A DNA stretch of 64,000 bases. Origin: Cryptosporangium arvum DSM 44712. Its GTDB lineage: Bacteria > Actinomycetota > Actinomycetes > Mycobacteriales > Cryptosporangiaceae. Below, piece by piece: positions 1-64,000 of the stretch (position 1 is the first letter of the stretch; the number at the start of each line of letters is the position of its first letter). Below the pieces are notes generated by a model. The model was not told the DNA's origin and searched no databases. It worked only from the letters and a program-made list of their open reading frames with translations. The DNA lies in NCBI RefSeq assembly GCF_000585375.1, contig NZ_KK073874.1, positions 372,001-436,000 on the forward strand, read 5' to 3'. Both the position numbers and the translations under genes were made by a program.

Positions 1-1641
1 GGGGTGCCCGAGCCGAGCCTGCCCACCGCTCTCCTCGACGGGTGGAAGTACGCCGGGCGGACGCCGCTCGTGCGCGGGCTGGTGCTCGGCATCCTCGGCG
101 CGTTCGCCGCCGGTGGCGTGGTCGTCGGGGTCGGGCAGTTCTTCGCCCGTGGCCTCGGCGGTGGCGACGCGACGTTCTACCTGCTGTTCGGGTCGCTGTT
201 CGTGGGCCTGGCCGGTGGGATGGGGCTCGGGCCGTCGCTGGTGCGGGGCCTGTCCCGGCGGCGCTGGTTCTGCGCGAGCATCGGGCTGTCCGGGCTGGCG
301 GTCGCGGTGCTGCCGTTCTCGCTGCACCTCTCGATGGCGATTCCGCTGACCGTGTTGGCCGGTGCCGGCGCCGGCATGGCGTACCTGGCCGGAACCACGT
401 TGCTCGGCGCCGAGGTGCCCGACGCGATGCGCGGGCGGGTGTTCGCGTTCGTCCAGTCCACCGTGCGGGTGGTGCTGCTGCTCGCGATCGCGGTCTCGTC
501 ACTGCTCGTCGGGGTCGGCGGCGGGCGGAAGATTCCGATCGGCGCCTTCGACCTGGATTTTTCGGCCGCGCGCGTGCTGCTGTTCGTGAGCGGCCTGTTG
601 GCGATCATCGCGAGTGTGCTCTCATTCCGGGCAATGGATGACAAACCAGGTGTTCCGCTGCTACGGGACCTGTACTCGACGCTCCGAGGGCACTCGCTGC
701 CCGTCGCGGGGGACCGCTCCGGTGACGGGCTGTTCATCGTGTTCGAGGGCGGCGAAGGGGCCGGGAAATCGACCCAGTCACGCGCTCTCACCGACTGGCT
801 GACCGGGCGCGGCTTCGAGGTCGTGTCCACGCGTGAACCCGGCGCGACACCGCTCGGGCGGGAGATCCGCTCGTTGATCCTCGATCACCGGGACGACGCG
901 CCGTCGTCCCGCTCGGAAGCGCTGCTGTACGCGGCGGACCGGGCACATCACGTCGCCACCGTGATCCGGCCGGCGCTGGCGCGCGGTGCGGTGGTGGTGT
1001 GCGACCGCTACGTGGACTCGTCGCTGGCCTACCAGGGCGCCGGGCGCGACCTGGCCACCGAGGACGTCGAGTGGCTCTCCCGGTGGGCGACGGCCGGGCT
1101 CGTCCCCGACCTGGTGATCCTGCTCGACGTCGATCCGTCGATCGGGCTGACGCGGGTCGGCAACCGGGGCGTGGCCGACCGGCTGGAGGCGGAGTCGATG
1201 GACTTCCACCAGCGGGTGCGGCGGGCCTTCCTCGACCGGGCGGCCGCTGATCAGCGGCGGTACCTGGTGCTCGACGCCGGGAGCTCGGCCGGGATGCTCG
1301 CCGACCGCATCAAGGTGCGCGTCGCGCCGCTGCTGAAGGTCCACCCCGACATCAACGAGCCGCTGCCGCAAGCTCCCGCGGTGCCGGCTTCGGTGGGCGC
1401 CTCGAGCAGCGTCGCGGCTGACGCACCAGGCGCGGCCCCCGCGTCGGCCAGCGGGTCGACGGCCGAGGCCGGCCCGGCCGCCGGGCCGACGGCCGGGCTG
1501 GCCGATGGGTTGGCTGCGGGGCCGGAGGCTGGGCCGGTTGCGGGGCCGGCCACCGGGCCGGCTGCGGAGGCTCGGCCGGACGAAGGTGGGGGCGACATAG
1601 GATCGAAGACCGATCCTGGTTCTTCGGCGGAGGCGCGATGA
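1..1641 (+). CDS. tmk: MFS transporter-like / dTMP kinase fusion, 5' truncated by window edge
   Basis: The frame is open to base 1, so the start lies upstream. The first ~210 residues hold about six hydrophobic segments of an MFS-type transporter; a complete one has about twelve. From about residue 241 a thymidylate kinase domain follows, phosphorylating dTMP to dTDP for DNA synthesis. It has Walker A GGEGAGKS (249-256), a TREP motif and the CDRY motif. After about residue 445 comes a low-complexity Ala/Gly/Pro tail. Such MFS-Tmk fusions occur in actinomycetes. The stop overlaps the holB start (ATGA), suggesting one operon for dTTP and replication functions. Confidence 0.93.
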   Translation, partial: GVPEPSLPTALLDGWKYAGRTPLVRGLVLGILGAFAAGGVVVGVGQFFARGLGGGDATFYLLFGSLFVGLAGGMGLGPSLVRGLSRRRWFCASIGLSGLAVAVLPFSLHLSMAIPLTVLAGAGAGMAYLAGTTLLGAEVPDAMRGRVFAFVQSTVRVVLLLAIAVSSLLVGVGGGRKIPIGAFDLDFSAARVLLFVSGLLAIIASVLSFRAMDDKPGVPLLRDLYSTLRGHSLPVAGDRSGDGLFIVFEGGEGAGKSTQSRALTDWLTGRGFEVVSTREPGATPLGREIRSLILDHRDDAPSSRSEALLYAADRAHHVATVIRPALARGAVVVCDRYVDSSLAYQGAGRDLATEDVEWLSRWATAGLVPDLVILLDVDPSIGLTRVGNRGVADRLEAESMDFHQRVRRAFLDRAAADQRRYLVLDAGSSAGMLADRIKVRVAPLLKVHPDINEPLPQAPAVPASVGASSSVAADAPGAAPASASGSTAEAGPAAGPTAGLADGLAAGPEAGPVAGPATGPAAEARPDEGGGDIGSKTDPGSSAEAR

Positions 1642-2840
1642 CCGTCGCTCTGGTGCCCGGCGTCTTCACGGACGTCATCGGGCAGGACGAAGCCGTCACG
1701 GTGCTGGCCCGGGCTGCGGCCGCCGCCGGGCGCATCGTCGCGGGCGAGCCCGTTGCGGCCGGCGAGATGACCCACGCCTGGCTGTTCACCGGCCCGCCCG
1801 GCTCCGGGCGATCCGTCGCCGCCCGCGCGTTCGCCGCCGCGCTGCAGTGCCCCCGCGGCGGCTGCGGCGAGTGCAACGAGTGCCACACCACGCTCGCCGG
1901 CACGCACGCCGATGTGCGCGTCGTCGCCCCCGAAGGCGTCTGGATCAGCGTCAACGAGATGCGGTCGCTGGTGCTGCGCGCGGCCAGCGCACCGTCGGGA
2001 GGCCGCTGGCAGATCGTCCTCATCGAAGACGCGGACCGGTTGCACGAGCGGGCTTCCAACGCGCTGCTGAAGGCGATCGAGGAACCGACCGACCGCACGG
2101 TCTTCCTCCTGTGCGCGCCCTCGGCGCATCCCGACGACGTGTCGGTCACGATCCGCTCCCGCAGCCGGGTCGTCCCGCTGCGGGTGCCGTCGGCGGAAGC
2201 GGTCGCCGGCCTGCTGACGCGCCGCAACGACGTCGACGAGACGACCGCGCGGTGGGCCGCGTCCGTCGCCCAGGGCCACGTGGGCCGCGCGCTACGGCTG
2301 GCGCGTGACCCCGACGCGCAAGCCAGGCGCCGAGCCGTGCTGGCGATCCCGCGCTCCCTCACCGGCATCGCGGCCTGCTACAACGCGGCCGCCGCGCTGA
2401 TCGCGGCGTCCAACGAGGAAGCCGCGGCGGCCACCGAGACGCAGAACGCCGACGAGAAAGCCGCACTCGAGCGCGCGCTCGGCGCCGGCGGCACCGGCAA
2501 AGGCGCCGCAGCGGCCACGCGCGGCACCGTCGGGCAGATCAAAGACCTGGAGAAAAAGCAGAAGTCCCGGACGACGCGGGTGCAGCGGGACGCGCTCGAC
2601 CGCGCGCTCGTCGACCTGGCGGCGTTCTACCGCGACGTCCTCATGGTGCGGCTCGGCGCGTCGGTCCCGCTCGTGCACATCGACGTCGAGGAGATGGTGC
2701 GAGCCGCGGCGGCCCGCTGGGAGCCGGAGTCGATCCTGCGGCGTATCGAGGCCGTGCTGAAGTGCCGCACGGCGCTCGACGAGAACGTGAAGCCGCTGAT
2801 CGCGATCGAAGCGCTGATGGTGACGCTGTTCGAAGGCTGA
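1638..2840 (+). CDS. holB: DNA polymerase III subunit delta' (clamp loader)
   Basis: A 400-residue AAA+ clamp-loader subunit that helps load the beta clamp. It opens with FTDVIGQDEAV. The Walker A region, GPPGSGRS (52-59), has Arg in place of the usual Lys, as expected in the non-ATP-binding delta' subunit. A Cys cluster with CGECNECH follows, as in zinc modules of clamp-loader proteins, and then a DADRL Walker B-like region. The C-terminal half carries an extra Ala/Glu/Lys-rich stretch around residues 255-310. ATG overlaps the tmk stop. Confidence 0.92.
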   Translation: MTVALVPGVFTDVIGQDEAVTVLARAAAAAGRIVAGEPVAAGEMTHAWLFTGPPGSGRSVAARAFAAALQCPRGGCGECNECHTTLAGTHADVRVVAPEGVWISVNEMRSLVLRAASAPSGGRWQIVLIEDADRLHERASNALLKAIEEPTDRTVFLLCAPSAHPDDVSVTIRSRSRVVPLRVPSAEAVAGLLTRRNDVDETTARWAASVAQGHVGRALRLARDPDAQARRRAVLAIPRSLTGIAACYNAAAALIAASNEEAAAATETQNADEKAALERALGAGGTGKGAAAATRGTVGQIKDLEKKQKSRTTRVQRDALDRALVDLAAFYRDVLMVRLGASVPLVHIDVEEMVRAAAARWEPESILRRIEAVLKCRTALDENVKPLIAIEALMVTLFEG

Positions 2841-2876
2841 GCGGTGCACGTTCTCGTCGAGCGCCGGTTCCGGTGG

Positions 2877-4190
2877 TCAGGCTCGGCGACGAACGGCCCG
2901 GACGACGATCCAGCCGACGATCAGCAGCGCGAGACCGATTGCGGCGATGAGCGGGAGGCTGGCGCCGGTGCGGGGCAGGGCCTCCTGCGGGGTGGCCGCC
3001 TCGGACGGGCTGGGCGCGATCGGCTGCGGTGACGCGGCCTCCGAAGCGATGTCCTCGCGGGGAGTCAGTGCACCGGGGATGACTATCTCCTCCTGCGGCT
3101 CGACGACGGGCTCGTCGGTTTCGACGGGCTCGTCGGTGTCGCACGGCCGGCACGGGGTGCGCGTCTCGCCCTGGCCTCCGATCGGTACGTGGGCCGACTG
3201 GCCCAGGCCGCCGTTCGGTACGTGGGCCGACACGTCCAGGTCGCCGATCGTGGCGTCGAGGAGGCGGTCCTCCGCGCCGATGATCTGCAGGCGCACGGCC
3301 GCGGCGGTGGCGTCGACGCTGGTGTGGCCGACCCGCTCGCGGACGGTGCCGAGTCGGACGCGTACGACGCGGTTGCAGCACCCGGGGCCGTCCAGCGGCA
3401 CCTCGATGCTCTCGCCGGCCTCGTCCAACCGGTAGCTACGACCTTGAGACGCGGTCACCGCGACGACCGGCGGCACGTACCGGACGTCGGTGCGCTCGGT
3501 CCCGGCCGCGACGGCCATCAGCGACGGTGCGCGGAGGAACCGGATCGTCATCTCGGTGGCGGTGCCGCGGAAGAGCGTGACCGCAGACAGCTCGGCCTTG
3601 GCCGTGGTGCGCAGGCCCAGCGTCGACTGTCCGGCGACCGCCACCAGCTGCGTCTGCGTGCGGGTCTGGCTGCCCCGCCAGACCTGCATCAAGGCTTCGT
3701 CGTCCTCCGGGCGCAACACCAGCTCGCCGGGGCGGGCGAGTGCGGAGCTCAGCGCGATCGGACTGTCCGGTCGGCCCCAGTTCGCGGTCGCGGTCAGGCG
3801 GCTGGCGCCCAGCGTCAGAAAGGGCAGTTCAACGCCCGAGTTCGACCGGGTGACCGTTCCCGACTCCTCGTCGTTGTCACCGGCTCGGCGCGTGGCCGCG
3901 GTCAGCGGCGCCCCGGGTGGTCCGATGAGTTGGGTGGCCGAAGCGGTCGACTGATCCGTGTCGACGCTGGCGGTCGACGTGCCCAGCCGCAGTCCGTTGA
4001 GTGCGGTGGCGTGCGGCCCGGCGTCAGAATTCGCAAGACGCAGGACGTTCGCGGACGCGTGGGCAGAAAACGACGTCTTTTCGACGTGGGCGACATTGGT
4101 GCTCATGGTGCTTTGTCCGCCGGTATTAATCGTGACTACCCAGACGGCCGTGAGAGCCAATCCTGCCGCTCTGCGGGACCACTGGCGCAT
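2877..4190 (-). CDS. LPXTG-type cell-wall-anchored surface protein
   Basis: 437 residues from the ATG at 4190. A basic N-terminus and hydrophobic segment (MRQWSRRAAGLALTAVWVV) form a signal peptide. The middle is a beta-rich, Ser/Thr/Val-rich region with no family I recognise. A Pro/Glu-rich linker precedes a sortase signal: LPRTG at 405-409, a hydrophobic span and the basic tail RAVRRRA. It should be secreted and attached to peptidoglycan by sortase. It converges on holB and diverges from the PSP1 gene. Function unknown. The frame extends upstream of 4190, but that part is Arg/Pro-rich and lies before the signal peptide, so I reject it. Confidence 0.8.
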   Translation of the reverse strand: MRQWSRRAAGLALTAVWVVTINTGGQSTMSTNVAHVEKTSFSAHASANVLRLANSDAGPHATALNGLRLGTSTASVDTDQSTASATQLIGPPGAPLTAATRRAGDNDEESGTVTRSNSGVELPFLTLGASRLTATANWGRPDSPIALSSALARPGELVLRPEDDEALMQVWRGSQTRTQTQLVAVAGQSTLGLRTTAKAELSAVTLFRGTATEMTIRFLRAPSLMAVAAGTERTDVRYVPPVVAVTASQGRSYRLDEAGESIEVPLDGPGCCNRVVRVRLGTVRERVGHTSVDATAAAVRLQIIGAEDRLLDATIGDLDVSAHVPNGGLGQSAHVPIGGQGETRTPCRPCDTDEPVETDEPVVEPQEEIVIPGALTPREDIASEAASPQPIAPSPSEAATPQEALPRTGASLPLIAAIGLALLIVGWIVVRAVRRRA

Positions 4191-4342
4191 AAGAGACCCT
4201 GTTCTCCGGAGGGGACAGTACGGGCAAATTAACGACGGCTTCTGGCGCGTCGTCACGGTCGGTGGGCGATAAGTGGCGTACTGTCTACTCTTTGCTGTCC
4301 GAATAGCCCCACCTGAGGGGTAGCGCCCGGTACTGTGCGCGC

Positions 4343-5155
4343 ATGGGGATGCTGTGCGCGGTGACCTTCGCCCGGTACGGCCGTCTCTACTACGCGGACC
4401 CGGGAGCGTTCGCTCCCGCGGTGGGCGACCACGTTCTGGTGTCGACGGACGACGGGCCCGAGGTCGCCCAATGCGTGTGGGCACCCACCTGGGTTTCGGA
4501 AGAGACCTCCGGGTTCCCGGTGCTCGTCGGGATGGCCTCCGATTCGGACCTTTCCCGCGACAAAATCCTGCGCCGGAAGAAGGCGCAGGGGAAGGTGGCC
4601 GCGAAGCGGCTGATCCGGGAGCACGAGCTGCCGATGAAAGTGGTCGCGGTCGACCACGCCTTGGACGCCAACCGCACCACCATCTACTTCACCGCGCCGC
4701 AGCGGGTGGACTTCCGATCACTGGTTCGCGACCTGGGGGCGACGCTGTCGGCGCGGGTCGAGTTACGCCAGCTGAGCCCGCGTGACGCCGCGAAGGCGCA
4801 GGGTGGAATCGGGTCGTGTGGGCGTGACCTGTGCTGCTCGACGTTCCTGACCGACTTCGAGCCGGTGACGATCAAGATGGCGAAGGATCAGGACCTGCCG
4901 CTGAATCCCATGCGGATCTCCGGGGCGTGCGGGCGTCTGATGTGCTGCCTGAAGTACGAGCACCCGCTCTACCAGGCGTTTTCTGCGTCAGCACCGGCGG
5001 TCGGGGCCCGGGTTTCCACGCCTTCCGGTGACGGGCGGGTCGTCGGCCGGTCGGTGCCCAGCGACTCGTTGGCCGTGCGGTTGGACGAGGACGGATCGCG
5101 CTGTTCGTGCAGCCGGGCCGAGGTGTGTGAGTCGCGACAGGCCTACGAGGGATAA
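4343..5155 (+). CDS. PSP1 / RicT-like iron-sulfur protein
   Basis: 270 residues matching the PSP1 domain family (YaaT/RicT in Bacillus). The start MGMLCAVTFARYGRLYY is typical. The paired cysteine motifs CGRDLCCS and CGRLMCCL match the clusters known to bind Fe-S in RicT. In Bacillus, RicT acts in a complex on RNA maturation and development. Here the role is unproven, but the neighbourhood (tmk, holB, psp1) is conserved in bacteria. A TACTGT -10-like hexamer at 4331-4336 sits only 6 nt before the ATG, so a nearly leaderless transcript is possible. Confidence 0.88.
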   Translation: MGMLCAVTFARYGRLYYADPGAFAPAVGDHVLVSTDDGPEVAQCVWAPTWVSEETSGFPVLVGMASDSDLSRDKILRRKKAQGKVAAKRLIREHELPMKVVAVDHALDANRTTIYFTAPQRVDFRSLVRDLGATLSARVELRQLSPRDAAKAQGGIGSCGRDLCCSTFLTDFEPVTIKMAKDQDLPLNPMRISGACGRLMCCLKYEHPLYQAFSASAPAVGARVSTPSGDGRVVGRSVPSDSLAVRLDEDGSRCSCSRAEVCESRQAYEG

Positions 5156-5163
5156 TTGCTCGT

Positions 5164-5742
5164 ATGGAGCAGGTCGATACCCGCGTCGCCTATCAGAACC
5201 CTTGGCTGAGCGTCCGGGAAGACACGGTGCGCTGGCCGGACGGCTCGACCGGCATCTATGGGGTCATCGACAAGCGCGATTTCGCGCTCGTGGTGCCGTG
5301 GGACGGTGCGGGGTTCCACCTGGTCGAGCAGTTCCGTTATCCCGTGCAGGAGCGCTGCTGGGAGTTCCCGCAAGGCGGCTGGCCGCCGGGGTCTTCGGGA
5401 GGCTCGGGTTTGGCGCTCGCTCAGGCGGAGCTGGCCGAGGAAACGGGGTTCACTGCTCGTACCTGGACGCGGTTGGGGTTCTTGCAGGCGGCACCGGGCG
5501 TGATGAGCCAGTACTTCGACGTGTATCTGGCGTCCGATCTGGTGGCGGGCGCCCCGTCGCGAGAAGTGTCTGAACAGGACATGCGTCAGAAGTGGGTGTC
5601 GGCGTCGTCACTCGAGCAGATGATCCGCTCCGGGGAGCTGCGCGACGCCCACTCGATTGCGGCCTACGGCCTGTTCTCACTCGCGATGGCGGGACCGCGA
5701 GACGAGCACGATCGCGACGATCAGCACAGCGATGATTCCTAA
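5164..5742 (+). CDS. Nudix hydrolase with an altered Nudix box
   Basis: 192 residues resembling the ADP-ribose pyrophosphatase branch of Nudix enzymes (QFRYPVQERCWEFPQGG, then AELAEETGF). The standard box is Gx5Ex7REUxEExGU. Here the Arg of REU is Ala, the upstream Glu is absent and the spacing before it is longer, while the metal-binding EE pair remains. Substrate unknown; a nucleoside-diphosphate-linked compound is likely. It lies 8 nt after the PSP1 stop, probably co-transcribed. The polar C-terminal tail overlaps a small antisense gene (5677-5769). Confidence 0.85.
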   Translation: MEQVDTRVAYQNPWLSVREDTVRWPDGSTGIYGVIDKRDFALVVPWDGAGFHLVEQFRYPVQERCWEFPQGGWPPGSSGGSGLALAQAELAEETGFTARTWTRLGFLQAAPGVMSQYFDVYLASDLVAGAPSREVSEQDMRQKWVSASSLEQMIRSGELRDAHSIAAYGLFSLAMAGPRDEHDRDDQHSDDS

Positions 5743-5769
5743 CGCGGCGATGATGCCCTCGACCGGCAT
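5677..5769 (-). CDS. 30-residue single-span membrane microprotein
   Basis: A short reading frame from the ATG at 5769, MPVEGIIAALGIIAVLIVAI followed by a short hydrophobic end and the basic tail SRSRHRE. It is a clear single transmembrane helix with a positive, presumably cytoplasmic, C-terminus. The Shine-Dalgarno AGGAGGAG is very strong and is fused to the TAG stop of the upstream secreted-protein gene, so translation should be coupled. Its 3' end runs antisense to the end of the Nudix gene. No function can be assigned. Confidence 0.6.
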   Translation of the reverse strand: MPVEGIIAALGIIAVLIVAIVLVSRSRHRE

Positions 5770-5781
5770 GATCTGCTCCTC

Positions 5782-6186
5782 CTAGAAGATCCGGTGCGTG
5801 CCACCGCACCGGGTCGCGAACGGCGTGCCGTCGGCGTCGAGCGCGTACACCTCGTACCGGTCGCCGATACGGAAGTCGACGCCACACGCGTCCCCGCTGT
5901 TGTTGGTACTCACGCTCAGCGTCGGCCCGGCCTCGCCTTTGAGGACGCGCTCGACCGAGAAGCGGTAGGTGACCGGGTCGGGTGAGCCTTCGTCGGGCTG
6001 ACCCAGCCGCTGGGTCGGCGTGCCGACGAAGACGACGCTCGCCTCCGCAGCGGCCTCGCGCGGCGTGAGCGGCACGCAGTCGCAGGCGTGAGCCGGCAGA
6101 GCGCTCGCCGCGAGGAGCGCGAGTGCCGTCACTGCGGTGGTGGTGACTCCGCGCAGCCCTGATCGTGCCCACGACCCCCGTCGCAA
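5782..6186 (-). CDS. Secreted TIMP/NTR-like small protein
   Basis: 134 residues starting at TTG 6186, chosen because AAAGGA lies 9 nt upstream and no ATG or GTG fits. A signal peptide (TAVTALALLAASALPAHA) is followed directly by CDC at the mature N-terminus. The downstream pattern (SVVFVGTPTQ, TYRFSVERVLKG, GDACGVDFRIGDRYEVYA, TRCGG) resembles bacterial homologues of the tissue-inhibitor-of-metalloproteinase/netrin fold, with several cysteines for disulfides. An extracellular protein of unknown partner. It heads a two-gene unit with the microprotein. Confidence 0.7.
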   Translation of the reverse strand: MRRGSWARSGLRGVTTTAVTALALLAASALPAHACDCVPLTPREAAAEASVVFVGTPTQRLGQPDEGSPDPVTYRFSVERVLKGEAGPTLSVSTNNSGDACGVDFRIGDRYEVYALDADGTPFATRCGGTHRIF

Positions 6187-6321
6187 CCCCGTGTGTCCTT
6201 TCGTGCTGTTCGGTTCCTGCGCTGGCGCTGGCTTTCCCGAGCGCCGGTGGCCCGGCGTCGGGTGATCCGGCGTCGGGTGTTCCGGCGTCGGCTTTCTGGC
6301 GCTGGCTTCTGGCGCCTGGTG

Positions 6322-6525
6322 CTACGGGCGGCGGTAGCGGCCGGCCGCGTAGGCCGGTAGGACTACCGCTTGGGCCACCAGCATGTGTTCACCGTCGAAC
6401 GTGATCGCCGGCGATCCGTACAACTCGTAGCCTTCGTCGAGAGCCTCGCTCACTCGTGCCGCCAGCTCGTCCCCGTTAGGGGCGGTCAACAGAATGTAGC
6501 GGAGGCGTTCCGTAGTGTGGTCCAT
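6322..6525 (-). CDS. DUF1737-like small protein
   Basis: 67 residues from the ATG at 6525, with AGGAG 7 nt upstream. The pattern RLRYILLTAPNGDELAARV, then EALDEGYELYGSPAI and MLVAQAVV, matches the small DUF1737 family. No membrane span or signal peptide; cytoplasmic, function unknown. The sequence between it and the TIMP-like gene (6187-6321) is non-coding and carries short imperfect repeats of CCGGCGTCGG. Confidence 0.7.
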   Translation of the reverse strand: MDHTTERLRYILLTAPNGDELAARVSEALDEGYELYGSPAITFDGEHMLVAQAVVLPAYAAGRYRRP

Positions 6526-6644
6526 CCGGCAGCTCCTGGCGGCTCCTGGCCATGACGGGGATACGTCCACCGTACGGGGTGCGAGCCGGAGGGCCTACCG
6601 ATTCGGTGGCTGCAGCAGGACCCGCTACACTGGTGTCGCACGTT

Positions 6645-6718
6645 GCCGCCTTAGCTCAGTCGGCCAGAGCGACGCACTCGTAATGCGTAGGTCCCGGGTT
6701 CGATTCCCGGAGGCGGCT
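6645..6718 (+). tRNA. tRNA-Thr (anticodon CGU)
   Basis: A full 74-nt cloverleaf. Acceptor GCCGCCT pairs with AGGCGGC. D stem GCTC/GAGC. Anticodon stem ACGCA/TGCGT with loop CTCGTAA, so the anticodon is CGT, reading ACG (Thr). T stem CCGGG/CCCGG with loop TTCGATT, five-base variable loop, discriminator T. The CCA end is not encoded. A TACACT hexamer at 6624-6629 could be the -10 box. Confidence 0.96.
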
Positions 6719-6738
6719 CCCTTGTGAGCAGCGCGAAT

Positions 6739-6768
6739 GCCCCGTAGCCGATGGCCGCGGGGCTTTCT
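6739..6768 (+). terminator. Intrinsic terminator of tRNA-Thr
   Basis: Stem GCCCCG (6739-6744) with CGGGGC (6758-6763), an inner GCC/GGC pairing in the loop, followed by TTTCT. It lies 20 bp after the tRNA. Confidence 0.75.
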
Positions 6769-7134
6769 CAGTTGCAAGGCTGGTGCCGGTCGATCCGTTG
6801 GAGCCAGGCTCGAGACTCGTGTTCGGATGACTCCCGCAGTCGGTGGCCGCGGGCTACCCCGCGCAGGCGCCGAGTCGACTCGCGCCCCATCTTCCCGAAG
6901 GCATTTCGTGCTGGAACGAGGGGACGGGCCTGGGTGCGGTCTAAATTCTGAGCTGATTTTGAATCGCGCATATGGATCCAGTGATCAACAAGATCCTCGG
7001 AGCGAAAGCTGGTCGACATAAAGAACTGGCAATTGATCGCTGCGAAATGAGGATGAACAAATCAAGCGTAGCGACTATTGCTACAGGATGTTCGATTGAG
7101 CGGACGAGAGTGCGGCCCATGTGGCCGACCTTGA
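6769..7134. other. Gene-free, partly AT-rich gap downstream of the tRNA
   Basis: No convincing gene on either strand. From about 6940 to 7130 the base composition drops clearly below the surroundings, with runs such as AAATTCTGAGCTGATTTTG. This is compatible with decayed foreign DNA beside a tRNA gene. I looked for a copy of the tRNA 3' end as an attachment site and for integrase fragments and saw neither. Confidence 0.5.
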
Positions 7135-8838
7135 TCAGCGGGAGAAGCTTCGGCGCGCCGTCAGTTCAGCGTATCGGGTGAGTAGGGCTGCTTGTCGCGC
7201 TCGGTCGTTCGGCTCGGTCACGCCGAAGAGGTGGTCTACCAGGGCATCCAGTTTTTGATGGGCGCAGAGCAGACGCGCCGAAATTGTGTCTGGGGCGTAC
7301 TGGGACGCGAGTGATGCGTTCGGCTTCCGCGCAGAGAGCACGCCTTTACCCGCAGCGGTGACTCGGTGTCGTGCCTCCGGAGGGACCGGAGGGAGCGGAA
7401 GGGTGTTCCAAACCACCGTGTTCGTGAAGCTCGGGTCGGATTTCATGCGACCACCGACAGTCTTCTGCCACGCTAGAAACGCGGCCGAGGAGATGAGCGC
7501 GAACAAGAAGCCGTCCGGATCCGGAGCCGTGAACAGTTTGATCGAGGCGATTACCTCTGGTGGGAGATAGGCGGCGGTCGCATAAGCGCGGTTGTCGGTG
7601 AAGGTCTGGGGGATGCCCAGGTACGGCACCGAGGGCTGGCGGCGCTCGTGGAACAAATGTGGGGTCACGGCGGCGGCTCGGGTGGCGGCTTTGGGGCTGG
7701 ACAGGCGGAGGTCACGCACTGCGTTGAGCCGTGTTGCCAGCAGCGGCGAACGATACAGCAGATCTAGCGGTGCGCCGTCGAACCAGAGGCACCAGCGGTC
7801 CAGCGCATTTATCAATTCCTCGCCGCCACAATAGCGACGCAGAAACGACGACGCGATCGGGTCGGCGGCCACCTCGGCGTAGTCGGTGGGGGAGACGGTC
7901 AGGTAACCCCAGTCGACCGCTTTGGAGCCGGCTCGCACCGGCGGCAGGTCGGGGGCGAGGGGTGTGCGGCGCGGCGTCACCAGGACGTCGGGGCCGTCGA
8001 CCAGATACGCGTTGAGGGGCGTCGAGACCGGCCTTCGGGTGAAGCCGACGATCACGCAATGAACTGCGGCTGCGGGCCAGGTGAACGGGCGATGGGCGAA
8101 GTCGATTCGCCAGCCGGCGTCGAACATCGCTCCGAACAGCGTCGGGACGCCTTGGCCCTGGACGATCGAGTTCGTCGCTACGAAAGCCCAGTCACTTTCG
8201 CAATATGCCGCGGCCTTCGCGAACCATCCGCTCACGTAGTCGAGCAGCCCGGAGTAGCGGGGACCCCAGACCGCACGGAGATCGGCGGTCTGGTTGGCGC
8301 TTCGTTCCTTCGTCCCGATGAAAGGTGGATTCCCGGCCACGAACAGCGAAGACGACGGTGCGCAGACCGACGCCCAGTCGAGGGTCAGCGCGTTCCCGAC
8401 GACGATCGTCGCGGGGGACCCGGGCGGCACCTCGACGCCGAAGCGGTCGGAGAATTCACGATTGCAGTCGCGCTCGACGAGACGCAGCGCCTCGGACGCG
8501 ATACGCGCCGCGCCGGCGTCGACTTCGATGCCGTAAAGGTTTTCGAGCCGCACCCGCGGCAGAACGGGAGCGGTGCCGGACCGGGAAAGGATCTCGAGTT
8601 CGAGCCGACGCAGCTCGCGGTAGGCGACGACGAGGAAGTTGCCGCAGCCGCAGGCGGGATCCAGGAACCGCACCGCCGCGATCCGATCCAGGTCGCTCGC
8701 AGCTCGCAGCGAGTCGAGAAACAGCGGACCCAGCGTGCGGAGCACCACTGATTCCGGCGTGTAATGCTCGCCGAACGCGCGGCGCACCACAGGATCACGC
8801 GAAGCCTGGTACGCCTCGCCCAGCGTCAGCGGATCCAC
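7135..8838 (-). CDS. MmeI-like (type IIL) adenine DNA methyltransferase lacking the nuclease half
   Basis: 567 residues. Motif I DPACGCGNF (60-68) and motif IV NPPF (170-173) mark a gamma-class N6-adenine methyltransferase. The lead-in RRAFGEHYTPESVV, the later AFLAWQKTVGGRMKSD and SNTLV-like TNTVVWN region, and the ending with AHQKLDALVD follow the methylase, recognition and C-terminal parts of MmeI-family enzymes. Those are about 900 residues and begin with a nuclease and helical domain, both absent here. The start is GTG 8838, 10 nt after the histidine kinase stop, with no clear ribosome site. Either a solitary methylase or the remnant of a fused restriction enzyme. Confidence 0.82.
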   Translation of the reverse strand: MDPLTLGEAYQASRDPVVRRAFGEHYTPESVVLRTLGPLFLDSLRAASDLDRIAAVRFLDPACGCGNFLVVAYRELRRLELEILSRSGTAPVLPRVRLENLYGIEVDAGAARIASEALRLVERDCNREFSDRFGVEVPPGSPATIVVGNALTLDWASVCAPSSSLFVAGNPPFIGTKERSANQTADLRAVWGPRYSGLLDYVSGWFAKAAAYCESDWAFVATNSIVQGQGVPTLFGAMFDAGWRIDFAHRPFTWPAAAVHCVIVGFTRRPVSTPLNAYLVDGPDVLVTPRRTPLAPDLPPVRAGSKAVDWGYLTVSPTDYAEVAADPIASSFLRRYCGGEELINALDRWCLWFDGAPLDLLYRSPLLATRLNAVRDLRLSSPKAATRAAAVTPHLFHERRQPSVPYLGIPQTFTDNRAYATAAYLPPEVIASIKLFTAPDPDGFLFALISSAAFLAWQKTVGGRMKSDPSFTNTVVWNTLPLPPVPPEARHRVTAAGKGVLSARKPNASLASQYAPDTISARLLCAHQKLDALVDHLFGVTEPNDRARQAALLTRYAELTARRSFSR

Positions 8839-8848
8839 GCTGACCAGG

Positions 8849-9943
8849 TTAAGCAGCTAGCGGCAACTGCACGGTGACGACGAGCCCACCCGATTGCCCC
8901 GGCGACGCCGTGACGCGGCCTCCATGAGCGCGCACCACCGCGTGCACGATCGACAGTCCGAGGCCGGCGCCGGAGCCGGTGCGGTCCGCCAGCCGTCGGA
9001 ACGGCTGGAACAGGCCGGGCACCTCGTACCGCGGCACGGCCGGCCCGGTGTTGCGCACCTCCAGGAACGCCGCCCCCGACGCCACACCGGTGCACACCTC
9101 TACCGTTCCGCCGTCCGGGAGGTTGTAGCGCAGCCCGTTTTCGACCAGGTTCTGCACCAGGCGCTCCAGCAGCACCGGGTTGCCGTTGGTGGGGGCTTCG
9201 GCCAGCTTCGGCACGACCGTTACCGGTCCGGGCGGCAACGAGTCGACGAGGTGGTCGGCCAGATCCGCCAGGTCGACGTGGAACCGCTCACCGATGTCGC
9301 GCTCGGACCGCGCCAGCAGCAGCAGTCCGTCGACGAGGCGCTCGTGCCGTTCGTTCACGGCCAGCAGAGTTTCGGCGAGGGTCCGCACCTCGGGCGTCGG
9401 TTCGCGGCGGTACAAGGCCACCTCCAGCAACGCCCGGTTGACGGTCAGCGGCGTCCGCAATTCGTGGGACGCGTTCGCGATGAACTTTCGCTCGCCGTCG
9501 AAAGCGTGATCGAGGCGCTCCAACATGGCATCGAACGTGTCGGCGAGCTCCTTGACCTCGTCCTGCGGGCCGTCCATTTCGATCCGTTCGTGCAGGCTGT
9601 TCGGTGCGTCCGCTATTCGCCGCGCGGTTTCGGTGACGCGATGCAGCGGCTGCAGCATGCGTCCGGCGATCAGCCAGCCCAGAACGGTGGCGGCCAGACC
9701 GACGATGCCGAGCGCGATCCCGCCCTGAGTGAGCAGTACGGAGAGTGCGTCGTCCGCGGTTTCTTTGACCAGTTCGATTGCCGGGCCCTCACCAGTGGGG
9801 CTGGCGGCGCGTACCGCCTCACCGCCCGCCGGAAGACGTTGCGCGACCAGCACGTACGTCACGCACAGCAGCAGGGTGCCCGACAGCATGAACAGCCCGC
9901 CATAGACCAGCGAGAGCCGCAGCCGGATCGTCAGCCGGTTCAT
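8849..9943 (-). CDS. Two-component sensor histidine kinase
   Basis: 364 residues. Transmembrane segments lie at about 12-34 and 75-95 around a short (~40 residue) extracellular loop. HAMP follows, then HisKA with the phosphoacceptor His160 in NASHELRTPL, then the HATPase domain (N box NLVENGLRYN, G box GAGLGLSIVHAV). The small loop suggests sensing at or within the membrane. The ATG overlaps the response-regulator stop (ATGA). Confidence 0.93.
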   Translation of the reverse strand: MNRLTIRLRLSLVYGGLFMLSGTLLLCVTYVLVAQRLPAGGEAVRAASPTGEGPAIELVKETADDALSVLLTQGGIALGIVGLAATVLGWLIAGRMLQPLHRVTETARRIADAPNSLHERIEMDGPQDEVKELADTFDAMLERLDHAFDGERKFIANASHELRTPLTVNRALLEVALYRREPTPEVRTLAETLLAVNERHERLVDGLLLLARSERDIGERFHVDLADLADHLVDSLPPGPVTVVPKLAEAPTNGNPVLLERLVQNLVENGLRYNLPDGGTVEVCTGVASGAAFLEVRNTGPAVPRYEVPGLFQPFRRLADRTGSGAGLGLSIVHAVVRAHGGRVTASPGQSGGLVVTVQLPLAA

Positions 9944-10596
9944 GGGATGCGGTACCCGACACCAGCCTCGGTGAGCACCACCGGCGGCTCGCCGAGCTTG
10001 CGACGGAGCTTCAGAATCGTGAGCCGCACCGCGTTCGTGAACGGGTCCGCGTTCTCGTCCCAGGCCTTCTCCAGCAGCTGTTCGGCCGAGACCGGCGTGC
10101 CGTCGGCTCGTAGCAACTCGGTCAGCACCGCGAACTCCTTCCGGGACAGCGGCACGTACCGGCCGTCCCGGAACACCTCGCGGCGGTGCGGATCGAGCCG
10201 GATGCCTGCTCGCTGCAGCACCGCCGGCGCGGCCGGACGCGCGCGTCGCCCGAGGGCGATGACTCGCGCGGCGAGCTCGCGGAAAGCGAACGGTTTCGGT
10301 AGGTAGTCGTCCGCGCCGAGGGCGAGGCCGGTGACCCGGTCGTCGATCTCCGCGGCCGCGGTCAACATCAATATTCGGACGTCGGGGTGCTGCGCCGCGA
10401 CCACGCGGCAGACGTCGTCACCGTGGACTTTCGGCAGGTCACGATCGAGGACGACGACGTCGTAGTCGTTGACGCCGACGCGCTCCAGTGCGGTGGCGCC
10501 ATCGAGCGCGATGTCGACCGCGTGCGCCTCACCGCGTAACCACACCGCGACGGCGTCGGCCAGCAGCGATTCATCCTCGGCCACCAGGATCCGCAT
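9940..10596 (-). CDS. OmpR-family response regulator
   Basis: 218 residues from ATG 10596 (MRILVAEDES). Receiver domain with phosphoacceptor Asp51 (VVLDRDLP) and the KPF motif, then a winged-helix DNA-binding domain ending GVGYRIP. First gene of the unit with the kinase and methyltransferase. Divergent from the secreted-protein gene at 10731, which it may control. Confidence 0.93.
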   Translation of the reverse strand: MRILVAEDESLLADAVAVWLRGEAHAVDIALDGATALERVGVNDYDVVVLDRDLPKVHGDDVCRVVAAQHPDVRILMLTAAAEIDDRVTGLALGADDYLPKPFAFRELAARVIALGRRARPAAPAVLQRAGIRLDPHRREVFRDGRYVPLSRKEFAVLTELLRADGTPVSAEQLLEKAWDENADPFTNAVRLTILKLRRKLGEPPVVLTEAGVGYRIP

Positions 10597-10631
10597 CTCC
10601 CCATAGTGACCTCCCGGCGCATTTCCTCGCC

Positions 10632-10649
10632 GTTTCCAATTGTGGAAAC
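10632..10649. promoter_or_regulatory. Inverted repeat in divergent promoter region
   Basis: A perfect 7-bp dyad, GTTTCCA-N4-TGGAAAC, 36 bp upstream of the response-regulator start and 81 bp upstream of the divergent secreted-protein gene. The position suits an operator acting on both promoters; which protein binds is unknown. Confidence 0.45.
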
Positions 10650-10730
10650 GACCAGGAAGCACGCTGATCGCTCCAATTCGACCTGCGGACGCCGCACGAC
10701 GTCCGCAGGCCGATTCCAGAAGGAGAGAAG

Positions 10731-11324
10731 ATGCGGCTCAAACTCGGGGTGTTTGTCGGTGCGATGACGGTGCTGGTGCTGGCCGGCGGTGGGAGCGCGG
10801 CGATGGCGTCCGACGGCGGGGGCCAGACGCACCCGACCTCGCCGTCGATCGAAATCGCGAGCGAAAGGCCGACCTCGTCGGTGGACGTGGAGAAGTTCAC
10901 GAAGTGCATGCGAGCTAACGGCATTCCGGACTTCGAGGCGCCGACGGTGACTCCGCCGAGCGGCGACGAGCCGGGGAGGATCGAGTCGGTGCTCCCGAAG
11001 GACGTCGATCCGGAGGTGGCTCGGAAGGCCACTGAGAAGTGCGCTCCGGGTAGCCTGCCGACCAAGGGCCGGATTTCGGCGGCCGAGGTGACGAAGCTCA
11101 AGCGGTACGCGAAGTGCCTGCGTGAGAACGGGGTCGAGCATTTTCCGACGCCCAGCGCTGACGGATCGTTGCGGCTGAGTAAGGACGAGGTCGACCCGGA
11201 GAGCGACGAGTTCGAGGCCGCCGAGGAGGCCTGCAAGAAGTACGCGCCGGCTCGTGGGGCGAAGGAGCGTCACCGTTCGAGCGACCGTGGGCCGATTCTC
11301 TACTCGCGCGCCGGGGCCGCCTAG
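10731..11324 (+). CDS. Secreted protein with two cysteine-bearing repeats
   Basis: 197 residues, strong ribosome site (AGAAGGAGAG). A signal peptide is followed by an internal duplication. FTKCMRANGIPDF (about 56-68) is echoed by YAKCLRENGVEHF (about 126-138), each followed some 40 residues later by a second Cys (C104, C168). Such Cys-Met-Arg-x-Asn-Gly proteins are common exported proteins in actinomycetes, often near two-component systems or efflux genes. Function unknown. Its TAG stop lies in the CTAG target site of the IS element. Confidence 0.7.
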   Translation: MRLKLGVFVGAMTVLVLAGGGSAAMASDGGGQTHPTSPSIEIASERPTSSVDVEKFTKCMRANGIPDFEAPTVTPPSGDEPGRIESVLPKDVDPEVARKATEKCAPGSLPTKGRISAAEVTKLKRYAKCLRENGVEHFPTPSADGSLRLSKDEVDPESDEFEAAEEACKKYAPARGAKERHRSSDRGPILYSRAGAA

Positions 11325-11343
11325 GGCCTGTTTGAAAAGCTGG

Positions 11344-12215
11344 TCACCGTAGCCATTCGTTGATCGCGGCGATGTGCAGCGTCGTGAGAAAGCGGACGGC
11401 GAGTTTGTCGTAGCGAGTCGCGACCGCCCGGTAGCGCTTGAGGCGGTTGATCCCGCACTCGACCGCGTGGCGCTGCTTGTAGGTCTCGGCGTTGAACGTC
11501 GGTGGGCGGCCGCCGGCGCTGCCGCGACGTCGGCGGTGGGCCAACCGGTCGGCTGGTTCGGGGATGGTGGCGCGGATTCCGCGTCGGCGCAGGTAGACGC
11601 GGTTGGCGCGGGATCCGTAGGCCTTATCGGCTAGGACCCGCGCCGGCCGTGTCCTGGGCCTGCCGACTCGACCGGGGACACCGATCGCGTCGATCACCGG
11701 CTGGAACTGCGGCGCGTCTCCGGCCTGCCCGGCGGTGACCAGCAGCGACAGCGGACGCTGTCCGCCCTCGGCCGCGAGATGGATCTTGGTGCTCAACCCG
11801 CCGCGTGACCGTCCCAGACCATGGTCGTTGGGCTCTGCGGTGCACCCTCCCGGCGGTTGTTTCTGATCGACCCCCTTTTACGGGCGCCCGCGGCGTGCTG
11901 GTGAGCCCGGACCACGGTGGAGTCGACGGACACGTCCCAGGTGATCAGCCCCCGGGCCTGGGCGCGGGACTGCAGATCGGACACGATGCGCGCCCAGGTC
12001 CCGTCCCGCTGCCAGTCCCGGAACAGCGCATACGCGGTCTCCCACGGCCCATACCGTTCGGGCAGGTCCCGCCACGGCGCCCCGGTCCTCACCCGCCACC
12101 GGATCCCATCAATGACCTGCCGCCGCGAACGCGGCGGCCGACCACCCGGCTTAGCCGACGGCAACACCGCCGACAAGACTTCCCACTCCGCATTCGTCAG
12201 ATCACCACGAGCCAC
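11344..12215 (-). CDS. IS5-family DDE transposase made by -1 frameshift
   Basis: Two overlapping frames. The upstream one (12215-11793) has the DUF4096-type start [14 protein letters not shown] and the first catalytic Asp in [13 protein letters not shown]. The downstream one (ending at 11344) has LADKAYGS (second Asp) and [14 protein letters not shown] (Glu). Reading through the AAAAGGGGG run at 11879-11871 with a -1 slip gives a continuous protein passing through [15 protein letters not shown]. That is the normal IS5 linker, which neither frame alone provides. So the enzyme is not broken but made by programmed frameshifting. Confidence 0.88.
11871..11879 (-). other. Programmed -1 frameshift site in transposase
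   Basis: AAAAGGGGG on the minus strand at the point where the transposase must change frame by -1. The shifted reading restores the conserved IS5 linker. Confidence 0.7.
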
Positions 12216-12263
12216 GCATCACCCAACGAACGAAGCGCTTTTCAAACACGCCCTAGGAGGCCT

Positions 12264-12300
12264 CGAGTTGGTCTCCACACGCGTCGTGGAGACCAACTCG
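12264..12300. terminator. Bidirectional hairpin terminator
   Basis: Perfect 15-bp stem (CGAGTTGGTCTCCAC with its complement) and a 7-nt loop, between the IS right end and the acyl-CoA dehydrogenase stop. Without the IS it would start 12 bp after the stop of the gene at 10731, so it is probably that gene's original terminator. Confidence 0.75.
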
Positions 12301-12303
12301 GCG

Positions 12304-13539
12304 TCAGAAGTTCCAGGCCGGTGGCAGCACCGGTTCGGTGCGGAGCTCGGCCTTCGCGATCGACCGCAGGTGCACCTCGTCGGGCCCGTCGAACAGGCGC
12401 ATCGCCCGGTGCCACGCGTACATCCAGGCCAGCGGCGTGGTTTCGCTGACGCCGGCGCCCCCGTGCACCTGGATCGCGCGGTCGATCACGTTTGTCGCGG
12501 CACGGGGCACAGCTACCTTGGCCAGCGATACCAGGTTTCGCGCGGCCTTGTTGCCTTCGGCGTCGATCGTCGCGCAGGCCAGATGACAGATCACCCGGGC
12601 CTGCTCGATCTCCAGCCGGGACTCGGCGATCTGCTGCTGTACGACGCCCTGCTCGGCCAGCGGGCGGCCGAACGCCACCCGCGACTGGGCCCGCGCGACC
12701 ATCAGGGCCAGCGCCCGCTCGGCCGCGCCCAGCGCACGCATGCAGTGGTGGATACGGCCCGGGCCGAGGCGCGCCTGAGCCGCGGCGAACCCGCCGCCTT
12801 CCTCACCGATCACGTTCGTCACCGGCACCCGCACGTCGACGAACTCGACCTCGGGGTGACCGTGCTGATCCCAGTGGCCGAGTACGGAGTGGTCACGCAC
12901 GATCCGGACGCCGGGCATTTCTCGCGGTACGAGCACCATCGTTTGCTGCCGATGACTCGGCGCGTCCGGGTCGGTCTTGCCCATCAGGATGAAGAACGCA
13001 CAGCGCGAATCGGCCGCCCCGCTGGTCCACCACTTGCGCCCGTTGATGACGTACTCGTCGCCGTCGCGGACGATGCGCGTGCTGATGTTCGTGGCGTCGC
13101 TGCTGGCGACATCGGGCTCGGTCATCGCGAACGCGGACCGGATCTGCCCGGCGAGCAGCGGCTCGAGCCACTGCTTCTTCTGCTCGTCGGTGCCCAGCAG
13201 GTGCAGCAACTCCATGTTGCCCGTATCGGGTGCTTGGCAGTTGATCGCTTCCGGCGCGAGGTCGTTGACCCAGCCGGACAGCTCGGCGATCGGCGCGTAC
13301 TCCAGCTGAGTGAGGCCGGACTCGGCCGGCAGGAAGAGGTTCCAGAGGCCGAGCCTCTTCGCGGTCTCCTTCAGTTCCTCGACGACCGGTGGCACCTCGT
13401 GGTCGTCGGGGCCGGCGCCGCGACGCGCCTCGACGTATCGGGCCTCGGCGGGCAGCACGTGGTCACGAAGGAAGTCGACCATGCGTTCGCGCAGTTCCAC
13501 CGCGCGCTCGGAGGGGGCCGGCAGGGCCGTGGCGGTCAT
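12304..13539 (-). CDS. Acyl-CoA dehydrogenase (ACAD10/11-like)
   Basis: 411 residues with GGAGG before the ATG. A FAD-dependent flavoprotein that oxidises or rearranges acyl-CoA thioesters. It has the motifs [14 protein letters not shown] and [10 protein letters not shown] (flavin and substrate side) and the C-terminal IQVHGGAGVSETTPLAWMYAWHRAMRLFDGPDEVH. The closest fit is the long-substrate ACAD10/ACAD11-like group. It shares a promoter-site motif with the divergent kinase gene at 14517 and has a paralogue at 33515-34726. Cytoplasmic. Confidence 0.92.
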   Translation of the reverse strand: MTATALPAPSERAVELRERMVDFLRDHVLPAEARYVEARRGAGPDDHEVPPVVEELKETAKRLGLWNLFLPAESGLTQLEYAPIAELSGWVNDLAPEAINCQAPDTGNMELLHLLGTDEQKKQWLEPLLAGQIRSAFAMTEPDVASSDATNISTRIVRDGDEYVINGRKWWTSGAADSRCAFFILMGKTDPDAPSHRQQTMVLVPREMPGVRIVRDHSVLGHWDQHGHPEVEFVDVRVPVTNVIGEEGGGFAAAQARLGPGRIHHCMRALGAAERALALMVARAQSRVAFGRPLAEQGVVQQQIAESRLEIEQARVICHLACATIDAEGNKAARNLVSLAKVAVPRAATNVIDRAIQVHGGAGVSETTPLAWMYAWHRAMRLFDGPDEVHLRSIAKAELRTEPVLPPAWNF

Positions 13540-13550
13540 CGTTGGCCTCC

Positions 13551-13575
13551 TGAACAGACCGATCGCTTGTTAAGC
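13551..13575. promoter_or_regulatory. Operator-like site upstream of acyl-CoA dehydrogenase
   Basis: TGAACAGACCGATCGCTTGT, 12 bp upstream of the acyl-CoA dehydrogenase start. It has AACA/TGTT half-sites around CGATCG. TGAACAGA and CGATCGCT both recur, in the same order, in front of the kinase gene (14479-14506), so the XRE-TetR regulator encoded between them may bind both. Confidence 0.45.
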
Positions 13576-13603
13576 TGAACATAGGCGGGCAGCGCTACGC
13601 GCG

Positions 13604-14428
13604 TCAACGGCTGGCGCGAACGAGATCGAGGGCGAACTCGACGTACTGCGCCGCGACCGTCGCGGGCGGCGTGGGCCCGTTCGGCGACCACCAACTGGGC
13701 AGGGCGGTGCACATGGTGACGACGGCCCGGGAGGCCTCGTGTGGCAGCGGCGTCGTGAACAGGCCTCGGCGTACGGCCTCACGAACCTCGGCGTCGACCA
13801 TCCGCTGCAGGCCGACACGGACTGCGGCGATCCGGCTGCGGTCGGGCTCGTCGATGCTGCGCATCTCGCTGGCGCCGATGAAGCCCAGTTCCCGTCGGTG
13901 CGTGTGGAACAGCGCCAGGAATTCGATGAGCAACTTGAACCGTTCGACCGGCCCGTCGCCCTCGGCTCGGGCCGCTTCGGCGCGGGTGATCAGCTCGTCC
14001 ATCGTGCGGTCCATCAGCGCGACCAGCAGGTGCTGCTTGGTGGGCCAATGGTGGTAGAGGCCCGGCACCGACAGATCGGCCCGCTGTGCGATGTCGCGGA
14101 TCGTGGCGCCGTGATAGCCCAGCTCGACGAACGCGCTGAGCGCGCCGCGGAGCGGTGCGGGCAGATCGAGCGGCGGGAAATCGCGCCAGGTGTGATGCGG
14201 CGATGCGGGTGGCCGGTGGGCCGTCACGAGGATCTCGACGTCGGTGCCGAACAGGCTCGCGGCGGCGCTCACGCGGTCGGTGGTGATGCGTGTGCGGCCG
14301 TTCTCCACCGCGCTCCACGTGCCCACGCTGACGCCGAGAGCCTCCGCCGCCGCGCGCAGCGTGATGCCGGCGCTCTGCCGGGCCTCGCGCAGGCGGGCGC
14401 CGACGACTTCGCGGTCCGCGGTTTCCAC
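13604..14428 (-). CDS. Double-HTH regulator: XRE domain fused to TetR repressor
   Basis: 274 residues from GTG 14428, with GGAGG 5 nt upstream. Residues about 10-65 form an XRE/Cro HTH (LREARQSAGITLRAAAEALGVSVGTWSAVENGR). Residues about 90-135 form a TetR HTH (AFVELGYHGATIRDIAQRADLSVPGLYHHWPTKQHLL), followed by a TetR ligand-binding domain. Having two different DNA-binding domains in one chain is unusual. It lies between the acyl-CoA dehydrogenase and kinase genes and should regulate them, probably in response to an acyl-CoA. Confidence 0.9.
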   Translation of the reverse strand: METADREVVGARLREARQSAGITLRAAAEALGVSVGTWSAVENGRTRITTDRVSAAASLFGTDVEILVTAHRPPASPHHTWRDFPPLDLPAPLRGALSAFVELGYHGATIRDIAQRADLSVPGLYHHWPTKQHLLVALMDRTMDELITRAEAARAEGDGPVERFKLLIEFLALFHTHRRELGFIGASEMRSIDEPDRSRIAAVRVGLQRMVDAEVREAVRRGLFTTPLPHEASRAVVTMCTALPSWWSPNGPTPPATVAAQYVEFALDLVRASR

Positions 14429-14470
14429 ACGGCCTCCTTCGGTCTTGACAGCGTCACGCTACACCCGGCA

Positions 14471-14506
14471 TGTTCATCTGAACAGATCGAACGATCGCTC
14501 GTGATC
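14471..14506. promoter_or_regulatory. Operator-like site upstream of phosphotransferase gene
   Basis: TGTTCATCTGAACA (14471-14484) is a perfect 6-bp dyad. It overlaps TGAACAGATCGAACGATCGC (from 14479), which shares TGAACAGA and CGATCGCT with the site at 13551-13575. A consensus -35 box TTGACA lies at 14445-14450. Candidate target of the XRE-TetR regulator for its own gene and the kinase. Confidence 0.5.
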
Positions 14507-14516
14507 AGGAGATTCT

Positions 14517-15533
14517 ATGGCTGCCGTGCCGGGTGTCGAGGTCTCTTCGCTGGAGGCCTACCTGCGAAAGAGGCTGCCCGGCTTGCTCGCCGGGCCGCTG
14601 AGCGTCGAGTTGGTCGCTGGTGGCCGGTCGAACCTCACGTATCTGCTCAGCGACGGGGTCGGGCGCTGGGTGCTGCGTCGGCCGCCGCTCGGGCACGTGC
14701 TCGAGACCGCGCACGACATGGGCCGCGAATACCGGCTGCTCAGCGCCTTGCACCCCACCGATGTTCCAGTGCCGGAACCGCTGCTCCTCGGTGATGCCGA
14801 GGTGATCGGTGCGCCCTTCTACGTGATGACGTTCGCCGAGGGCGCCGTGCTGCGCACCCGTGACCAGCTCGAAGCGTTCGATCCGGTCCGAGCCGCCGCA
14901 GTCGCCGACGGGCTGATCGACGTGCTGGCGCGTCTCCACCGGCTCGATCCGGCGGCGGTCGGGCTCGGTGAGCTCGGTCGTCCGGTCGGCTACCTGGAGC
15001 GGCAGCTACGCCGGTGGTCCCGGCAGTTGGAGGCGTCCCGTACCCGGGAGCTGCCGGAGCTCGATCGCTTGCACGAGCGGCTCGCTGCCGAGCTGCCCGA
15101 GCACCAGGGCGCCGCCATCGTCCACGGCGACTACCGGCTCGACAACGTGGTGGTCGATGCCGGCACCGGAGCGGTCAACGCGGTGCTCGACTGGGAGATG
15201 GCCACGCTTGGCGATCCGCTCACCGATCTGGCGTCGACCGTCATGTGGTGGGACGGCATGCAAGGGCTCGACATCCCGGTCGCGGCGTTGCCCGGTGACG
15301 TCCCGGCGTTTCCCAGCGGGGCGCACCTCGTCGAGAGCTATCAGAAGTTGACCGGCGCGGATCTCGGCGACCTGCCCTGGTATCTCGGGTTCGCGCACTA
15401 CAAGATGGCGGCGATCTTCGAGGGCATCCACTATCGGTCTCTGCAGGGCATGACCGTCGGTGAAGGGTTCGACCTGTTGGGCCCGCTCGTGGCCCCGCTC
15501 GCTGAACGGGGCCACGATGCGCTCACTGGTTGA
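14517..15533 (+). CDS. ACAD10-type phosphotransferase (APH kinase fold)
   Basis: 338 residues of the aminoglycoside-phosphotransferase/choline-kinase fold. It has the nucleotide loop AGGRSNLTYLL, the catalytic loop HGDYRLDN and the metal site VLDWEMATLGDPLTDLA. The YRLDN/WEMATLGDPL wording is that of the kinase domain of ACAD10 and of bacterial single-domain relatives such as LvaA, which phosphorylate hydroxyacyl-CoA compounds, rather than of antibiotic kinases. It is divergent from the regulator and near an ACAD gene. The stop overlaps the end of proS by 11 bp. Confidence 0.88.
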   Translation: MAAVPGVEVSSLEAYLRKRLPGLLAGPLSVELVAGGRSNLTYLLSDGVGRWVLRRPPLGHVLETAHDMGREYRLLSALHPTDVPVPEPLLLGDAEVIGAPFYVMTFAEGAVLRTRDQLEAFDPVRAAAVADGLIDVLARLHRLDPAAVGLGELGRPVGYLERQLRRWSRQLEASRTRELPELDRLHERLAAELPEHQGAAIVHGDYRLDNVVVDAGTGAVNAVLDWEMATLGDPLTDLASTVMWWDGMQGLDIPVAALPGDVPAFPSGAHLVESYQKLTGADLGDLPWYLGFAHYKMAAIFEGIHYRSLQGMTVGEGFDLLGPLVAPLAERGHDALTG

Positions 15534-17238
15534 CGAGCTCCCGCACGCGTGCGCTCACGGCGTCGAGGGGGACGCTTTCGGTCTCGCGGGTCGCGCGGTG
15601 GGTCAGCTCCAGGGCGCCGGCCTTGACGCCCCGCGAACCCACCGTGACCCGGAACGGGATACCGATCAGCTCGACGTCGGCGAACTTCACGCCTGGTCGC
15701 TCGGCCCGGTCGTCGAGGATCACGTCCACGCCGGCGGCCTGCAGTTCGGCGTAGAGCCGCTCGGCCGCGGCCACGGTCTCCTCGTCCTTACCGACGACGA
15801 CCACCGCCACCGCGAACGGAGCGATGCTCACCGGCCAGACGATGCCCGCATCGTCGTGGTGCGTCTCGACCGCGGCGGCCAGCGCGCGCTCCACCCCGAT
15901 GCCGTAGGAGCCCATGATCGGCGTCACCCGCGTGCCGTCCGCGCCCAGCACGGTCAGGTCCAGCGCCTCGCTGTACTTGTAGCCGAGCTTGAAGATGTGC
16001 CCGACCTCGATCGTGCGCAGCACCTCCAGCCCGGTGCCACAGTTCGCGCAGGGTTCGCCGGCCACGACCTCGCGCAGGTCGGCCCAGGACCCGACCGCGA
16101 TGTCCCGGCTGACGTCGACGCCCCGCAGGTGCACCTCGTCGACGTTGGCGCCGGTGAACATGTTGCGGCGTCCACGCAGCGCCTCGTCGGCGACGATGCG
16201 CGGCCCCGAAACCCCAACCGCACCGAGGCTGCCGGGGAGCGCGCCCAGGGCCTCACGAATCTCCTCCGGGTGCGCCGGCCGCACGGATCGCGCGCCCGTG
16301 GCGTCCAACAGCTTCTGCTCGACCAGGCCGTGGTCGCCCCGCATCAGCACCAGCGTGAGCTCGTCGTCGAGCAGGTAGACGAGCGTCTTGATCTGCCGGT
16401 CGGCCGGCGCGCCGAAACCGTCGGCGAGGTCGGCGATCGTGCGGACGCCGGGCGTCGGGAACTGCTCGGGTGCGTCGGGGCCGGCCTCGTCCGCGGCGGC
16501 CTCCACCCGGGATGTCGCCTTCTCCACGTTGGCCGCGTAGCCGCACGACGGGCAGCGGACGATCAGGTCCTCACCGGCCGTCGACGGGCACATGAACTCC
16601 ACCGACGCGCTCCCGCCCATGCTGCCGCTGGACGCCTGCACGGCCACGGCCGGGATGCCCAGCCGCTCGAAGATCCGCACGTAAGCGGCCTGCTGCGCGT
16701 CGAATGCGGTGTCCAACCCGGTGGCGTCCACATCGAAGCTGTACGCGTCTTTCATCGTGAACTCGCGCACCCGGATCAGCCCACTCTTCGGGCGGGGCTC
16801 GTCCCGGAACTTGGTCTGGAACTGGTACCACATCTGCGGCAGGTCGCGGTACGAGCGCAGCTCGAGCGCCAGCGTCGTGAAGATCTCTTCGTGGGTCATG
16901 CCGAGGGCGATGTCAGCGCCCTTGCGGTCACGCAGCCGGAACATCTCGTCGCCCATGACGTCCCACCGGCCGGTCTTCTGCCAGATCTCGGCCGGGTGCA
17001 TCGCCGGCAGGGAGAACTCCTGCGCGCCGATCCGGCTCATCTCCTCACGGATGATGTCGACAATCTTCGTGCGGACGCGCACCGCCAACGGCAGCAATGT
17101 GTAATGGCCCGCCATCAGCTGGCGGACGTATCCCGCGCGCAGCAGCAGCCGGTGGCTGACCGCATCCGCGTCCGCCGGGTCCTGACGCAACGTCGGCACG
17201 TACAACCGTGACCAGCGCACCGGGGTTCTCACCTTCAC
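15523..17238 (-). CDS. proS: Prolyl-tRNA synthetase (bacterial type)
   Basis: 571 residues. Class II synthetase charging tRNA-Pro. Motif 2 region FRDEPRPKSGLIRVREFTMKDAYSF and motif 3 GSYGIGVERALAA are present. The central editing insertion (YbaK-like, VYLLDDELTLVLMRGDHGLVEQKL) marks the long bacterial form. A CPSCGYAAN/CANCG cysteine set is also present. GTG 17238 is used as start; GTG 17232 is equally possible. Third gene of a minus-strand group with two envelope genes upstream. Confidence 0.94.
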   Translation of the reverse strand: MKVRTPVRWSRLYVPTLRQDPADADAVSHRLLLRAGYVRQLMAGHYTLLPLAVRVRTKIVDIIREEMSRIGAQEFSLPAMHPAEIWQKTGRWDVMGDEMFRLRDRKGADIALGMTHEEIFTTLALELRSYRDLPQMWYQFQTKFRDEPRPKSGLIRVREFTMKDAYSFDVDATGLDTAFDAQQAAYVRIFERLGIPAVAVQASSGSMGGSASVEFMCPSTAGEDLIVRCPSCGYAANVEKATSRVEAAADEAGPDAPEQFPTPGVRTIADLADGFGAPADRQIKTLVYLLDDELTLVLMRGDHGLVEQKLLDATGARSVRPAHPEEIREALGALPGSLGAVGVSGPRIVADEALRGRRNMFTGANVDEVHLRGVDVSRDIAVGSWADLREVVAGEPCANCGTGLEVLRTIEVGHIFKLGYKYSEALDLTVLGADGTRVTPIMGSYGIGVERALAAAVETHHDDAGIVWPVSIAPFAVAVVVVGKDEETVAAAERLYAELQAAGVDVILDDRAERPGVKFADVELIGIPFRVTVGSRGVKAGALELTHRATRETESVPLDAVSARVRELVNQ

Positions 17239-17265
17239 TCGGGCCTATCCGTGACCACAGGCTAT

Positions 17266-18216
17266 TCAGTTCCGGCCCGCCAGGTCGATTCGGACGCCGT
17301 CACCGAGGGCGACGAGGTAGACGGCATCGCCACGGCGCCAGCGTTCGGGCAGCAGCAGGTAGCCGTCCGGTGTTCGCGCCAGCAGACGAAGCCCCTGATA
17401 GCGGTACTGATAGGCGGAGTCGGCCGGGGTCTTCGTCGCCTCGGTCCAGGTGGCGCCGGGCAGGACCAGGAGCTTGTCGCTGTAGACGGTCACCGCGGGT
17501 CGGCTCGGTAACTCGTCGTAGAACGTGCGCGCGGCTTGGCGTCCAGCCTGGGCGCCGTAGAGCGTGAAGGCCCAGAGCAGTCCGATGGCCGCTAGCACCA
17601 TGAGGGCGGCGCCCGCCAACGCATCGGTCAGTCGCCCCGGCGTCGGGGTGTGTCGGGCGCCCGCGGCGGCGCCGGCCGCGAGGGTCAGCAGGAGAGGGAG
17701 GCCCACGCCGAGTCGGCTGCCCCAGTCCTCATAGCGCACATACAGAACAACTACGGCGGCCGACGTCACGCCGGTGACCGACCAGAGGGCGATGCGCAGT
17801 CGACGTCGGTTGATCGTCGCCAGGCGGTCGCCGAGGCCTGTGCGGTACAGCTCGATCGCGGCGACCGCGAGGAGGTTGAGCACGACGATTATCGGGATGG
17901 CGGTTGGAGGGCTGCGCAGCACGTAGTCGGCGGAGGAGAGGCCAAGGATGCCGACGTCGACGCCGAAGTAGCGGAAGGTTTCGGCGGCGCGGATCCAGCC
18001 GAGGTAGTAGAGCACCGCGGTGATCGCGGCTAGTTCGGCCAGAACGGCCTGTATCACCGACCAGGGTTTGTGCACGGTCGCTGGCGTGGGTTCGGCGGGG
18101 TGGCTGGTGGGTGCGGACGCGGTGCGGATGGTGGCATTGGCGGTTGCGGCCGGAGAGGCTGCGCGCTTGTTGCTCGGGGTGGGGCCGGCGGGAGATCGAT
18201 GTCGGCGACGGCTCAT
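17266..18216 (-). CDS. Multi-span membrane protein of unknown function
   Basis: 316 residues. A ~50-residue Ala/Pro/Thr-rich N-terminal part precedes about five hydrophobic spans (VIQAVLAELAAITAVLYYLGW, AIPIIVVLNLLAVAAIELY, ALWSVTGVTSAAVVVLYV, GVGLPLLLTLAAGAAAG, ALMVLAAIGLLWAFTLYG). A C-terminal soluble domain of ~90 residues follows (TVYSDKLLVLPG, YRYQGLRLLARTPDGYLLLP). No family recognised. The ATG overlaps the stop of the upstream lipoprotein gene, so the two are probably made together. Confidence 0.68.
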   Translation of the reverse strand: MSRRRHRSPAGPTPSNKRAASPAATANATIRTASAPTSHPAEPTPATVHKPWSVIQAVLAELAAITAVLYYLGWIRAAETFRYFGVDVGILGLSSADYVLRSPPTAIPIIVVLNLLAVAAIELYRTGLGDRLATINRRRLRIALWSVTGVTSAAVVVLYVRYEDWGSRLGVGLPLLLTLAAGAAAGARHTPTPGRLTDALAGAALMVLAAIGLLWAFTLYGAQAGRQAARTFYDELPSRPAVTVYSDKLLVLPGATWTEATKTPADSAYQYRYQGLRLLARTPDGYLLLPERWRRGDAVYLVALGDGVRIDLAGRN

Positions 18217-18812
18217 TGGGTCGGGCTCGGTTCGACGGGTGCTGGTTCGGAGGTAGTGGCCGGCGAGGTAGCGGCCGGCGTGGTGGGACTCGGGGATGGT
18301 GGGTCAGATGCTGGGACGCCCGGTGGTGGGGACGACGGTGCCGGCTGGCTCGGTGCTGGAGGGCTGGAGAAGGGTGAGTTCGGCTCGGTCGGAGTCGGTG
18401 TGGAGGCGCCCGGGTCGGATGGGGTCGGTTCGCCGGGGTCTGATGCGGAGGAGCGCGACTGGATCGGGGACGGCGTTGGTTGGGGTGGGGCAGACGTTGG
18501 CCCCTCGAGCGTGGGCGAAGCGCGTTGTGCGTCGGCCGATGGCTCGTCCGGCGGTAGGGGCGGGATCACCGGGTCGGTGCCGAACAGCCAGTCGCCGGGC
18601 ACGATCGGCTGTGGGAAAGGCGCTGGTGCAGCCTCCGAAAAGGACGGGCGGTCTGCAGGTGACGGAAATACCTGCGGTTCGCTGTCCGGCGTCGGTGACG
18701 ACAGGGCCGGTGGTGGCGTCGACCGCACGGCGTCGGGTGGCCGCGACTTCCCGCACCCCATTAACGCCGCGCTGACCGCGACGACTATCGCCCACTTGCG
18801 AATTCCACCCAT
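18213..18812 (-). CDS. Proline-rich predicted lipoprotein
   Basis: 199 residues. The N-terminus IVVAVSAALMGCGKS is a lipoprotein signal with lipobox LMGC (Cys20). The rest is almost entirely Pro/Ser/Thr with a small non-repetitive island (VPGDWLFGTDPVIPPLPP). Expected to be a membrane-anchored, extended wall-spanning protein. First in the unit with the membrane protein. Function unknown. Confidence 0.65.
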   Translation of the reverse strand: MGGIRKWAIVVAVSAALMGCGKSRPPDAVRSTPPPALSSPTPDSEPQVFPSPADRPSFSEAAPAPFPQPIVPGDWLFGTDPVIPPLPPDEPSADAQRASPTLEGPTSAPPQPTPSPIQSRSSASDPGEPTPSDPGASTPTPTEPNSPFSSPPAPSQPAPSSPPPGVPASDPPSPSPTTPAATSPATTSEPAPVEPSPTQ

Positions 18813-19087
18813 TACTCACCCCAGAGGGGAGTATGCCGTCTTTACTATCTTTCGATCATGAATGAGTATTGACGTGAATATCATTCGCGAATTCACGGGC
18901 GGACGGTTGTTCGCTGCTCTGCGGCTCGACGGTGAAAAGCCGACGGGACCGACGGGGGCGTGGGTGCTGGAGACGAACCTCTAGGGCTGAGTCCGGACGC
19001 GGGTTCGGTCCGGGGAGCTAACGTGTGGCACTTGAGGTCTCAGGGATCACGGGGGTCCCGGCGGACAGTGGAAGAAGGATCAGTCAC

Positions 19088-19774
19088 GTGCGAGCCGTAC
19101 TTTCGGCGTTATCGCTGCTCGTCATCGGGTTGGGATTCCTGGGATTCGGTGGGTGGAATTACTACGCCGGTACCACCGGGGAGAAAACCACCGCGGTTGT
19201 CGACCAGTGCACGAAGAGCTACGGCCGCAAAGGCCGGACACGGACGACCTGCTACGGCACGTGGCAGGAGAACGGCGTGAGCAAGCGTGGCCAGATCGAC
19301 GGGGTTGGGGACGACGACCAGGGCAAGTCGGTCGAGGTTCGCATCCACGACGGTGAGGCCTACGCCTTCAGTTGGGTGGGCGTGCTGATTCCGGCCGGAG
19401 TCGGTGGCTTCATGCTTGTCGCGGCCGTGTTCTGGGCGGCTTCGGCGTTCAAGGGCGGCAAGAACCAGCCGGCGGCTCCGGCCTGGCAGGGGCCGCCGCA
19501 TCCGCAGGCGGCGCGGCCTCCGCAGCCCGCGTATCCGTATGCAGGGCAGCCGGGGTATCCGCCGCCGGGGTATCCGCCTGCCGGGTACCCGCCGGCTGCC
19601 TACCCGGCGCCCGGGTATCCGCAGCAGGCGTACGCACCACCCCCCGGCTACGCGTCGCAGCCCGGTGCTTACCGCCCCGCGCCGCCTCCGGCCGCCGGGT
19701 ACCCGCCCCCGGGCTATCCGCCCGCCCAGTACCCACCGGCCCAGTACCCGCCCGCCGGCTACCCACCACGCTGA
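19088..19774 (+). CDS. Two-span membrane protein with PGYPP-repeat tail
   Basis: 228 residues from GTG 19088, chosen because AAGGA lies about 8 nt before it; an in-frame GTG at 19025 is possible. Two membrane spans flank a ~70-residue external domain with two Cys (DQCTKSYGRKGRTRTTCYG), in the style of DUF3592 proteins. The C-terminal ~90 residues are P-G-Y-P-P-P-type repeats, presumably disordered. Function unknown. The 275 bp upstream are non-coding and AT-rich near 18840-18895, with a GTGAAT-N11-ATTCAC dyad at 18874-18896. Confidence 0.68.
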   Translation: MRAVLSALSLLVIGLGFLGFGGWNYYAGTTGEKTTAVVDQCTKSYGRKGRTRTTCYGTWQENGVSKRGQIDGVGDDDQGKSVEVRIHDGEAYAFSWVGVLIPAGVGGFMLVAAVFWAASAFKGGKNQPAAPAWQGPPHPQAARPPQPAYPYAGQPGYPPPGYPPAGYPPAAYPAPGYPQQAYAPPPGYASQPGAYRPAPPPAAGYPPPGYPPAQYPPAQYPPAGYPPR

Positions 19775-19789
19775 CGCCCCGGCGCGCCT

Positions 19790-20480
19790 AGCCGTCTCCT
19801 GCCTGCGCGGTCAGCCGCCTCGCACCTGCGCGGCTTAGCCGTCTCGTGACCGCTCCACGCCGACGCCTGTCTCGCACCTGCGCGCGACTATGCGCGCGAC
19901 GCCTGCGCGACTATCCGCGCGACGCCTGCGTAGCTTCTCGTGTTGTGAACGCGCGACGCGCGCGGGCCTGCCGTCACGCACGGGGACCTGTGTCACGCCG
20001 GGGCGATACAGCTGCCTCGTACCTGTGTGGCCAGCCGCGCCGCTCCTCGCGTCGCGTCCGCGCGGCTACTCGCGTCGCACGCGCGGCGACACCCCGAAGG
20101 CTGCCCGCGTTGCGCCTGTGTGGGTACCGGCCTCGCGCCTGTGTGGGTACCGGCCTCGCGCCTGTGTGGGTACCGGCCTCGCGCCTGTGTGGGTACCGGC
20201 CTCGCGCCTGTGTGGGTACCGGCCTCGCGCCTGCGTGGGCACCCGGGACCACGACCCGCAACGGGCACTCGTACCAAGCTCGCATGGCTACCTCTGTCGC
20301 GCCTGCATGGCCACTGTCGCGCCCGCGCAGCCGACGGTGTCGCGCCCGTCCGCCCTGCTAGCTGCGCAGCTCCATGCATCGCGTCAGCGCGGCCACCTGC
20401 GCTACTACGCGCCAAGTTCGCGCGGTTTCCCGCGTTGCGCCCGCGCGGTTTCCGCGTTGCGCCCGCGCGGTTGCCCGTCT
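19790..20480. repeat. Degenerate minisatellite region, no gene
   Basis: The ~870 bp from 19775 to 20644 hold no believable gene. All long frames give Arg/Ala/Cys-rich translations without domains. Most of it looks like diverged ~23-bp units, for example CGCGCGACGCCTGCG repeated near 19893 and 19916, and GCGTTGCGCCCGCGCGGTT repeated near 20434-20472. A homogeneous array lies in the middle. The unit length is not a multiple of three, which argues against coding. Confidence 0.6.
20118..20232. repeat. Five perfect tandem copies of a 23-bp unit
   Basis: Unit GTGTGGGTACCGGCCTCGCG plus CCT, repeated exactly five times, with degraded copies on both sides. Each copy contains GGTACC. Because 23 is not divisible by three, the array cycles through all frames. 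Confidence 0.95.
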
Positions 20481-20644
20481 CGCGTCGGCACCCCGATCCG
20501 TGTCGGGCGGCCTCCTCCGCTACTCACCGTCTCGCCCTCGCTACCCCCAACCCGCCCCCCACGAGCCCGACGGACATCGCTCTGTCCGTGCGACCCCGGC
20601 GGTGAGACGATCACCTCCCCACCAGGTGAAGCAAGGGGCAGTCG

Positions 20645-22123
20645 ATGTCCGATGCAGCGTTGAGCGTCGAGGCCAATGGCATCAATCAGATCGCTGAGAA
20701 TGAGCGGAAAGGGACACCGCGGGACCTGTTCTGGCCGTGGTTCGCGGCGAACGTCTCCGTGCTCGGGGTCGCTTACGGGTCCTACGTGCTCGGGTTCGCG
20801 ATCTCGTTCTGGCAGGCGGCGCTCGTCGGCGTCCTCGGCATCGTTTTGTCGTTCCTGCTCGTCGGCATCATCTCGATCGCCGGTAAGCGGGGCTCCGCGC
20901 CGACGATGACGCTCACGCGGGCGGCGTTCGGGGTTCGCGGAGGGCGGTTGCCGTCCTTCATCTCCTGGCTGCTCACCGTCGGGTGGGAGACGTCGCTCGT
21001 CGTCGTCGCGGTGCTGGCCACGGCGACGATCCTCGACCGGCTCGGGGCCGGTGGTGGTACGGCGACGAAGGTCGTCGCGCTCATCGTGATCGTCGCGCTG
21101 GTCGCGCTCGGCGGTGCGCTCGGCTTCAACCTGATCATGCGGGCGCAGCGGTGGATCACCTGGATCGCCGGTGCGCTCACCGTCGTCTACCTGGTGTTCG
21201 CCGCCGACCACGTCGACTTCGCGACCGTGAGTGGCCTTCCCGGCGGGTCCACCGCCGCGGTGATCGGCGCGCTCGTGTTCACGATGACGGGATTCGGTCT
21301 GGGCTGGGTGAACGCGGCCGCCGACTACTCGCGTTACCTGCCGCGGTCGGCGTCGACCCGCGGGGTCGTGCTGTGGACGACGCTCGGATCGTCGCTCCCG
21401 CCGGTTATTCTGCTGGTGTTCGGCATTCTGCTGGCCGGCTCGTCGAAGGACCTCAACTCGGCCATCGGCCTCGACCCCGTCGGCGCGCTCACCACGATTC
21501 TGCCGACGTGGTTCCTGGTGCCGTTCGCGGTGGTGACGATCCTCGGGCTCGTCTCCGGCGCGATCATGGACGTGTACTCGTCGGGGTTGGCGCTGCTCAA
21601 CGTGGGGTTGAAGGCACCACGCTGGGTGGCCGTGTGCATCGACTCGACGCTGATGCTCATCGGTGCGATCTACGTGGTGTTCGTCGCCAACGACTTCCTC
21701 GGGCCGTTCCAGGGCTTCCTGATCACGCTCGGGGTCCCGATCGCCGCCTGGTGCGGCATCTTCGTGGCCGACATCCTGCTGCGGAAGGCCGACTACGCCG
21801 AGGCGGAGCTCTTCACCCCCGGCGGGCGGTACGGCGACGTGCGGTGGACGTCGGTCGGGCTGGTCGTGGTGGGCTCGGCGGTCGGCTGGGGACTGGTCAC
21901 GAACACGATGGCGTCCTGGCTCGACTGGCAGGGCTACCTGCTCGGGCCGATCGGCGGCAAGGACGGCGACTGGGCGTTCGCGAACCTCGGCGTCATCGTG
22001 TCGCTGGCGATCGGGTTCATCGGATACCTGCTGCTGGGACGGGGTGCGGTGCGCGCGCAGGAGCGCATTCCCGCTGTGACAGGCTCGGTAGTGACAAATG
22101 CGCAGACCGAAGGTGTGAGTTGA
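20645..22123 (+). CDS. NCS1-family purine/cytosine permease
   Basis: 492 residues with about twelve membrane spans. The N-terminus RDLFWPWFAANVSVLGVAYGS and the motif FGLGWVNAAADYSRYLPR match the nucleobase:cation symporter-1 family, which imports cytosine, purines or related compounds with H+ or Na+. AAGGGG lies 6 nt before the ATG. The stop overlaps the next start (TGATG), giving an operon with the aldo/keto reductase. A GGTGA/TCACC hairpin lies just upstream near 20600. Confidence 0.9.
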   Translation: MSDAALSVEANGINQIAENERKGTPRDLFWPWFAANVSVLGVAYGSYVLGFAISFWQAALVGVLGIVLSFLLVGIISIAGKRGSAPTMTLTRAAFGVRGGRLPSFISWLLTVGWETSLVVVAVLATATILDRLGAGGGTATKVVALIVIVALVALGGALGFNLIMRAQRWITWIAGALTVVYLVFAADHVDFATVSGLPGGSTAAVIGALVFTMTGFGLGWVNAAADYSRYLPRSASTRGVVLWTTLGSSLPPVILLVFGILLAGSSKDLNSAIGLDPVGALTTILPTWFLVPFAVVTILGLVSGAIMDVYSSGLALLNVGLKAPRWVAVCIDSTLMLIGAIYVVFVANDFLGPFQGFLITLGVPIAAWCGIFVADILLRKADYAEAELFTPGGRYGDVRWTSVGLVVVGSAVGWGLVTNTMASWLDWQGYLLGPIGGKDGDWAFANLGVIVSLAIGFIGYLLLGRGAVRAQERIPAVTGSVVTNAQTEGVS

Positions 22124-23148
22124 TGGTTTACGAGGCTGACGCTGCTCGCTACGAGCAGCAGCCGTATCGCCGGGTGGGCCGGAGCGGGCTGAAGCTGCCG
22201 GAGGTCTCGCTCGGACTCTGGCAGAACTTCGGTGACGTCAACCCGCTGTCGACGCAGCGCGCGATCCTTCGCCGGGCGTTCGATCTCGGCGTCACCCATT
22301 TCGACCTGGCCAACAACTACGGCCCGCCGTACGGCTCCGCGGAGATCAACTTCGGGCGGATCTTCGCCGAGGACTTCCGTCCGTACCGCGACGAGCTGGT
22401 GATCTCGACCAAGGCCGGGTACGACATGTGGCCCGGGCCGTACGGGGAGTGGGGGTCGCGCAAGTACGTGCTCGCGAGCCTCGACCAGTCGCTGGCGCGG
22501 ATGGGGCTCGACTACGTCGACATCTTCTACTCGCACCGGTTCGACCCGGAGACGCCCCTCGAGGAGACGATGGGCGCGTTGCACACCGCGGTCGTGTCCG
22601 GTCGGGCGCTGTACGCGGGTATCTCCAGCTACTCGCCGGAGCGCACCGCGGAGGCCGCGCAGATCCTGCGTGACCTCGGGACGCCGCTGCTGATCCACCA
22701 GCCGTCGTACTCGATGTTCAACCGCTGGATCGAGGCCGGGCTGCTCGACACGCTCGGTCAGCTGGGCGTCGGCTGCATCCCGTTCTCGCCGCTGGCGCAG
22801 GGGCTGCTCACGGCCCGCTACCTCGACGGCATCCCGGAGGACTCCCGGGTGGCGCGCGAAGGGTCGGCGACGTCGTCGATGCTCACCGACGACGTGCTCT
22901 CGCGGATCCGTTCGCTCAACGAGATCGCCGCCGGGCGCGGACAGACGCTGGCCCAGCTGGCGTTGGCCTGGGGCCTCCGTGACCAGCGCATCTCGTCGGT
23001 GCTGATCGGCGCGTCGAGCGTCGCGCAGCTCGAAGACAGCCTCGCGGCGACGAAGAACACCACGTTCAGCGACGCCGAGCTGGCCGAGATCGACAAGCAC
23101 GCCGTGGAGTCCGGCATCGACCTCTGGAAGCGGTCGTCCGAGGGATGA
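22123..23148 (+). CDS. Aldo/keto reductase (YghZ/GAP-reductase-like)
   Basis: 341 residues. NADPH-dependent oxidoreductase of the AKR TIM-barrel fold. HFDLANNYGPPYGSAE carries the Asp/Tyr, VISTKAGYDMWPGPYG carries the Lys, YSHRFD the His, and QPSYSMFNRWIE and LIGASSVAQLED the cofactor sites. The WPGPYGEWGSRKY wording is that of the L-glyceraldehyde-3-phosphate reductase/YghZ branch. Coupled to the permease, so it may act on the imported substrate or its breakdown product. Confidence 0.92.
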   Translation: MVYEADAARYEQQPYRRVGRSGLKLPEVSLGLWQNFGDVNPLSTQRAILRRAFDLGVTHFDLANNYGPPYGSAEINFGRIFAEDFRPYRDELVISTKAGYDMWPGPYGEWGSRKYVLASLDQSLARMGLDYVDIFYSHRFDPETPLEETMGALHTAVVSGRALYAGISSYSPERTAEAAQILRDLGTPLLIHQPSYSMFNRWIEAGLLDTLGQLGVGCIPFSPLAQGLLTARYLDGIPEDSRVAREGSATSSMLTDDVLSRIRSLNEIAAGRGQTLAQLALAWGLRDQRISSVLIGASSVAQLEDSLAATKNTTFSDAELAEIDKHAVESGIDLWKRSSEG

Positions 23149-23153
23149 GCTGA

Positions 23154-23186
23154 GGTCGCCCCCTCCCGGCGCCGGAGGGGGCGACC
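23154..23186. terminator. Bidirectional hairpin terminator
   Basis: 13-bp perfect stem GGTCGCCCCCTCC with its complement and a 7-nt loop, between convergent genes ending at 23148 and 23194. Confidence 0.85.
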
Positions 23187-23193
23187 GCTCATC

Positions 23194-25200
23194 TCAGCTC
23201 CGGGAGAGGGAGCTGGGCCACCAGAACTTCTTGTCCAGCAGCACGACCAGCGCGGGCACCAGCACGGTGCGCACGAGGAGCGTGTCGAGCAGCACGCCCA
23301 GACCGACGATCACGCCGATCTCGGTGAGCGTGATCAGCGGCAGCACCCCCAGCACCGCGAACACCGCCGCCAGCAGGATCCCGGCGCTGGTGATCACTCC
23401 GCCGGTCACGGCCACCGCGGTGACGATGCCTTCGCGGGTGCCGTGGTGCAGCGCCTCTTCCCGCGCCCGCGTGACGAGGAAGATGTTGTAGTCGACGCCC
23501 AGCGCGACCAGGAACAGGAACGCGAGCAACGGCACTCCGGTGTCCAACGCCGGATAGCCGAGCACGTGCGTGAACAGGAACGTGCTCGCTCCCAGCGCGG
23601 CGAAGAACGTCGCCACCACGGTGAGCATCAGCAGCAGAGGCGCCACGATCGCCCCGCGCAGGAGCACGATCAACACGATCAGCACCACGCCGAGCACCAG
23701 CGGGACGATCACTTCCAGGTCGCGGATCGCGGCCTCGCGGGTGTCGAGTTCGGTGGCGACCGACCCGCCGACGAGAGCTCCGGTGGGATCCAGCCGGTCG
23801 CGTAGCGCGCGGATCGCGTCGTAGCTCTCCGCCGTGGCCGGCGCGGCGTCCAGGACGACGTCGACCTCGGCGAGATCCCCGGTCTTCTCGCCCGGCCGCA
23901 CCGACGCGACACCCGGAGAGTCCTGCGCGAGACGCGTCACCTCGGCCACGCGGTCCGGGGTGGTCATCACCGCGACGGGGTCGGTCGCTCCGGCGGGGTA
24001 GTAGCGCGCCAGCGCCTTCAGCCCGTCGACGGACTCGGCCTTCACCCGGAACTGTTCGGACTGGCTGAGGCCGAGCCGGGCGTCGACCAGCCCCGCGGAC
24101 AGGACGCCGAGCAACACCACCGAGAACGCGATCACCGCCACCGGTCGTCGCGCGACACCGCTCGCGACCCGCGCCCAGGCGCCGGTGCGGGCCTTGTCCT
24201 GGTCGCCGACCTTCGGCACGAACGGCCAGAACAGCCCGCGCCCGCACACCACGAGCGCGGCCGGGAGCACGACCAGCCCGAACACGGCGGCGACGAGGAT
24301 GCCGATCGCGCCGGCGAGACCGATCGCCCGATCGTTCTCCAGGATCGCCAGCGCGAGCGTGAGCAGGCTCAACGTCACCGTGACCGCGCTGGCGACGATC
24401 GCCCCGCCGCCGGAGCGCAGGGCCTTCCGCATCGCTTCGCGACGATCCTCGGTGAGGCGCAGCTCCTCGCGGTAGCGGGCGATCAGCAGCAGCGCGTAGT
24501 CGGTGCCGGCGCCGAACACCAGCACGTCGACGATGCCGGTGGTGGACGGGTCGATGTTCAGACCGGTCGCGCGCGACATCAGCGCGATCACCGACCCGGC
24601 GACGACGTCGGCCGTACCGACCACCGCGAGCGGGACGAGCCAGAGGATCGGGCTGCGATAGGTGATGAGAAGCAGCAACGCGACGACACCGGCGGTGACG
24701 GCGAGCAGCTTGAAGTTCGCGCCGCTGAACGACGACGCGATGTCGGCTCGGAAGCCGGCACCGCCGGTGACCTGCGCGGTGAGCCCGTCGGGCAGGTCCG
24801 CTTTCGCCTTCTCACGCAGATCGGTGACGCGGTCGATGACCACGTCGTTCTCGAGGTCGGCCGCGAACGGCACCGCGAGCAGCGCGGCGGTGCGGTCGGG
24901 CGAGTAGATCGGGGGAGATCCCCGGAAGGCCTTGGCGTCCGCCTCGATCGTGGTGGTGTCCGCCTGGGTCAGGGGCGCGCCGTCCCGGGCGTACAGGATC
25001 AGCGCCGGGTTGGTCTCCCCGCTCGGCAGCTGTTTCTGCAGCTCGGCGACCTTCGAAGAGTCGGCGGACGACGGGAGGGCAGCGGTCGGCTCGTTGCTGT
25101 TCTCCGCAGTGCCGCCGAACGCGATCACCAGACCCGACAGCAGCACTGCCAACAGGAGCACCAGCCAGGCGGATCGGCGGCCGGTCACTATCTCGGGCAT
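23194..25200 (-). CDS. MMPL/RND-family membrane exporter
   Basis: 668 residues from ATG 25200. Twelve spans in the RND layout: one N-terminal span, a large external domain, five spans with VFGAGTDYALLLIARYREEL, a second external domain and the matching FLFLVALGVDYNIFLVTRAREE set. The GxxxDY motifs are those of MMPL/RND pumps that export lipids or drugs using the proton gradient. Divergent from a MarR regulator, whose operator-like dyad lies between them. Confidence 0.93.
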   Translation of the reverse strand: MPEIVTGRRSAWLVLLLAVLLSGLVIAFGGTAENSNEPTAALPSSADSSKVAELQKQLPSGETNPALILYARDGAPLTQADTTTIEADAKAFRGSPPIYSPDRTAALLAVPFAADLENDVVIDRVTDLREKAKADLPDGLTAQVTGGAGFRADIASSFSGANFKLLAVTAGVVALLLLITYRSPILWLVPLAVVGTADVVAGSVIALMSRATGLNIDPSTTGIVDVLVFGAGTDYALLLIARYREELRLTEDRREAMRKALRSGGGAIVASAVTVTLSLLTLALAILENDRAIGLAGAIGILVAAVFGLVVLPAALVVCGRGLFWPFVPKVGDQDKARTGAWARVASGVARRPVAVIAFSVVLLGVLSAGLVDARLGLSQSEQFRVKAESVDGLKALARYYPAGATDPVAVMTTPDRVAEVTRLAQDSPGVASVRPGEKTGDLAEVDVVLDAAPATAESYDAIRALRDRLDPTGALVGGSVATELDTREAAIRDLEVIVPLVLGVVLIVLIVLLRGAIVAPLLLMLTVVATFFAALGASTFLFTHVLGYPALDTGVPLLAFLFLVALGVDYNIFLVTRAREEALHHGTREGIVTAVAVTGGVITSAGILLAAVFAVLGVLPLITLTEIGVIVGLGVLLDTLLVRTVLVPALVVLLDKKFWWPSSLSRS

Positions 25201-25223
25201 CGCTCTTCTCTCGATCGTGAAGT

Positions 25224-25240
25224 CTCTCGACCATCGAGAG
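25224..25240. promoter_or_regulatory. MarR-type operator candidate between exporter and regulator
   Basis: Perfect 7-bp dyad CTCTCGA-N3-TCGAGAG, placed 23 bp upstream of the exporter start. It would cover the -35 region of the regulator gene, whose -10-like TAGTCT lies at 25257-25262. Confidence 0.6.
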
Positions 25241-25270
25241 TTTTCTGGATGCCGCGCTAGTCTGCAACTC

Positions 25271-25813
25271 GTGGACAGGCGGGAGCGCACCCGAGAGTTG
25301 GGGCGGGAACTACGGCGGTACTTCGTGGAAGCCCGGCTCGTCACCCATGCGTTCGCCGAGCTGCACGGTCTGCACGCCACCGACCTGCACGCGCTGATCG
25401 AGATCATGGACGCGGAAGGGCGGGGCGAACCGACCACGCCCGGCCGGTTGGGCGAGGCGCTGGGGCTCTCGTCCGGCGCGACGACGGCAGTGGTCGATCG
25501 TCTGGAGCGGCTCGGTCACATTCGGCGGGAACGGCCCGCCGGCGACCGGCGGCGCGTGCACCTGCACTACGACGAAGGCGGCAGGGAGCTCGCGCTCGAG
25601 TTCTTCGGGCCGCTGCACGAGCGGATCTACCGGGTCGTCGGCGAGTTCACCGAGGAGGAGGTGGCGGTCGCGCACCGGTTCCTCACCGCGGTGACCGACG
25701 CTGCCGCGGACCATCGACGCGCGGTACGCGACAACTCGGACCGGTCAGGTCAGGCTGACGGCGACGCTGCCGGCCGCGGCGGCCGACCGCAGGCGGACGG
25801 AGTCCAGGCGTGA
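25271..25813 (+). CDS. MarR-family regulator
   Basis: 180 residues from GTG 25271. Winged-helix MarR fold: LGEALGLSSGATTAVVDRLERLGHIRRERPAGDRRRVHLHYDEGGREL. No ribosome site is visible and a -10-like TAGTCT ends 8 nt before the start, so the mRNA is probably leaderless. It should repress the divergent MMPL exporter and itself. The last 23 codons overlap, on the opposite strand, the end of the DUF4352 gene. Confidence 0.88.
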   Translation: MDRRERTRELGRELRRYFVEARLVTHAFAELHGLHATDLHALIEIMDAEGRGEPTTPGRLGEALGLSSGATTAVVDRLERLGHIRRERPAGDRRRVHLHYDEGGRELALEFFGPLHERIYRVVGEFTEEEVAVAHRFLTAVTDAAADHRRAVRDNSDRSGQADGDAAGRGGRPQADGVQA

Positions 25814-26401
25814 GCCCTTGGGCATGTCGAACGCGATTTTTCCGCTGACGCGAGCGCCTGGGCCGATCGGTGTCAAGAACGTGCGTTCGGCGCCGTTCGC
25901 GTAGCGGGTCGCTTTCGCGCTGCCCAGGTAGCGCCCGCCCGCGGTGGTGTAGGCGATCTGGTCCGACGCGGTGAACACCATCGCGCTGCGACCCAGGTTG
26001 CGGACGTCGAGCGTGACCACGCAGAAGTGCCCCCGGGTGGGCTGGCCGGCCTCACCGGCGTCTTCGCCCACCTCGGGGACGCCGCACCGCTGCTCGGTGA
26101 CGCGGTACTCGAGTGCACCGTGCCGGATCCGGGTGCCGAGTTGGGGGACCCCGCTGCCGAGGGTCTCGACGACGTGGTCGTTCGGGGGCGACTGGCTGGG
26201 GGGTGCGGCCACGAGGGTGGGTTCGGCGGAGGTGGCGGTCGGCTTCGGGTCGTTGGCCGGGCCACCGTCGGCGATCCAGAGCCCGACGCCACACACCCCG
26301 AACAGGACCACGCCGCAGACACCTAGGGCGAGCGCAACGAGGTTGTTGCGGCGCTCCTGGGGCGGGGTCCAGTCGAAGGTGGGTGGATCAGGCTTTTCCA
26401 T
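25745..26401 (-). CDS. Membrane-anchored DUF4352-like protein
   Basis: 218 residues. One N-terminal membrane span (LVALALGVCGVVLFGVCGVGLWI), a Pro/Thr linker, then a DUF4352-type immunoglobulin-like domain: TRIRHGALEYRVTEQRCG, HFCVVTLDVRNLGRSAMVFTASDQ, LTPIGPGARVSGKIAFDMPKG. Two Cys are placed to form a disulfide. Extracytoplasmic; function unknown. Its 3' end overlaps the MarR gene by 69 bp. Confidence 0.78.
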   Translation of the reverse strand: MEKPDPPTFDWTPPQERRNNLVALALGVCGVVLFGVCGVGLWIADGGPANDPKPTATSAEPTLVAAPPSQSPPNDHVVETLGSGVPQLGTRIRHGALEYRVTEQRCGVPEVGEDAGEAGQPTRGHFCVVTLDVRNLGRSAMVFTASDQIAYTTAGGRYLGSAKATRYANGAERTFLTPIGPGARVSGKIAFDMPKGSRLDSVRLRSAAAAGSVAVSLT

Positions 26402-26493
26402 GAAATTAACGGTATGCGATCGAGGTTAGAGGGGCTTATGTGACTCCAGTGAAATCGATCGCGTCAACCCGGCTGGGTCACAGTTGCGGACGC

Positions 26494-28518
26494 TCAGTCG
26501 GTTTCGGAAGTGGGTCGGGCCTGGTTCGGCTCGGTCGTCGCGGCCCTGGAAGCGGGTCGAGGGGCGTTGCTCTTCTTCGCGCGTGGCGCCGCGGGGCCGG
26601 GCTTTCTGGCCCCGTTCGGCTTCTTGGTGCCGCTCGGCTTGTCCGCGGTGCGAGGCGCGGTCGAGCGCGGCGCCTTCGCGGTTCGTGGCGCGTCCGAGAG
26701 CGGTTTGTCCGCAGTGCGTGGCGCGGTCGGGTGTGGTTTCTCCGCGGTGCGTGGCGCGTCCGAGAGTGGTTTGCTCGCGGTGCGTGGCGCGGTCGGGAGC
26801 GGTTCGTCCGGGGTTCGGGGTGTTGTGCGGGGCGCGGTGGAGCGTGGCTTCTTCGGGGTTGGTGGCGCCGTCGAGCGTGGCTCTTGGGCGTTCACCGCCG
26901 GGTGCTCTGCGGCCGGGATGTCGGTGGAACCGGCTGGGAGAGTCTGCTCCCACTCTCCCTCCGCCAACCCGGTGAGCGGCGCCTGAAGCGGTTCGGTGTT
27001 CACCTCTGTTACCGGAGTGACGGCTGGGAGGGCCGCATCTGTCGACTCGACAGCGCCGAGCGTCTCGTTGGCAACGGTGTGGGTGGGTTCGGGAGCCACT
27101 TCGGCGTCCACCAGCGTCTCGACGGCGGAGTGGGCGTCCGTGAGCGTCAACTCGGCGACAACCGCACCGCCGGCAGTCCTCAGCGGCGCCTCGACAACAG
27201 CGTGCTCGGACGCCACGGCGGCGGCCATCCCCGACGTCGCCCCGCCTGCCACGGTGCCGGCCGCGACGGTGCCGCCTGCGACGGTGCCGCCTGCGACGGT
27301 GCCGCCTGCGACGGTGCCGCCTGCGACGGTGCCGCCTGCGACGGTGCCGCCTGCGACGGTGCCGCCTGCGACGGTGCCGCCTGCGACGGTGCCGGCCGGC
27401 GCGCCAACGGCTTCCCGGCCCTCCACCGGCGCCGCAGCACCCCCAGCCCTGGGCGCCACCCCGGCGCCACCCGGCTCTGCCCCGCCCGCGCCATCAGCCT
27501 TCACCTCGGCCCGATGCGCCACTCCAGCACCGCCGGACCGCACCCCAGCACCACCCGGCATCCCACGGCCAGACTTCGCCCCAGCACCACCCGACCCCAC
27601 TCCAGCGCCATCCGGCCGAGCCCCGGAACCGTCCGGCCGCGTCCCGGCACCGCCTGGATGTGCTCCGGCACCGCCTGGATGTGACCCGGCACTGCCTGGT
27701 TTCGCCGGGGCGCTACCAGGCTTTCCCCCGGCCCCAACCCGTGCCGAAGAAACCCCAGACCGAGAAAGAACCCTCGTCGACACCCCTCGGCGCGCCACCG
27801 TGCGCACGACCACCCATCCCAGCAACACACCACTCAGAACCGTGAGCAACAGACGCCCCGGTACGCCGTGCACACCTTCCCAAAGCGCGTGCAGCGCCAC
27901 GACCCCCGTGATCGCCAGCACCAGACGGCGCAGCGACCGCCCGTTCCAGTGCTCCTGCGCCGCGAGCCACAGCGCCAACGCCGTGATCGCACCCCACGCC
28001 AACTGTGCGGCCGGTGCCAACAGCCCCCGCACCAGCACGTCGTGCGCAGCCGGCCCCACCACGCTCGGCAGGGTCACCAGATACCCGACGGTCTGCGCGA
28101 CCGCGAACCCCCCGCCGGCCGCGGCGCCCACCAGCAGACCGTCGGAAGCCCGCCGTGTCGGCAGCGCGAACAGTGCGGCCAGCGGCACGAGCAGCGTCAC
28201 CGACTCCTCGACCAGCGACACCGCCACCGTCGCGACCGGACCCAGGTCGGCCAGCGCGTAGTACCCGAGCAGCCCGCTCATCACCGACCCGAGCGCGGCG
28301 GCGATCGCCATCGAGGCGACCACCACCCACGTCGGCACGGTGAAATGCAGGCCGCGGCACGCCGCGTAGAACGCCATCGGTGCGGTCATGGCCCCGATCA
28401 CCAGCACGGGGGTGACCAGGCCCGGTTCGTCCGACGTCGACAGGATGCGTTCTCCCACGACAAAAGCGACCGTGCCGATCGTGAGGATCGCCAACCATAG
28501 GTCTCGACGCCATTGCAT
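26494..28518 (-). CDS. PrsW-like membrane protein with long repeat tail
   Basis: 674 residues. The first ~230 contain about eight spans and recall PrsW intramembrane metalloproteases. The three motifs are altered. EExxK reads EESVT (104-108), FxxxE reads FAVAQ (138-142), and the His motif reads HALWE (210-214). The rest is low-complexity: Gly/Ala repeats, a GTVAG array from a 15-bp tandem repeat (27271-27390), then Thr-Ala-Pro-Arg repeats. Either a divergent protease or an inactive relative with a cytoplasmic tail. Confidence 0.62.
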   Translation of the reverse strand: MQWRRDLWLAILTIGTVAFVVGERILSTSDEPGLVTPVLVIGAMTAPMAFYAACRGLHFTVPTWVVVASMAIAAALGSVMSGLLGYYALADLGPVATVAVSLVEESVTLLVPLAALFALPTRRASDGLLVGAAAGGGFAVAQTVGYLVTLPSVVGPAAHDVLVRGLLAPAAQLAWGAITALALWLAAQEHWNGRSLRRLVLAITGVVALHALWEGVHGVPGRLLLTVLSGVLLGWVVVRTVARRGVSTRVLSRSGVSSARVGAGGKPGSAPAKPGSAGSHPGGAGAHPGGAGTRPDGSGARPDGAGVGSGGAGAKSGRGMPGGAGVRSGGAGVAHRAEVKADGAGGAEPGGAGVAPRAGGAAAPVEGREAVGAPAGTVAGGTVAGGTVAGGTVAGGTVAGGTVAGGTVAGGTVAGGTVAAGTVAGGATSGMAAAVASEHAVVEAPLRTAGGAVVAELTLTDAHSAVETLVDAEVAPEPTHTVANETLGAVESTDAALPAVTPVTEVNTEPLQAPLTGLAEGEWEQTLPAGSTDIPAAEHPAVNAQEPRSTAPPTPKKPRSTAPRTTPRTPDEPLPTAPRTASKPLSDAPRTAEKPHPTAPRTADKPLSDAPRTAKAPRSTAPRTADKPSGTKKPNGARKPGPAAPRAKKSNAPRPASRAATTEPNQARPTSETD
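27271..27390. repeat. Eight perfect 15-bp tandem repeats inside the PrsW-like gene
   Basis: Unit GCCGCCTGCGACGGT, eight exact copies flanked by diverged ones; on the minus strand each codes for the five residues of GTVAG. The exact identity of third bases points to recent slippage and likely length variation. Confidence 0.95.
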
Positions 28519-28571
28519 GGCTCAAATACTGACAAAAATGCTGGAACTTCGCCTTCCCTGACGTGCGAGTG

Positions 28572-29189
28572 TCACCGACTCTGAATGCGTTCCGGCAAAT
28601 GAGCGCCGAGGTCGGTGCCTGCCAACAGCTCGAGGGTCAGATTGGCCTGCGAGCCGGAATACCAACCCAGGATCCAGTCCGCGTAGAGCCGGCCGGCCGA
28701 GTAGTACGGCTTCAATCCGAAGTCGGTCGGCACCAGGCGGACGTCCGGTGCCTGCCCGGTCGTGATCCGTACCGAGTCCTCGTCGCAGACCGGAACGCGG
28801 CGCGGCATGCTCTCGCCCGGCGTCCAGGTGACTTCCGCGGTGGCCGGTCCGTGCATCGGGTTGAACAGGCAGGGCGGTCGGCCGGTCGGCGCGATCAACC
28901 GGCCTGCTTCGGCCATCGCCTCGGTGGCCCGGAACAGGTGCCGACCTCCGGCGAAGCCGGCCGAACCGAACGCCTCGACGTTCTGCGCGGCCCGTAACAA
29001 CACGGTGTTCATCGGTCCCGTGCCTGCGTGTACCCGTAACCGTTCGAGGTCGGCGCGTAGCACGCTGTTGACCCGCAGCAGTTCGTTGCGGCCGGCCTCG
29101 ACGTCGGTCTTCAGGGCGGCGTCGGCCACGCCGACGATGGTGTTGTCAACAAAGGATCTGCCACCGAAAATGCTCTTCCACCAAGCCAC
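28572..29189 (-). CDS. Conserved-looking hypothetical protein
   Basis: 205 residues from GTG 29189, which has GAGAGGGG 6 nt upstream (GTG 29192 and 29210 are in frame). No signal peptide or membrane span. It begins AWWKSIFGGRSFVDN, has a helical, possibly coiled part (GRNELLRVNSVLRADLERLRV) and ends with YSAGRLYADWILGWYSGSQANLTLELLAG. Family not recognised. It follows the TipA-like regulator gene on the same strand, 60 bp downstream of that gene's stop. Confidence 0.6.
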   Translation of the reverse strand: MAWWKSIFGGRSFVDNTIVGVADAALKTDVEAGRNELLRVNSVLRADLERLRVHAGTGPMNTVLLRAAQNVEAFGSAGFAGGRHLFRATEAMAEAGRLIAPTGRPPCLFNPMHGPATAEVTWTPGESMPRRVPVCDEDSVRITTGQAPDVRLVPTDFGLKPYYSAGRLYADWILGWYSGSQANLTLELLAGTDLGAHLPERIQSR

Positions 29190-29249
29190 CACGCGCCCCT
29201 CTCGCCGCACTTCCGACGCTAGGCGGCGCGTGGTGGCACTTCTGTCGGA

Positions 29250-30011
29250 TTACTTACCGGCGCGGGTAGCGTTCGCGTGAATCGCGTCGCGGACATAGGT
29301 GGCGAGTCCCGGCTTTTCCGTGTCGTAGTGGCGCGTGAAACGCTCGTCCTCGACGTACATCGTGCCGAGACCGCGGTGGATGTCGTAACCGCAGTCGTAG
29401 AACCACCGGGTGATGTGCTGGCGGTGCGCTTCGGCCACGTCCATCGCGTCCGGTGAATCGGCGGGAACGCCGGCGAGGAACAACCGCTGGAAATCGGCGA
29501 GGTTTCCGGCCGCCTCCTCCTTGATCGCCAGCCAGTCGTCTTTCGTGTACGTCGCGGTCCGGCGCTGCGACTGCCGGTACGCGTCGGTGTCGCCCCAGCG
29601 GTCGCGTACCTCGTCCTCGTACTGGGTGGGGTCGTTCTCGCCGAACACCTCGAACATCTCCTGCGGATTGAGCGAAACGCCCATTTTCCTGGCCTCCATC
29701 GTTTTCTCGACGGCGGCGACCATCTGTTGCAGCTCCTCGATCTTTCCGGTCAGCAGCGCGTGCTGCCGCCGGAGGTGATCGATCGGATCCACGGAGCTGT
29801 CGTCCAGGATCGCCGCGATTTCCTCCAGTCCGAACCCGAGCTGGCGGTAGGCGAGAATGCGTTGCAGTCGCTCCAGGTCCACGTACGAGTACCGGCGGTA
29901 ACCGGTGTTCGTGCGCTCGCTGGGGGTGAGAAGTCCGATCTCGTCGTAGTGGTGCAGGGTCCGCACCGTGACGCCGGCTTCCTTGGCGACCTGTCCTACC
30001 GACCAACTCAT
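29250..30011 (-). CDS. TipA-like MerR regulator
   Basis: 253 residues. N-terminal MerR HTH (SVGQVAKEAGVTVRTLHHYDEIGLLTPSERTNTGYRRY), a coiled-coil dimer helix, and a C-terminal TipAS-type ligand domain (HITRWFYDCGYDIHRGLGTMYVEDERFTRHYD). TipA-type proteins bind thiopeptide antibiotics and activate their own promoter. The promoter in front has the matching 19-bp spacer and dyad. Activation of its own gene is likely; the ligand here is unknown. Confidence 0.93.
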   Translation of the reverse strand: MSWSVGQVAKEAGVTVRTLHHYDEIGLLTPSERTNTGYRRYSYVDLERLQRILAYRQLGFGLEEIAAILDDSSVDPIDHLRRQHALLTGKIEELQQMVAAVEKTMEARKMGVSLNPQEMFEVFGENDPTQYEDEVRDRWGDTDAYRQSQRRTATYTKDDWLAIKEEAAGNLADFQRLFLAGVPADSPDAMDVAEAHRQHITRWFYDCGYDIHRGLGTMYVEDERFTRHYDTEKPGLATYVRDAIHANATRAGK

Positions 30012-30018
30012 GACAAGG

Positions 30019-30049
30019 ACGCTAAGGACTCACGCCGCGTGAGGGTCAA
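30019..30049 (-). promoter_or_regulatory. MerR-type promoter with 19-bp spacer and dyad
   Basis: On the minus strand: -35 TTGACC (30049-30044), a 19-bp spacer carrying the 7-bp dyad CTCACGC/GCGTGAG (30029-30043), and -10 TAGCGT (30024-30019). The gene's ATG begins 8 nt after the -10 box, so the transcript is probably leaderless. A long spacer with a central dyad is the hallmark of MerR-activated promoters. Confidence 0.8.
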
Positions 30050-30110
30050 GGGCTGATCTGGCCGATCTCGGAAGATCCTGCCTACTATCCAGGTAGGAGA
30101 AGGGGGCGTG

Positions 30111-31928
30111 ATGACCAAACGACTCGTCGTGGTCGGCGCCGGTCCCGGCGCGACCGGCCTGCTCGAACGCCTCATCGCCAGCGCGCCCGGCGTCCTCGAG
30201 GAACCGCTCCTGATCACGTTCGTCGATCCGCACCCGCCGGGCGCGGGCCGCGTCTGGCGCGCCGATCAGTCCCCGCTGCTGCTGATGAACTCGATGGCCG
30301 AGGACGTCACGATGTTCCCCGACGAGTCCGTGCAGGTGGAAGGCCCGCTCGCCCCCGGCCCCGCGCTGCACGAGTGGGCCGGCGAGGCCGGCGCGCCCGA
30401 CGTCGAGGGCCGCTCGTTCGTCAGCCGCACCGTGCAGAGCGGTTATCTCACCTGGGTGTTCGACCGGGTCCGCGCGTCGGCGCCCGCGAACGTCCGCATC
30501 GAGGTCCGACGGGACCGCGCCATCCGCGTCGAGGACGGCCCGAGCGGTCAGATCGTCCACCTCGCGAGCCGGCAGCGACTCGAAGCCGACGTGGTCGTGC
30601 TCGCGCTCGGCCACCTCGACGCCCGGCCGACCGGCGAGTCGGCCCGGCTCGCCGCCTACGCGGACGCGCACGGGCTCACCTACGTCCCCCCGGCCTACAC
30701 CGCCGACCTGGACCTCAGCGCGTTGAAGCCCGGCCAGGACGTGCTGGTGCGCGGCCTCGGCCTGGCCTTCGTCGACCTCGTCGTGCTCCTCACCGAGGGG
30801 CGCGGCGGCCGATTCGAGAACGGCGGTTACGTCCCGTCGGGCCACGAGCCGAGAATCCACGTCGGCTCCGGGCGAGGCGTCCCGTACCACGCCAAAACCG
30901 GCTATCGCCTGGTCGGACCGCCGCCACCGCTCCCGAGACACTTCGGCCAGGAGCAGATCGACGCGCTCCCCGACGGCCCGCTCGAGTTCCGTCGTGACGT
31001 CTGGCCGTTGATCGCCAAGGAGATCGGCTGGGGCTACTACCACGAGCTCTTCGCCGGGCACCCCGAACGCACCGCGCTCCCCTGGGACGATTTCGCCGCC
31101 GCGTACACGGACGCAGCCTGGTACAGCGCCGCGCGCGTCGACCTGGTGGCTTCGGCCGTTCCGGCCGAGGAGGACCGGCTCGACCTCGACCGGCTCGACC
31201 GCCCGTTCACGAACACCACCTTCGCCGACGACGACGCCGTGCAGGTCGCGTTACGGACCTACATCGAGGCCGACGTCGCGCGGCGGAACGACGCTGCCCA
31301 CAGCGCGGATCTGGGCGCGTTCCTCGCGCTGCTGTCGATCTACGGCCAGCTGCCCCGCGTGCTGGCCCAGAAGCAGCTGACCGGCCGCAGCCAGGTCGAG
31401 GAGCTGGACGGGTGGTGGCACGGGTTCTTCAGTTTCCTCGCCAGCGGCCCGCCCGGTTTCCGGCTCGACCAGTTGCTCGCGCTCTCCCGTGCAGGCGTCG
31501 TGCGCTTCCTCGGACCCGACGTGCGGTTCGACGGCGTCGACGGGCAGTTCCGGGCCTGCTCCCCGGCCGTACCCGGCGAGACAGAGGCCGACGCGCTCGT
31601 CGAGGCCCGGCTGCCGAGGCCGACGATCGCCGCCACCGCCGACGAGTTGCTGCGTGATCTGCTGGCGACCGGCCAGGGCGTCGAGGAAGTCGTCGACACC
31701 GTCTCCACCGGGCGCCTGCGCACGAACCGGAGCTACCAGGTCGTCGACGACCACGGTCGCGAGCATCCACGTCGGTTCGCGCTCGGCTGGTACACCAGCT
31801 CGCGCGGTGCGGCCGCGTTCGCCCGGCCCCGCACCAACGCCGCACCGTTCCGGATGGCCGACCACGCCGCCCGCGCCGTGTTGTCCGCGCTGCGGGAGAG
31901 TGTGGGCAGCGCCACCGACGAGTGCTAG
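30111..31928 (+). CDS. FAD/NAD(P)-binding protein (NAD_binding_9 type)
   Basis: 605 residues from ATG 30111 (AAGGGGG just upstream; GTG 30108 is in frame). The Rossmann start RLVVVGAGPGATGLLERL binds a dinucleotide. ADVVVLALGHLDARP and DVLVRGLGLAFVDLVVLL are the second nucleotide fold. The overall pattern fits large actinobacterial FAD-NAD(P)-binding proteins related to HI0933/adrenodoxin reductase-like oxidoreductases, with a long C-terminal domain. Substrate unknown. A TACTAT -10-like box lies at about 30082. Confidence 0.82.
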   Translation: MTKRLVVVGAGPGATGLLERLIASAPGVLEEPLLITFVDPHPPGAGRVWRADQSPLLLMNSMAEDVTMFPDESVQVEGPLAPGPALHEWAGEAGAPDVEGRSFVSRTVQSGYLTWVFDRVRASAPANVRIEVRRDRAIRVEDGPSGQIVHLASRQRLEADVVVLALGHLDARPTGESARLAAYADAHGLTYVPPAYTADLDLSALKPGQDVLVRGLGLAFVDLVVLLTEGRGGRFENGGYVPSGHEPRIHVGSGRGVPYHAKTGYRLVGPPPPLPRHFGQEQIDALPDGPLEFRRDVWPLIAKEIGWGYYHELFAGHPERTALPWDDFAAAYTDAAWYSAARVDLVASAVPAEEDRLDLDRLDRPFTNTTFADDDAVQVALRTYIEADVARRNDAAHSADLGAFLALLSIYGQLPRVLAQKQLTGRSQVEELDGWWHGFFSFLASGPPGFRLDQLLALSRAGVVRFLGPDVRFDGVDGQFRACSPAVPGETEADALVEARLPRPTIAATADELLRDLLATGQGVEEVVDTVSTGRLRTNRSYQVVDDHGREHPRRFALGWYTSSRGAAAFARPRTNAAPFRMADHAARAVLSALRESVGSATDEC

Positions 31929-31933
31929 CGGAA

Positions 31934-31966
31934 GTGCTTGCTACTAGCTAGCACTCGACCTAGGCT
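31934..31966 (+). promoter_or_regulatory. Promoter with embedded palindrome upstream of XRE regulator
   Basis: A 21-bp near-perfect palindrome (31934-31954; 9 of 10 pairs match; arms start GTGCT and end AGCAC). It contains -35 TTGCTA (31938-31943). A 17-bp spacer leads to -10 TAGGCT (31961-31966). The overlap fits autorepression by the XRE protein encoded 43 bp downstream. Confidence 0.65.
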
Positions 31967-32008
31967 GGGTGACGTCGGAGAAGATCGAGCCGGTGAGGGG
32001 GCGAGGTC

Positions 32009-32401
32009 ATGACTTCGCTCAAGTCGCCGCAGGACGCGGTCCGCTCGCTCGGCGAGTTCATTCGTGAGCAGCGGAACGGGTCGCAGATCTCGCTCCGGCA
32101 GCTGGCGAAACAGGCCGGCATCAGTAACCCGTACCTCAGCCAGATCGAACGCGGGCTCCGCAAGCCGTCGGCCGAGATCCTGCAGCAGATCGCGAAAGCG
32201 CTGCGGATCTCCGCGGAAACCCTGTACGTCCACGCGGGGCTGCTCGAGAGCCCCGACGGGGTGCGCACCGACGCGGCTCCGGGGGTAACGGCGTCCGCGA
32301 TCGATGCGGACGAGCACCTCACCGACCGGCAGAAGCAAATCCTGCTCGAGATCTACCACTCGTTCCGGCGCGAGAACGAAGCCAGCGCGCCGACTGCCTG
32401 A
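32009..32401 (+). CDS. XRE-family regulator (Rv0474-like)
   Basis: 130 residues. HTH: ISLRQLAKQAGISNPYLSQIERGLRKPSAEILQQIAKAL, then a short tail with DEHLTDRQKQILLEIYHSFRREN. Length and wording are those of the regulator found next to hbhA in mycobacteria. It is followed 45 bp later by an HBHA-like gene, so the pair is conserved. Probably autoregulated through the palindrome at 31934. Confidence 0.88.
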   Translation: MTSLKSPQDAVRSLGEFIREQRNGSQISLRQLAKQAGISNPYLSQIERGLRKPSAEILQQIAKALRISAETLYVHAGLLESPDGVRTDAAPGVTASAIDADEHLTDRQKQILLEIYHSFRRENEASAPTA

Positions 32402-32446
32402 GCGCAGCTCTCTTGCCCGGAACATTCCTTCCAGGGAGAAGTCGTC

Positions 32447-32896
32447 ATGGCTACTGCCAAGACCCAGACCACCAAGACCGGCAACACCGTCGAGGCCACC
32501 GGCGACGTGAAGTTCGCGCTCCCGGACGCCAAGCGCGGCCTCTACAGCGCGGTCGGTGCCGCCGACTACGCCGTGGCGCAGCTCCGGGCGATCCCGCGCT
32601 ACCAGGGCGCGGTCGTCGAGGCGCTCCGCAGCCAGGTCGCCGACCTGCAGAAGCTGCCGCAGAACCTGCGCGCGCAGCTGAACGACCTGCAGGGCAAGGT
32701 CAACGAGACCTACGGCGAGTTCGCCGACCGGGGCGAGAAGCTCGTCTCCGGCATCCGCAAGGACCCGGCGACCCAGGCTGCGGTCGAGCAGACCAAGACC
32801 GCCAAGTCGCAGGTCAAGGCCGCTCGCACGTCGGTGAAGAAGGCGGCGGCCGGCACCGGTGCCGCCACCGAGGCTGCCGGCGACAAGATCGGCTGA
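32447..32896 (+). CDS. Heparin-binding hemagglutinin (HBHA)-like protein
   Basis: 149 residues, helical, no signal peptide. YSAVGAADYAVAQLRAIPRYQG resembles the LGAADLALATV start of HBHA. The middle is coiled-coil (LRSQVADLQKLPQNLRAQL), and the Lys/Ala-rich end (TSVKKAAAGTG) is a short version of the heparin-binding tail. In mycobacteria HBHA is an adhesin also tied to cell division and lipid bodies; here a surface or structural role is only inferred. AGGGAGAAG lies before the ATG. Confidence 0.72.
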   Translation: MATAKTQTTKTGNTVEATGDVKFALPDAKRGLYSAVGAADYAVAQLRAIPRYQGAVVEALRSQVADLQKLPQNLRAQLNDLQGKVNETYGEFADRGEKLVSGIRKDPATQAAVEQTKTAKSQVKAARTSVKKAAAGTGAATEAAGDKIG

Positions 32897-32900
32897 GCCG

Positions 32901-32932
32901 GGATCAGGGCAGGCGCTCGCCTGCCCTGATCC
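32901..32932. terminator. Bidirectional hairpin terminator
   Basis: 15-bp perfect stem GGATCAGGGCAGGCG with its complement and only 2 nt in the loop. It follows the HBHA-like gene and overlaps the last codons of the convergent TetR gene. Confidence 0.8.
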
Positions 32933-33518
32933 GTTCGAGCCCGAGCCAGAGGAACTCCACGGCCATCGTCTCGGCCCGCTCGCGAGCCACCTCGGGATGG
33001 TCGAGCCACCACGAGATCAGCGACATCAACCCGCCGGTCACGATCGGCGCGAACAGCGTCACCACCGGCTCCGCCGCGGCCAGCCGCGTCGGGTTGTTCC
33101 GCCGGTTCAACAGCATCAGGTCGACGATGATCGCGCCCAGATCGTCGCGGACGCCCTGCAGTTCGTCGCCGACCTCGGGTTTGTCGAAGTGCCGGATCAT
33201 CACCGCCCACGCGCTCGGCTGGTCGGTCGCGAAGTCGAACAGCGTCCTCACCAGCACACGCATGCGCTCCAACCCCGGGTCACCGGGCTTGGTGGCCTCG
33301 TGCAGCTGGACCGAAAGACCCTCCACGATCGACGACGTGACCGCCGAGAACAGCTCTTCCTTCGACTCGAAGTGCTGGTACAGCAGTCCCTTCGAGACGC
33401 CGGCCGCGGCGGCGACGTGCTCCATCTGGGTCAGGTGGAAGCCGCGCCGCCCGAACTCGTCGAGTGCGACCGACAGGAGCTGTTCCCGGCGCGAAGCCGA
33501 GGTGAGCCGCCGCCTCAC
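32904..33518 (-). CDS. TetR-family regulator
   Basis: 204 residues from GTG 33518, overlapping the acyl-CoA dehydrogenase stop (GTGA). [46 protein letters not shown], then a TetR ligand domain. It is co-transcribed behind the dehydrogenase it probably controls. The candidate operator (34761-34774) lies in the shared promoter region with the SDR genes. Confidence 0.9.
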
Positions 33519-34726
33519 TTGCCCAGGTAGGGGGCCAGTTCGGTACGCGCGACCGACATGATGTGCACCTCGTCCGGGCCGTCGGCAAGGCGGAGCGTCC
33601 GCAGGCCCGCGTACGACCGGGCCAGCGGGAAGTCGCCGCTGACGCCGCCACCGCCGTGGACCTGGATCGCCTTGTCGAGCACCGAGACCGCCATCTGCGG
33701 CACCACGACCTTGATCGCGGCCACCTCCGTGCGCGCGGCCTGGAAGCCCTTCTTGTCGATCAGCCAGGCGGTCTTGAGCGTGAGCAGGCGGGCCTGTTCG
33801 ATCGCCATCCGCGACTCGGCGATCCACTGCTGAACGACACCCTGCCGGGCCAGTTCCTTGCCGAACGCGACCCGCGAGACGGCGCGGCGGCACATGGCGT
33901 CCAGAGCGCGCTCGGCCATACCGATCGCCCGCATGCAGTGGTGGATCCGGCCGGGCCCCAGCCGCTTCTGGGCCAGCGCGAACGCGCCGTTCTCCTCGCC
34001 GAGCAGGTTCGTGACCGGAACCCGCACGTCGGTCAGCCTGATCTCGCAATGCCCGTGCTGGTCGTGGTAGCCGAAGACCGACAGGTCGCGGACGACCTCC
34101 AGACCGGGGGAGTCCATCGGGACCAGGATCATCGACTGCTGGGCGTAGGTCGGGCCGTCCGGGTCGGTCTTGCCCATCAGGATCATGACCTTGCAGCGCG
34201 GGTCGGCGGCGCCGCTGGTCCACCACTTGCGACCGTTGATCACGTAGTCGTCGCCGTCGCGGACGACGCTCGTGCTGATGTTGCGGGCATCCGAGCTGGC
34301 GACGTCGGGCTCGGTCATCCCGAAGCAGCTGCGGATCTCGCCGTCGAGCAGAGGTTCGAGCCACTGCTTCTTCTGCTCGTCGGTGCCGAACAGGTGCAGC
34401 AGCTCCATGTTGCCGGTGTCGGGCGCGGCGCAGTTGATCGCCTCGGGGGCGAGCTGCGGCGAGCGCCCGGTGATCTCGGCCAGCGGCGCGTACTCCAGCT
34501 GGGTGAGGCCGGAGACGTCGGGCAGGAACAGGTTCCAGAGGCCACGGGCCCGCGCCTCGCGTTTGAGGTCCTCGACGATCGGCGGGAGCGCGTGCGGCTG
34601 CCCGGCGGCGATCAGCTCTTCACGCTGGGACTCGTAGACGGGTTCGGCCGGGTGGACGTGCGAGTCCATGAACGCGGTCAGGCGGTCGATGTACTCCTGC
34701 GCTTTCGGGCTGGGCTCGAAATCCAT
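33515..34726 (-). CDS. Acyl-CoA dehydrogenase (ACAD10/11-like)
   Basis: 403 residues, paralogue of the gene at 12304. It shares long identical stretches such as [10 protein letters not shown] and [12 protein letters not shown], and the C-terminal [38 protein letters not shown]-dependent oxidation of an acyl-CoA. Operon with the TetR gene. Divergent from an SDR/quinone-oxidoreductase/SDR operon that could continue the same degradation pathway. Confidence 0.92.
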
Positions 34727-34760
34727 CAGAACTCCCGATCCTCGAAGTGGCTCTAAAGTA

Positions 34761-34774
34761 ACCGACGAGTCAGT
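34761..34774. promoter_or_regulatory. TetR-type operator candidate
   Basis: ACCGACGAGTCAGT, arms matching at 5 of 6 pairs around a 2-nt centre. It is midway between the divergent dehydrogenase/TetR and SDR operons. TetR regulators of acyl-CoA genes often use sites of this shape. Confidence 0.5.
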
Positions 34775-34809
34775 AAGTTAATAGGGGACGCCGACCAAGG
34801 GAGGCTCGT

Positions 34810-35601
34810 ATGGCCAAGGCGGCCTGGGTGACCGGTGGAGCGAGCGGCATCGGTGCCGCGGTCTCGCGGCGGTTGGCTTCGCAGGGGTACCGGGTGTTGG
34901 TCACCGACGTCGACGAATCCGGCGGTTCGGCCGTGGCGTCCGAGATCGGCGGGCTGTTCAAGCGCTGCGACGTGACGTCGCCGTCGGACAGCCTGGACGC
35001 CGTCGCCGCGGCCACCGAGGCGTTCGGCGGCCTCGACCTGGCGTTCCTCAACGCCGGTGTCGCGACCGGATTCGCGCTCGAAGAGGGGTTCTCGCCCGAG
35101 GCCTACCGGCGGGTGATGTCGATAAACCTGGACGGTGTCGTCTACGGCGCGCACGCCGCGCTCCCCGCGCTGAAGGCCCGCGGTGGTGGCGACATCGTCG
35201 CGACCGCGAGCCTGGCCGGCCTCACCGCGGTGCCGTTCGACCCCATCTACGGCGCCAACAAGGCCGCGGTCGTCGGGCTGGTGCGGGCGCTCGGCCCGCT
35301 CTACACCGCCGACAACATCCGGGTGAACGCGCTCTGCCCGTCGTTCGCCGAGACAGCGATCATCACGAACGTGCGTGACGCGCTGATCGGCGCGGGCGTG
35401 CCGCTGCTCGACGTCGCCGACGTCGTGGCCGCGTTCGACTCGATCCTGGCCGGCGACGGCACCGGCGAGGCCTGGTACGTGCAGGTGGGACGCCCGGCTG
35501 AGCCGTTCGCGTTCCGGAACGTGCCGGGGCCGCGTACGCCGGCCGGCGACAAAGCGCCGTCCGCGGACGCGTCGGTGCAGACGAGCTTGGGAGAGGCCTG
35601 A
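34810..35601 (+). CDS. SDR-family oxidoreductase
   Basis: 263 residues. Classical short-chain dehydrogenase: cofactor loop TGGASGIG, NAG motif (LNAGVA), catalytic Ser in TASLAGL and YxxxK as YGANK. An Asp after the second strand (VTDVDES) favours NAD(H). A C-terminal tail with Pro/Ala extends past the usual end. First gene of an operon with the quinone oxidoreductase and a second SDR; 2 bp separate it from the next ATG. Confidence 0.9.
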   Translation: MAKAAWVTGGASGIGAAVSRRLASQGYRVLVTDVDESGGSAVASEIGGLFKRCDVTSPSDSLDAVAAATEAFGGLDLAFLNAGVATGFALEEGFSPEAYRRVMSINLDGVVYGAHAALPALKARGGGDIVATASLAGLTAVPFDPIYGANKAAVVGLVRALGPLYTADNIRVNALCPSFAETAIITNVRDALIGAGVPLLDVADVVAAFDSILAGDGTGEAWYVQVGRPAEPFAFRNVPGPRTPAGDKAPSADASVQTSLGEA

Positions 35602-35602
35602 C

Positions 35603-36562
35603 ATGCGCGCAATCCGGATCACGTCGTTCGGCGGCCCCGAGGTGCTGGTTCCGGCCGAGCTGCCCGACCCCGTCGCGTCGGGTAACGCCCAGCTCCTGGA
35701 CGTCTCCAGGGCCGGCGTGAACTACGCCGACACGCACCAGGCCGAGAACTCGTACCTGGCCGCGTCGTCGCTGCCGATGGTGCCAGGAGCCGAGGTCGTG
35801 GGGCGGCTGGCCGACGGACGCCGAATCGTGTCGCTGCTCGCCGGCGGCGGCGGATACGCCGAGAAGGCGCTCGTCGAGCCCGGGCTCTCGTTCGACGTGC
35901 CGGAAGGCATCGACGACACGACCGCGCTGGCGATGGTGGTGCAGGGCGCGTCGGCGTGGTTGCTGCTGCGTCGCAGTGCCGTGCTGAACCCCGGCGAGTC
36001 GGTCGTGGTGCACGCGGCGGCCGGTGGCGTCGGGTCGCTGGCCGTGCAGCTGGCCAAGGCCTGGGGAGCCGGGCGCGTGATCGCCACCGCGTCCAGCGAC
36101 GAGAAGCGTGAGCTCGCCCGGGAACTCGGCGCCGACGTGGCGATCGATTCCCGGTCCGAGGACATGACCGCTGCGCTGCGCGAGGCGAACGGCGGACAGC
36201 GGGTCGACGTCGTGCTCGACATGACCGGGGGACGGGTCACCGACCAGAGCCTCCGCGCGCTCGCGCCGTTCGGCCGGCTGGCGTTCTACGGCATGGCTAG
36301 CCGGGAGCAGCCGAGCCCGATCGAGTTGCGCAACCTGCTCGGGCACTCCACGACCGTCGCCGGTATGTGGCTCGCGCACGCGTTCCTGCTGCCCGGCGAC
36401 GTGCTGCGCCCGGCGATCGCCGAGCTGTTCGAGATGGTCGCGAAGGGCACGCTGCGCGCCGTTCCCGGCGGGGAGTTCGCTCTCTCGGAGGCTCGGAAAG
36501 CACACGAAGCTCTGCGTTCGCGCAGCACCGTCGGCAAGCTCGTTCTCGACCCGTCCCGCTAA
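35603..36562 (+). CDS. Zinc-independent MDR / quinone oxidoreductase-like dehydrogenase
   Basis: 319 residues of the medium-chain dehydrogenase fold. The start MRAIRITSFGGPEVL is typical of quinone oxidoreductases. The nucleotide motif is HAAAGGVGSLAVQLAKAWGA. No structural or catalytic zinc cysteines are present. NADPH-dependent reduction of a quinone or enone is expected; the true substrate is unknown but probably linked to the neighbouring acyl-CoA genes. Confidence 0.9.
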   Translation: MRAIRITSFGGPEVLVPAELPDPVASGNAQLLDVSRAGVNYADTHQAENSYLAASSLPMVPGAEVVGRLADGRRIVSLLAGGGGYAEKALVEPGLSFDVPEGIDDTTALAMVVQGASAWLLLRRSAVLNPGESVVVHAAAGGVGSLAVQLAKAWGAGRVIATASSDEKRELARELGADVAIDSRSEDMTAALREANGGQRVDVVLDMTGGRVTDQSLRALAPFGRLAFYGMASREQPSPIELRNLLGHSTTVAGMWLAHAFLLPGDVLRPAIAELFEMVAKGTLRAVPGGEFALSEARKAHEALRSRSTVGKLVLDPSR

Positions 36563-36573
36563 TGAGGAGCCCC

Positions 36574-37335
36574 GTGGACATCAACCTGGAAGGGCGCGTG
36601 GCCGTCGTCACCGGCGCCTCCCGCGGCATCGGTGCCGCGATCGCCAAGACCTACGTCGACGCCGGCGCGAAGGTCGTCATCACCGCGCGCAGGCCCGAGG
36701 GGCTGGAGAAGGCGGCCGCGGAGATCGGCGCGCCCGAGTCGGTGCACGCGATCGCCGCCCACGCCGGCAAGGCGGAGGACGCCGAGCGTGTCGTCGCCGA
36801 GACGATCGAGCGGTTCGGCCGGCTCGACGTCCTGGTGAACAACGCGGCGACCAACCCGTACATGGGGCCGGTCATCGACGCCGAGATCCGGGCCTGGGAC
36901 AAGACGTTCGAGGTGAACCTGCGCGGCCCGCTGGTGTGGACGCAGGCCGCGTACCGGGGCTGGATGAAGGAGCACGGCGGCTCGGTCATCAACATCTCGA
37001 GCATCGACGGGCTGCGTCCGGGCGGGCCGCTCGCGATCTACGGCGTCACGAAGTCGGCGCTGGTGTTCCTGTCGCAGCAGCTGGCGACCGAGGTGGGGCC
37101 GAACGTCCGGGTCAACGTGCTGGCGCCCGGCCTGGTGAAGACCGACTTCGCGCGAGCGCTCTGGGAGGGCGCCGGGGACGACGCCAAGTACCCGTGGCCG
37201 CTGCAGCGACTCGGCCAGCCCACGGACATCGCGAACGCCGCCCTGTTCCTGGCCAGCGACGCCAGCTCCTGGACCACCGGCGCCGTGCTCGTCGTCGACG
37301 GCGGCGGCACCCTAGGCGGCCCCTTCAGCTCTTAG
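36574..37335 (+). CDS. SDR-family oxidoreductase
   Basis: About 253 residues from GTG 36574, which has GAGGAG just upstream. ATG 36562, overlapping the previous stop as TAATG, is an in-frame alternative adding 4 residues. Classical SDR: TGASRGIG, NNAATNP, Ser in NISSIDG, YGVTK, and the C-terminal VVDGGGTLGGPFSS. ARRPEG after strand two favours NADP(H). Last gene of the operon. Confidence 0.9.
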   Translation: MDINLEGRVAVVTGASRGIGAAIAKTYVDAGAKVVITARRPEGLEKAAAEIGAPESVHAIAAHAGKAEDAERVVAETIERFGRLDVLVNNAATNPYMGPVIDAEIRAWDKTFEVNLRGPLVWTQAAYRGWMKEHGGSVINISSIDGLRPGGPLAIYGVTKSALVFLSQQLATEVGPNVRVNVLAPGLVKTDFARALWEGAGDDAKYPWPLQRLGQPTDIANAALFLASDASSWTTGAVLVVDGGGTLGGPFSS

Positions 37336-37341
37336 TGGGCG

Positions 37342-37440
37342 GCCCGCCCAGAACAACGCTGCCAGGCGAGCGCGAACCCTTGAGTACGCATGTGTACGCG
37401 GCGGATTCGCGCTCGACTGGCAGCGTTGCCCTGGGCGGGC
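37342..37440. terminator. Large three-stem palindrome between convergent genes
   Basis: Three stacked perfect stems share one axis: GCCCGCCCAG (37342-37351) with 37431-37440; AACGCTGCCA (37355-37364) with 37418-37427; GAGCGCGAA (37368-37376) with 37406-37414. They are separated by symmetric 3x3 internal loops. The 29-nt top contains GTACGCATGTGTAC. It can end transcription from both sides, but it is much longer than the other terminators here and lacks a T run. Confidence 0.75.
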
Positions 37441-37461
37441 TCCAGGTCAGAACCCAAAGCG

Positions 37462-37974
37462 CTAGCCCGCTCGTAACGGGCGGCGCATGGCGCAGCGGGG
37501 GGACAGCTCGTCGAGGCCCATGGCGATCTCGTGGTCGCGGGCCTCGCGCAGGCCCGGCGTGAGGTCGGCCTCGTCGAGTTCGACGAACCCGTACCGCCGG
37601 TAGAACGGGCCGTTCCACGGAACGTCGCGGAACGTCGTCAACGTGACCGCCGGGAACCCGCCGCGGCGGGCCCAGCCGATCACCGCGGCGAGCAACCCGC
37701 GCCCGTGGCCCTGGCGACCGTAGGCCGCGTCCACGGATAACTGCGACAGGTGCGCCGCGCCGTCCACGGCGTCGACCGCCGCGAATCCGACCGGCGCACC
37801 CGACGGGCCCGGAGCCACCAGGACGATCGCGCATTTGCGCAGCTCGTCCTGGGACATGTATTCGGGAGGCAGGGCGATGCCCGCCTCGATGAAAGGCGCC
37901 TCGGAGGCCTTCTCGACCTCCGCGAGGCCCGCCAGTTCGTCATCACCGGCCGGTCGTACAGCGTCGAAAGTCAC
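37462..37974 (-). CDS. GNAT-family N-acetyltransferase
   Basis: 170 residues from GTG 37974. The acetyl-CoA site reads LSVDAAYGRQGHGRGLLAAVIGWA (Q/RxxGxG/A). TLTTFRDVPWNGPFYRRYGFVEL is the typical C-terminal GNAT half. Substrate unknown. Stands alone between the palindrome and ppa on the same strand as ppa. Confidence 0.9.
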   Translation of the reverse strand: MTFDAVRPAGDDELAGLAEVEKASEAPFIEAGIALPPEYMSQDELRKCAIVLVAPGPSGAPVGFAAVDAVDGAAHLSQLSVDAAYGRQGHGRGLLAAVIGWARRGGFPAVTLTTFRDVPWNGPFYRRYGFVELDEADLTPGLREARDHEIAMGLDELSPRCAMRRPLRAG

Positions 37975-37998
37975 CGGGGCATCATCCCCTAAGCGGAG

Positions 37999-38529
37999 TT
38001 ACTCCGACGGCGGGTGCTCGTCACCGGTGCCGGTGAAGGCGTCGTGGCCGGCGTCGGCGGCGCGCTTGCGGGACAGCTCGATCTCGCGCTCGGCCTCGGC
38101 CCGCCCGACCCACTGCGCACCCTCGACGGACTTACCGGGCTCGAGGTCCTTGTACACCGTGAAGAAGTGCTGGATCTCGAGCCGGTCGAACTCCGGCAGG
38201 TGGTGGATGTCGCGCAGGTGCTCCTGGCGCGGGTCGTTCGCGTGGACGCAGAGGACCTTGTCGTCCGGGCCCTTCTCGTCCTTCATCCGGAACATGCCGA
38301 TCGCGCGGGCGCGGATCAGGCAACCGGGGAACGTCGGCTCCTGCAGGAGGACCAGCGCGTCCAGCGGGTCGCCGTCCTGGCCGAGCGTCTCCTCGATGAA
38401 CCCGTAGTCAGCGGGGTACTGGGTCGCCGTGAAGAGAATCCGGTCCAGGCGGATGCGCCCGGTCTCGTGGTCGACCTCGTACTTGTTTCGCTGACCCTTC
38501 GGGATCTCGATCGTGACGTCGAACTCCAC
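37999..38529 (-). CDS. ppa: Inorganic pyrophosphatase
   Basis: 176 residues. Family I soluble pyrophosphatase hydrolysing PPi to phosphate. [13 protein letters not shown] and the signature [10 protein letters not shown] are present with the metal-binding Asp residues. [15 protein letters not shown] is a short acidic tail. Divergent from dacB, as in many actinomycetes. Confidence 0.96.
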
Positions 38530-38606
38530 GGGATGGACTCCTCACCGGGTCGGGCACTGATTACGACTAGTGTCTCGCAGGTCGGGAACCAGTCCTTGGG
38601 GAGGAT

Positions 38607-40007
38607 ATGCGGATCGGCCGCCACTCTGTGCTGTGGCTCACCCTCTGCTGGGTCCTCGCCACCGTGCTGGTGACAGACCTGCTGTGGTTCGCGCGCGGTG
38701 GCGCGAGCGAGGTGAACAGTGGGCGCGACGGGGTACTCGTCCCCGCCGTCGCCGCCGGACCGGTATTTACCGATCCACCAGCAGTTTTGACCCCGGACGA
38801 CGACTCCGCGGAGCCACCTACCGAGGCCGGACTCACCACTGCGCTGTCCGCCCTGCTCACGGACTCCCGGCTGGGCTCCAGCGTAGCCGTGTCCGTGCGT
38901 GACGCGGAAAACGGGACCACTCTGTTCAGCAGAAATGCTGACACACCGGTCACTCCGGCCTCAACGACAAAGACCGTCACTGCGGCCGGGGTGCTGTTGG
39001 CGTACGGCCCGGCGCACCGGTTGACCACGAAGGTGGTCAAGGGCGCTACGGAGGGTGAGATCGTGATCGTCGGCGGCGGCGATCCGACGCTCGCGTTCGG
39101 CGAGAAGATGAGTTACCCCGGTTCGGCGCGGCTCGACGTGCTCGCGAAAGACGTCAAGACCGCGCTCAACGGAGCGCCGGTCACCAGGATCGTCGTCGAC
39201 GGCACGCTGTTCAGCGGTCCGACCGTCGGCCCCGGCTGGGACGACGACATCATCTCGGGCAACTACTCGGCCCACGTGAACGCGCTCACTGCGAACGGCG
39301 CGCGGGTCGAGCCGACCCCCGACCACGAGGGCGACCGCACGCTCACCCCCGACCTGTTCGTCGGTCAGCGGTTCGCCGGCCTGCTGGGCGCCGGCGACGC
39401 CGAGGTCGTCCAGGGCACGGCCCCGGAGGGTGCCGAGTCGGTCGCCGAACTGCAGTCGCCGCCGCTCTCGCACATCGTCGACGCGATGCTCACCGAGTCC
39501 GACAACGTGATCGCCGAGGCGATGCTGCGTCTGACCGCCGTCAAGAAGGGCCTCCCGGCGACGTTCGACGGCGGCACCCAGGCGCGGAAGGCCGTGCTCG
39601 ACGAGGCCGGCATCGACACGGCCGGGTACGGACTGCGTGACGGCAGCGGGCTCTCCCGACTCAACCGCCTCACCCCCAACCTGCTGACGTCGCTGCTGGC
39701 CAAGGCCGTCGGCACCGAGCACCCCCAGTTGCGGACGCTGCTGGCGGGGCTGCCGGTGGCGTCCTACAGCGGCACGCTCGCCGACCGCTTCGGTGGCAAC
39801 TCGGCCACGGCCGGCGTCGGCATCGTCCGGGCCAAGACCGGGACGCTCTCCGGCGTGAGTTCGCTGGCCGGGATGACCATCACGGTCGAAGGCCGGATCC
39901 TGACGTTCGCCGCGGTGGCCAACGGCGTGCCGAACGGCGGTACCGACAGCGCGGAGGCCGCGCTCGACCAGATCGCGGCGACCCTCGCCAAGTGCGGCTG
40001 CAAGTAG
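38607..40007 (+). CDS. dacB: D-alanyl-D-alanine carboxypeptidase/endopeptidase (PBP4 type)
   Basis: 466 residues, with GGGGAGG before the ATG. One N-terminal membrane or signal segment, then the penicillin-binding fold: STTK (Ser119 nucleophile, Lys122), SDN (298-300) and KTG (410-412). The inserted domain between the first two motifs is typical of PBP4/DacB. It trims or cleaves peptidoglycan cross-links outside the membrane. Confidence 0.94.
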   Translation: MRIGRHSVLWLTLCWVLATVLVTDLLWFARGGASEVNSGRDGVLVPAVAAGPVFTDPPAVLTPDDDSAEPPTEAGLTTALSALLTDSRLGSSVAVSVRDAENGTTLFSRNADTPVTPASTTKTVTAAGVLLAYGPAHRLTTKVVKGATEGEIVIVGGGDPTLAFGEKMSYPGSARLDVLAKDVKTALNGAPVTRIVVDGTLFSGPTVGPGWDDDIISGNYSAHVNALTANGARVEPTPDHEGDRTLTPDLFVGQRFAGLLGAGDAEVVQGTAPEGAESVAELQSPPLSHIVDAMLTESDNVIAEAMLRLTAVKKGLPATFDGGTQARKAVLDEAGIDTAGYGLRDGSGLSRLNRLTPNLLTSLLAKAVGTEHPQLRTLLAGLPVASYSGTLADRFGGNSATAGVGIVRAKTGTLSGVSSLAGMTITVEGRILTFAAVANGVPNGGTDSAEAALDQIAATLAKCGCK

Positions 40008-40063
40008 GGGTGGGCGCAGATGACCGTTGGGCGGTACGTGCGATTCACCCGTACCGTGAAGAG

Positions 40064-41149
40064 ATGACGCAGATGGTGGACTGGGATCTGGCGGTCTCCA
40101 CCGCCGCGACGCTTACCGGTGGTGGCCCGCGGGTGAGCGTCACCGAAGCCGCGGACGTGGTGCTCGAACTACGGCGCCTCACCGACGTCGCGGAGCAGCA
40201 CGTCGCGAACTACACCGGGCTGTCGGCCCGGGTGGACCACCCGCCGGTGCAGGTCGTCGACCGCACCGACTGGGTGCGGACGAACGTCGAGGGCCTGCAG
40301 GTCGTGATGGACCCGGTCATCGAGAAGCTCCAGGCCGCGTCCCCGCCGAAGCCGACGGCGTTCGGGCCGGTCGGCACCGCGGTGAAGGTCGTCGGGCAGA
40401 AGGCCACCGGCGTCCAGGTCGGCACCATCCTCGGGTTCTTCTCCAGCAAGGTGCTCGGTCAGTACGAGGTCTTCTCCGGCGCTCCGGGGCGGCTGCTGCT
40501 CGTCGCACCGAACGTGGTCGAGATCGAGCGCAAGCTCGGCGTCGACCCGACCGACTTCCGCCTCTGGGTCTGCCTGCACGAGGTGACCCACCGGACCCAG
40601 TTCACCGCCGTCCCGTGGCTGCGCGACCACTTCCTCTCCGAGGTCAGCGCGTTCGTCGACGCCACCGACCTCGACCCCGAAGCGCTCGCGGACCGCGTCC
40701 GCAACGGCATTTCGGCGCTCGCGGACTCGGTACGCAACCCCGACTCGAAGGCGTCGGTGCTCGACCTCGTGCAGACGCCGGCGCAGCGTGCCGTCGTCGA
40801 CCGGCTCACCGCGCTGATGACGCTCGTCGAGGGCCACGCCGAGTTCGTGATGGACGGCGTCGGGCCCGACGTCGTGCCGACCGTGGAGAGCATCCGGGCC
40901 CGGTTCAACCAGCGCCGCGCGGCCCGCAACCCGCTCGACAAGCTGGTCCGGCGCCTGCTCGGCATCGAGGTCAAGATGCGCCAGTACGCCGAGGGCCGGA
41001 AGTTCGTGGCCGAGGTGGTCGAGCGGGTCGGCATGGGCGGCTTCAACCTGATCTGGACGTCGCCGGAGACGCTGCCGCGCCCGGGGGAGATCGCCGACCC
41101 GGACGCCTGGGTGGCTCGGGTGGTCGGCCCCACCGTGTCCCCGAACTAG
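40064..41149 (+). CDS. DUF2342-type zinc-dependent metalloprotease-like protein
   Basis: 361 residues from ATG 40064. The zincin motif is CLHEVTHRTQF (H172, E173, H176), with a later EGHAEFVMD that can supply the third ligand. This family is sometimes named after coenzyme F420 biosynthesis, but no such activity is shown. It always sits between dacB and tilS in actinomycetes. Cytoplasmic; substrate unknown. Confidence 0.9.
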   Translation: MTQMVDWDLAVSTAATLTGGGPRVSVTEAADVVLELRRLTDVAEQHVANYTGLSARVDHPPVQVVDRTDWVRTNVEGLQVVMDPVIEKLQAASPPKPTAFGPVGTAVKVVGQKATGVQVGTILGFFSSKVLGQYEVFSGAPGRLLLVAPNVVEIERKLGVDPTDFRLWVCLHEVTHRTQFTAVPWLRDHFLSEVSAFVDATDLDPEALADRVRNGISALADSVRNPDSKASVLDLVQTPAQRAVVDRLTALMTLVEGHAEFVMDGVGPDVVPTVESIRARFNQRRAARNPLDKLVRRLLGIEVKMRQYAEGRKFVAEVVERVGMGGFNLIWTSPETLPRPGEIADPDAWVARVVGPTVSPN

Positions 41150-41155
41150 GTCGCC

Positions 41156-42124
41156 GTGGTCGGGCCACCGCCGGCGGTCGCAGCCGTCCGGGTGGCGGTC
41201 CGGGGCGCGCTGCGTGCTCTGCCGGTCGGGTCGTTGGCGCTGGTCGCGTGCTCGGGTGGCCCCGACTCGGCCGCGCTGGCCGCGGCCGCGGCGTTCGAGG
41301 CGCCGCGGGCGGGCCTGCGGGCCGGGCTGGTGACGGTCGACCACGCGCTGCAGGCCGGGTCGGCCGAGCGGGCCGCCGAGGTCGCGACCTGGGGGACGGA
41401 GCTGGGGCTCGAGCCCTCGGTGGCGGTGCGGGTGGCGGTCGGCACCGCGGGCGGCCCGGAGGCCGCGGCCCGGCACGCCCGGTACGAGGCCCTCGGCGCC
41501 GTGGCCGCCGAGCACGGAGCGGCCGCGGTGCTGCTCGGCCACACCGCCGACGACCAGGCCGAGACCGTGCTGCTCGGGCTCGCCCGGGGGTCCGGGGCCC
41601 GCTCGGCGGCCGGAATGGCGCCGGTACGCGGCGTCTACCGGCGTCCGCTGCTGGACCTGCCCCGGGCCCTCGTCCACGGGGCCGCCGAGGACCTCCCGGT
41701 CTGGCACGACCCCCACAACGTCGACCCGGCCTACGCCCGGTCCCGCGTGCGGGCGCTGCTCCCCACGCTCGAGGAGGCCGCCGGCGGCGGCCTGGTGGCG
41801 GGTCTTGCCCGTACCGCCGCCCTTCTCCGCGCCGACGCTGAGCTGCTCGATTCGCTCGCGGCCGAGCTCCACGAGGACGCGTCCGCCGACGGCGGGCTCA
41901 CCGTCCGAGCCCTCGCCGACGCCCATCGGGCCCTGCGTGGCCGGGTGCTCCGCCGCTGGGCGATCGAACTGGGCGCGCCGCCCGGAACGCTGTCCGCCGC
42001 CCACGTCGACGCGCTGGACGCGCTCGTCACCCGCTGGCGCGGACAGGGGTCGGTGCACCTCCCCGGCGGTATCCGGATCGCCCGGGTGCGGGGTGCCCTG
42101 CGCCGGGATGACCGGCTTCCGTAG
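41156..42124 (+). CDS. tilS: tRNA(Ile)-lysidine synthase
   Basis: 322 residues from GTG 41156, 6 nt after the previous stop. PP-loop ATPase motif SGGPDS (33-38), then LLGHTADDQAETVLLGLARGSG. It converts C34 of tRNA-Ile(CAU) to lysidine, so it is expected to be essential. The C-terminal domain is short, as in other actinobacterial TilS. Confidence 0.93.
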   Translation: MVGPPPAVAAVRVAVRGALRALPVGSLALVACSGGPDSAALAAAAAFEAPRAGLRAGLVTVDHALQAGSAERAAEVATWGTELGLEPSVAVRVAVGTAGGPEAAARHARYEALGAVAAEHGAAAVLLGHTADDQAETVLLGLARGSGARSAAGMAPVRGVYRRPLLDLPRALVHGAAEDLPVWHDPHNVDPAYARSRVRALLPTLEEAAGGGLVAGLARTAALLRADAELLDSLAAELHEDASADGGLTVRALADAHRALRGRVLRRWAIELGAPPGTLSAAHVDALDALVTRWRGQGSVHLPGGIRIARVRGALRRDDRLP

Positions 42125-42133
42125 GCTGCGAAC

Positions 42134-42712
42134 GTGACGAGCCCAGAGTCAGACGGCCCGTACGCGGCCGACATCGAGCGGGTGGTCGTCTCGGCCGCCG
42201 ACATCCAGGAAAAGATCGCCGAGCTGGCCCGGAAGGTCGAGGCCGACTACCAGGCCGACACCGACAGCCCGCTGCTGCTGGTCGGCGTGCTCAAGGGTGC
42301 GTTCGTCTTCATGGCCGACTTCGCCCGCGAGCTACGGCACCCGGCCGAGGTCGAGTTCATGGCGGTCTCCTCGTACGGATCCTCGACCACGTCCTCCGGC
42401 GTGGTGCGCATCCTCAAGGACCTCGACCGCGACATCGCCGGACGCCACGTCCTGGTCGTCGAGGACATCATCGACTCCGGCCTGACGCTGTCGTGGCTGC
42501 TGCGCAACCTGGCCAGCCGCAATCCGGCCTCGGTCCGCGTGGTCGCGCTGCTGCGCAAACCCGACGCGGTGAAGGTCCCGGTGGAGGTGGCTCACGTCGG
42601 ATTCGACATCCCGAACGAATTCGTCGTCGGCTATGGCCTCGACTACGACGAGCGGTACCGCGGATTGCCATTTGTCGGGGTGTTGAAGCCCGAGGTTTAC
42701 GGCGCTGCCTGA
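42134..42712 (+). CDS. hpt: Hypoxanthine phosphoribosyltransferase
   Basis: 192 residues from GTG 42134. The PRPP-binding loop [13 protein letters not shown] (about 106-118) and the N-terminal [20 protein letters not shown] match HPRT. Purine salvage: hypoxanthine or guanine plus PRPP to IMP or GMP. Between tilS and ftsH in the conserved order. The 215 bp before ftsH are non-coding and hold a small ACGGG/CCCGT hairpin. Confidence 0.95.
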
Positions 42713-42927
42713 CCGGACACGGGAACGGTCACACGGGTTCACCCGTTGTCTCGGAGGCGGCTACCAGCCACCTGCACCGTCGGTGGGTGCGGAGTACGCT
42801 TCTCCAACCGGGTGAGCAACAAGTATTACGCCCGTCGAACCACCTGAACTGCACACCGACACGCGCCAAATAGCCTGAGAATCGGGAGGGGCCGGGACTC
42901 TGCTTTTCGGAGCACCCCGCACGCAGC

Positions 42928-45123
42928 ATGGAACGTACCCGCTTCATCCGCAGGCCCCTGGTCTGGATCATCCTGATGATCCTGGTCGCGCTCCTGTTGG
43001 GCTCACTGTTCACCGGCGACGGCGACTACAAGAAGGTCGACACCTCCGTTGCCCTGGCACAGGTGCGAGAGGGCAACTACAACAAAGCCCAGCTCCAGGA
43101 CAAGGAACAGATCCTTCGCCTGGAACTGAAGAACGACTACCGCGGCGATAAGAAGATCGAAGCGTCGTTCCCGTCGCAGTCCGCTGACGACGTGTTCTCG
43201 CTTCTCTCGGAGAAGTCCGAGGCCAACGGTGGACCGGCGTTCGACACGAAGGTCACCCAGGAGTCGATCTTCGTCACGCTGCTGATCACCGTGCTTCCGA
43301 TCCTGGTGGTCGTCGTCCTGCTCTTCCTCTTCATGAGCCAGATGCAGGGTGGCGGCAGCCGCGTCATGAACTTCGGCAAGTCGAAGGCGAAGCTGGTCAG
43401 CAAGGACACCCCGAAAACGACGTTCGCCGACGTCGCCGGGGCGGACGAGGCGATCGAGGAACTCCACGAGATCAAGGAGTTCCTGCAGAACCCGGCCAAG
43501 TTCCAGGCGATCGGCGCGAAGATCCCGAAGGGCGTCCTGCTCTACGGCCCGCCCGGTACCGGTAAGACGCTGCTGGCCCGTGCGGTCGCCGGCGAGGCCG
43601 GGGTGCCGTTCTACTCGATCTCCGGTTCCGACTTCGTCGAGATGTTCGTCGGTGTCGGTGCCAGCCGCGTCCGCGACCTGTTCGAGCAGGCCAAGCAGAA
43701 CGCTCCGGCGATCATCTTCGTCGACGAGATCGACGCGGTCGGCCGCCACCGCGGCGCCGGCCTCGGCGGTGGGCACGACGAGCGCGAGCAGACGCTGAAC
43801 CAGATGCTCGTCGAGATGGACGGCTTCGACGTCAAGGGCGGCATCATCATGATCGCCGCGACGAACCGGCCCGACATCCTCGACCCGGCGCTGCTGCGTC
43901 CCGGCCGGTTCGACCGGCAGATCGCGGTCGACCGCCCCGACCTGGAGGGCCGCAAGGCCGTCCTGCGGGTGCACGCCAAGGGCAAGCCGTTCTCACCCGA
44001 CGTCGACCTCGACACGACCGCTCGGCGCACGCCCGGCTTCACCGGTGCCGACCTGGCGAACGTCATCAACGAGGCGGCCCTGCTCACCGCCCGGCTGGAC
44101 CGCAAGGCGATCACCAACGAATCGCTCGAAGAGGCGATCGACCGGGTCATCGCCGGTCCGGAGCGCAAGACCCGGGCGATGAGCCCGAAGGAACTGAAGG
44201 TCACCGCGTACCACGAGGGTGGGCACGCGCTCGTGGCCTGGGCACTGCCGCACTCCGCGCCGGTGCACAAGCTGACGATCGTGCCGCGTGGCCGCTCGCT
44301 GGGCCACACGCTGATCCTGCCGACCGAGGACAAGTACACCCAGACGCGATCGGAAATGATCGACACGCTGGCGTACGCGCTCGGTGGCCGGGCCGCGGAG
44401 GAACTCGTCTACCACGAGCCCACCACCGGCGCCGGAAACGACATCGAGAAGGCCACCGGCATGGCCAGGGCGATGGTCACCGAGTACGGCATGAGCGCCA
44501 AACTCGGGGCGATCAAGTACGGCACCAGCGACTCGGAGCCGTTCCTCGGTCGCGACATGGGCCACCAGCGCGACTACTCCGACTCCATCGCGGCGGAGAT
44601 CGACGCCGAGGTGCGGGCTCTGATCGAGCTCGCGCACGACGAGGCCTACGAGATCCTCTCGGAGTACCGCGACGTGCTCGACACGATGGTGCTCGAGCTC
44701 CTGGAGAAGGAGACGCTGAGCAAGGACGACATGGCCCGGATCTGCGCGCGGGTGCAGAAGCGGCCGCCGATGTCGCCCTTCAATGGGTTCGGCAAGCGGG
44801 CGCCGAGCGACAAGCCGCCGGTCATGACGGCCGCCGAGGTGGCCGAGCTGCAGAAGAAGGCCGCCGACGAGGCGACCGCGCGGCTGGCCAACGGCTCGAA
44901 CGGTCTCCGGGCCAACGGCGGTGGCGCGCACGCCGCGCCGGACGACGAGCCCGGGGTGTCGATCAACCCGGGTAGCGACGCGTCGGTGCCGGCACCGGGA
45001 GACCCGCTCAACGACCCGCTGCCGCCGCAGAGCGACACGCTCGGCGGTCCGCAGCACCCGGGTCAGCCGGGCTGGCCGGGCACGGGCCACTCGGGCTCGT
45101 CGGGGCCGGGAGACCTGCGCTGA
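42928..45123 (+). CDS. ftsH: ATP-dependent zinc metalloprotease FtsH
   Basis: 731 residues. Membrane spans at about 11-28 and 113-136 flank a small external domain. The AAA+ domain has Walker A GPPGTGKT (207-214), Walker [16 protein letters not shown] and the second region of homology [21 protein letters not shown]. The M41 protease site is HEGGH (429-433). The C-terminal ~110 residues are low-complexity (Gly/Pro/Asn), typical of actinobacterial FtsH. Degrades membrane and regulatory proteins. Confidence 0.97.
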
Positions 45124-45149
45124 GCACGGAAGCGGTCGCGTCCGACGCG

Positions 45150-45761
45150 TTGACGCCCGCTGGTGAAGGTGGCACGTCGGCGGCGGAGGCCGTCGACCTG
45201 CCGCGGATCCAGCGGGCCGTCCGGGAGATCCTCACCGCGGTCGGGGAAGACCCCGACCGCGAGGGGCTCCGGGAGACGCCGGCCCGCGTCGCACGTGCCT
45301 ACGCGGAGATCTTCTCCGGTCTGCACGTCGACCCGTCGACGGTGCTCACGACCGTCTTCGAGGAAGACCACGAGGAGCTCGTCCTGGTCAAGGACATCGA
45401 GCTCTACTCGACCTGCGAACACCACCTGGTGCCCTTCCACGGGGTCGCGCACGTGGGGTACATCCCGGGTGAGGACGGCCGCATCACCGGGCTGTCGAAG
45501 CTCGCGCGGTTGGTCGAGGCGTACGCCCGGCGGCCGCAGGTGCAGGAGCGGCTGACGTCGCAGATCGCCGACACGCTGATGGCCAAGCTCGAGCCGCGCG
45601 GGGTCATCGTCGTGGTCGAGTGCGAGCATCTGTGCATGTCGATGCGTGGCGTCCGCAAGCCCGGCGCCCGCACGGTCACCTCCGCGGTCCGCGGTTGGTT
45701 CCAGCGGTCCCAGGCCGCCCGGGCGGAGGCGATGAGCCTGATCCTCGGATCAGGTCGGTGA
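45150..45761 (+). CDS. folE: GTP cyclohydrolase I
   Basis: 203 residues if started at TTG 45150; an upstream in-frame CTG (45120), which has GGGAGA in front, would add 10. First folate step: GTP to dihydroneopterin triphosphate. Zn ligands sit in [12 protein letters not shown] and [13 protein letters not shown]. It also has [21 protein letters not shown]. Starts just after ftsH and overlaps folP. Confidence 0.94.
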
Positions 45762-46603
45762 CCGGGTCCAAGTCAGTGACGGGGCCGGGTCGATGCCGGG
45801 TGATGGGCGTCCTCAACGTGACGCCCGACTCGTTCTCCGACGGCGGGCGCTACGAGAACCTCGACGCCGCCGTCTCGCACGCGATGGAACTCGCCGGGCA
45901 GGGTGCCGAGTACATCGACGTCGGCGGTGAGTCCACCCGGCCGGGTGCCGAGCGGGTCGACGCTGACGTCGAGATCGAACGGGTCGTGCCGGTAATCCGC
46001 GAGCTCGCTTCGGCGGGCGTCGCGGTCAGCATCGACACGACCCGCGCCGCGGTCGCGGAAGCCTCGCTGAGGGCCGGCGCGAGCATCGTCAACGACGTCT
46101 CCGGCGGTCTGGCCGACGCCCGGATGGGCGCCGTGGTCGCCGACGCCGGCTGCCCGTGGATCCTGATGCACTGGCGCGGGCACAGTCGGCGGATGCAGTC
46201 GCTGGCCCGGTACGGCGACGTGGTCACCGAGGTCAGGGACGAGCTGTCGGCACGCGTCGACGCGGCGCTGGCGGCCGGAGTCTCGTCCGACGCCCTGATC
46301 CTCGATCCGGGGCTCGGGTTCGCGAAGACCGGCGTCCACAACTGGGAGCTGCTGGCCCGCCTGGACGTGCTGCAGGCGCTCGGGTTCCCGGTGCTGATCG
46401 GGGCGAGCCGCAAATCGTTCCTGGGCCGCCTGCTCGCCGACGACGAGGACAAGCCCCGGCCGGTGGACGAGCGGGAGGACGCCACGCTGGCGATCACCGT
46501 GCTCTCCGCGCAGGCCGGTGCCTGGGGTGTGCGCGTGCACGAAGTCCGGGCGAGCGTCGACGCGATCGCGGTGCTGGAGGCGTACCGGAGGGCTCGCGGG
46601 TGA
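45758..46603 (+). CDS. folP: Dihydropteroate synthase
   Basis: 281 residues from GTG 45758 (GTGA overlap with folE); GTG 45776 is another option. The TIM barrel has [28 protein letters not shown], the substrate loop IVNDVSGG and GASRKSFLG. Joins p-aminobenzoate to the pterin; this is the sulfonamide target. Confidence 0.95.
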
Positions 46604-46962
46604 CCAACGACCGGATCGTGCTGACCGGGCTCACGGTGACCGGCTACCACGGCGTCTTCGACTTCGAGCGCCGCGAAGGACAGCCGTTCGTCGTCGACGT
46701 CGCGCTCGAGCTCGACACGCGGAAGGCCGCCGAGACCGACGAGGTCACCGACACCGTGCACTACGGCGAACTGGCTCAGAAGCTGGCCGCGGTGGTGCAG
46801 GGCGAGCCGGTGAACCTGCTGGAGAAACTGGTGGCCCGGCTCGCCGACGTCTGCCTGGACGATTCCCGGGTGAGCGCCGCCGAGGTCACCGTGCACAAGC
46901 CGAAGGCACCGATCCCGCTGGAGTTCGGCGACGTGGCCGTGACGATCCGGCGGTCCCGATGA
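46600..46962 (+). CDS. folB: Dihydroneopterin aldolase
   Basis: 120 residues from GTG 46600, overlapping the folP stop. GYHGVFDFERREGQPFVVDVALELD and VHYGELAQ carry the active-site Glu and Tyr; VTVHKPKAPIP carries the Lys. Converts dihydroneopterin to hydroxymethyl-dihydropterin. Confidence 0.95.
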   Translation: MTNDRIVLTGLTVTGYHGVFDFERREGQPFVVDVALELDTRKAAETDEVTDTVHYGELAQKLAAVVQGEPVNLLEKLVARLADVCLDDSRVSAAEVTVHKPKAPIPLEFGDVAVTIRRSR

Positions 46963-47465
46963 CCCGCGCGGTGCTTTCGATCGGGTCCAACCTGGGCGAT
47001 CGGCTGGCGAACCTGGCCGGTGTGATCACCGCGTTGCCCGGCGCCCGCGTGTCACCGGTTTACGAAACCGATCCGTGGGGACCGGTGCCCCAGGATGATT
47101 ACTTGAACGCCATCGTGGTGGCCGAAGACGCCGGCCGCGACGCGGCCGGCTGGCTGTCCTTCGTCCGGGAGGCCGAGCGGGCCGCCGGTCGGGTGCGTGA
47201 CGTGCGATGGGGCCCTCGAACGCTCGATGTGGACGTCGTGCAGGTGCACGACGTCCGCGGCGAAGCCGTGCTCTCCGAGGACCCGTCGTTGACGTTGCCG
47301 CATCCGCTGGCGTCGCAGCGGGCCTTCGTCCTGGTGCCCTGGCTCGCGGTCGAACCCGACGCGGTGCTCGCCGGGCACGGAGCGGTGCGTGAGCTCGTCG
47401 ACGCACTGCCGGATGATGACCGGGGTACCGTCCGCCGCCGCGATGACCTGAGCCTGGAGAGGTGA
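46959..47465 (+). CDS. folK: HPPK, hydroxymethyl-dihydropterin pyrophosphokinase
   Basis: 168 residues, ATGA overlap with folB. SIGSNLGDRLANL, YETDPWGPVPQDDYLNAIV, RWGPRTLDVDVV (metal Asp pair) and LPHPLASQRAFVLVP are the family motifs. Fourth and last gene of the tightly overlapping fol operon. Confidence 0.95.
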   Translation: MTRAVLSIGSNLGDRLANLAGVITALPGARVSPVYETDPWGPVPQDDYLNAIVVAEDAGRDAAGWLSFVREAERAAGRVRDVRWGPRTLDVDVVQVHDVRGEAVLSEDPSLTLPHPLASQRAFVLVPWLAVEPDAVLAGHGAVRELVDALPDDDRGTVRRRDDLSLER

Positions 47466-47471
47466 CCAGGA

Positions 47472-47966
47472 GTGACTCCGCCCCCCAGCCCGCCGACGCC
47501 GACCCCGCGGTTGACCCCGACCCGACCCGGCAGCCTGGCGCTGGTCGTGCTGGTCGCGTGCGTGGCGGCGTGGGCGCTGGCCAATCGGTTCTACGGCGAC
47601 CTGCCGATGTTCACCTGGTTCCCGGCGCTGACGCTGGCCCTGCTGGCGATCTTCGAACTGATCGCGGCGCGGGCCACCCGGGCCCGGATCGACCGGCAGG
47701 AAGGCGCGGGCCCGGTCGAGCCGCTGGCCGTCGCGCGGTTCGCCGCGCTGGCCAAGGCGTCCTCGCTCGGCGGTGCGCTGTTCGTGGGCCTCTACGCCGG
47801 GCTGCTGCTGTTCCTGCTCAGCGAGCGGGAGCGCCTCGCCGCCGCCGCTGACGACGTACCGGAGTGCACCGGTGGGCTGATCGCCGCCGTGCTGTTGGTC
47901 GGCGCCGCTCTCTGGCTCGAGCGGTCCTGCCGCATCCCGGATCCACCCGACGACGAAGAGTCCTGA
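47472..47966 (+). CDS. DUF3180 membrane protein
   Basis: 164 residues from GTG 47472. Four spans: LALVVLVACVAAWALANRF, MFTWFPALTLALLAIFELI, ASSLGGALFVGLYAGLLLFLL, GGLIAAVLLVGAALWLE. Length, order and place right behind folK identify it as the DUF3180 family of actinomycetes. Function unknown. Confidence 0.88.
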   Translation: MTPPPSPPTPTPRLTPTRPGSLALVVLVACVAAWALANRFYGDLPMFTWFPALTLALLAIFELIAARATRARIDRQEGAGPVEPLAVARFAALAKASSLGGALFVGLYAGLLLFLLSERERLAAAADDVPECTGGLIAAVLLVGAALWLERSCRIPDPPDDEES

Positions 47967-47981
47967 TCGAAGGATGTATCG

Positions 47982-48266
47982 ATGAGCGATCTGGCCACCC
48001 TGGACGCGCTGTCGACCGAGGAGTTGCGCGAGCGCGCGTTCTCCCGGGCGCGCAGGCGCGGGGACGTCGGCTTCTTCTGGGACTTGATCCAGCGCCTGCC
48101 CAGCGCGCGGGAGACCGAGTCGAACGACGAGAGCCTCGGGACGATCGGCAGCACGATCGAAGAGGCCGTCGGTCTCTGGCGCGAGCTGACCGGTCACGAG
48201 TACGGCGACTCCGAGCCGCTGATCCGCGCCGCGTTCATCGACTATCTGCTGGAACACCCGGAATAG
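47982..48266 (+). CDS. Small conserved-looking helical protein
   Basis: 94 residues, mostly helical and acidic, no membrane span: LSTEELRERAFSRARRRGDVGFFWDLIQRLPSA, then WRELTGHEYGDSEPLIRAAFIDYLLEHP. Fifteen bases after the DUF3180 gene, so probably co-transcribed. Family name not recognised; cytoplasmic. Confidence 0.75.
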   Translation: MSDLATLDALSTEELRERAFSRARRRGDVGFFWDLIQRLPSARETESNDESLGTIGSTIEEAVGLWRELTGHEYGDSEPLIRAAFIDYLLEHPE

Positions 48267-48332
48267 GAGACTCCGTCTACCCTCGGGGACGACGGGGGTC
48301 GGGGCGCAGTACTGCGACCGAGGAGGTAGACG

Positions 48333-49535
48333 GTGCGAAAGCAGCACGAGGACGATCCGGGTGTCGACGACCGCGACGGCGGAACGCTGACGCTGCCCGG
48401 CCAGTACGAGGACGCGCCGGACTACGACTTCCGCGTGGCCAACCAGGACACCCCGACCGAGATGCTGGGTGGCAACACGCCGCCGTACGGGGTTCCGGTC
48501 GTCGCGGACGTCCCGGAGCCGCCCGCGCCGCCGCCGCCCTACGAGCCGCCGACGTTCACCGCGCCGGCGGCCGTGCCGGAGCCGCCCGTCCGTGACCGGC
48601 TCTGGCCGCACCTGATCTGGGAGATCGTGCTGGCGGCCGCGGTCGTCACCGAGGTGTTGCTCGTCCTCGCCCAGGACGACCAGGTCTTCCGCGGTGACGC
48701 CGGCCCCGCCCTGATGCTCTGGGTCGCCACCGCGATCCTGCTCGGCAGCGCGGCGGCGCTCTCGCTGCGCGGCGGCATGCCGAACGTCGCGATCGGGGCG
48801 ATCGCGATCGCGGCCGGCGCCGACTACGCCTGGCTGGTCGGTGCCGAGGGGCACCCGTTCGGTGAGGCGCTGGCGATGGCGCTGGCCGGTGGTGCGCTCG
48901 CCGGCCTGGTCATCGCGCTGATCAGCACCACGTTCGGCGTCCCGAGCTGGGCGGCGAGCCTCGGGGTGGCCGGCGTGCTCTCCGGGGTCGTTCCGGCGCT
49001 CGTCGGTTACGCCGCCCGCCCGGTCGGCGGCGAGACGCCGAACGTCCACGTGTCGGCGGAGTGGTGGCTGATCGGCGCCGCCGTGATCTCGGTGCTGGGT
49101 GGCCTGCTGCTCGCGCAGCCCGCGTTCCGGCGGTTCGTCGGCCGCTCCCGTCCGACCGGCGACCCGGCGAAGCGGGCCGGGTTCGTGGCGTCGATCGCGG
49201 CTGCCGGTGCGCTCGCCGGGTCGGGTGCGCTGGCCGCGGCCGCCGGCCTGCTCGACGCGGCGAACCGGGGCACCAGCGCCGGTGGTTACACCGGCATGGC
49301 CGAGCTCGCGATGGTGGGCTTCAGCGTCGCGCTTCTCGGCGGGGTCAGCGCGCACGGCCGCCGCGGCGGGATCTTCGGCGTCGTGCTGGCCGCGACGCTG
49401 CTCGGGCTGGTGCGCCTGCACCTCGATCTGGTCGGGGCCGACAAGTGGCTCGGCGCCGTGATCTCGGGCGCCGCGATCATTCTCGGGCTGGTCGTGACCC
49501 GGGTGATGGAGCGTCTGGGGCGGCGTCCGGTTTGA
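48333..49535 (+). CDS. ABC-permease-like membrane protein with Pro-rich N-terminus
   Basis: 400 residues from GTG 48333. About 85 Pro/Asp-rich cytoplasmic residues precede some nine spans. GGALAGLVIALISTTFGVPSWAASLGVAGVLSGV recalls the sugar/branched-chain amino acid ABC permeases (BPD_transp_2), where the loop contacts the ATPase, but conservation is weak. Followed 92 bp later by an ATPase-like protein without catalytic residues, so an active importer is doubtful. Confidence 0.68.
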   Translation: MRKQHEDDPGVDDRDGGTLTLPGQYEDAPDYDFRVANQDTPTEMLGGNTPPYGVPVVADVPEPPAPPPPYEPPTFTAPAAVPEPPVRDRLWPHLIWEIVLAAAVVTEVLLVLAQDDQVFRGDAGPALMLWVATAILLGSAAALSLRGGMPNVAIGAIAIAAGADYAWLVGAEGHPFGEALAMALAGGALAGLVIALISTTFGVPSWAASLGVAGVLSGVVPALVGYAARPVGGETPNVHVSAEWWLIGAAVISVLGGLLLAQPAFRRFVGRSRPTGDPAKRAGFVASIAAAGALAGSGALAAAAGLLDAANRGTSAGGYTGMAELAMVGFSVALLGGVSAHGRRGGIFGVVLAATLLGLVRLHLDLVGADKWLGAVISGAAIILGLVVTRVMERLGRRPV

Positions 49536-49627
49536 CCCCGACTGGTGACTGGACCATGTCTTGCAAGTGATGTGACGGTTACCACATACTCGGCAGCTGA
49601 CGGTTCGTCGCCTCCGAGGGGGACCGG

Positions 49628-50344
49628 ATGCCTGTGACGTCATCTTCCCTAGTACTTCAGTTATCCGGCGTCCGGACGCGGGCCGGTCGAGCGGGCGCGC
49701 TCGACGACGTGTCGCTGAGCGTCGAGCCCGGACAGGTCGTCGCGGTGGTGGGGGGAGCGGGCTCCACGCTCTTCGACACCGTCTGCGGCTTCGTCCGGCC
49801 GGAGGCCGGCGAGATCACCTGGCGGGGCTCGGCGCTGCGCCCGCGTCCGCACCGCCTGACGACGCTCGGCGGCCTGGCCCGGACGCTGCAGGGCGTCGGC
49901 CTCTACGGCGGGCTGACCGTGCTGGAGAACGTGCTCGTCGGCGCGGCCGGGGTGCCGCCGGTCGCCGCGGTTCCCGCCGGGCGGCACGGTGGTGTGGGCG
50001 TCGCGTTGCTCGGCGGGGCCCAGCTCCGACCGCGCGGCGAGGAACTGCGCCAACTCGCCCGCGACGCGCTGACCCGGCTCGGAGCGGGGGAGTACCTCGA
50101 CGCGGAGCTGGCGGCCGTGCCCACGTCGCTGCACATCCGGGTCGTGCTGGCGCGGGCGCTGCTCGTCGGCCCCGAGTTGCTCGTCCTGGACGACCCGACC
50201 GCCGGGCTGGAGGCCGCTGAGGCGGCGGCGCTGGCCGGGATGCTGCGACCGCAGGCCGGATCCGACCACGCGGTTCTGATCACGACCACGGACGCGGAAT
50301 TCGCCGCGCTGTCCGCCGATCGGGTCGTGACGCTCGACCCGTGA
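49628..50344 (+). CDS. ABC ATPase-like protein without catalytic motifs
   Basis: 238 residues laid out like a LivG/LivF-type ATPase: DDVSLSVEPGQVVAVVG at the start, LARTLQGVGLYGGLTVLENVLVG in the middle, LLVLDDPTAGLE near the end. Walker A lacks the Gly-Lys-Thr (it reads VGGAGSTLF, 41-49). The signature region reads PTSLHIR instead of LSGGQ. The catalytic Glu after Walker B is Asp189, and the switch His position is Thr (ITTTD). No frameshift is seen, so it is an intact pseudo-ATPase. Confidence 0.8.
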   Translation: MPVTSSSLVLQLSGVRTRAGRAGALDDVSLSVEPGQVVAVVGGAGSTLFDTVCGFVRPEAGEITWRGSALRPRPHRLTTLGGLARTLQGVGLYGGLTVLENVLVGAAGVPPVAAVPAGRHGGVGVALLGGAQLRPRGEELRQLARDALTRLGAGEYLDAELAAVPTSLHIRVVLARALLVGPELLVLDDPTAGLEAAEAAALAGMLRPQAGSDHAVLITTTDAEFAALSADRVVTLDP

Positions 50345-50468
50345 GCCCAGCGTGGCGACGGTCACTAAATCCGTCGGCGACCTTCGGATGTCCGGCTGAA
50401 TTACCCGGAAGTTAACCGCAAAGGGGAAATTATTAATCACGCATAGTGAGGTTTACGGTCGTTGACGG

Positions 50469-50482
50469 CCCACTGTAGTGGG
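50469..50482. promoter_or_regulatory. Inverted repeat in promoter region
   Basis: Perfect 6-bp dyad CCCACT-N2-AGTGGG just after a TTGACG -35-like box (50462-50467), 22 bp upstream of the GTG at 50505. The 160-bp intergenic region is AT-rich further up (ATTATTAAT near 50430). Candidate operator. Confidence 0.35.
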
Positions 50483-50504
50483 TTGGGCGGGTTACCGTGG
50501 CGTT

Positions 50505-52478
50505 GTGAATCCGCAGAGTGCACGGTCTTCGGAGCCGGTCAGACCGGTTACGGACGGTGCTCCCTCGTCGACCGACGAGGCAAAGTCGGGCGAACCGTCT
50601 GGTGTGGACGCGAACGCATCCGACAAGAAGGACGAAACGGCCCCACAGCGGCCGTCCGAATCACCCAGAACTCGGACGCCGGGCGAGCGACTCGCTAACC
50701 TCGATCACATGCCGCCGCCTCATCTACCGCCCCCGGAGCGTGGGGAGAGCGAAAGCGCACCCTCCACCCCGGGATTCCGCCGACACGTCGGCAAGCTGTT
50801 CTGGGTCGGCGTGGCCATCGCTCCGCTCGCGGCATTGCTCCTCGTTCTCGGCAGCGGCGTCGGCCCGCTGCGTGCGGCCGCGGTGCTCGCGGTGTTCTCC
50901 GTCGTCATCATCGGTCTGAGCGTCGTGCTCCGCGACGACGCCGCGATGGTCAAGGACGACGTCGAAGAGCAGCTGCGCACCGAGGTCACCCAGCTGCGCA
51001 ACGACATCGACTCGCTGCGCCGAGGCGTCGAGGTCTCGGTCCACCGCGAGCTCGAGCGGGTCCACCGCGAGCTGGAGGCAACCCGGCGCGAGGGCGTGCT
51101 CCGCGCGGAGTCCACGCGGCTCAATCGCTTAACCGGGGCCTTACCGGCCGGTGAGGACGACTACCCGGTCGATTCCCGTGGCCGCGGCGACCGTCCGATG
51201 CGGGCGATCGCCGCCGGCGGGGAGATTCCGGACGCCGAGCCGGGCTACGACTGGTTCGGCAGCGACGAGACCGGCGCCGGCCAGCGGCAGGAACCGATTC
51301 GCTACGGGGCGGGTACGTACGGCAGCGCCCGCCCGGCCGGTTCGTCCGACACCGGTGACAACCCCGGCAACTGGCCCCGCCGTCCCGCCGAGCCCGAGCC
51401 GGCCGCGTCGGGGCGCCGCGCGGGCGGCAACGAGTACGGCGGTACCGAGTACGGGCGGCGCCGTCCCGACGCGGACGACAGCGCCGGGCGCTACCAGTCG
51501 TACCAGGCGAGCACGTACGGATCGGGCACCGGCGGCGACGCGCCGAAGGAGCAGCGCAGCGGTCGGCGTCGGGCTCCGGAGGAAGACTCGGCCGGGTACC
51601 CGGTGATCGATTACGACGACGCTCCGCCGGCTTACACCCCGCAGCGCATCGATGCCGGCGTCTACGGATCTCGTTCGACCGACGACCGGTCGAAGGACAA
51701 CTCCGGCGAGAACGGCACGATCGACTACGCCGAGTTCTGGGACCGTTCGGGCAACTCGTCCGAGGGCGCCCGCAACGAGTCGAACCGGAACGAGTCGAAC
51801 CGGCGCGAGGCCCCGCGGCGGGACGCCGAGCCCCGGAACGCCGACGCGCGCAACGCGGATCCCCGCAGCGCGGACTCGCGGAACGGCGACCCGCGGAACG
51901 GCGCTCCCCGCAATGCCGCCCCCCGCAACGCCGACCCCCGCGGCGCCGACCCCCGTAACGCCGGCCCGCGGTCGGAGAGCTCGCGCGACCCCGACCGGAG
52001 CTCGGCCAGCGAGTGGTCGTCGTGGCGCGAGAACACGAACGGCTGGGATTCCGGGAGCTACGGCTGGGACACCGGGTCGCAGCGCTTCAACCAGGAAGAC
52101 CCGCAGGTCATCACGGGCGCCATCACCGGTGACGTCTTCGACGTGCCGTACAGCGTCGGTGGCCAGGCGCTCTCCGAGCCGGCGTTCGGTTCGGGCAACG
52201 GCTTCGGCGCCGGGGCGGGCTTCGGTTCGGGCAACGGCTTCGGCGCCCAGCAGCGCTGGGACGAGCTGCCCGATGTCGCGCCCGCGCCCGAGTGGCAGTC
52301 GGCGTCGCACCGCTCGGGGCCCAACTCCACGGTCGCCGAGCCGTCGGCGGAGTTCGAACTGCCGAGCCTCGAGCACCTTCCGCAGGCTCCGTCCGGTGGC
52401 TCCGACGACAACTCCGCCGAACGTCGCGCCCGGCACGCTTCGATCGACGAGGACAGCGGCCGCTACAAGAGCTGGTAG
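50505..52478 (+). CDS. Membrane protein with coiled coil and long disordered repeat tail
   Basis: 657 residues from GTG 50505 (an in-frame GTG 50478 would add nine). A charged N-terminus precedes two close membrane spans (LFWVGVAIAPLAALLLVLG, AAVLAVFSVVIIGLSVVL). A coiled coil follows (VEEQLRTEVTQLRNDIDSL, VHRELERVHRELEATRRE), then ~450 disordered residues with Gly/Tyr and Asn-rich repeats. Probably a membrane scaffold. Its stop is 1 base from the convergent nuoD stop. Function unknown. Confidence 0.7.
   Translation: MNPQSARSSEPVRPVTDGAPSSTDEAKSGEPSGVDANASDKKDETAPQRPSESPRTRTPGERLANLDHMPPPHLPPPERGESESAPSTPGFRRHVGKLFWVGVAIAPLAALLLVLGSGVGPLRAAAVLAVFSVVIIGLSVVLRDDAAMVKDDVEEQLRTEVTQLRNDIDSLRRGVEVSVHRELERVHRELEATRREGVLRAESTRLNRLTGALPAGEDDYPVDSRGRGDRPMRAIAAGGEIPDAEPGYDWFGSDETGAGQRQEPIRYGAGTYGSARPAGSSDTGDNPGNWPRRPAEPEPAASGRRAGGNEYGGTEYGRRRPDADDSAGRYQSYQASTYGSGTGGDAPKEQRSGRRRAPEEDSAGYPVIDYDDAPPAYTPQRIDAGVYGSRSTDDRSKDNSGENGTIDYAEFWDRSGNSSEGARNESNRNESNRREAPRRDAEPRNADARNADPRSADSRNGDPRNGAPRNAAPRNADPRGADPRNAGPRSESSRDPDRSSASEWSSWRENTNGWDSGSYGWDTGSQRFNQEDPQVITGAITGDVFDVPYSVGGQALSEPAFGSGNGFGAGAGFGSGNGFGAQQRWDELPDVAPAPEWQSASHRSGPNSTVAEPSAEFELPSLEHLPQAPSGGSDDNSAERRARHASIDEDSGRYKSW
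51834..51968 (+). repeat. Nine 15-bp repeats coding for RNADP-like units
   Basis: Nine imperfect copies in frame, giving RNADA, RNADP, RSADS, RNGDP and similar five-residue units from residue 444. Third bases differ between copies, so this array is older than the one at 27271. Confidence 0.85.
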
Positions 52479-52479
52479 C

Positions 52480-53625
52480 TCACTTGTCGACGTCGCCGAC
52501 GACGAAGAACATCGATCCGAGGATCGCCACCAGGTCGGGCAGCAGCGTGCCCGGCAGCAGCGTCGCCAGCGCCTGGACGTTCGCGTAGGACGCGGTGCGC
52601 AGCTTCAGCCGCCACGGCGTCTTCTCGCCGCGCGAGACCAGGTAGTAGCCGTTGATGCCGAGCGGGTTCTCGGTCCACGCGTAGGTGTGCCCCTCGGGCG
52701 CCCGTACGACCTTCGGCAGCCGGACGTTGACCGGGCCGCCGACCGTGCTCAACCGGTCGAGGCAGGCGTCGGCCAGGTTCAGCGACACGTACACCTGGTC
52801 CAGCAGGATCTCGAAGCGCGCGTGGCAGTCCCCGGCGGTGCGGGTGACGACCTCGAGCACGTCGGCGAGCTCGTCGTAGGCCAAGTACGGCTCGTCGCGA
52901 CGCAGGTCGAAGTCGAGCCCGGACGCACGGGCGACCGGCCCACTCGCCCCGTACGCGGCGGCCACGTCGGGCTCCAGGACACCGATGCCCACCGTGCGCG
53001 CGAGGAAGATGTCGTTCGTCCGGATGATCTTCTCGATGTCGACCATGCGGCGACGGACGTCCGCCACGGCCTGGCGGGCCCGGGTGGTCCAGCCGGCCGG
53101 GACCTCCTCCTTGACGCCGCCGACCCGGTTGAACATGTAGTGCATCCGGCCGCCGGAGGCCTCCTCCATCACCGCCTGCAGCGTCTCGCGCTCCCGGAAC
53201 GCGTAGAACATCGGCGTGATCGCGCCGATCTCCAGCGGGTACGAGCCGAGGAACATCAGGTGGTTGAGCACGCGGTTGAGCTCGGCGAGCAGCGTCCGCA
53301 GCCAGGTGGCCCGCTCCGGTACCTCGATGCCCATCATCCGTTCGACGGCCAGCGCCACCCCGAGTTCGTTCGAGAAGGCCGACAGCCAGTCGTGCCGGTT
53401 GGCCAGCATCAGGATCTGCCGGTAGTCGCGGACCTCGAACAGCTTCTCGGCCCCGCGGTGCATGTAGCCGATGATCGGTTCGGCCGAGATCACGCGCTCG
53501 CCGTCGACCACCAGGCGCAGCCGCAGGACACCGTGCGTGGAGGGGTGCTGGGGACCGATGTTGAGCACCATGTCGGCGGTCGCCAGTTGATCCGCGCCAC
53601 TACCGACGCCTACGGTGAGCTCCAC
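52480..53625 (-). CDS. nuoD: Orphan NADH-quinone oxidoreductase subunit NuoD
   Basis: 381 residues of the 49-kDa/NuoD family: [79 protein letters not shown], and the conserved [17 protein letters not shown] end. In complex I this subunit helps form the quinone pocket next to cluster N2. No other nuo gene is in the window, so it is a second, stand-alone copy. Arg57 (HRG) equals the arginine dimethylated in mammalian NDUFS2. Confidence 0.93.
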
Positions 53626-53662
53626 TCGTTCATCGTTCCAGAACGCGGGTTAGCGTGGGCGG

Positions 53663-54898
53663 ATGACCGGTTCCCTGGCTTCTGCTCCCGCGTTCGACCC
53701 GTGGTCGCCGGAGTTCGTCGCTTGGCCCTACGACGTGTTCGCCGATCTGCGTGAGAACGCGCCGGTCTGGCGGTTCGAACGCACCGGGCAGTGGGTGATC
53801 TCCCGCCACGCCGATGTCGACGCGCTGCTGCGCGATCGCCGCCTCGGCCGGTCCTACCTCCACGTAGCCACGCACGAGGAGATGGGCCACGAGCCACCGG
53901 CCGACCACCTCGAGCCGTTCTGGACGCTGAACAACAACGGGATGCTCGACCGGGAGCCGCCGGACCACACCCGGCTGCGGCGGCTGGTCTCGAAGGCGTT
54001 CACGCCGCGAACCGTGGAGCGGCTCGCCCCGTGGGTGCGTTCGTACACCGAAGGGCTGGTGTCCCAGCTGCTCGACGCGGGCTCGGACGGGTCACCGGTC
54101 GACCTGATCCAGACGGTCGCCGAGCCGCTGCCGGTGGCGGTGATCGCCGAGATGCTCGGGATCCCCGAGGCCGACCGGCATCTCCTGCGGCCCTGGTCGG
54201 CGGACATCTGCGGCATGTACGAGCTGCGTCCTTCGGCGCAAGCGCAGGACAAGGCGGTGCGTGCGAGCATCGAGTTCACCGACTACCTGGTCGCGCTGGC
54301 CGCCGAGCGTCGCCAGAACCCCGGCGACGACCTGATCAGCGCGCTGGCGACCGTGGTGGACGCCGGTGACCAGCTGACCGACCCCGAGCTGGTCGGAACG
54401 TGCGTCCTGCTGCTCAACGCCGGGCACGAGGCGACGGTGAACGTCACCGGCAACGGGTGGTGGGCGCTGTTCCGCAACCCGTCCGAGCTGGCCCGGCTGC
54501 GTGACGGCGAGGTGGGGGTGGGCAGCGCGATCGAGGAGCTGATGCGGTGGGACACGCCGCTTCAGCTGTTCGAGCGCTGGGTGCTCGAGGACATCGAGGT
54601 GCACGGGGTCCGGATCCCGCGCGGCGACGAGGTGGCGCTGCTGTTCGGGTCGGCCAACCGGGATTCGGCGGTGTTCCCCGACGCTTCCCGGCTCGATCTC
54701 GGGCGGACCCCGAACCCGCACATCTCGTTCAGCGCCGGCATTCACTACTGCCTGGGTGCGCCGCTGGCCCGGCTGGAGCTCGGCACGTCGTTCGAGACGA
54801 TGTTGCGCCGTGTGCCGGGGCTGTCACTGGCCGAGGAGCCCCGCTGGAAAGGCGGGTTCGTCATCCGCGGACTGGACGCTCTGCAGGTCACGGTGTGA
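53663..54898 (+). CDS. Cytochrome P450
   Basis: 411 residues, soluble bacterial type. I helix LLNAGHEATVN (Glu256; the usual Thr is Ala257, with Thr258 next), ExxR as ELMR (292-295), heme loop FSAGIHYCLG with Cys363 as iron ligand. A monooxygenase needing an external ferredoxin and reductase; none is adjacent. Divergent from nuoD with 37 bp between starts. Substrate unknown. Confidence 0.95.
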   Translation: MTGSLASAPAFDPWSPEFVAWPYDVFADLRENAPVWRFERTGQWVISRHADVDALLRDRRLGRSYLHVATHEEMGHEPPADHLEPFWTLNNNGMLDREPPDHTRLRRLVSKAFTPRTVERLAPWVRSYTEGLVSQLLDAGSDGSPVDLIQTVAEPLPVAVIAEMLGIPEADRHLLRPWSADICGMYELRPSAQAQDKAVRASIEFTDYLVALAAERRQNPGDDLISALATVVDAGDQLTDPELVGTCVLLLNAGHEATVNVTGNGWWALFRNPSELARLRDGEVGVGSAIEELMRWDTPLQLFERWVLEDIEVHGVRIPRGDEVALLFGSANRDSAVFPDASRLDLGRTPNPHISFSAGIHYCLGAPLARLELGTSFETMLRRVPGLSLAEEPRWKGGFVIRGLDALQVTV

Positions 54899-55120
54899 CC
54901 GGTGTGTCCGGTGTGTAGTCAGGCGATGGCTGCGCATCGTCCGGTTCCGCCACGAACGAGCGCGCGCACATCGTAGGGTGTCTGCCAACTCGGTTTGCCC
55001 CGGTGCTGCTTCGGAGCAGAAGATGTCCGCACCGGACGGAGCGTGGCCACGCCGAGGTGGCCCGAGGGGCGCGCAGACGGGTCAGGGAACGAGTCTCGAG
55101 AATCGCTGGGACGGTTGGGC

Positions 55121-56377
55121 GTGAGCTTCGGAGTGACCGACGATGTGGGTGCGAACGGCCGGCACCGAGCGCGCGAGGCTGCGGATCATCCCGAAACTTC
55201 TCGGCGTCGTTCGCGGCGGGAATCGTGGGACAGCCCGCCGTCGGTGAGCGAGCCTCGGCGGCGTCCGGACCCGCTGACCGATCCGCTCGGGGCGTTGGAA
55301 TCGCCGGATCCGCTCGGCGGTGAGCGGCCTTCCCGGCGCGAGCGGCGGGCGTCGTTCGGTGATCCCGACGAGATCACGCCGGGCCGGGCGGTGGCGCGGC
55401 GCGAGGACCCGTCGCGGGGCGCGGCCCGAGAAGGACGCCGGAGCCACTCCGACGAGCTCGAGCGGCCCCGGCGTGTGCCGCAGCAGCGCCGCCCCGAGCC
55501 CGCCGACGACGAGTACGACGGCCGGGTCCTGCCCCGCCGCCCCGACCGCCCCCGCGGTGCCGACGACTCCCTGCGTCGCAGCGGCGAGATCACCGACCGG
55601 CCGCGGAGCGCCCCCGACCCGGGCGAGCGCCCGCGCCGGAGCATCGACGCGCCCGACCGCCCCCGCGGCGTCGCCGACACCGGGGACCGCATGCGTCGCA
55701 GCGGCGAGATCACCGACCGGCCGCGCGGCTCGGCCGACACGGGTGACCACCTGCGTCGCAGCGGCGAGATCACGGATCGCCCGCGTGGGGTCAGCGACAC
55801 CGGTGAGCGCGCCCGGACGGCGGCTCGCGCGTCGGTGCCGGTGGCCGGTCGGGCGGTCGTCGGGGAGCCGATGCGCCCCGACGCCGCCCAGCGCACGTCG
55901 GGTCGGATCGTGTCGGTGCCGGAGCGCGCCCGTTCGGCGCGCAGCGCTCCCGCCGTGAGCCGGACCCCGACCGGTGAACCCGAGGCCATCCGCCGCATCA
56001 ACCCGTTCGACCTGCCCGCGCCGCGCGGCTACTCGCACGCGACGATCGCGACCGGCCAACTCGTCTTCCTGGCCGCGCAGTGCGGCGTCGACCTCGACGG
56101 CCGGATCGTCGACGGCGGGCTGGTCAGCCAGTTCGACCGCGCGGTCCAGAACCTGCTCTCCGCGCTCGCCGCCGCCGGGGGTTCGGCCGAGCACCTGGTC
56201 AGCATCACCGTCCAGGTCACCTCGATCGACGACTACAAGGCCAGCTCGCGTCCGATCGGGCACGTCTGGCGCGCCCGCCTAGGCGGGCTCATGCCGGCCC
56301 TCTCGGTCAGCGAGGTTCGCCGCTTCTGGGACGCCGAGGCCGAGATCCAGATCGCGGCCCAGGCCGTGCTCCCCTAG
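55121..56377 (+). CDS. Disordered Arg-rich region fused to a RidA-fold domain
   Basis: 418 residues from GTG 55121. The first ~290 are disordered, rich in Arg, Pro and Asp, with four 20-residue repeats (RRSGEITDRPRG-type). The last ~125 are a RidA/YjgF domain: YSHATIATGQLVFLAAQCGVD, FDRAVQNLLSALAAAGGSAEHLVSITVQVTSIDDY. The catalytic Arg of imine deaminases, in the motif A-R-V-E, is replaced (DAEAEIQI), so deaminase activity is unlikely. The upstream start is uncertain. It overlaps the convergent methyltransferase by 99 bp. Confidence 0.75.
   Translation: MSFGVTDDVGANGRHRAREAADHPETSRRRSRRESWDSPPSVSEPRRRPDPLTDPLGALESPDPLGGERPSRRERRASFGDPDEITPGRAVARREDPSRGAAREGRRSHSDELERPRRVPQQRRPEPADDEYDGRVLPRRPDRPRGADDSLRRSGEITDRPRSAPDPGERPRRSIDAPDRPRGVADTGDRMRRSGEITDRPRGSADTGDHLRRSGEITDRPRGVSDTGERARTAARASVPVAGRAVVGEPMRPDAAQRTSGRIVSVPERARSARSAPAVSRTPTGEPEAIRRINPFDLPAPRGYSHATIATGQLVFLAAQCGVDLDGRIVDGGLVSQFDRAVQNLLSALAAAGGSAEHLVSITVQVTSIDDYKASSRPIGHVWRARLGGLMPALSVSEVRRFWDAEAEIQIAAQAVLP
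55574..55813 (+). repeat. Four 60-bp tandem repeats
   Basis: Four 60-bp units in frame, each coding for 20 residues beginning RRSGEITDRPR (second copy RRSIDAPDRPR) and ending with DTG or DPG plus a variable pair. Confidence 0.9.
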
Positions 56378-57289
56378 CAGCCAGTAGAACGATCCCAGGC
56401 CGTCGGGCGCCAGCAGCTCGGCGGCCCGGGACGCCGAGCCGAGCGCACGCAGGTACCGCGCCGGGTCGGCGCTCGCCAGCTCGCGTGGCGGCAACCCACC
56501 GGAGACGCCGAGCGCGCGCAGCACGTCACGCTGGCGCCGCAGCACCGCACCGGGTGCGAGCGAATCCATCGCCACGTGCGCGGTGAGGTCGCAGCTCCCG
56601 TCGGGCACCGGCGGCACCTGCCGCCCGTCGCGGTACCCGGTGAGCGTCCCGCCGGCCGGCCGCGCACCGGCCACGTGCCCGTAGTCGACGGCGACGGCCA
56701 GCCCGCGCCGTACCCGCCCCGCAGCCGCGGCCCAGGCGGCGTCGCGCGCCGACCCGATCTCGGCCCGGTCTCCGGGTGACCGCAGCGGCCACCACCGGGC
56801 GAGCCAGGCCGCGTCGTCCCCCGAGACGACGTCCCCGAGCGATTCGTCGCCCGACGGCGACACCAGCACCAGCCGGTCGGCCCCGGACTCGTCCCGGCAC
56901 GCCACGTCCACCGGCACGTTGTCGAGCCACTCGTTCGCCACGAGCAGCCCGGTCACCGGGGGAATCTCCGGGCCCCACCGGTATCCGACGCCCGGCGGGC
57001 GCGGTCCGCGCTCCACCGCGGTCAGCCGCAGCCGCCGCGCCATCCCCGAGGGCACCGAGAGCGCGGAGAGCAACTCTCCACCGCCGGCCCCGACGTCCAC
57101 CAGGTCGAGCGGATCCGGCCGCTCCAGCGCGTGGTCGACCCGCGCGAGCAGCTCCCCGATCGCGTCCGCGAACAGGTCCGCCGCCGCGTGCACCGACGTG
57201 CGGAAATGGGCCGCCGGTCGGTTCACGACGTAGAACCCGGCCGACCCGTACAACGCGTCCTGCGCCGCCGACCGCCACGAAACCGCCAC
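56279..57289 (-). CDS. MidA/NDUFAF7-family SAM-dependent methyltransferase
   Basis: 336 residues from GTG 57289. The start GSAGFYVVNRPAAHFRTSVHA, the SAM motif LVDVGAGGGELLSAL, LLVANEWLDNVPVDV, LAVAVDYGHVAG and GTLTGYRDGRQVPP with DLTAHVAMDSL follow MidA step by step. MidA/NDUFAF7 methylates an arginine of the complex I subunit NDUFS2. The orphan nuoD gene 2.7 kb away encodes the homologous subunit. That link is inference. Confidence 0.85.
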   Translation of the reverse strand: MAVSWRSAAQDALYGSAGFYVVNRPAAHFRTSVHAAADLFADAIGELLARVDHALERPDPLDLVDVGAGGGELLSALSVPSGMARRLRLTAVERGPRPPGVGYRWGPEIPPVTGLLVANEWLDNVPVDVACRDESGADRLVLVSPSGDESLGDVVSGDDAAWLARWWPLRSPGDRAEIGSARDAAWAAAAGRVRRGLAVAVDYGHVAGARPAGGTLTGYRDGRQVPPVPDGSCDLTAHVAMDSLAPGAVLRRQRDVLRALGVSGGLPPRELASADPARYLRALGSASRAAELLAPDGLGSFYWLLGEHGLGRDLDLGLGVPEAANLADREGRHEPA

Positions 57290-57298
57290 CGCGAAAGA

Positions 57299-58216
57299 CT
57301 AGGCGACGTCCTTCGAGCCGAACCGCGCCCAGGCCGCCGAGGCGAACACCGCTGTCCAGGCCAGTGCGCTGATCAGCCCCGGGGCCAGCGCGCCGTAGGA
57401 GATCGGGTCGCGCAGCAGCTCACCGAAGGCCGTCCAGTAGTTCGTCAGCAGGATCGGGTGGATCACCTCGAGCTGCGGCACCGCGCCGAGGATCTGCGAC
57501 GTGATCGCGGTGGCCACCACGGCGATCGTCGCCCCGATCGGCTGCTCGGTGAGCGTCGAGACGAACAGGCCGACCGCCGCCAGCGCGACCAGGCACAACG
57601 TCAAGTAGACGCAGACCATCCCGAGCCGGAGCATGGCCTCGCCCAGCCCGACCTGGGCGCCGGAGAGCAACGCGGCCGGCCCGGCGCCGAAGAGCAGCAG
57701 CCCGATCCCGGCGCCGGCCGCCGCGATCACCAGGATCGCGACGAACGTGTACGTGACGACCGCGGCGAACTTCGTCAGCAGCAGGCGGGTGCGGCTCACC
57801 GGCACGGTCAGCAGGTACCGCAGCGTGCCGAGCGAGGCCTCACCGGCGATCGCGTCTGCCGCGGTCGAGGAGACCGCCAGCGGCAGGAACAGCGGCAGCG
57901 CGACGGTCAGCGCGGTCAGCGCCACGAACAGCCCGTTGCCGTTCACCAGCGAGAGGAACGCCGGCCCTTCCCCGCCGGTGCGGGGGCCCGACCACCGGAC
58001 CGCCACCGCGATGACGACCGGCACGGCCGCGAGCATGGCCAGGGCGGCCAGGTTGCGGCGCCGCCCGAACATCAGCCGCAGCTCCGACCGGAACAATCGC
58101 CCCGTCGGGAACCCGGTGGTGAGTGCCGGAACGTCGGCGGCCGCGGTGCGCGGACGCAGCGTCGGTACCGGCACGAACGCTCCGGGCACCAACGCGTACT
58201 GCTTAGCCGCTGACAT
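57299..58216 (-). CDS. ABC-2-type transporter permease
   Basis: 305 residues from ATG 58216, overlapping the ATPase stop. About six spans: LAALAMLAAVPVVIAVAV, LFVALTALTVALPLFLPLAVS, FVAILVIAAAGAGIGLLLFGA and others. DAIAGEASLGTLRYLLTVPVSRTRLLLTK is the cytoplasmic loop typical of ABC-2 permeases. Works with the ATPase; export of an unknown compound. Confidence 0.9.
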   Translation of the reverse strand: MSAAKQYALVPGAFVPVPTLRPRTAAADVPALTTGFPTGRLFRSELRLMFGRRRNLAALAMLAAVPVVIAVAVRWSGPRTGGEGPAFLSLVNGNGLFVALTALTVALPLFLPLAVSSTAADAIAGEASLGTLRYLLTVPVSRTRLLLTKFAAVVTYTFVAILVIAAAGAGIGLLLFGAGPAALLSGAQVGLGEAMLRLGMVCVYLTLCLVALAAVGLFVSTLTEQPIGATIAVVATAITSQILGAVPQLEVIHPILLTNYWTAFGELLRDPISYGALAPGLISALAWTAVFASAAWARFGSKDVA

Positions 58217-59186
58217 CGAAGCCCTCCCCGGTGAGCCCGACGAACACCGATTCGAGGTCCGGAACCACCACGCGGAAGCCCTGGACCGGAACACCGTCAT
58301 ACACCAGGGCGGCGACCACCCGGTCGGACGGCAGCTCACCGAGCGCCGCGCCGACCCGGTGCCCCTGCACCACGATGTCGGGCAGTTCGAGCCGCTGCAT
58401 CGTCGCGATGGCGTCCACCGGGCGGTCGGTCTCGACCTCGACCCGGGTGGCGGTACCCGCGCGCAACTCGGCCAGCGGCGCCTGGGCGACCAGCCGCCCG
58501 GAGTTCATGACCCCGACGTGCGTGCAGACCTGCTCGACTTCGGCCAGCAGGTGGGTGGAGAGCATCACGGTGGTGCCGGCCGCGGAGAGTTCCGCGATCA
58601 ACGTCCGGACCTCGCGGGTGCCCTGGGGATCCAGTCCGTTCGTCGGCTCGTCGAGCACGAACAGGTCGCGTGGACGCAGCAAGGCGGCCGCGAGCCCGAG
58701 CCGCTGACGCATGCCCAGCGAGTAGGCCCGGTACTTCTTCCGCCCGGCCGGGGTGAGCCCGACCCGGTCCAGCGCGGCCCCGATCCGGGCGCGCGCGGTC
58801 GTCGGGTCGGCCGTGCGGTCGACCGCGTCCAGGCGGCGGAGGTTGTCGAGCCCGGACAGGTGCGGGTGGAAGGCCGGCCCCTCGACCAGCGCCCCCACCC
58901 GCGGCAGGAGCGTGGCGGCGTCCTCGGGCATCCGACCGTTCAGCAGCCGGTGGGTGCCCGCGGTGGGCCGGGTGAGGCCGAGCAGCATCCGGATCGTCGT
59001 CGTCTTGCCCGAGCCGTTCGGCCCGAGGAAGCCGTAGACCGCGCCGGTGGGCACGGCGAGGTCGATGTGGTCGACCGCCACCTGCCCACCACGGAATTGC
59101 TTCGTCAGACCCGTGGTGGTGACCGCGTGAGCGTCCGCGGCGTCGGTGAAACGCTTGTGCGGACGCTCGACCGCGGACGCGATCAC
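58203..59186 (-). CDS. ABC transporter ATP-binding protein
   Basis: 327 residues from GTG 59186, GTGA overlap with the upstream gene. Walker A GPNGSGKTT, signature YSLGMRQRLGLAAALL, Walker B LFVLDEPTNGLDPQG, H-loop STH: an intact ATPase of the DrrA/CcmA exporter type with a C-terminal extension of ~90 residues. Middle gene of a LolA-like, ATPase, permease operon. Confidence 0.94.
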   Translation of the reverse strand: MIASAVERPHKRFTDAADAHAVTTTGLTKQFRGGQVAVDHIDLAVPTGAVYGFLGPNGSGKTTTIRMLLGLTRPTAGTHRLLNGRMPEDAATLLPRVGALVEGPAFHPHLSGLDNLRRLDAVDRTADPTTARARIGAALDRVGLTPAGRKKYRAYSLGMRQRLGLAAALLRPRDLFVLDEPTNGLDPQGTREVRTLIAELSAAGTTVMLSTHLLAEVEQVCTHVGVMNSGRLVAQAPLAELRAGTATRVEVETDRPVDAIATMQRLELPDIVVQGHRVGAALGELPSDRVVAALVYDGVPVQGFRVVVPDLESVFVGLTGEGFDVSG

Positions 59187-60367
59187 CGCTTCGCCGCCTC
59201 GTAGAGGCGCTCGGGGTCGACGGCGCCGAACACCAGCCGGCCGTCGTCGGTCAGCACGGCGCAGAGCAGGTCGGATTCCAGCAGACGGCCGCTGCCCCAG
59301 GAGCCGCTCACCTTCGGCAGCAGATCGAGCATCGACTTCGCCCGGTCGTCGCCCGATCCGGAGGAGCCCAGCCCGCTCAGGATGCCGACCCGCGTCCAGC
59401 CGGAGCCCACGACCGTCAGCCGGTCCTTGATCGCGGGGTGCTCGGCCGCGGCCACCGGTTGCTCGTTGACGGTCGCACCGGGCGGCGGTGTGAACGTGAA
59501 CTGCGCCGGGTCGGGCGCCGAGAACGAGACCTGGGTGAAGCCGACCTCGAACGCCGGCTTCGACGCGTCCCGCGCGTAGAGCTGGACCCGCAGCGGCATC
59601 TTCTTGTCGGCGTCGATCGCCAGGCGTACCTGGCCGACGCGGCTGGCGCGGTCCTTGGGCTTCAGCACGAGTTCGTACGCGGCCCGGCCCGCGACCTTCG
59701 CGGTGCCGTCGGTGGTGACCTCGGTGGTCGGCGAGATCGCGGCCAGCGCCTGGTCGGCCGCCTCCTGCGGGGTGCTCGGCAGCGGGGTACCCGACGGCTG
59801 GACCTTCTTCAGGTCCTCGTCGGTGAGCCGGGTGTGCGTCGCCTCGTTCTTCTGGCTCGACCAGGTCCACACGTCGTTGCCGTTGCGGACGACGTCGGAC
59901 TCACCGAGCGAGCCGACCAGCGCGACCCGCTGCTTGTCCTCCCCGCCGTACCAGACGCGCAGCGTGTGGGTGCCGGTCAGCATCGACGTGAAGTCCGAGC
60001 TGCCCTGCGAGCCGGAGCCGGAGAAGTTCGGCAGACCGAGGTCGGACTTCTGGACGACCGTGCCGGACAGCGGGTGCGGGACCGCCGTCTGCAGATCCAC
60101 CAGGAGCTGGGCCGCGGTGCGCGGAGGCAGGGCCGGAGAGGCGTCGGCGGCGGTCAGGAACCGGCTGACGCCACCGATGGTCAGCGCCACTACCAGCACG
60201 GCGGCCGGGAACGCCCAGCGCAGCGCTGGACGCCGTACGAACAGCGGCCGCCGGGGCGGCACGGTCGCGCCGGAGTTCCAGCTCGACCCGCTGAGTACTT
60301 CCGGTTCCGGGTGGTGGTCCTGCGGGGACCGCTCGGGCGGCGGTGCCCCGGAATCCCGCGGAGACAT
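59183..60367 (-). CDS. LolA/RseB-like membrane-anchored protein
   Basis: 394 residues from ATG 60367, with GAGAGG upstream. Cytoplasmic Pro-rich start, one membrane span (WAFPAAVLVVALTIGGVSRFL), then an external domain of the LolA/DUF2092 sort: LLVDLQTAVPHPLSGTVVQ, VWYGGEDKQRVALVG, DVWTWSSQKNEATH, YELVLKPKD, VGQVRLAIDADKKMPLRVQLYA. It may hand a hydrophobic substrate to the ABC exporter. Actinobacteria lack the outer-membrane Lol route, so the true partner is unknown. Confidence 0.85.
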   Translation of the reverse strand: MSPRDSGAPPPERSPQDHHPEPEVLSGSSWNSGATVPPRRPLFVRRPALRWAFPAAVLVVALTIGGVSRFLTAADASPALPPRTAAQLLVDLQTAVPHPLSGTVVQKSDLGLPNFSGSGSQGSSDFTSMLTGTHTLRVWYGGEDKQRVALVGSLGESDVVRNGNDVWTWSSQKNEATHTRLTDEDLKKVQPSGTPLPSTPQEAADQALAAISPTTEVTTDGTAKVAGRAAYELVLKPKDRASRVGQVRLAIDADKKMPLRVQLYARDASKPAFEVGFTQVSFSAPDPAQFTFTPPPGATVNEQPVAAAEHPAIKDRLTVVGSGWTRVGILSGLGSSGSGDDRAKSMLDLLPKVSGSWGSGRLLESDLLCAVLTDDGRLVFGAVDPERLYEAAKR

Positions 60368-60417
60368 GGCAACACCTCTCGGTGGGCAGCGGTACAAGGT
60401 GATGCTGCTCGGTGCAT

Positions 60418-60464
60418 GCTGAGATCGGGCTGAGACGGTGGGCAGTCCTCAGTCTTCTCTCAGT
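60418..60464. promoter_or_regulatory. Two opposed pairs of 11-bp-spaced repeats (response-regulator sites)
   Basis: GCTGAGA at 60418 and 60429, and CTCAGT at 60448 and 60459; each pair is spaced 11 bp, one helical turn, and the two pairs face each other (CTGAG/CTCAG). OmpR/PhoB-type regulators bind tandem half-sites with this spacing. The site lies between the LolA-ABC operon and the response-regulator gene. Confidence 0.7.
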
Positions 60465-60506
60465 GCTAATGACAAACGCTCTGACGGTATGGGCGAAGGG
60501 ACTCAA

Positions 60507-61184
60507 GTGCGGGTATTGGTCGTCGAGGACGAGGTTCGGCTGGCCGGAGCACTCAAACGTGGTCTGCAGGCCGAGGGGTTCGTCGTCGACGTCGCCCACG
60601 ACGGCCAGGACGGCCTCGAGCGCACCCGGCAGAACGAGTACGACGCGGTGGTGCTCGACGTCATGCTCCCGCGGCTGTCCGGTTACCGGGTGGTGCAGGC
60701 GCTGCGCGCGGACCGCAACTGGGTTCCGGTGCTGATGCTCTCGGCCAAGGACGGCGAGTACGACCAGGCCGACGGGCTCGACGCCGGCGCCGACGACTAC
60801 CTGACCAAGCCGTTCTCCTACGTGGTCCTGGTGGCCCGGCTCCGGGCGCTGCTGCGCCGGGGCGCGCCCGAGCGGCCGGTGGCGCTGAGCGCCGGTGACC
60901 TGGTGCTCGATCCGGCGTCCAAGCGCGTCACCCGGGGCGAGGTCGAGATCACGCTCACCGCGCGGGAGTTCGCGCTGCTGGAGTACCTCATGCGGCACGC
61001 CGGTGAGGTGGTCAGCAAGGTCGAGCTGCTCGAACACGTCTGGGACCTGTACGACACCGGCGAGGCCAACGTCGTCGAGGTGTACATCGGTTACCTGCGG
61101 CGCAAGATCGACCAGCCGTTCGACCGCCGGGCGGTGACGACCGTGCGCGGGGCGGGCTACCGGCTCGAGCCGGACGGCGGATGA
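60507..61184 (+). CDS. OmpR-family response regulator
   Basis: 225 residues from GTG 60507 (RVLVVEDE start, GAAGGG 6 nt before); ATG 60489 is in frame. Receiver with Asp51 (AVVLDVMLP) and KPF, then a winged helix ending TVRGAGYRLEPDGG. It probably controls the divergent LolA-ABC operon and itself. ATGA overlap with the kinase. Confidence 0.94.
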   Translation: MRVLVVEDEVRLAGALKRGLQAEGFVVDVAHDGQDGLERTRQNEYDAVVLDVMLPRLSGYRVVQALRADRNWVPVLMLSAKDGEYDQADGLDAGADDYLTKPFSYVVLVARLRALLRRGAPERPVALSAGDLVLDPASKRVTRGEVEITLTAREFALLEYLMRHAGEVVSKVELLEHVWDLYDTGEANVVEVYIGYLRRKIDQPFDRRAVTTVRGAGYRLEPDGG

Positions 61185-62584
61185 GCCTGCTCCGGCTGCC
61201 GGTCCGGTGGTGGCGGCGGGCCCGGCTCGGCACCCGGCTGGTCGCGCTGGCCACCGCGGCGGTGGTCGTCGCGCTGGCGCTGAGCACGGTGGTGCTCGTC
61301 GTGGTGCTGAAGTCGACGCTGGAACGCGCGCTGGACGCGGCGGCCCGGCAGACCGGCGAGGACGTCGCCGCGCTGGTCGAGGCCGACAACCTGCCCAACC
61401 CGATCCCCGCAGGCGGCACGACGGTCGTCCAGGTGATCGACCCGACCGGCCGGGTGCTGGCGGCCTCCGCGGGCGCCGACCGGCTCGTGCCGATGTTGCC
61501 GAAGGACGAGTTGGCGCTGGTCAAGCGGGACGAGGAGAGGTACGAACCCGGCTACCGGTTCGGGGTGAAGGACGTCGTCCGGGTGGTCGCGGTCGCCGCC
61601 GGTGACAAGACCGTGCTCGTCGCGATCCCGGCCGGGGAGGTGCACGAGTCGGTCCGGGTCGTGCGGGTCGGCCTGCTGTCGGGGTACGCGGTGCTGTTGG
61701 TGCTGCTCGTCGTGCTCGCCTGGCGGATGGTGGGCGCGGCGTTGCGTCCGGTGGAGGCGCTGCGGCGGGGCGCGGAGGCGATCGCGTCCGGCGGGGAGTC
61801 GCCGCGCCGGGACACCGGCCGGTTGCCGCTGCCGCGGGCCCAGGACGAGATCTTCCGGCTCGCGGTCACGCTGAACACGATGCTCGGCCGGTTGGACGCC
61901 GCCCGGGCCCGGCAGCGCGCGTTCGTCGCGGACGCGGCGCACGAGCTGCGCAGCCCGCTCGCCAGCCTGCGCACACAGATCGAGGTCGCCGAGGTGACGT
62001 CGGTGCCGGCCGAGCCCGCCGATCTGCTGGCCGACGTCGAGCGGCTGACCCGGCTGGTCGACGATCTGCTGTTGCTCGCCCGGATGGACGACGCCCCGGC
62101 CGGTGGACACCCGGCGGCCCGGCGTCCGGCCGAGCCGGTGGAGATGTCGGTCGTCGCGGACGTGGCCGTGGCGCGGTCGGCCGGTGCGCGTGTCCCGGTG
62201 GAGCGGGTCGACCGGCCCGGCGCGGCTTCGGCGGTCGTCGAGGGCGACGAGGACGCGCTGACCCGGGTCGTCACGAACCTGGTCGAGAACGCGGCCCGCT
62301 ACGCCGAGACGCGCGTCGAGGTGCGGGTGGGCGCGGCCGACGACCGCGCGTGGCTGGAGGTCGTGGACGACGGGCCGGGGATCCCGGCGGTCGACCGGGA
62401 GCGGGTGTTTGCCCGCTTCACCCGCCGCGACGACGCCCGGGACCGGGGCAGCGGTGGAGCGGGGCTCGGGCTGGCGATCGCCCGCGAGATCGTGCGGCAC
62501 CACGGGGGGACGATCGAGCTCTCCGACGCGTCACCGCACGGTCTGCTGGCAACGGTGCGGATTCCGCTGTCACATCCGGAGTAG
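61181..62584 (+). CDS. Two-component sensor histidine kinase
   Basis: 467 residues. Spans at about 22-43 and 163-181 around a ~120-residue external sensor domain. HAMP, HisKA with phosphoacceptor His254 (DAAHELRSPL), then HATPase (NLVENAARYAETRV, DDGPGIP, GAGLGLAIAREIV). The stop lies beside a 20-bp-stem terminator. Confidence 0.94.
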   Translation: MSLLRLPVRWWRRARLGTRLVALATAAVVVALALSTVVLVVVLKSTLERALDAAARQTGEDVAALVEADNLPNPIPAGGTTVVQVIDPTGRVLAASAGADRLVPMLPKDELALVKRDEERYEPGYRFGVKDVVRVVAVAAGDKTVLVAIPAGEVHESVRVVRVGLLSGYAVLLVLLVVLAWRMVGAALRPVEALRRGAEAIASGGESPRRDTGRLPLPRAQDEIFRLAVTLNTMLGRLDAARARQRAFVADAAHELRSPLASLRTQIEVAEVTSVPAEPADLLADVERLTRLVDDLLLLARMDDAPAGGHPAARRPAEPVEMSVVADVAVARSAGARVPVERVDRPGAASAVVEGDEDALTRVVTNLVENAARYAETRVEVRVGAADDRAWLEVVDDGPGIPAVDRERVFARFTRRDDARDRGSGGAGLGLAIAREIVRHHGGTIELSDASPHGLLATVRIPLSHPE

Positions 62585-62637
62585 ATGGCGTCCCGACGTC
62601 GCGGCTCGGGCCTGAGACGCGACGTCGGGACGCCATC
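62584..62637. terminator. Bidirectional hairpin terminator
   Basis: Perfect 20-bp stem GATGGCGTCCCGACGTCGCG with its complement and a 14-nt loop, between convergent genes ending at 62584 and 62656. Confidence 0.85.
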
Positions 62638-62655
62638 CGGGAAGGTCGCTCCCGG

Positions 62656-63801
62656 TCAGAGCAGGTGAGCGCCGAGGCTGGTGAGCATTGCGAGCAGGGC
62701 GACGCCGGCGGCCACGCACTGCACGGCGGCCCCGTTGAAGAACGGGATCCGGGAGTCGACGGAGTAGCGGCCGGGGCCGGCCAGCAGCAGGCCGAGCGCG
62801 GCTCCGCTCAGGACCAGCGGCAGTTCGATTCCGTCGTGGCTGGCGAAGAACCCGTTGCCGAGGTTCACCGCCACCATCGCGTTCACGGTCACGCCGATGA
62901 TGCCGCCGGCCGCGAGCGGGGTGAGCAGGCCGGCGGCCAGGAACAGGCCGCCGAACAGTTCGCCGATGATCGCGGCCAGCGCGAACATCGCCCCGGGGGT
63001 GTAGCCCAGCGCCGAGAAGCCGTCGGCGGTGGCGTCGAATCCGGCGCCGCCGAACATGCCGAACGCTTTCTGGGCCCCGTGCGCGGCCATCGTGAGGCCG
63101 ACGACGAGCCGCATGAGCAGCAGGCCGGCGTCGGAGACCGCGGCCGGGGTCTCGATCGTGAGCATGGCGCCGGCCGAACCCCAGTCGAGCGGGGCGGCGT
63201 GGCGTGGACCGGCCCAGATCGTGCGGTTGGTGGTCGGTGCGGCGGCGTAGCTCAGGTCGAACGGCCCGGTGGTGCGGGGCGGTGGTTCGCTCGGGTGCCG
63301 GGGAGTGTGTTCGGTGGTCGGCTCGTCCGCCGATCCCGGTTCGGTCGGCTTGGGGGCCGGGGGAATGATCGGGCGGCCGAGGATCGGCACGAACGGTTCG
63401 GGCGCGGGTTTGCCGGGTGCCGGCGGAGCGGACTCCTCCACCACCGGTTCGTCGACCATCTCCGGTTCCGGGGCCTCGTGTGCTCCGGCTTCGTGGGGTG
63501 TGGTCTCCGGTGCCCCGGGGGCTGCGTGCGGCGCGGCGGCTTCCGGAGTCTCCGCGGTTTCCCGGGCCTCCGGTGCTTCCGGGCCTTCCGGGACCTCCGC
63601 GGTCTCCGGAGCCTCCGGGCCCTCGATCGTTTCGGTGGTGTCGACGGCGTCCGGGGAGGCCGGGGGCATCACGCTCGTCGGCGCGGCCACGACCGCGCTC
63701 CACAGCGCGTCGAGCACCGACCGCTCCTCGAACACGGAGTGCTGGTGCTCGGGTTCGGCCGCCCGCCGGCCGTGCCTGCTCGTCGTGGCACTGCGAGCCA
63801 T
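62656..63801 (-). CDS. DoxX-family membrane protein with long acidic N-terminus
   Basis: 381 residues. The first ~200 are disordered and rich in Glu, Pro and Ala (PEAPETAEVPEGPEAPEARE). The last ~160 hold four spans of the DoxX type: LLLMRLVVGLTMAAHGAQKAFG, FALAAIIGELFGGLFLAAGLLTPLAA, VNAMVAVNLGNGFF, LPLVLSGAALGLLL. DoxX proteins are small membrane proteins, some tied to redox stress. The 199 bp after it to the window end hold no gene I can see. Confidence 0.88.
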   Translation of the reverse strand: MARSATTSRHGRRAAEPEHQHSVFEERSVLDALWSAVVAAPTSVMPPASPDAVDTTETIEGPEAPETAEVPEGPEAPEARETAETPEAAAPHAAPGAPETTPHEAGAHEAPEPEMVDEPVVEESAPPAPGKPAPEPFVPILGRPIIPPAPKPTEPGSADEPTTEHTPRHPSEPPPRTTGPFDLSYAAAPTTNRTIWAGPRHAAPLDWGSAGAMLTIETPAAVSDAGLLLMRLVVGLTMAAHGAQKAFGMFGGAGFDATADGFSALGYTPGAMFALAAIIGELFGGLFLAAGLLTPLAAGGIIGVTVNAMVAVNLGNGFFASHDGIELPLVLSGAALGLLLAGPGRYSVDSRIPFFNGAAVQCVAAGVALLAMLTSLGAHLL

Positions 63802-64000
63802 GCAGCCTCCTCGGACCCAGCGGGCAAAGTCACCTTCACCCCATTAATAGATGAATACCCCAATTCCGGCAAGTGGTGTAATTCGTCCGTTGTAGTGCCG
63901 ACAAACGTTGACACCGTTCGCGGTCCAGTAACGGTGCTGTGACACACCCGACACGGACTTCTCGCTCCATCCCACCTCCGCGCATACTTGCCGCGACCGG

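What the first reader, a model, noticed from the sequence alone, without database searches (positions are those of the whole stretch)
52480..57289. Orphan NuoD near a MidA/NDUFAF7-like methyltransferase: a possible bacterial complex I methylation module
Seen: a stand-alone NuoD (no other nuo genes) and a MidA-family methyltransferase within 5 kb, with a P450 and a RidA-fold protein between. The HRG motif of NuoD (Arg57) is intact. Known: NDUFAF7 (MidA) symmetrically dimethylates the matching arginine of NDUFS2 and is needed for complex I assembly. Inferred: this enzyme modifies either this NuoD or the one in the main complex I, or the pair forms a separate quinone-binding system.
Basis: partly seen in the sequence, partly recalled or inferred. 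Interest (0 to 1): 0.72.

Follow-up and report, generated by a model that had tools for sequence, protein, structure and literature searches.

The report
MidA-linked NuoD of second complex I
The lone NuoD gene belongs to a second, probably NADH-independent respiratory complex whose genes are scattered over the chromosome, and its neighbour is very probably the enzyme that methylates it; in many related bacteria the same set survives without any membrane part of its own, which looks like an unusual enzyme.

Summary
In detail: window 52480-53625(-) is a NuoD (NuoD2) with Arg57 in HRG, and 56279-57289(-) is the genome's only MidA. Against: five near-complete genomes of a 197-genome class sample keep NuoD2 without detectable MidA. 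NuoD2 is not an orphan: the genome has a distant nuoA2-B2-C2-H2-I2-J2-K2-L2-M2-N2 cluster lacking D. The target is narrowed: main NuoD has Thr and its NuoB Arg (14 of 14 loci), whereas NuoD2 has Arg (97 of 97) and NuoB2 Thr (48 of 48), the known Thermus/mitochondria switch. New: 57 NuoD2 genomes lack NuoH2; of 38 inspected, 34 carry a nuoB2-C2-I2 trio, which with NuoD2 makes the Q module, and its membrane-facing parts are decayed. Ferredoxin-oxidoreductase genes lie beside nuoB2 in 23 of 48 loci, 0 of 169 background loci. Methylation is untested.

The parts
52480..53625 (-). nuoD2: D (49-kDa) subunit of the second complex I
   Evidence: PF00346 and NuoD NCBIfam models; orthologues 94% identical in the genus and 87% in the family; canonical NuoD of the same genome 40%
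53455..53457 (-). codon of Arg57 (HRG), equivalent of human NDUFS2 Arg85 / Yarrowia Arg121, the presumed MidA target
   Evidence: Arg in 97 of 97 aligned NuoD2, Thr in 7 of 7 canonical NuoD of that alignment; aligns with HRG of solved NDUFS2 chains
53386..53388 (-). codon of Trp80, at the place of the quinone-site tyrosine of canonical NuoD
   Evidence: Trp in 97 of 97 NuoD2, Tyr in 7 of 7 canonical; aligned with Tyr of solved chains; role of the tyrosine from a PMC8042128 passage
56279..57289 (-). midA / NDUFAF7-family SAM-dependent methyltransferase, only copy in the genome, upstream of nuoD2 on the same strand
   Evidence: PF02636 above cut-off; single genome match; PDB relative 1zkd, E 1.2e-9, with ANE, DYGH and DLTAHV stretches aligned
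53663..54898 (+). cytochrome P450, bystander between midA and nuoD2
   Evidence: PF00067; in the order loci fetched it is beside nuoD2 only in the same genus and in G020 and G013
55985..56377 (+). RidA-type domain, overlapping the 3' end of midA tail to tail; bystander
   Evidence: PF01042; in the order loci fetched it is near MidA only in the same family

Best explanation
NuoD2 is the displaced D subunit of a second complex I without an NADH module of its own (NuoA2 B2 C2 D2 H2 I2 J2 K2 L2 M2 N2). MidA binds free NuoD2 and dimethylates Arg57; the methylated arginine then sits beside the N2 cluster held by NuoB2, as NDUFS2 Arg85 does in mitochondria, and allows a stable NuoB2-NuoD2 unit. Electrons most likely come from reduced ferredoxin made by a 2-oxoacid:ferredoxin oxidoreductase (KorAB type), through the two NuoI2 clusters and N2. 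In many actinomycete lineages the second membrane arm was lost and only the Q module B2-C2-D2-I2 plus MidA remains. Shown here: gene content, co-occurrence, residue switch, decay pattern, KorAB linkage. Inferred: methylation, assembly of the subunits, electron donor and acceptor.
For: Co-occurrence NuoD2/MidA 41/1/1/78 raw in 121 order genomes (42/1/0/78 with G102's gene cut by a contig end) and 74/12/5/106 raw, 80/8/4/105 refined in 197 class genomes; in family f31 7 both and 8 neither. Genes unlinked yet both kept in G045, G069, G104, G118, G025. Named genomes: 77 of the 80 best hits have MidA in the fetched flank, Arg57 in 80 of 80. NuoH2 23 of 23 with NuoD2 in the order, 51 of 53 in the class, the other two being 72% and 80% complete genomes with MidA. 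G033 has midA and nuoD2 beside the whole second cluster (L090). Residue switch: NuoD Thr with NuoB Arg in 14 of 14 main loci; NuoD2 Arg 97 of 97 with NuoB2 Thr in 48 of 48 loci (39 by pattern, 9 by eye on the printed sequences); the NuoB column is Thermus Nqo6 R83 by count on the alignment, the switch described in PMC8042128 (passages). KorA beside nuoB2 in 23 of 48 loci, 0 of 169 background loci.
Against: Five genomes at least 96% complete (G229, G239, G248, G266, G284) keep NuoD2 with Arg57 and have no MidA by PF02636, by local tblastn or by the A2 profile. MidA without NuoD2 in G185 (94% complete) and in three less complete or contig-end cases, G123, G133, G221. E. coli has this arginine unmethylated (PMC8042128 passage), so Arg does not prove methylation. 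No expression, proteomic or biochemical data. The KorAB link is absent in 25 of 48 loci, the window's own genome included.
Confidence: 0.8

Rival explanations
1. MidA modifies the NuoD of the main complex I (NuoD1), and the neighbourhood with NuoD2 is incidental.
For: NDUFAF7 serves the one complex I of mitochondria (PMC3829151, abstract and passages). A main complex exists in the genome (L046).
Against: NuoD1 has Thr at the site in 14 of 14 main loci and its NuoB carries the Arg instead. The 78 order genomes without NuoD2 have no PF02636 match, although all 121 genomes have a NuoD match.
Confidence: 0.03
2. MidA is a NuoD2-specific assembly factor whose essential act is binding or another modification, not methylation of Arg57.
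For: Five near-complete genomes keep Arg57 without detectable MidA, and E. coli keeps an unmethylated Arg (passage), so Arg57 can have a role without methylation.
Against: The glycine-rich and ANE/DYGH/TAHV stretches are kept, and the gene tracks the NuoD type that has Arg at the NDUFAF7 site.
Confidence: 0.12
3. For the forms without NuoH2: the second Q module B2-C2-D2-I2 docks on the membrane arm of the main complex I, giving a hybrid complex fed by ferredoxin.
For: The B2-C2-I2 trio often lies just behind the main nuoN (e.g. L185, L186, L190, L199, L289-L293). A hybrid of the two Streptomyces sets has been suggested in print (PMC9239103 passage).
Against: Membrane-facing parts are decayed: NuoI2 N-terminus (NuoC2 stop to first Cys a median of 18 aa in 34 loci), NuoB2 PRQAD loop in 11 of 11 loci with H2 genes but 2 of 37 without, ten NuoD2 positions within 129-145.
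Confidence: 0.3
4. Shared inheritance of a conserved gene neighbourhood explains the co-occurrence; no functional link.
For: The pair sits in a partly conserved neighbourhood in many genomes (FtsH-, folate-, pantothenate- and NAD-synthesis-like genes recognised by eye).
Against: Both genes are kept after separation (G045, G069, G104, G118, G025), and both vary jointly within families (CMH).
Confidence: 0.05

Closest known systems
NDUFAF7/MidA with NDUFS2 Arg85 (mitochondria; Paracoccus for the modification)
   Same: Same enzyme family; same HRG arginine beside cluster N2; arginine on the D subunit and Thr on the B subunit.
   Different: Here the likely target is a second NuoD in a cell whose main complex is of the opposite (Thermus) type; midA is often linked to nuoD2; no NADH-module gene found with the second cluster as far as queried; methylation not yet shown.
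Streptomyces nuo2 cluster (SCO4599-SCO4608) with separate nuoD2
   Same: Same kind of second cluster; nuoD2 encoded apart is noted in print (PMC8388888 passage).
   Different: One paper describes it as lacking NuoCDEFG and L with unclear function (PMC9239103 passage); C2 and L2 are found here in the own genome and in G137. MidA, the residue switch, KorAB and the Q-module-only form are not mentioned in the passages seen.
11-subunit complex I-like enzymes (Desulfitobacterium, cyanobacterial NDH-1, haloarchaeal Nuo)
   Same: No NuoEFG; ferredoxin proposed as donor (PMC11238625 and PMC8305020 passages); PF02636 also rings in the Synechococcus elongatus and Haloferax volcanii controls.
   Different: Genes split over two loci, coexists with a main complex, and reduces to a Q module in many lineages.

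Membership tests
MidA/NDUFAF7 methyltransferase (PF02636) | Match above the curated cut-off | tested here: met
   66 bits against 23.3
MidA/NDUFAF7 methyltransferase (PF02636) | Glycine-rich SAM stretch and ANE, DYGH, DLTAHV stretches | tested here: met
   Aligned with 1zkd; E120, D202, G222 invariant, G69 and G71 nearly so, in 28 sequences. That these are the functional motifs is recalled.
MidA/NDUFAF7 methyltransferase (PF02636) | Methylates the HRG arginine of a NuoD/NDUFS2 | not testable with these tools
   No proteomic data; co-occurrence and residue switch only
NuoD / NDUFS2 (PF00346) | Family match | tested here: met
   234 bits against 24; NF004739 378 bits against 360
NuoD / NDUFS2 (PF00346) | Equivalog cut-off of TIGR01962 NuoD | tested here: not met
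   385 bits against 459: a divergent NuoD
NuoD / NDUFS2 (PF00346) | Quinone-site Tyr | tested here: not met
   Trp80 in 97 of 97 NuoD2
11-subunit complex I (Nuo without EFG) | All of A, B, C, D, H, I, J, K, L, M, N encoded | tested here: met
   Own genome: A2, B2, C2, H2, J2, K2 by their Pfam families, I2 by Fer4 models, L2, M2 and part of N2 by PF00361; D2 in the window
11-subunit complex I (Nuo without EFG) | No NADH module with the cluster | tested here: inconclusive
   No NuoF match in the 20 kb of L045; NuoE and NuoG were not queried
11-subunit complex I (Nuo without EFG) | Ferredoxin as electron donor | not testable with these tools
   Only gene linkage to KorAB in 23 of 48 loci

The most novel reading that the evidence does not exclude
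In many actinomycete lineages complex I-2 has become a membrane-free four-protein enzyme, NuoB2-C2-D2-I2: a free-standing Q module with its own arginine methyltransferase, fed by ferredoxin from a 2-oxoacid:ferredoxin oxidoreductase, in which cluster N2 and its methylarginine neighbour serve chemistry other than proton-pumping quinone reduction.
Probability: 0.45. Interest if true: 0.88.

Novelty: new variant of a known kind. Interest (0 to 1): 0.77.

Why it matters
It would mean that in these bacteria MidA tracks the arginine-on-NuoD design rather than complex I as such. Each of these cells carries both solutions of the NuoB/NuoD arginine switch, which makes the open question of what the methyl groups do testable within one organism. 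The Q-module-only form, if it is a working enzyme, would be a natural minimal version of the electron-transfer core of complex I and would bear on how complex I is built from modules.

Tried and rejected
Rejected: the P450 and RidA genes as parts of the module (in the order loci fetched they accompany the pair only in near relatives, G020 and G013). Rejected: main NuoD as MidA's target (Thr in 14 of 14 loci). Considered and weakened: docking of the NuoH2-less Q module on the main membrane arm. Led nowhere: sigma-70-type promoter and terminator scan of the region (0 promoter-like sites, 1 terminator-like site against a mean of 0.9 in shuffles); a first motif script with too strict a pattern and a first NuoI script that excluded its own hits, replaced; mis-anchored five NuoB2 rows (L186, L188, L195, L199, L291), set right; automatic ORF clustering of neighbourhoods, which picked many antisense frames in this GC-rich DNA. 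Not done: structure prediction (tool switched off); a species tree, so gains and losses were judged only within families and on a NuoD2 tree (4 Fitch changes between the two forms; 9 maximal NuoH2-less clades, one of them G149, whose nuoH2 is only frame-broken).

Rows dropped: the 97 NuoD2 leave out truncated or contig-end copies (L090, L110, L148, L150, L152) and positives that were never fetched; the broken-frame G211 fragment (L148) shows His at the Arg57 column. Papers were seen as search listings or passages only; none was read whole. A statement that something was not found in print rests on searches of the held library; Spero 2015 and Shahul Hameed 2018 are not held and were not read.
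Full report
What is there. The window is bases 372001-436000 of a single 9,195,993-base contig. It carries NuoD2 at 52480-53625(-) and MidA at 56279-57289(-), both well above their Pfam cut-offs. The only other NuoD match of the genome lies in the main nuo operon, and MidA has a single match in the genome. NuoD2 reads ...[18 protein letters not shown]..., with Arg57 at codon 53455-53457. MidA lies upstream of NuoD2 on the same strand. In this genus a P450 and a RidA-type gene on the other strand stand between them. Of 35 order loci that hold both genes, 28 have midA on the same strand within 500 bases upstream of nuoD2; the others include the four genomes of the window's genus.

Co-occurrence. 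I searched the same 121 genomes of the order with NuoD2 and with PF02636. NuoD2 orthologues score above 400 bits and canonical NuoD below 245. Both genes occur in 41, NuoD2 alone in 1 (G008), MidA alone in 1 (G102), neither in 78. G102 has the start of nuoD2 at a contig end right behind midA, which makes 42/1/0/78; in G008 the nuoD2 contig is only 3.3 kb long. In 197 genomes of the class the raw table is 74/12/5/106. After reading fetched loci and a MidA profile search of 15 genomes it is 80/8/4/105. The exceptions and only a part of the positives were fetched, so the refinement was not applied evenly. Fisher values are 5e-30 (order) and 8e-35 (class), raw, but ignore relatedness; the within-family CMH test gives 1.8e-5 and 5.4e-5. 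In family f31, seven genomes have both and eight neither. In G045, G069, G104, G118 and G025 the genes lie some 40 kb apart or on different contigs and are both kept.

Results against. Five genomes of at least 96% stated completeness (G229, G239, G248, G266, G284) have NuoD2 with Arg57 and no MidA found; their NuoD2 are divergent (41-50% identity) and three have HRS in place of HRG. G134, G198 and G211 also lack a full MidA but are 70-78% complete. MidA without NuoD2: G185 (94% complete) and the less complete or contig-end cases G123, G133, G221.

Not an orphan. The own genome has a second nuo cluster at 8,374,000-8,393,900: A2, B2, C2, H2, I2, J2, K2, L2, M2 and N2 (N2 runs off the fetched stretch), each with a Pfam match. 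D is missing there; a NuoF query found nothing in these 20 kb, E and G were not queried. NuoH2, used as marker of this cluster, occurs in 23 of 121 order genomes, all with NuoD2, and in 53 of 197 class genomes, 51 with NuoD2 and two incomplete ones with MidA. In G033 midA and nuoD2 (in two frames) stand beside the whole second cluster. In print, the Streptomyces nuo2 cluster is described as lacking NuoCDEFG and L with unclear function (PMC9239103, one passage) and nuoD2 as separate from it (PMC8388888, passages). MidA function in prokaryotes is said to be only inferred in silico (PMC12455994, passage).

Which NuoD is the target. PMC8042128 (passages) reports that the dimethylated arginine of NDUFS2 is replaced by Thr in Thermus, where an Arg of the B subunit (Nqo6 R83, Thr in Yarrowia) fills the same space. 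In 14 of 14 main nuo loci read here NuoD has Thr and NuoB has Arg, the NuoB column being Nqo6 residue 83 by count on the printed alignment. NuoD2 has Arg in 97 of 97 aligned sequences (dropped rows are listed under Tried and rejected) and NuoB2 has Thr in 48 of 48 nuoB2 loci fetched (39 by pattern, 9 read by eye). So cells with both sets hold both designs, and the arginine that MidA relatives methylate is found only on NuoD2. This also points to NuoB2, not NuoB1, as NuoD2's partner. NuoD2 has Trp80 where canonical NuoD has the quinone-site Tyr (97 of 97 against 7 of 7) and lacks a stretch of roughly 40-45 residues present in canonical NuoD.

The Q-module-only form. 57 NuoD2 genomes have no NuoH2 (20 order, 37 class). 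A NuoB2 search of 55 NuoD2 genomes, 51 of them without NuoH2, found at least two NuoB-family matches in 51 of 55; over the whole order sample this is so for 40 of 43 NuoD2 genomes against 10 of 78 others. I fetched the second nuoB locus of 38 of the 57 genomes. In 34 of 38 it is a contiguous nuoB2-nuoC2-nuoI2 trio; in two the contig ends after nuoC2 (G135, G008); in G269 other genes stand between nuoC2 and nuoI2; G149 is a full-type start of a cluster with a broken nuoH2 frame. Apart from G149 none shows a match to A2, H2, K2 or L2. B, C, D and I are exactly the Q module (the term as used in PMC12142623, passage). Pfam confirms B2, C2 and the iron-sulphur domains of I2 in two such loci. Within one genus (g65) two genomes have NuoH2 and two do not. 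On the NuoD2 tree the NuoH2-less state forms one clade of 27 and eight smaller ones.

Decay of the membrane side. In 8 loci with H2 genes the NuoI2 reading frame holds a GL..GL...YP-type stretch before its first cluster cysteine (6 of 8 match the YPD pattern, the other two read YPH and EYPD); in loci without them 3 of 35 match it, and the distance from the NuoC2 stop to that cysteine is 11-45 residues, median 18, in 34 loci. The PRQAD loop of NuoB2, the loop that in mammals carries the hydroxylated arginine near the quinone tunnel (PMC3750175, passages; that PRQAD is this loop is my reading), is present in 11 of 11 loci with H2 genes and 2 of 37 without, the two being the g65 genomes. Ten NuoD2 positions within 129-145 are conserved in the first form and lost in the second, while His56, Arg57 and Trp80 stay invariant. 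What persists surrounds cluster N2; what decays faces the quinone and the membrane, by homology. This speaks for a soluble enzyme and against docking on the main membrane arm, but does not prove it.

Electron donor. KorA/KorB-type 2-oxoacid:ferredoxin oxidoreductase genes (PF01855, PF01558, PF02775) lie within the fetched stretch around nuoB2 in 17 of 38 NuoH2-less and 6 of 10 NuoH2-bearing loci (about 0.8 Mb), and in 0 of 169 background loci around nuoD2 or the main operon (about 3.1 Mb). The own genome is among those without this linkage. Ferredoxin is the proposed donor of other NuoEFG-less complexes (PMC11238625 and PMC8305020, passages).

Verdict. Methylation remains an inference from family membership (NDUFAF7: PMC3829151, abstract and passages) and from the residue switch. 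The most surprising part is the survival of the Q module with its methyltransferase after loss of the second membrane arm.

Noticed in passing
L045 about 8075-13414 (own genome, between nuoC2 and nuoA2): In the own genome the second nuo cluster is interrupted: a TetR-like and an MFS-like gene stand between nuoC2 and nuoB2, and ABC-transporter-like genes between nuoB2 and nuoA2 (recognised by eye, not searched).
   Followed up: no
L045 14969-16129: A glutathionylspermidine-synthase-type gene (PF03738, 501 bits) stands upstream of nuoA2, with a small ORF between.
   Followed up: no
window 53386-53388 (NuoD2 residue 80): NuoD2 have Trp where canonical NuoD has the conserved quinone-site Tyr (97 of 97), which suggests altered quinone handling even in the full form.
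   Followed up: partly
G007 C1:1890897-1898858 and C1:2170087-2177807: A NuoD2-free genome of family f8 has two near-equal sets of main-type nuo genes (nuoB, nuoD, nuoH each twice).
   Followed up: no
L191 8642-9100 (G299): Only fragment-like KorA/KorB matches beside nuoB2, possibly a decaying korAB remnant.
   Followed up: no
L190 (G239), L202 (G248), L203 (G229), L301 (G284), L302 (G266): Q-module-only genomes with no detectable MidA that keep Arg57: natural tests of what the arginine does without the methyltransferase.
   Followed up: partly
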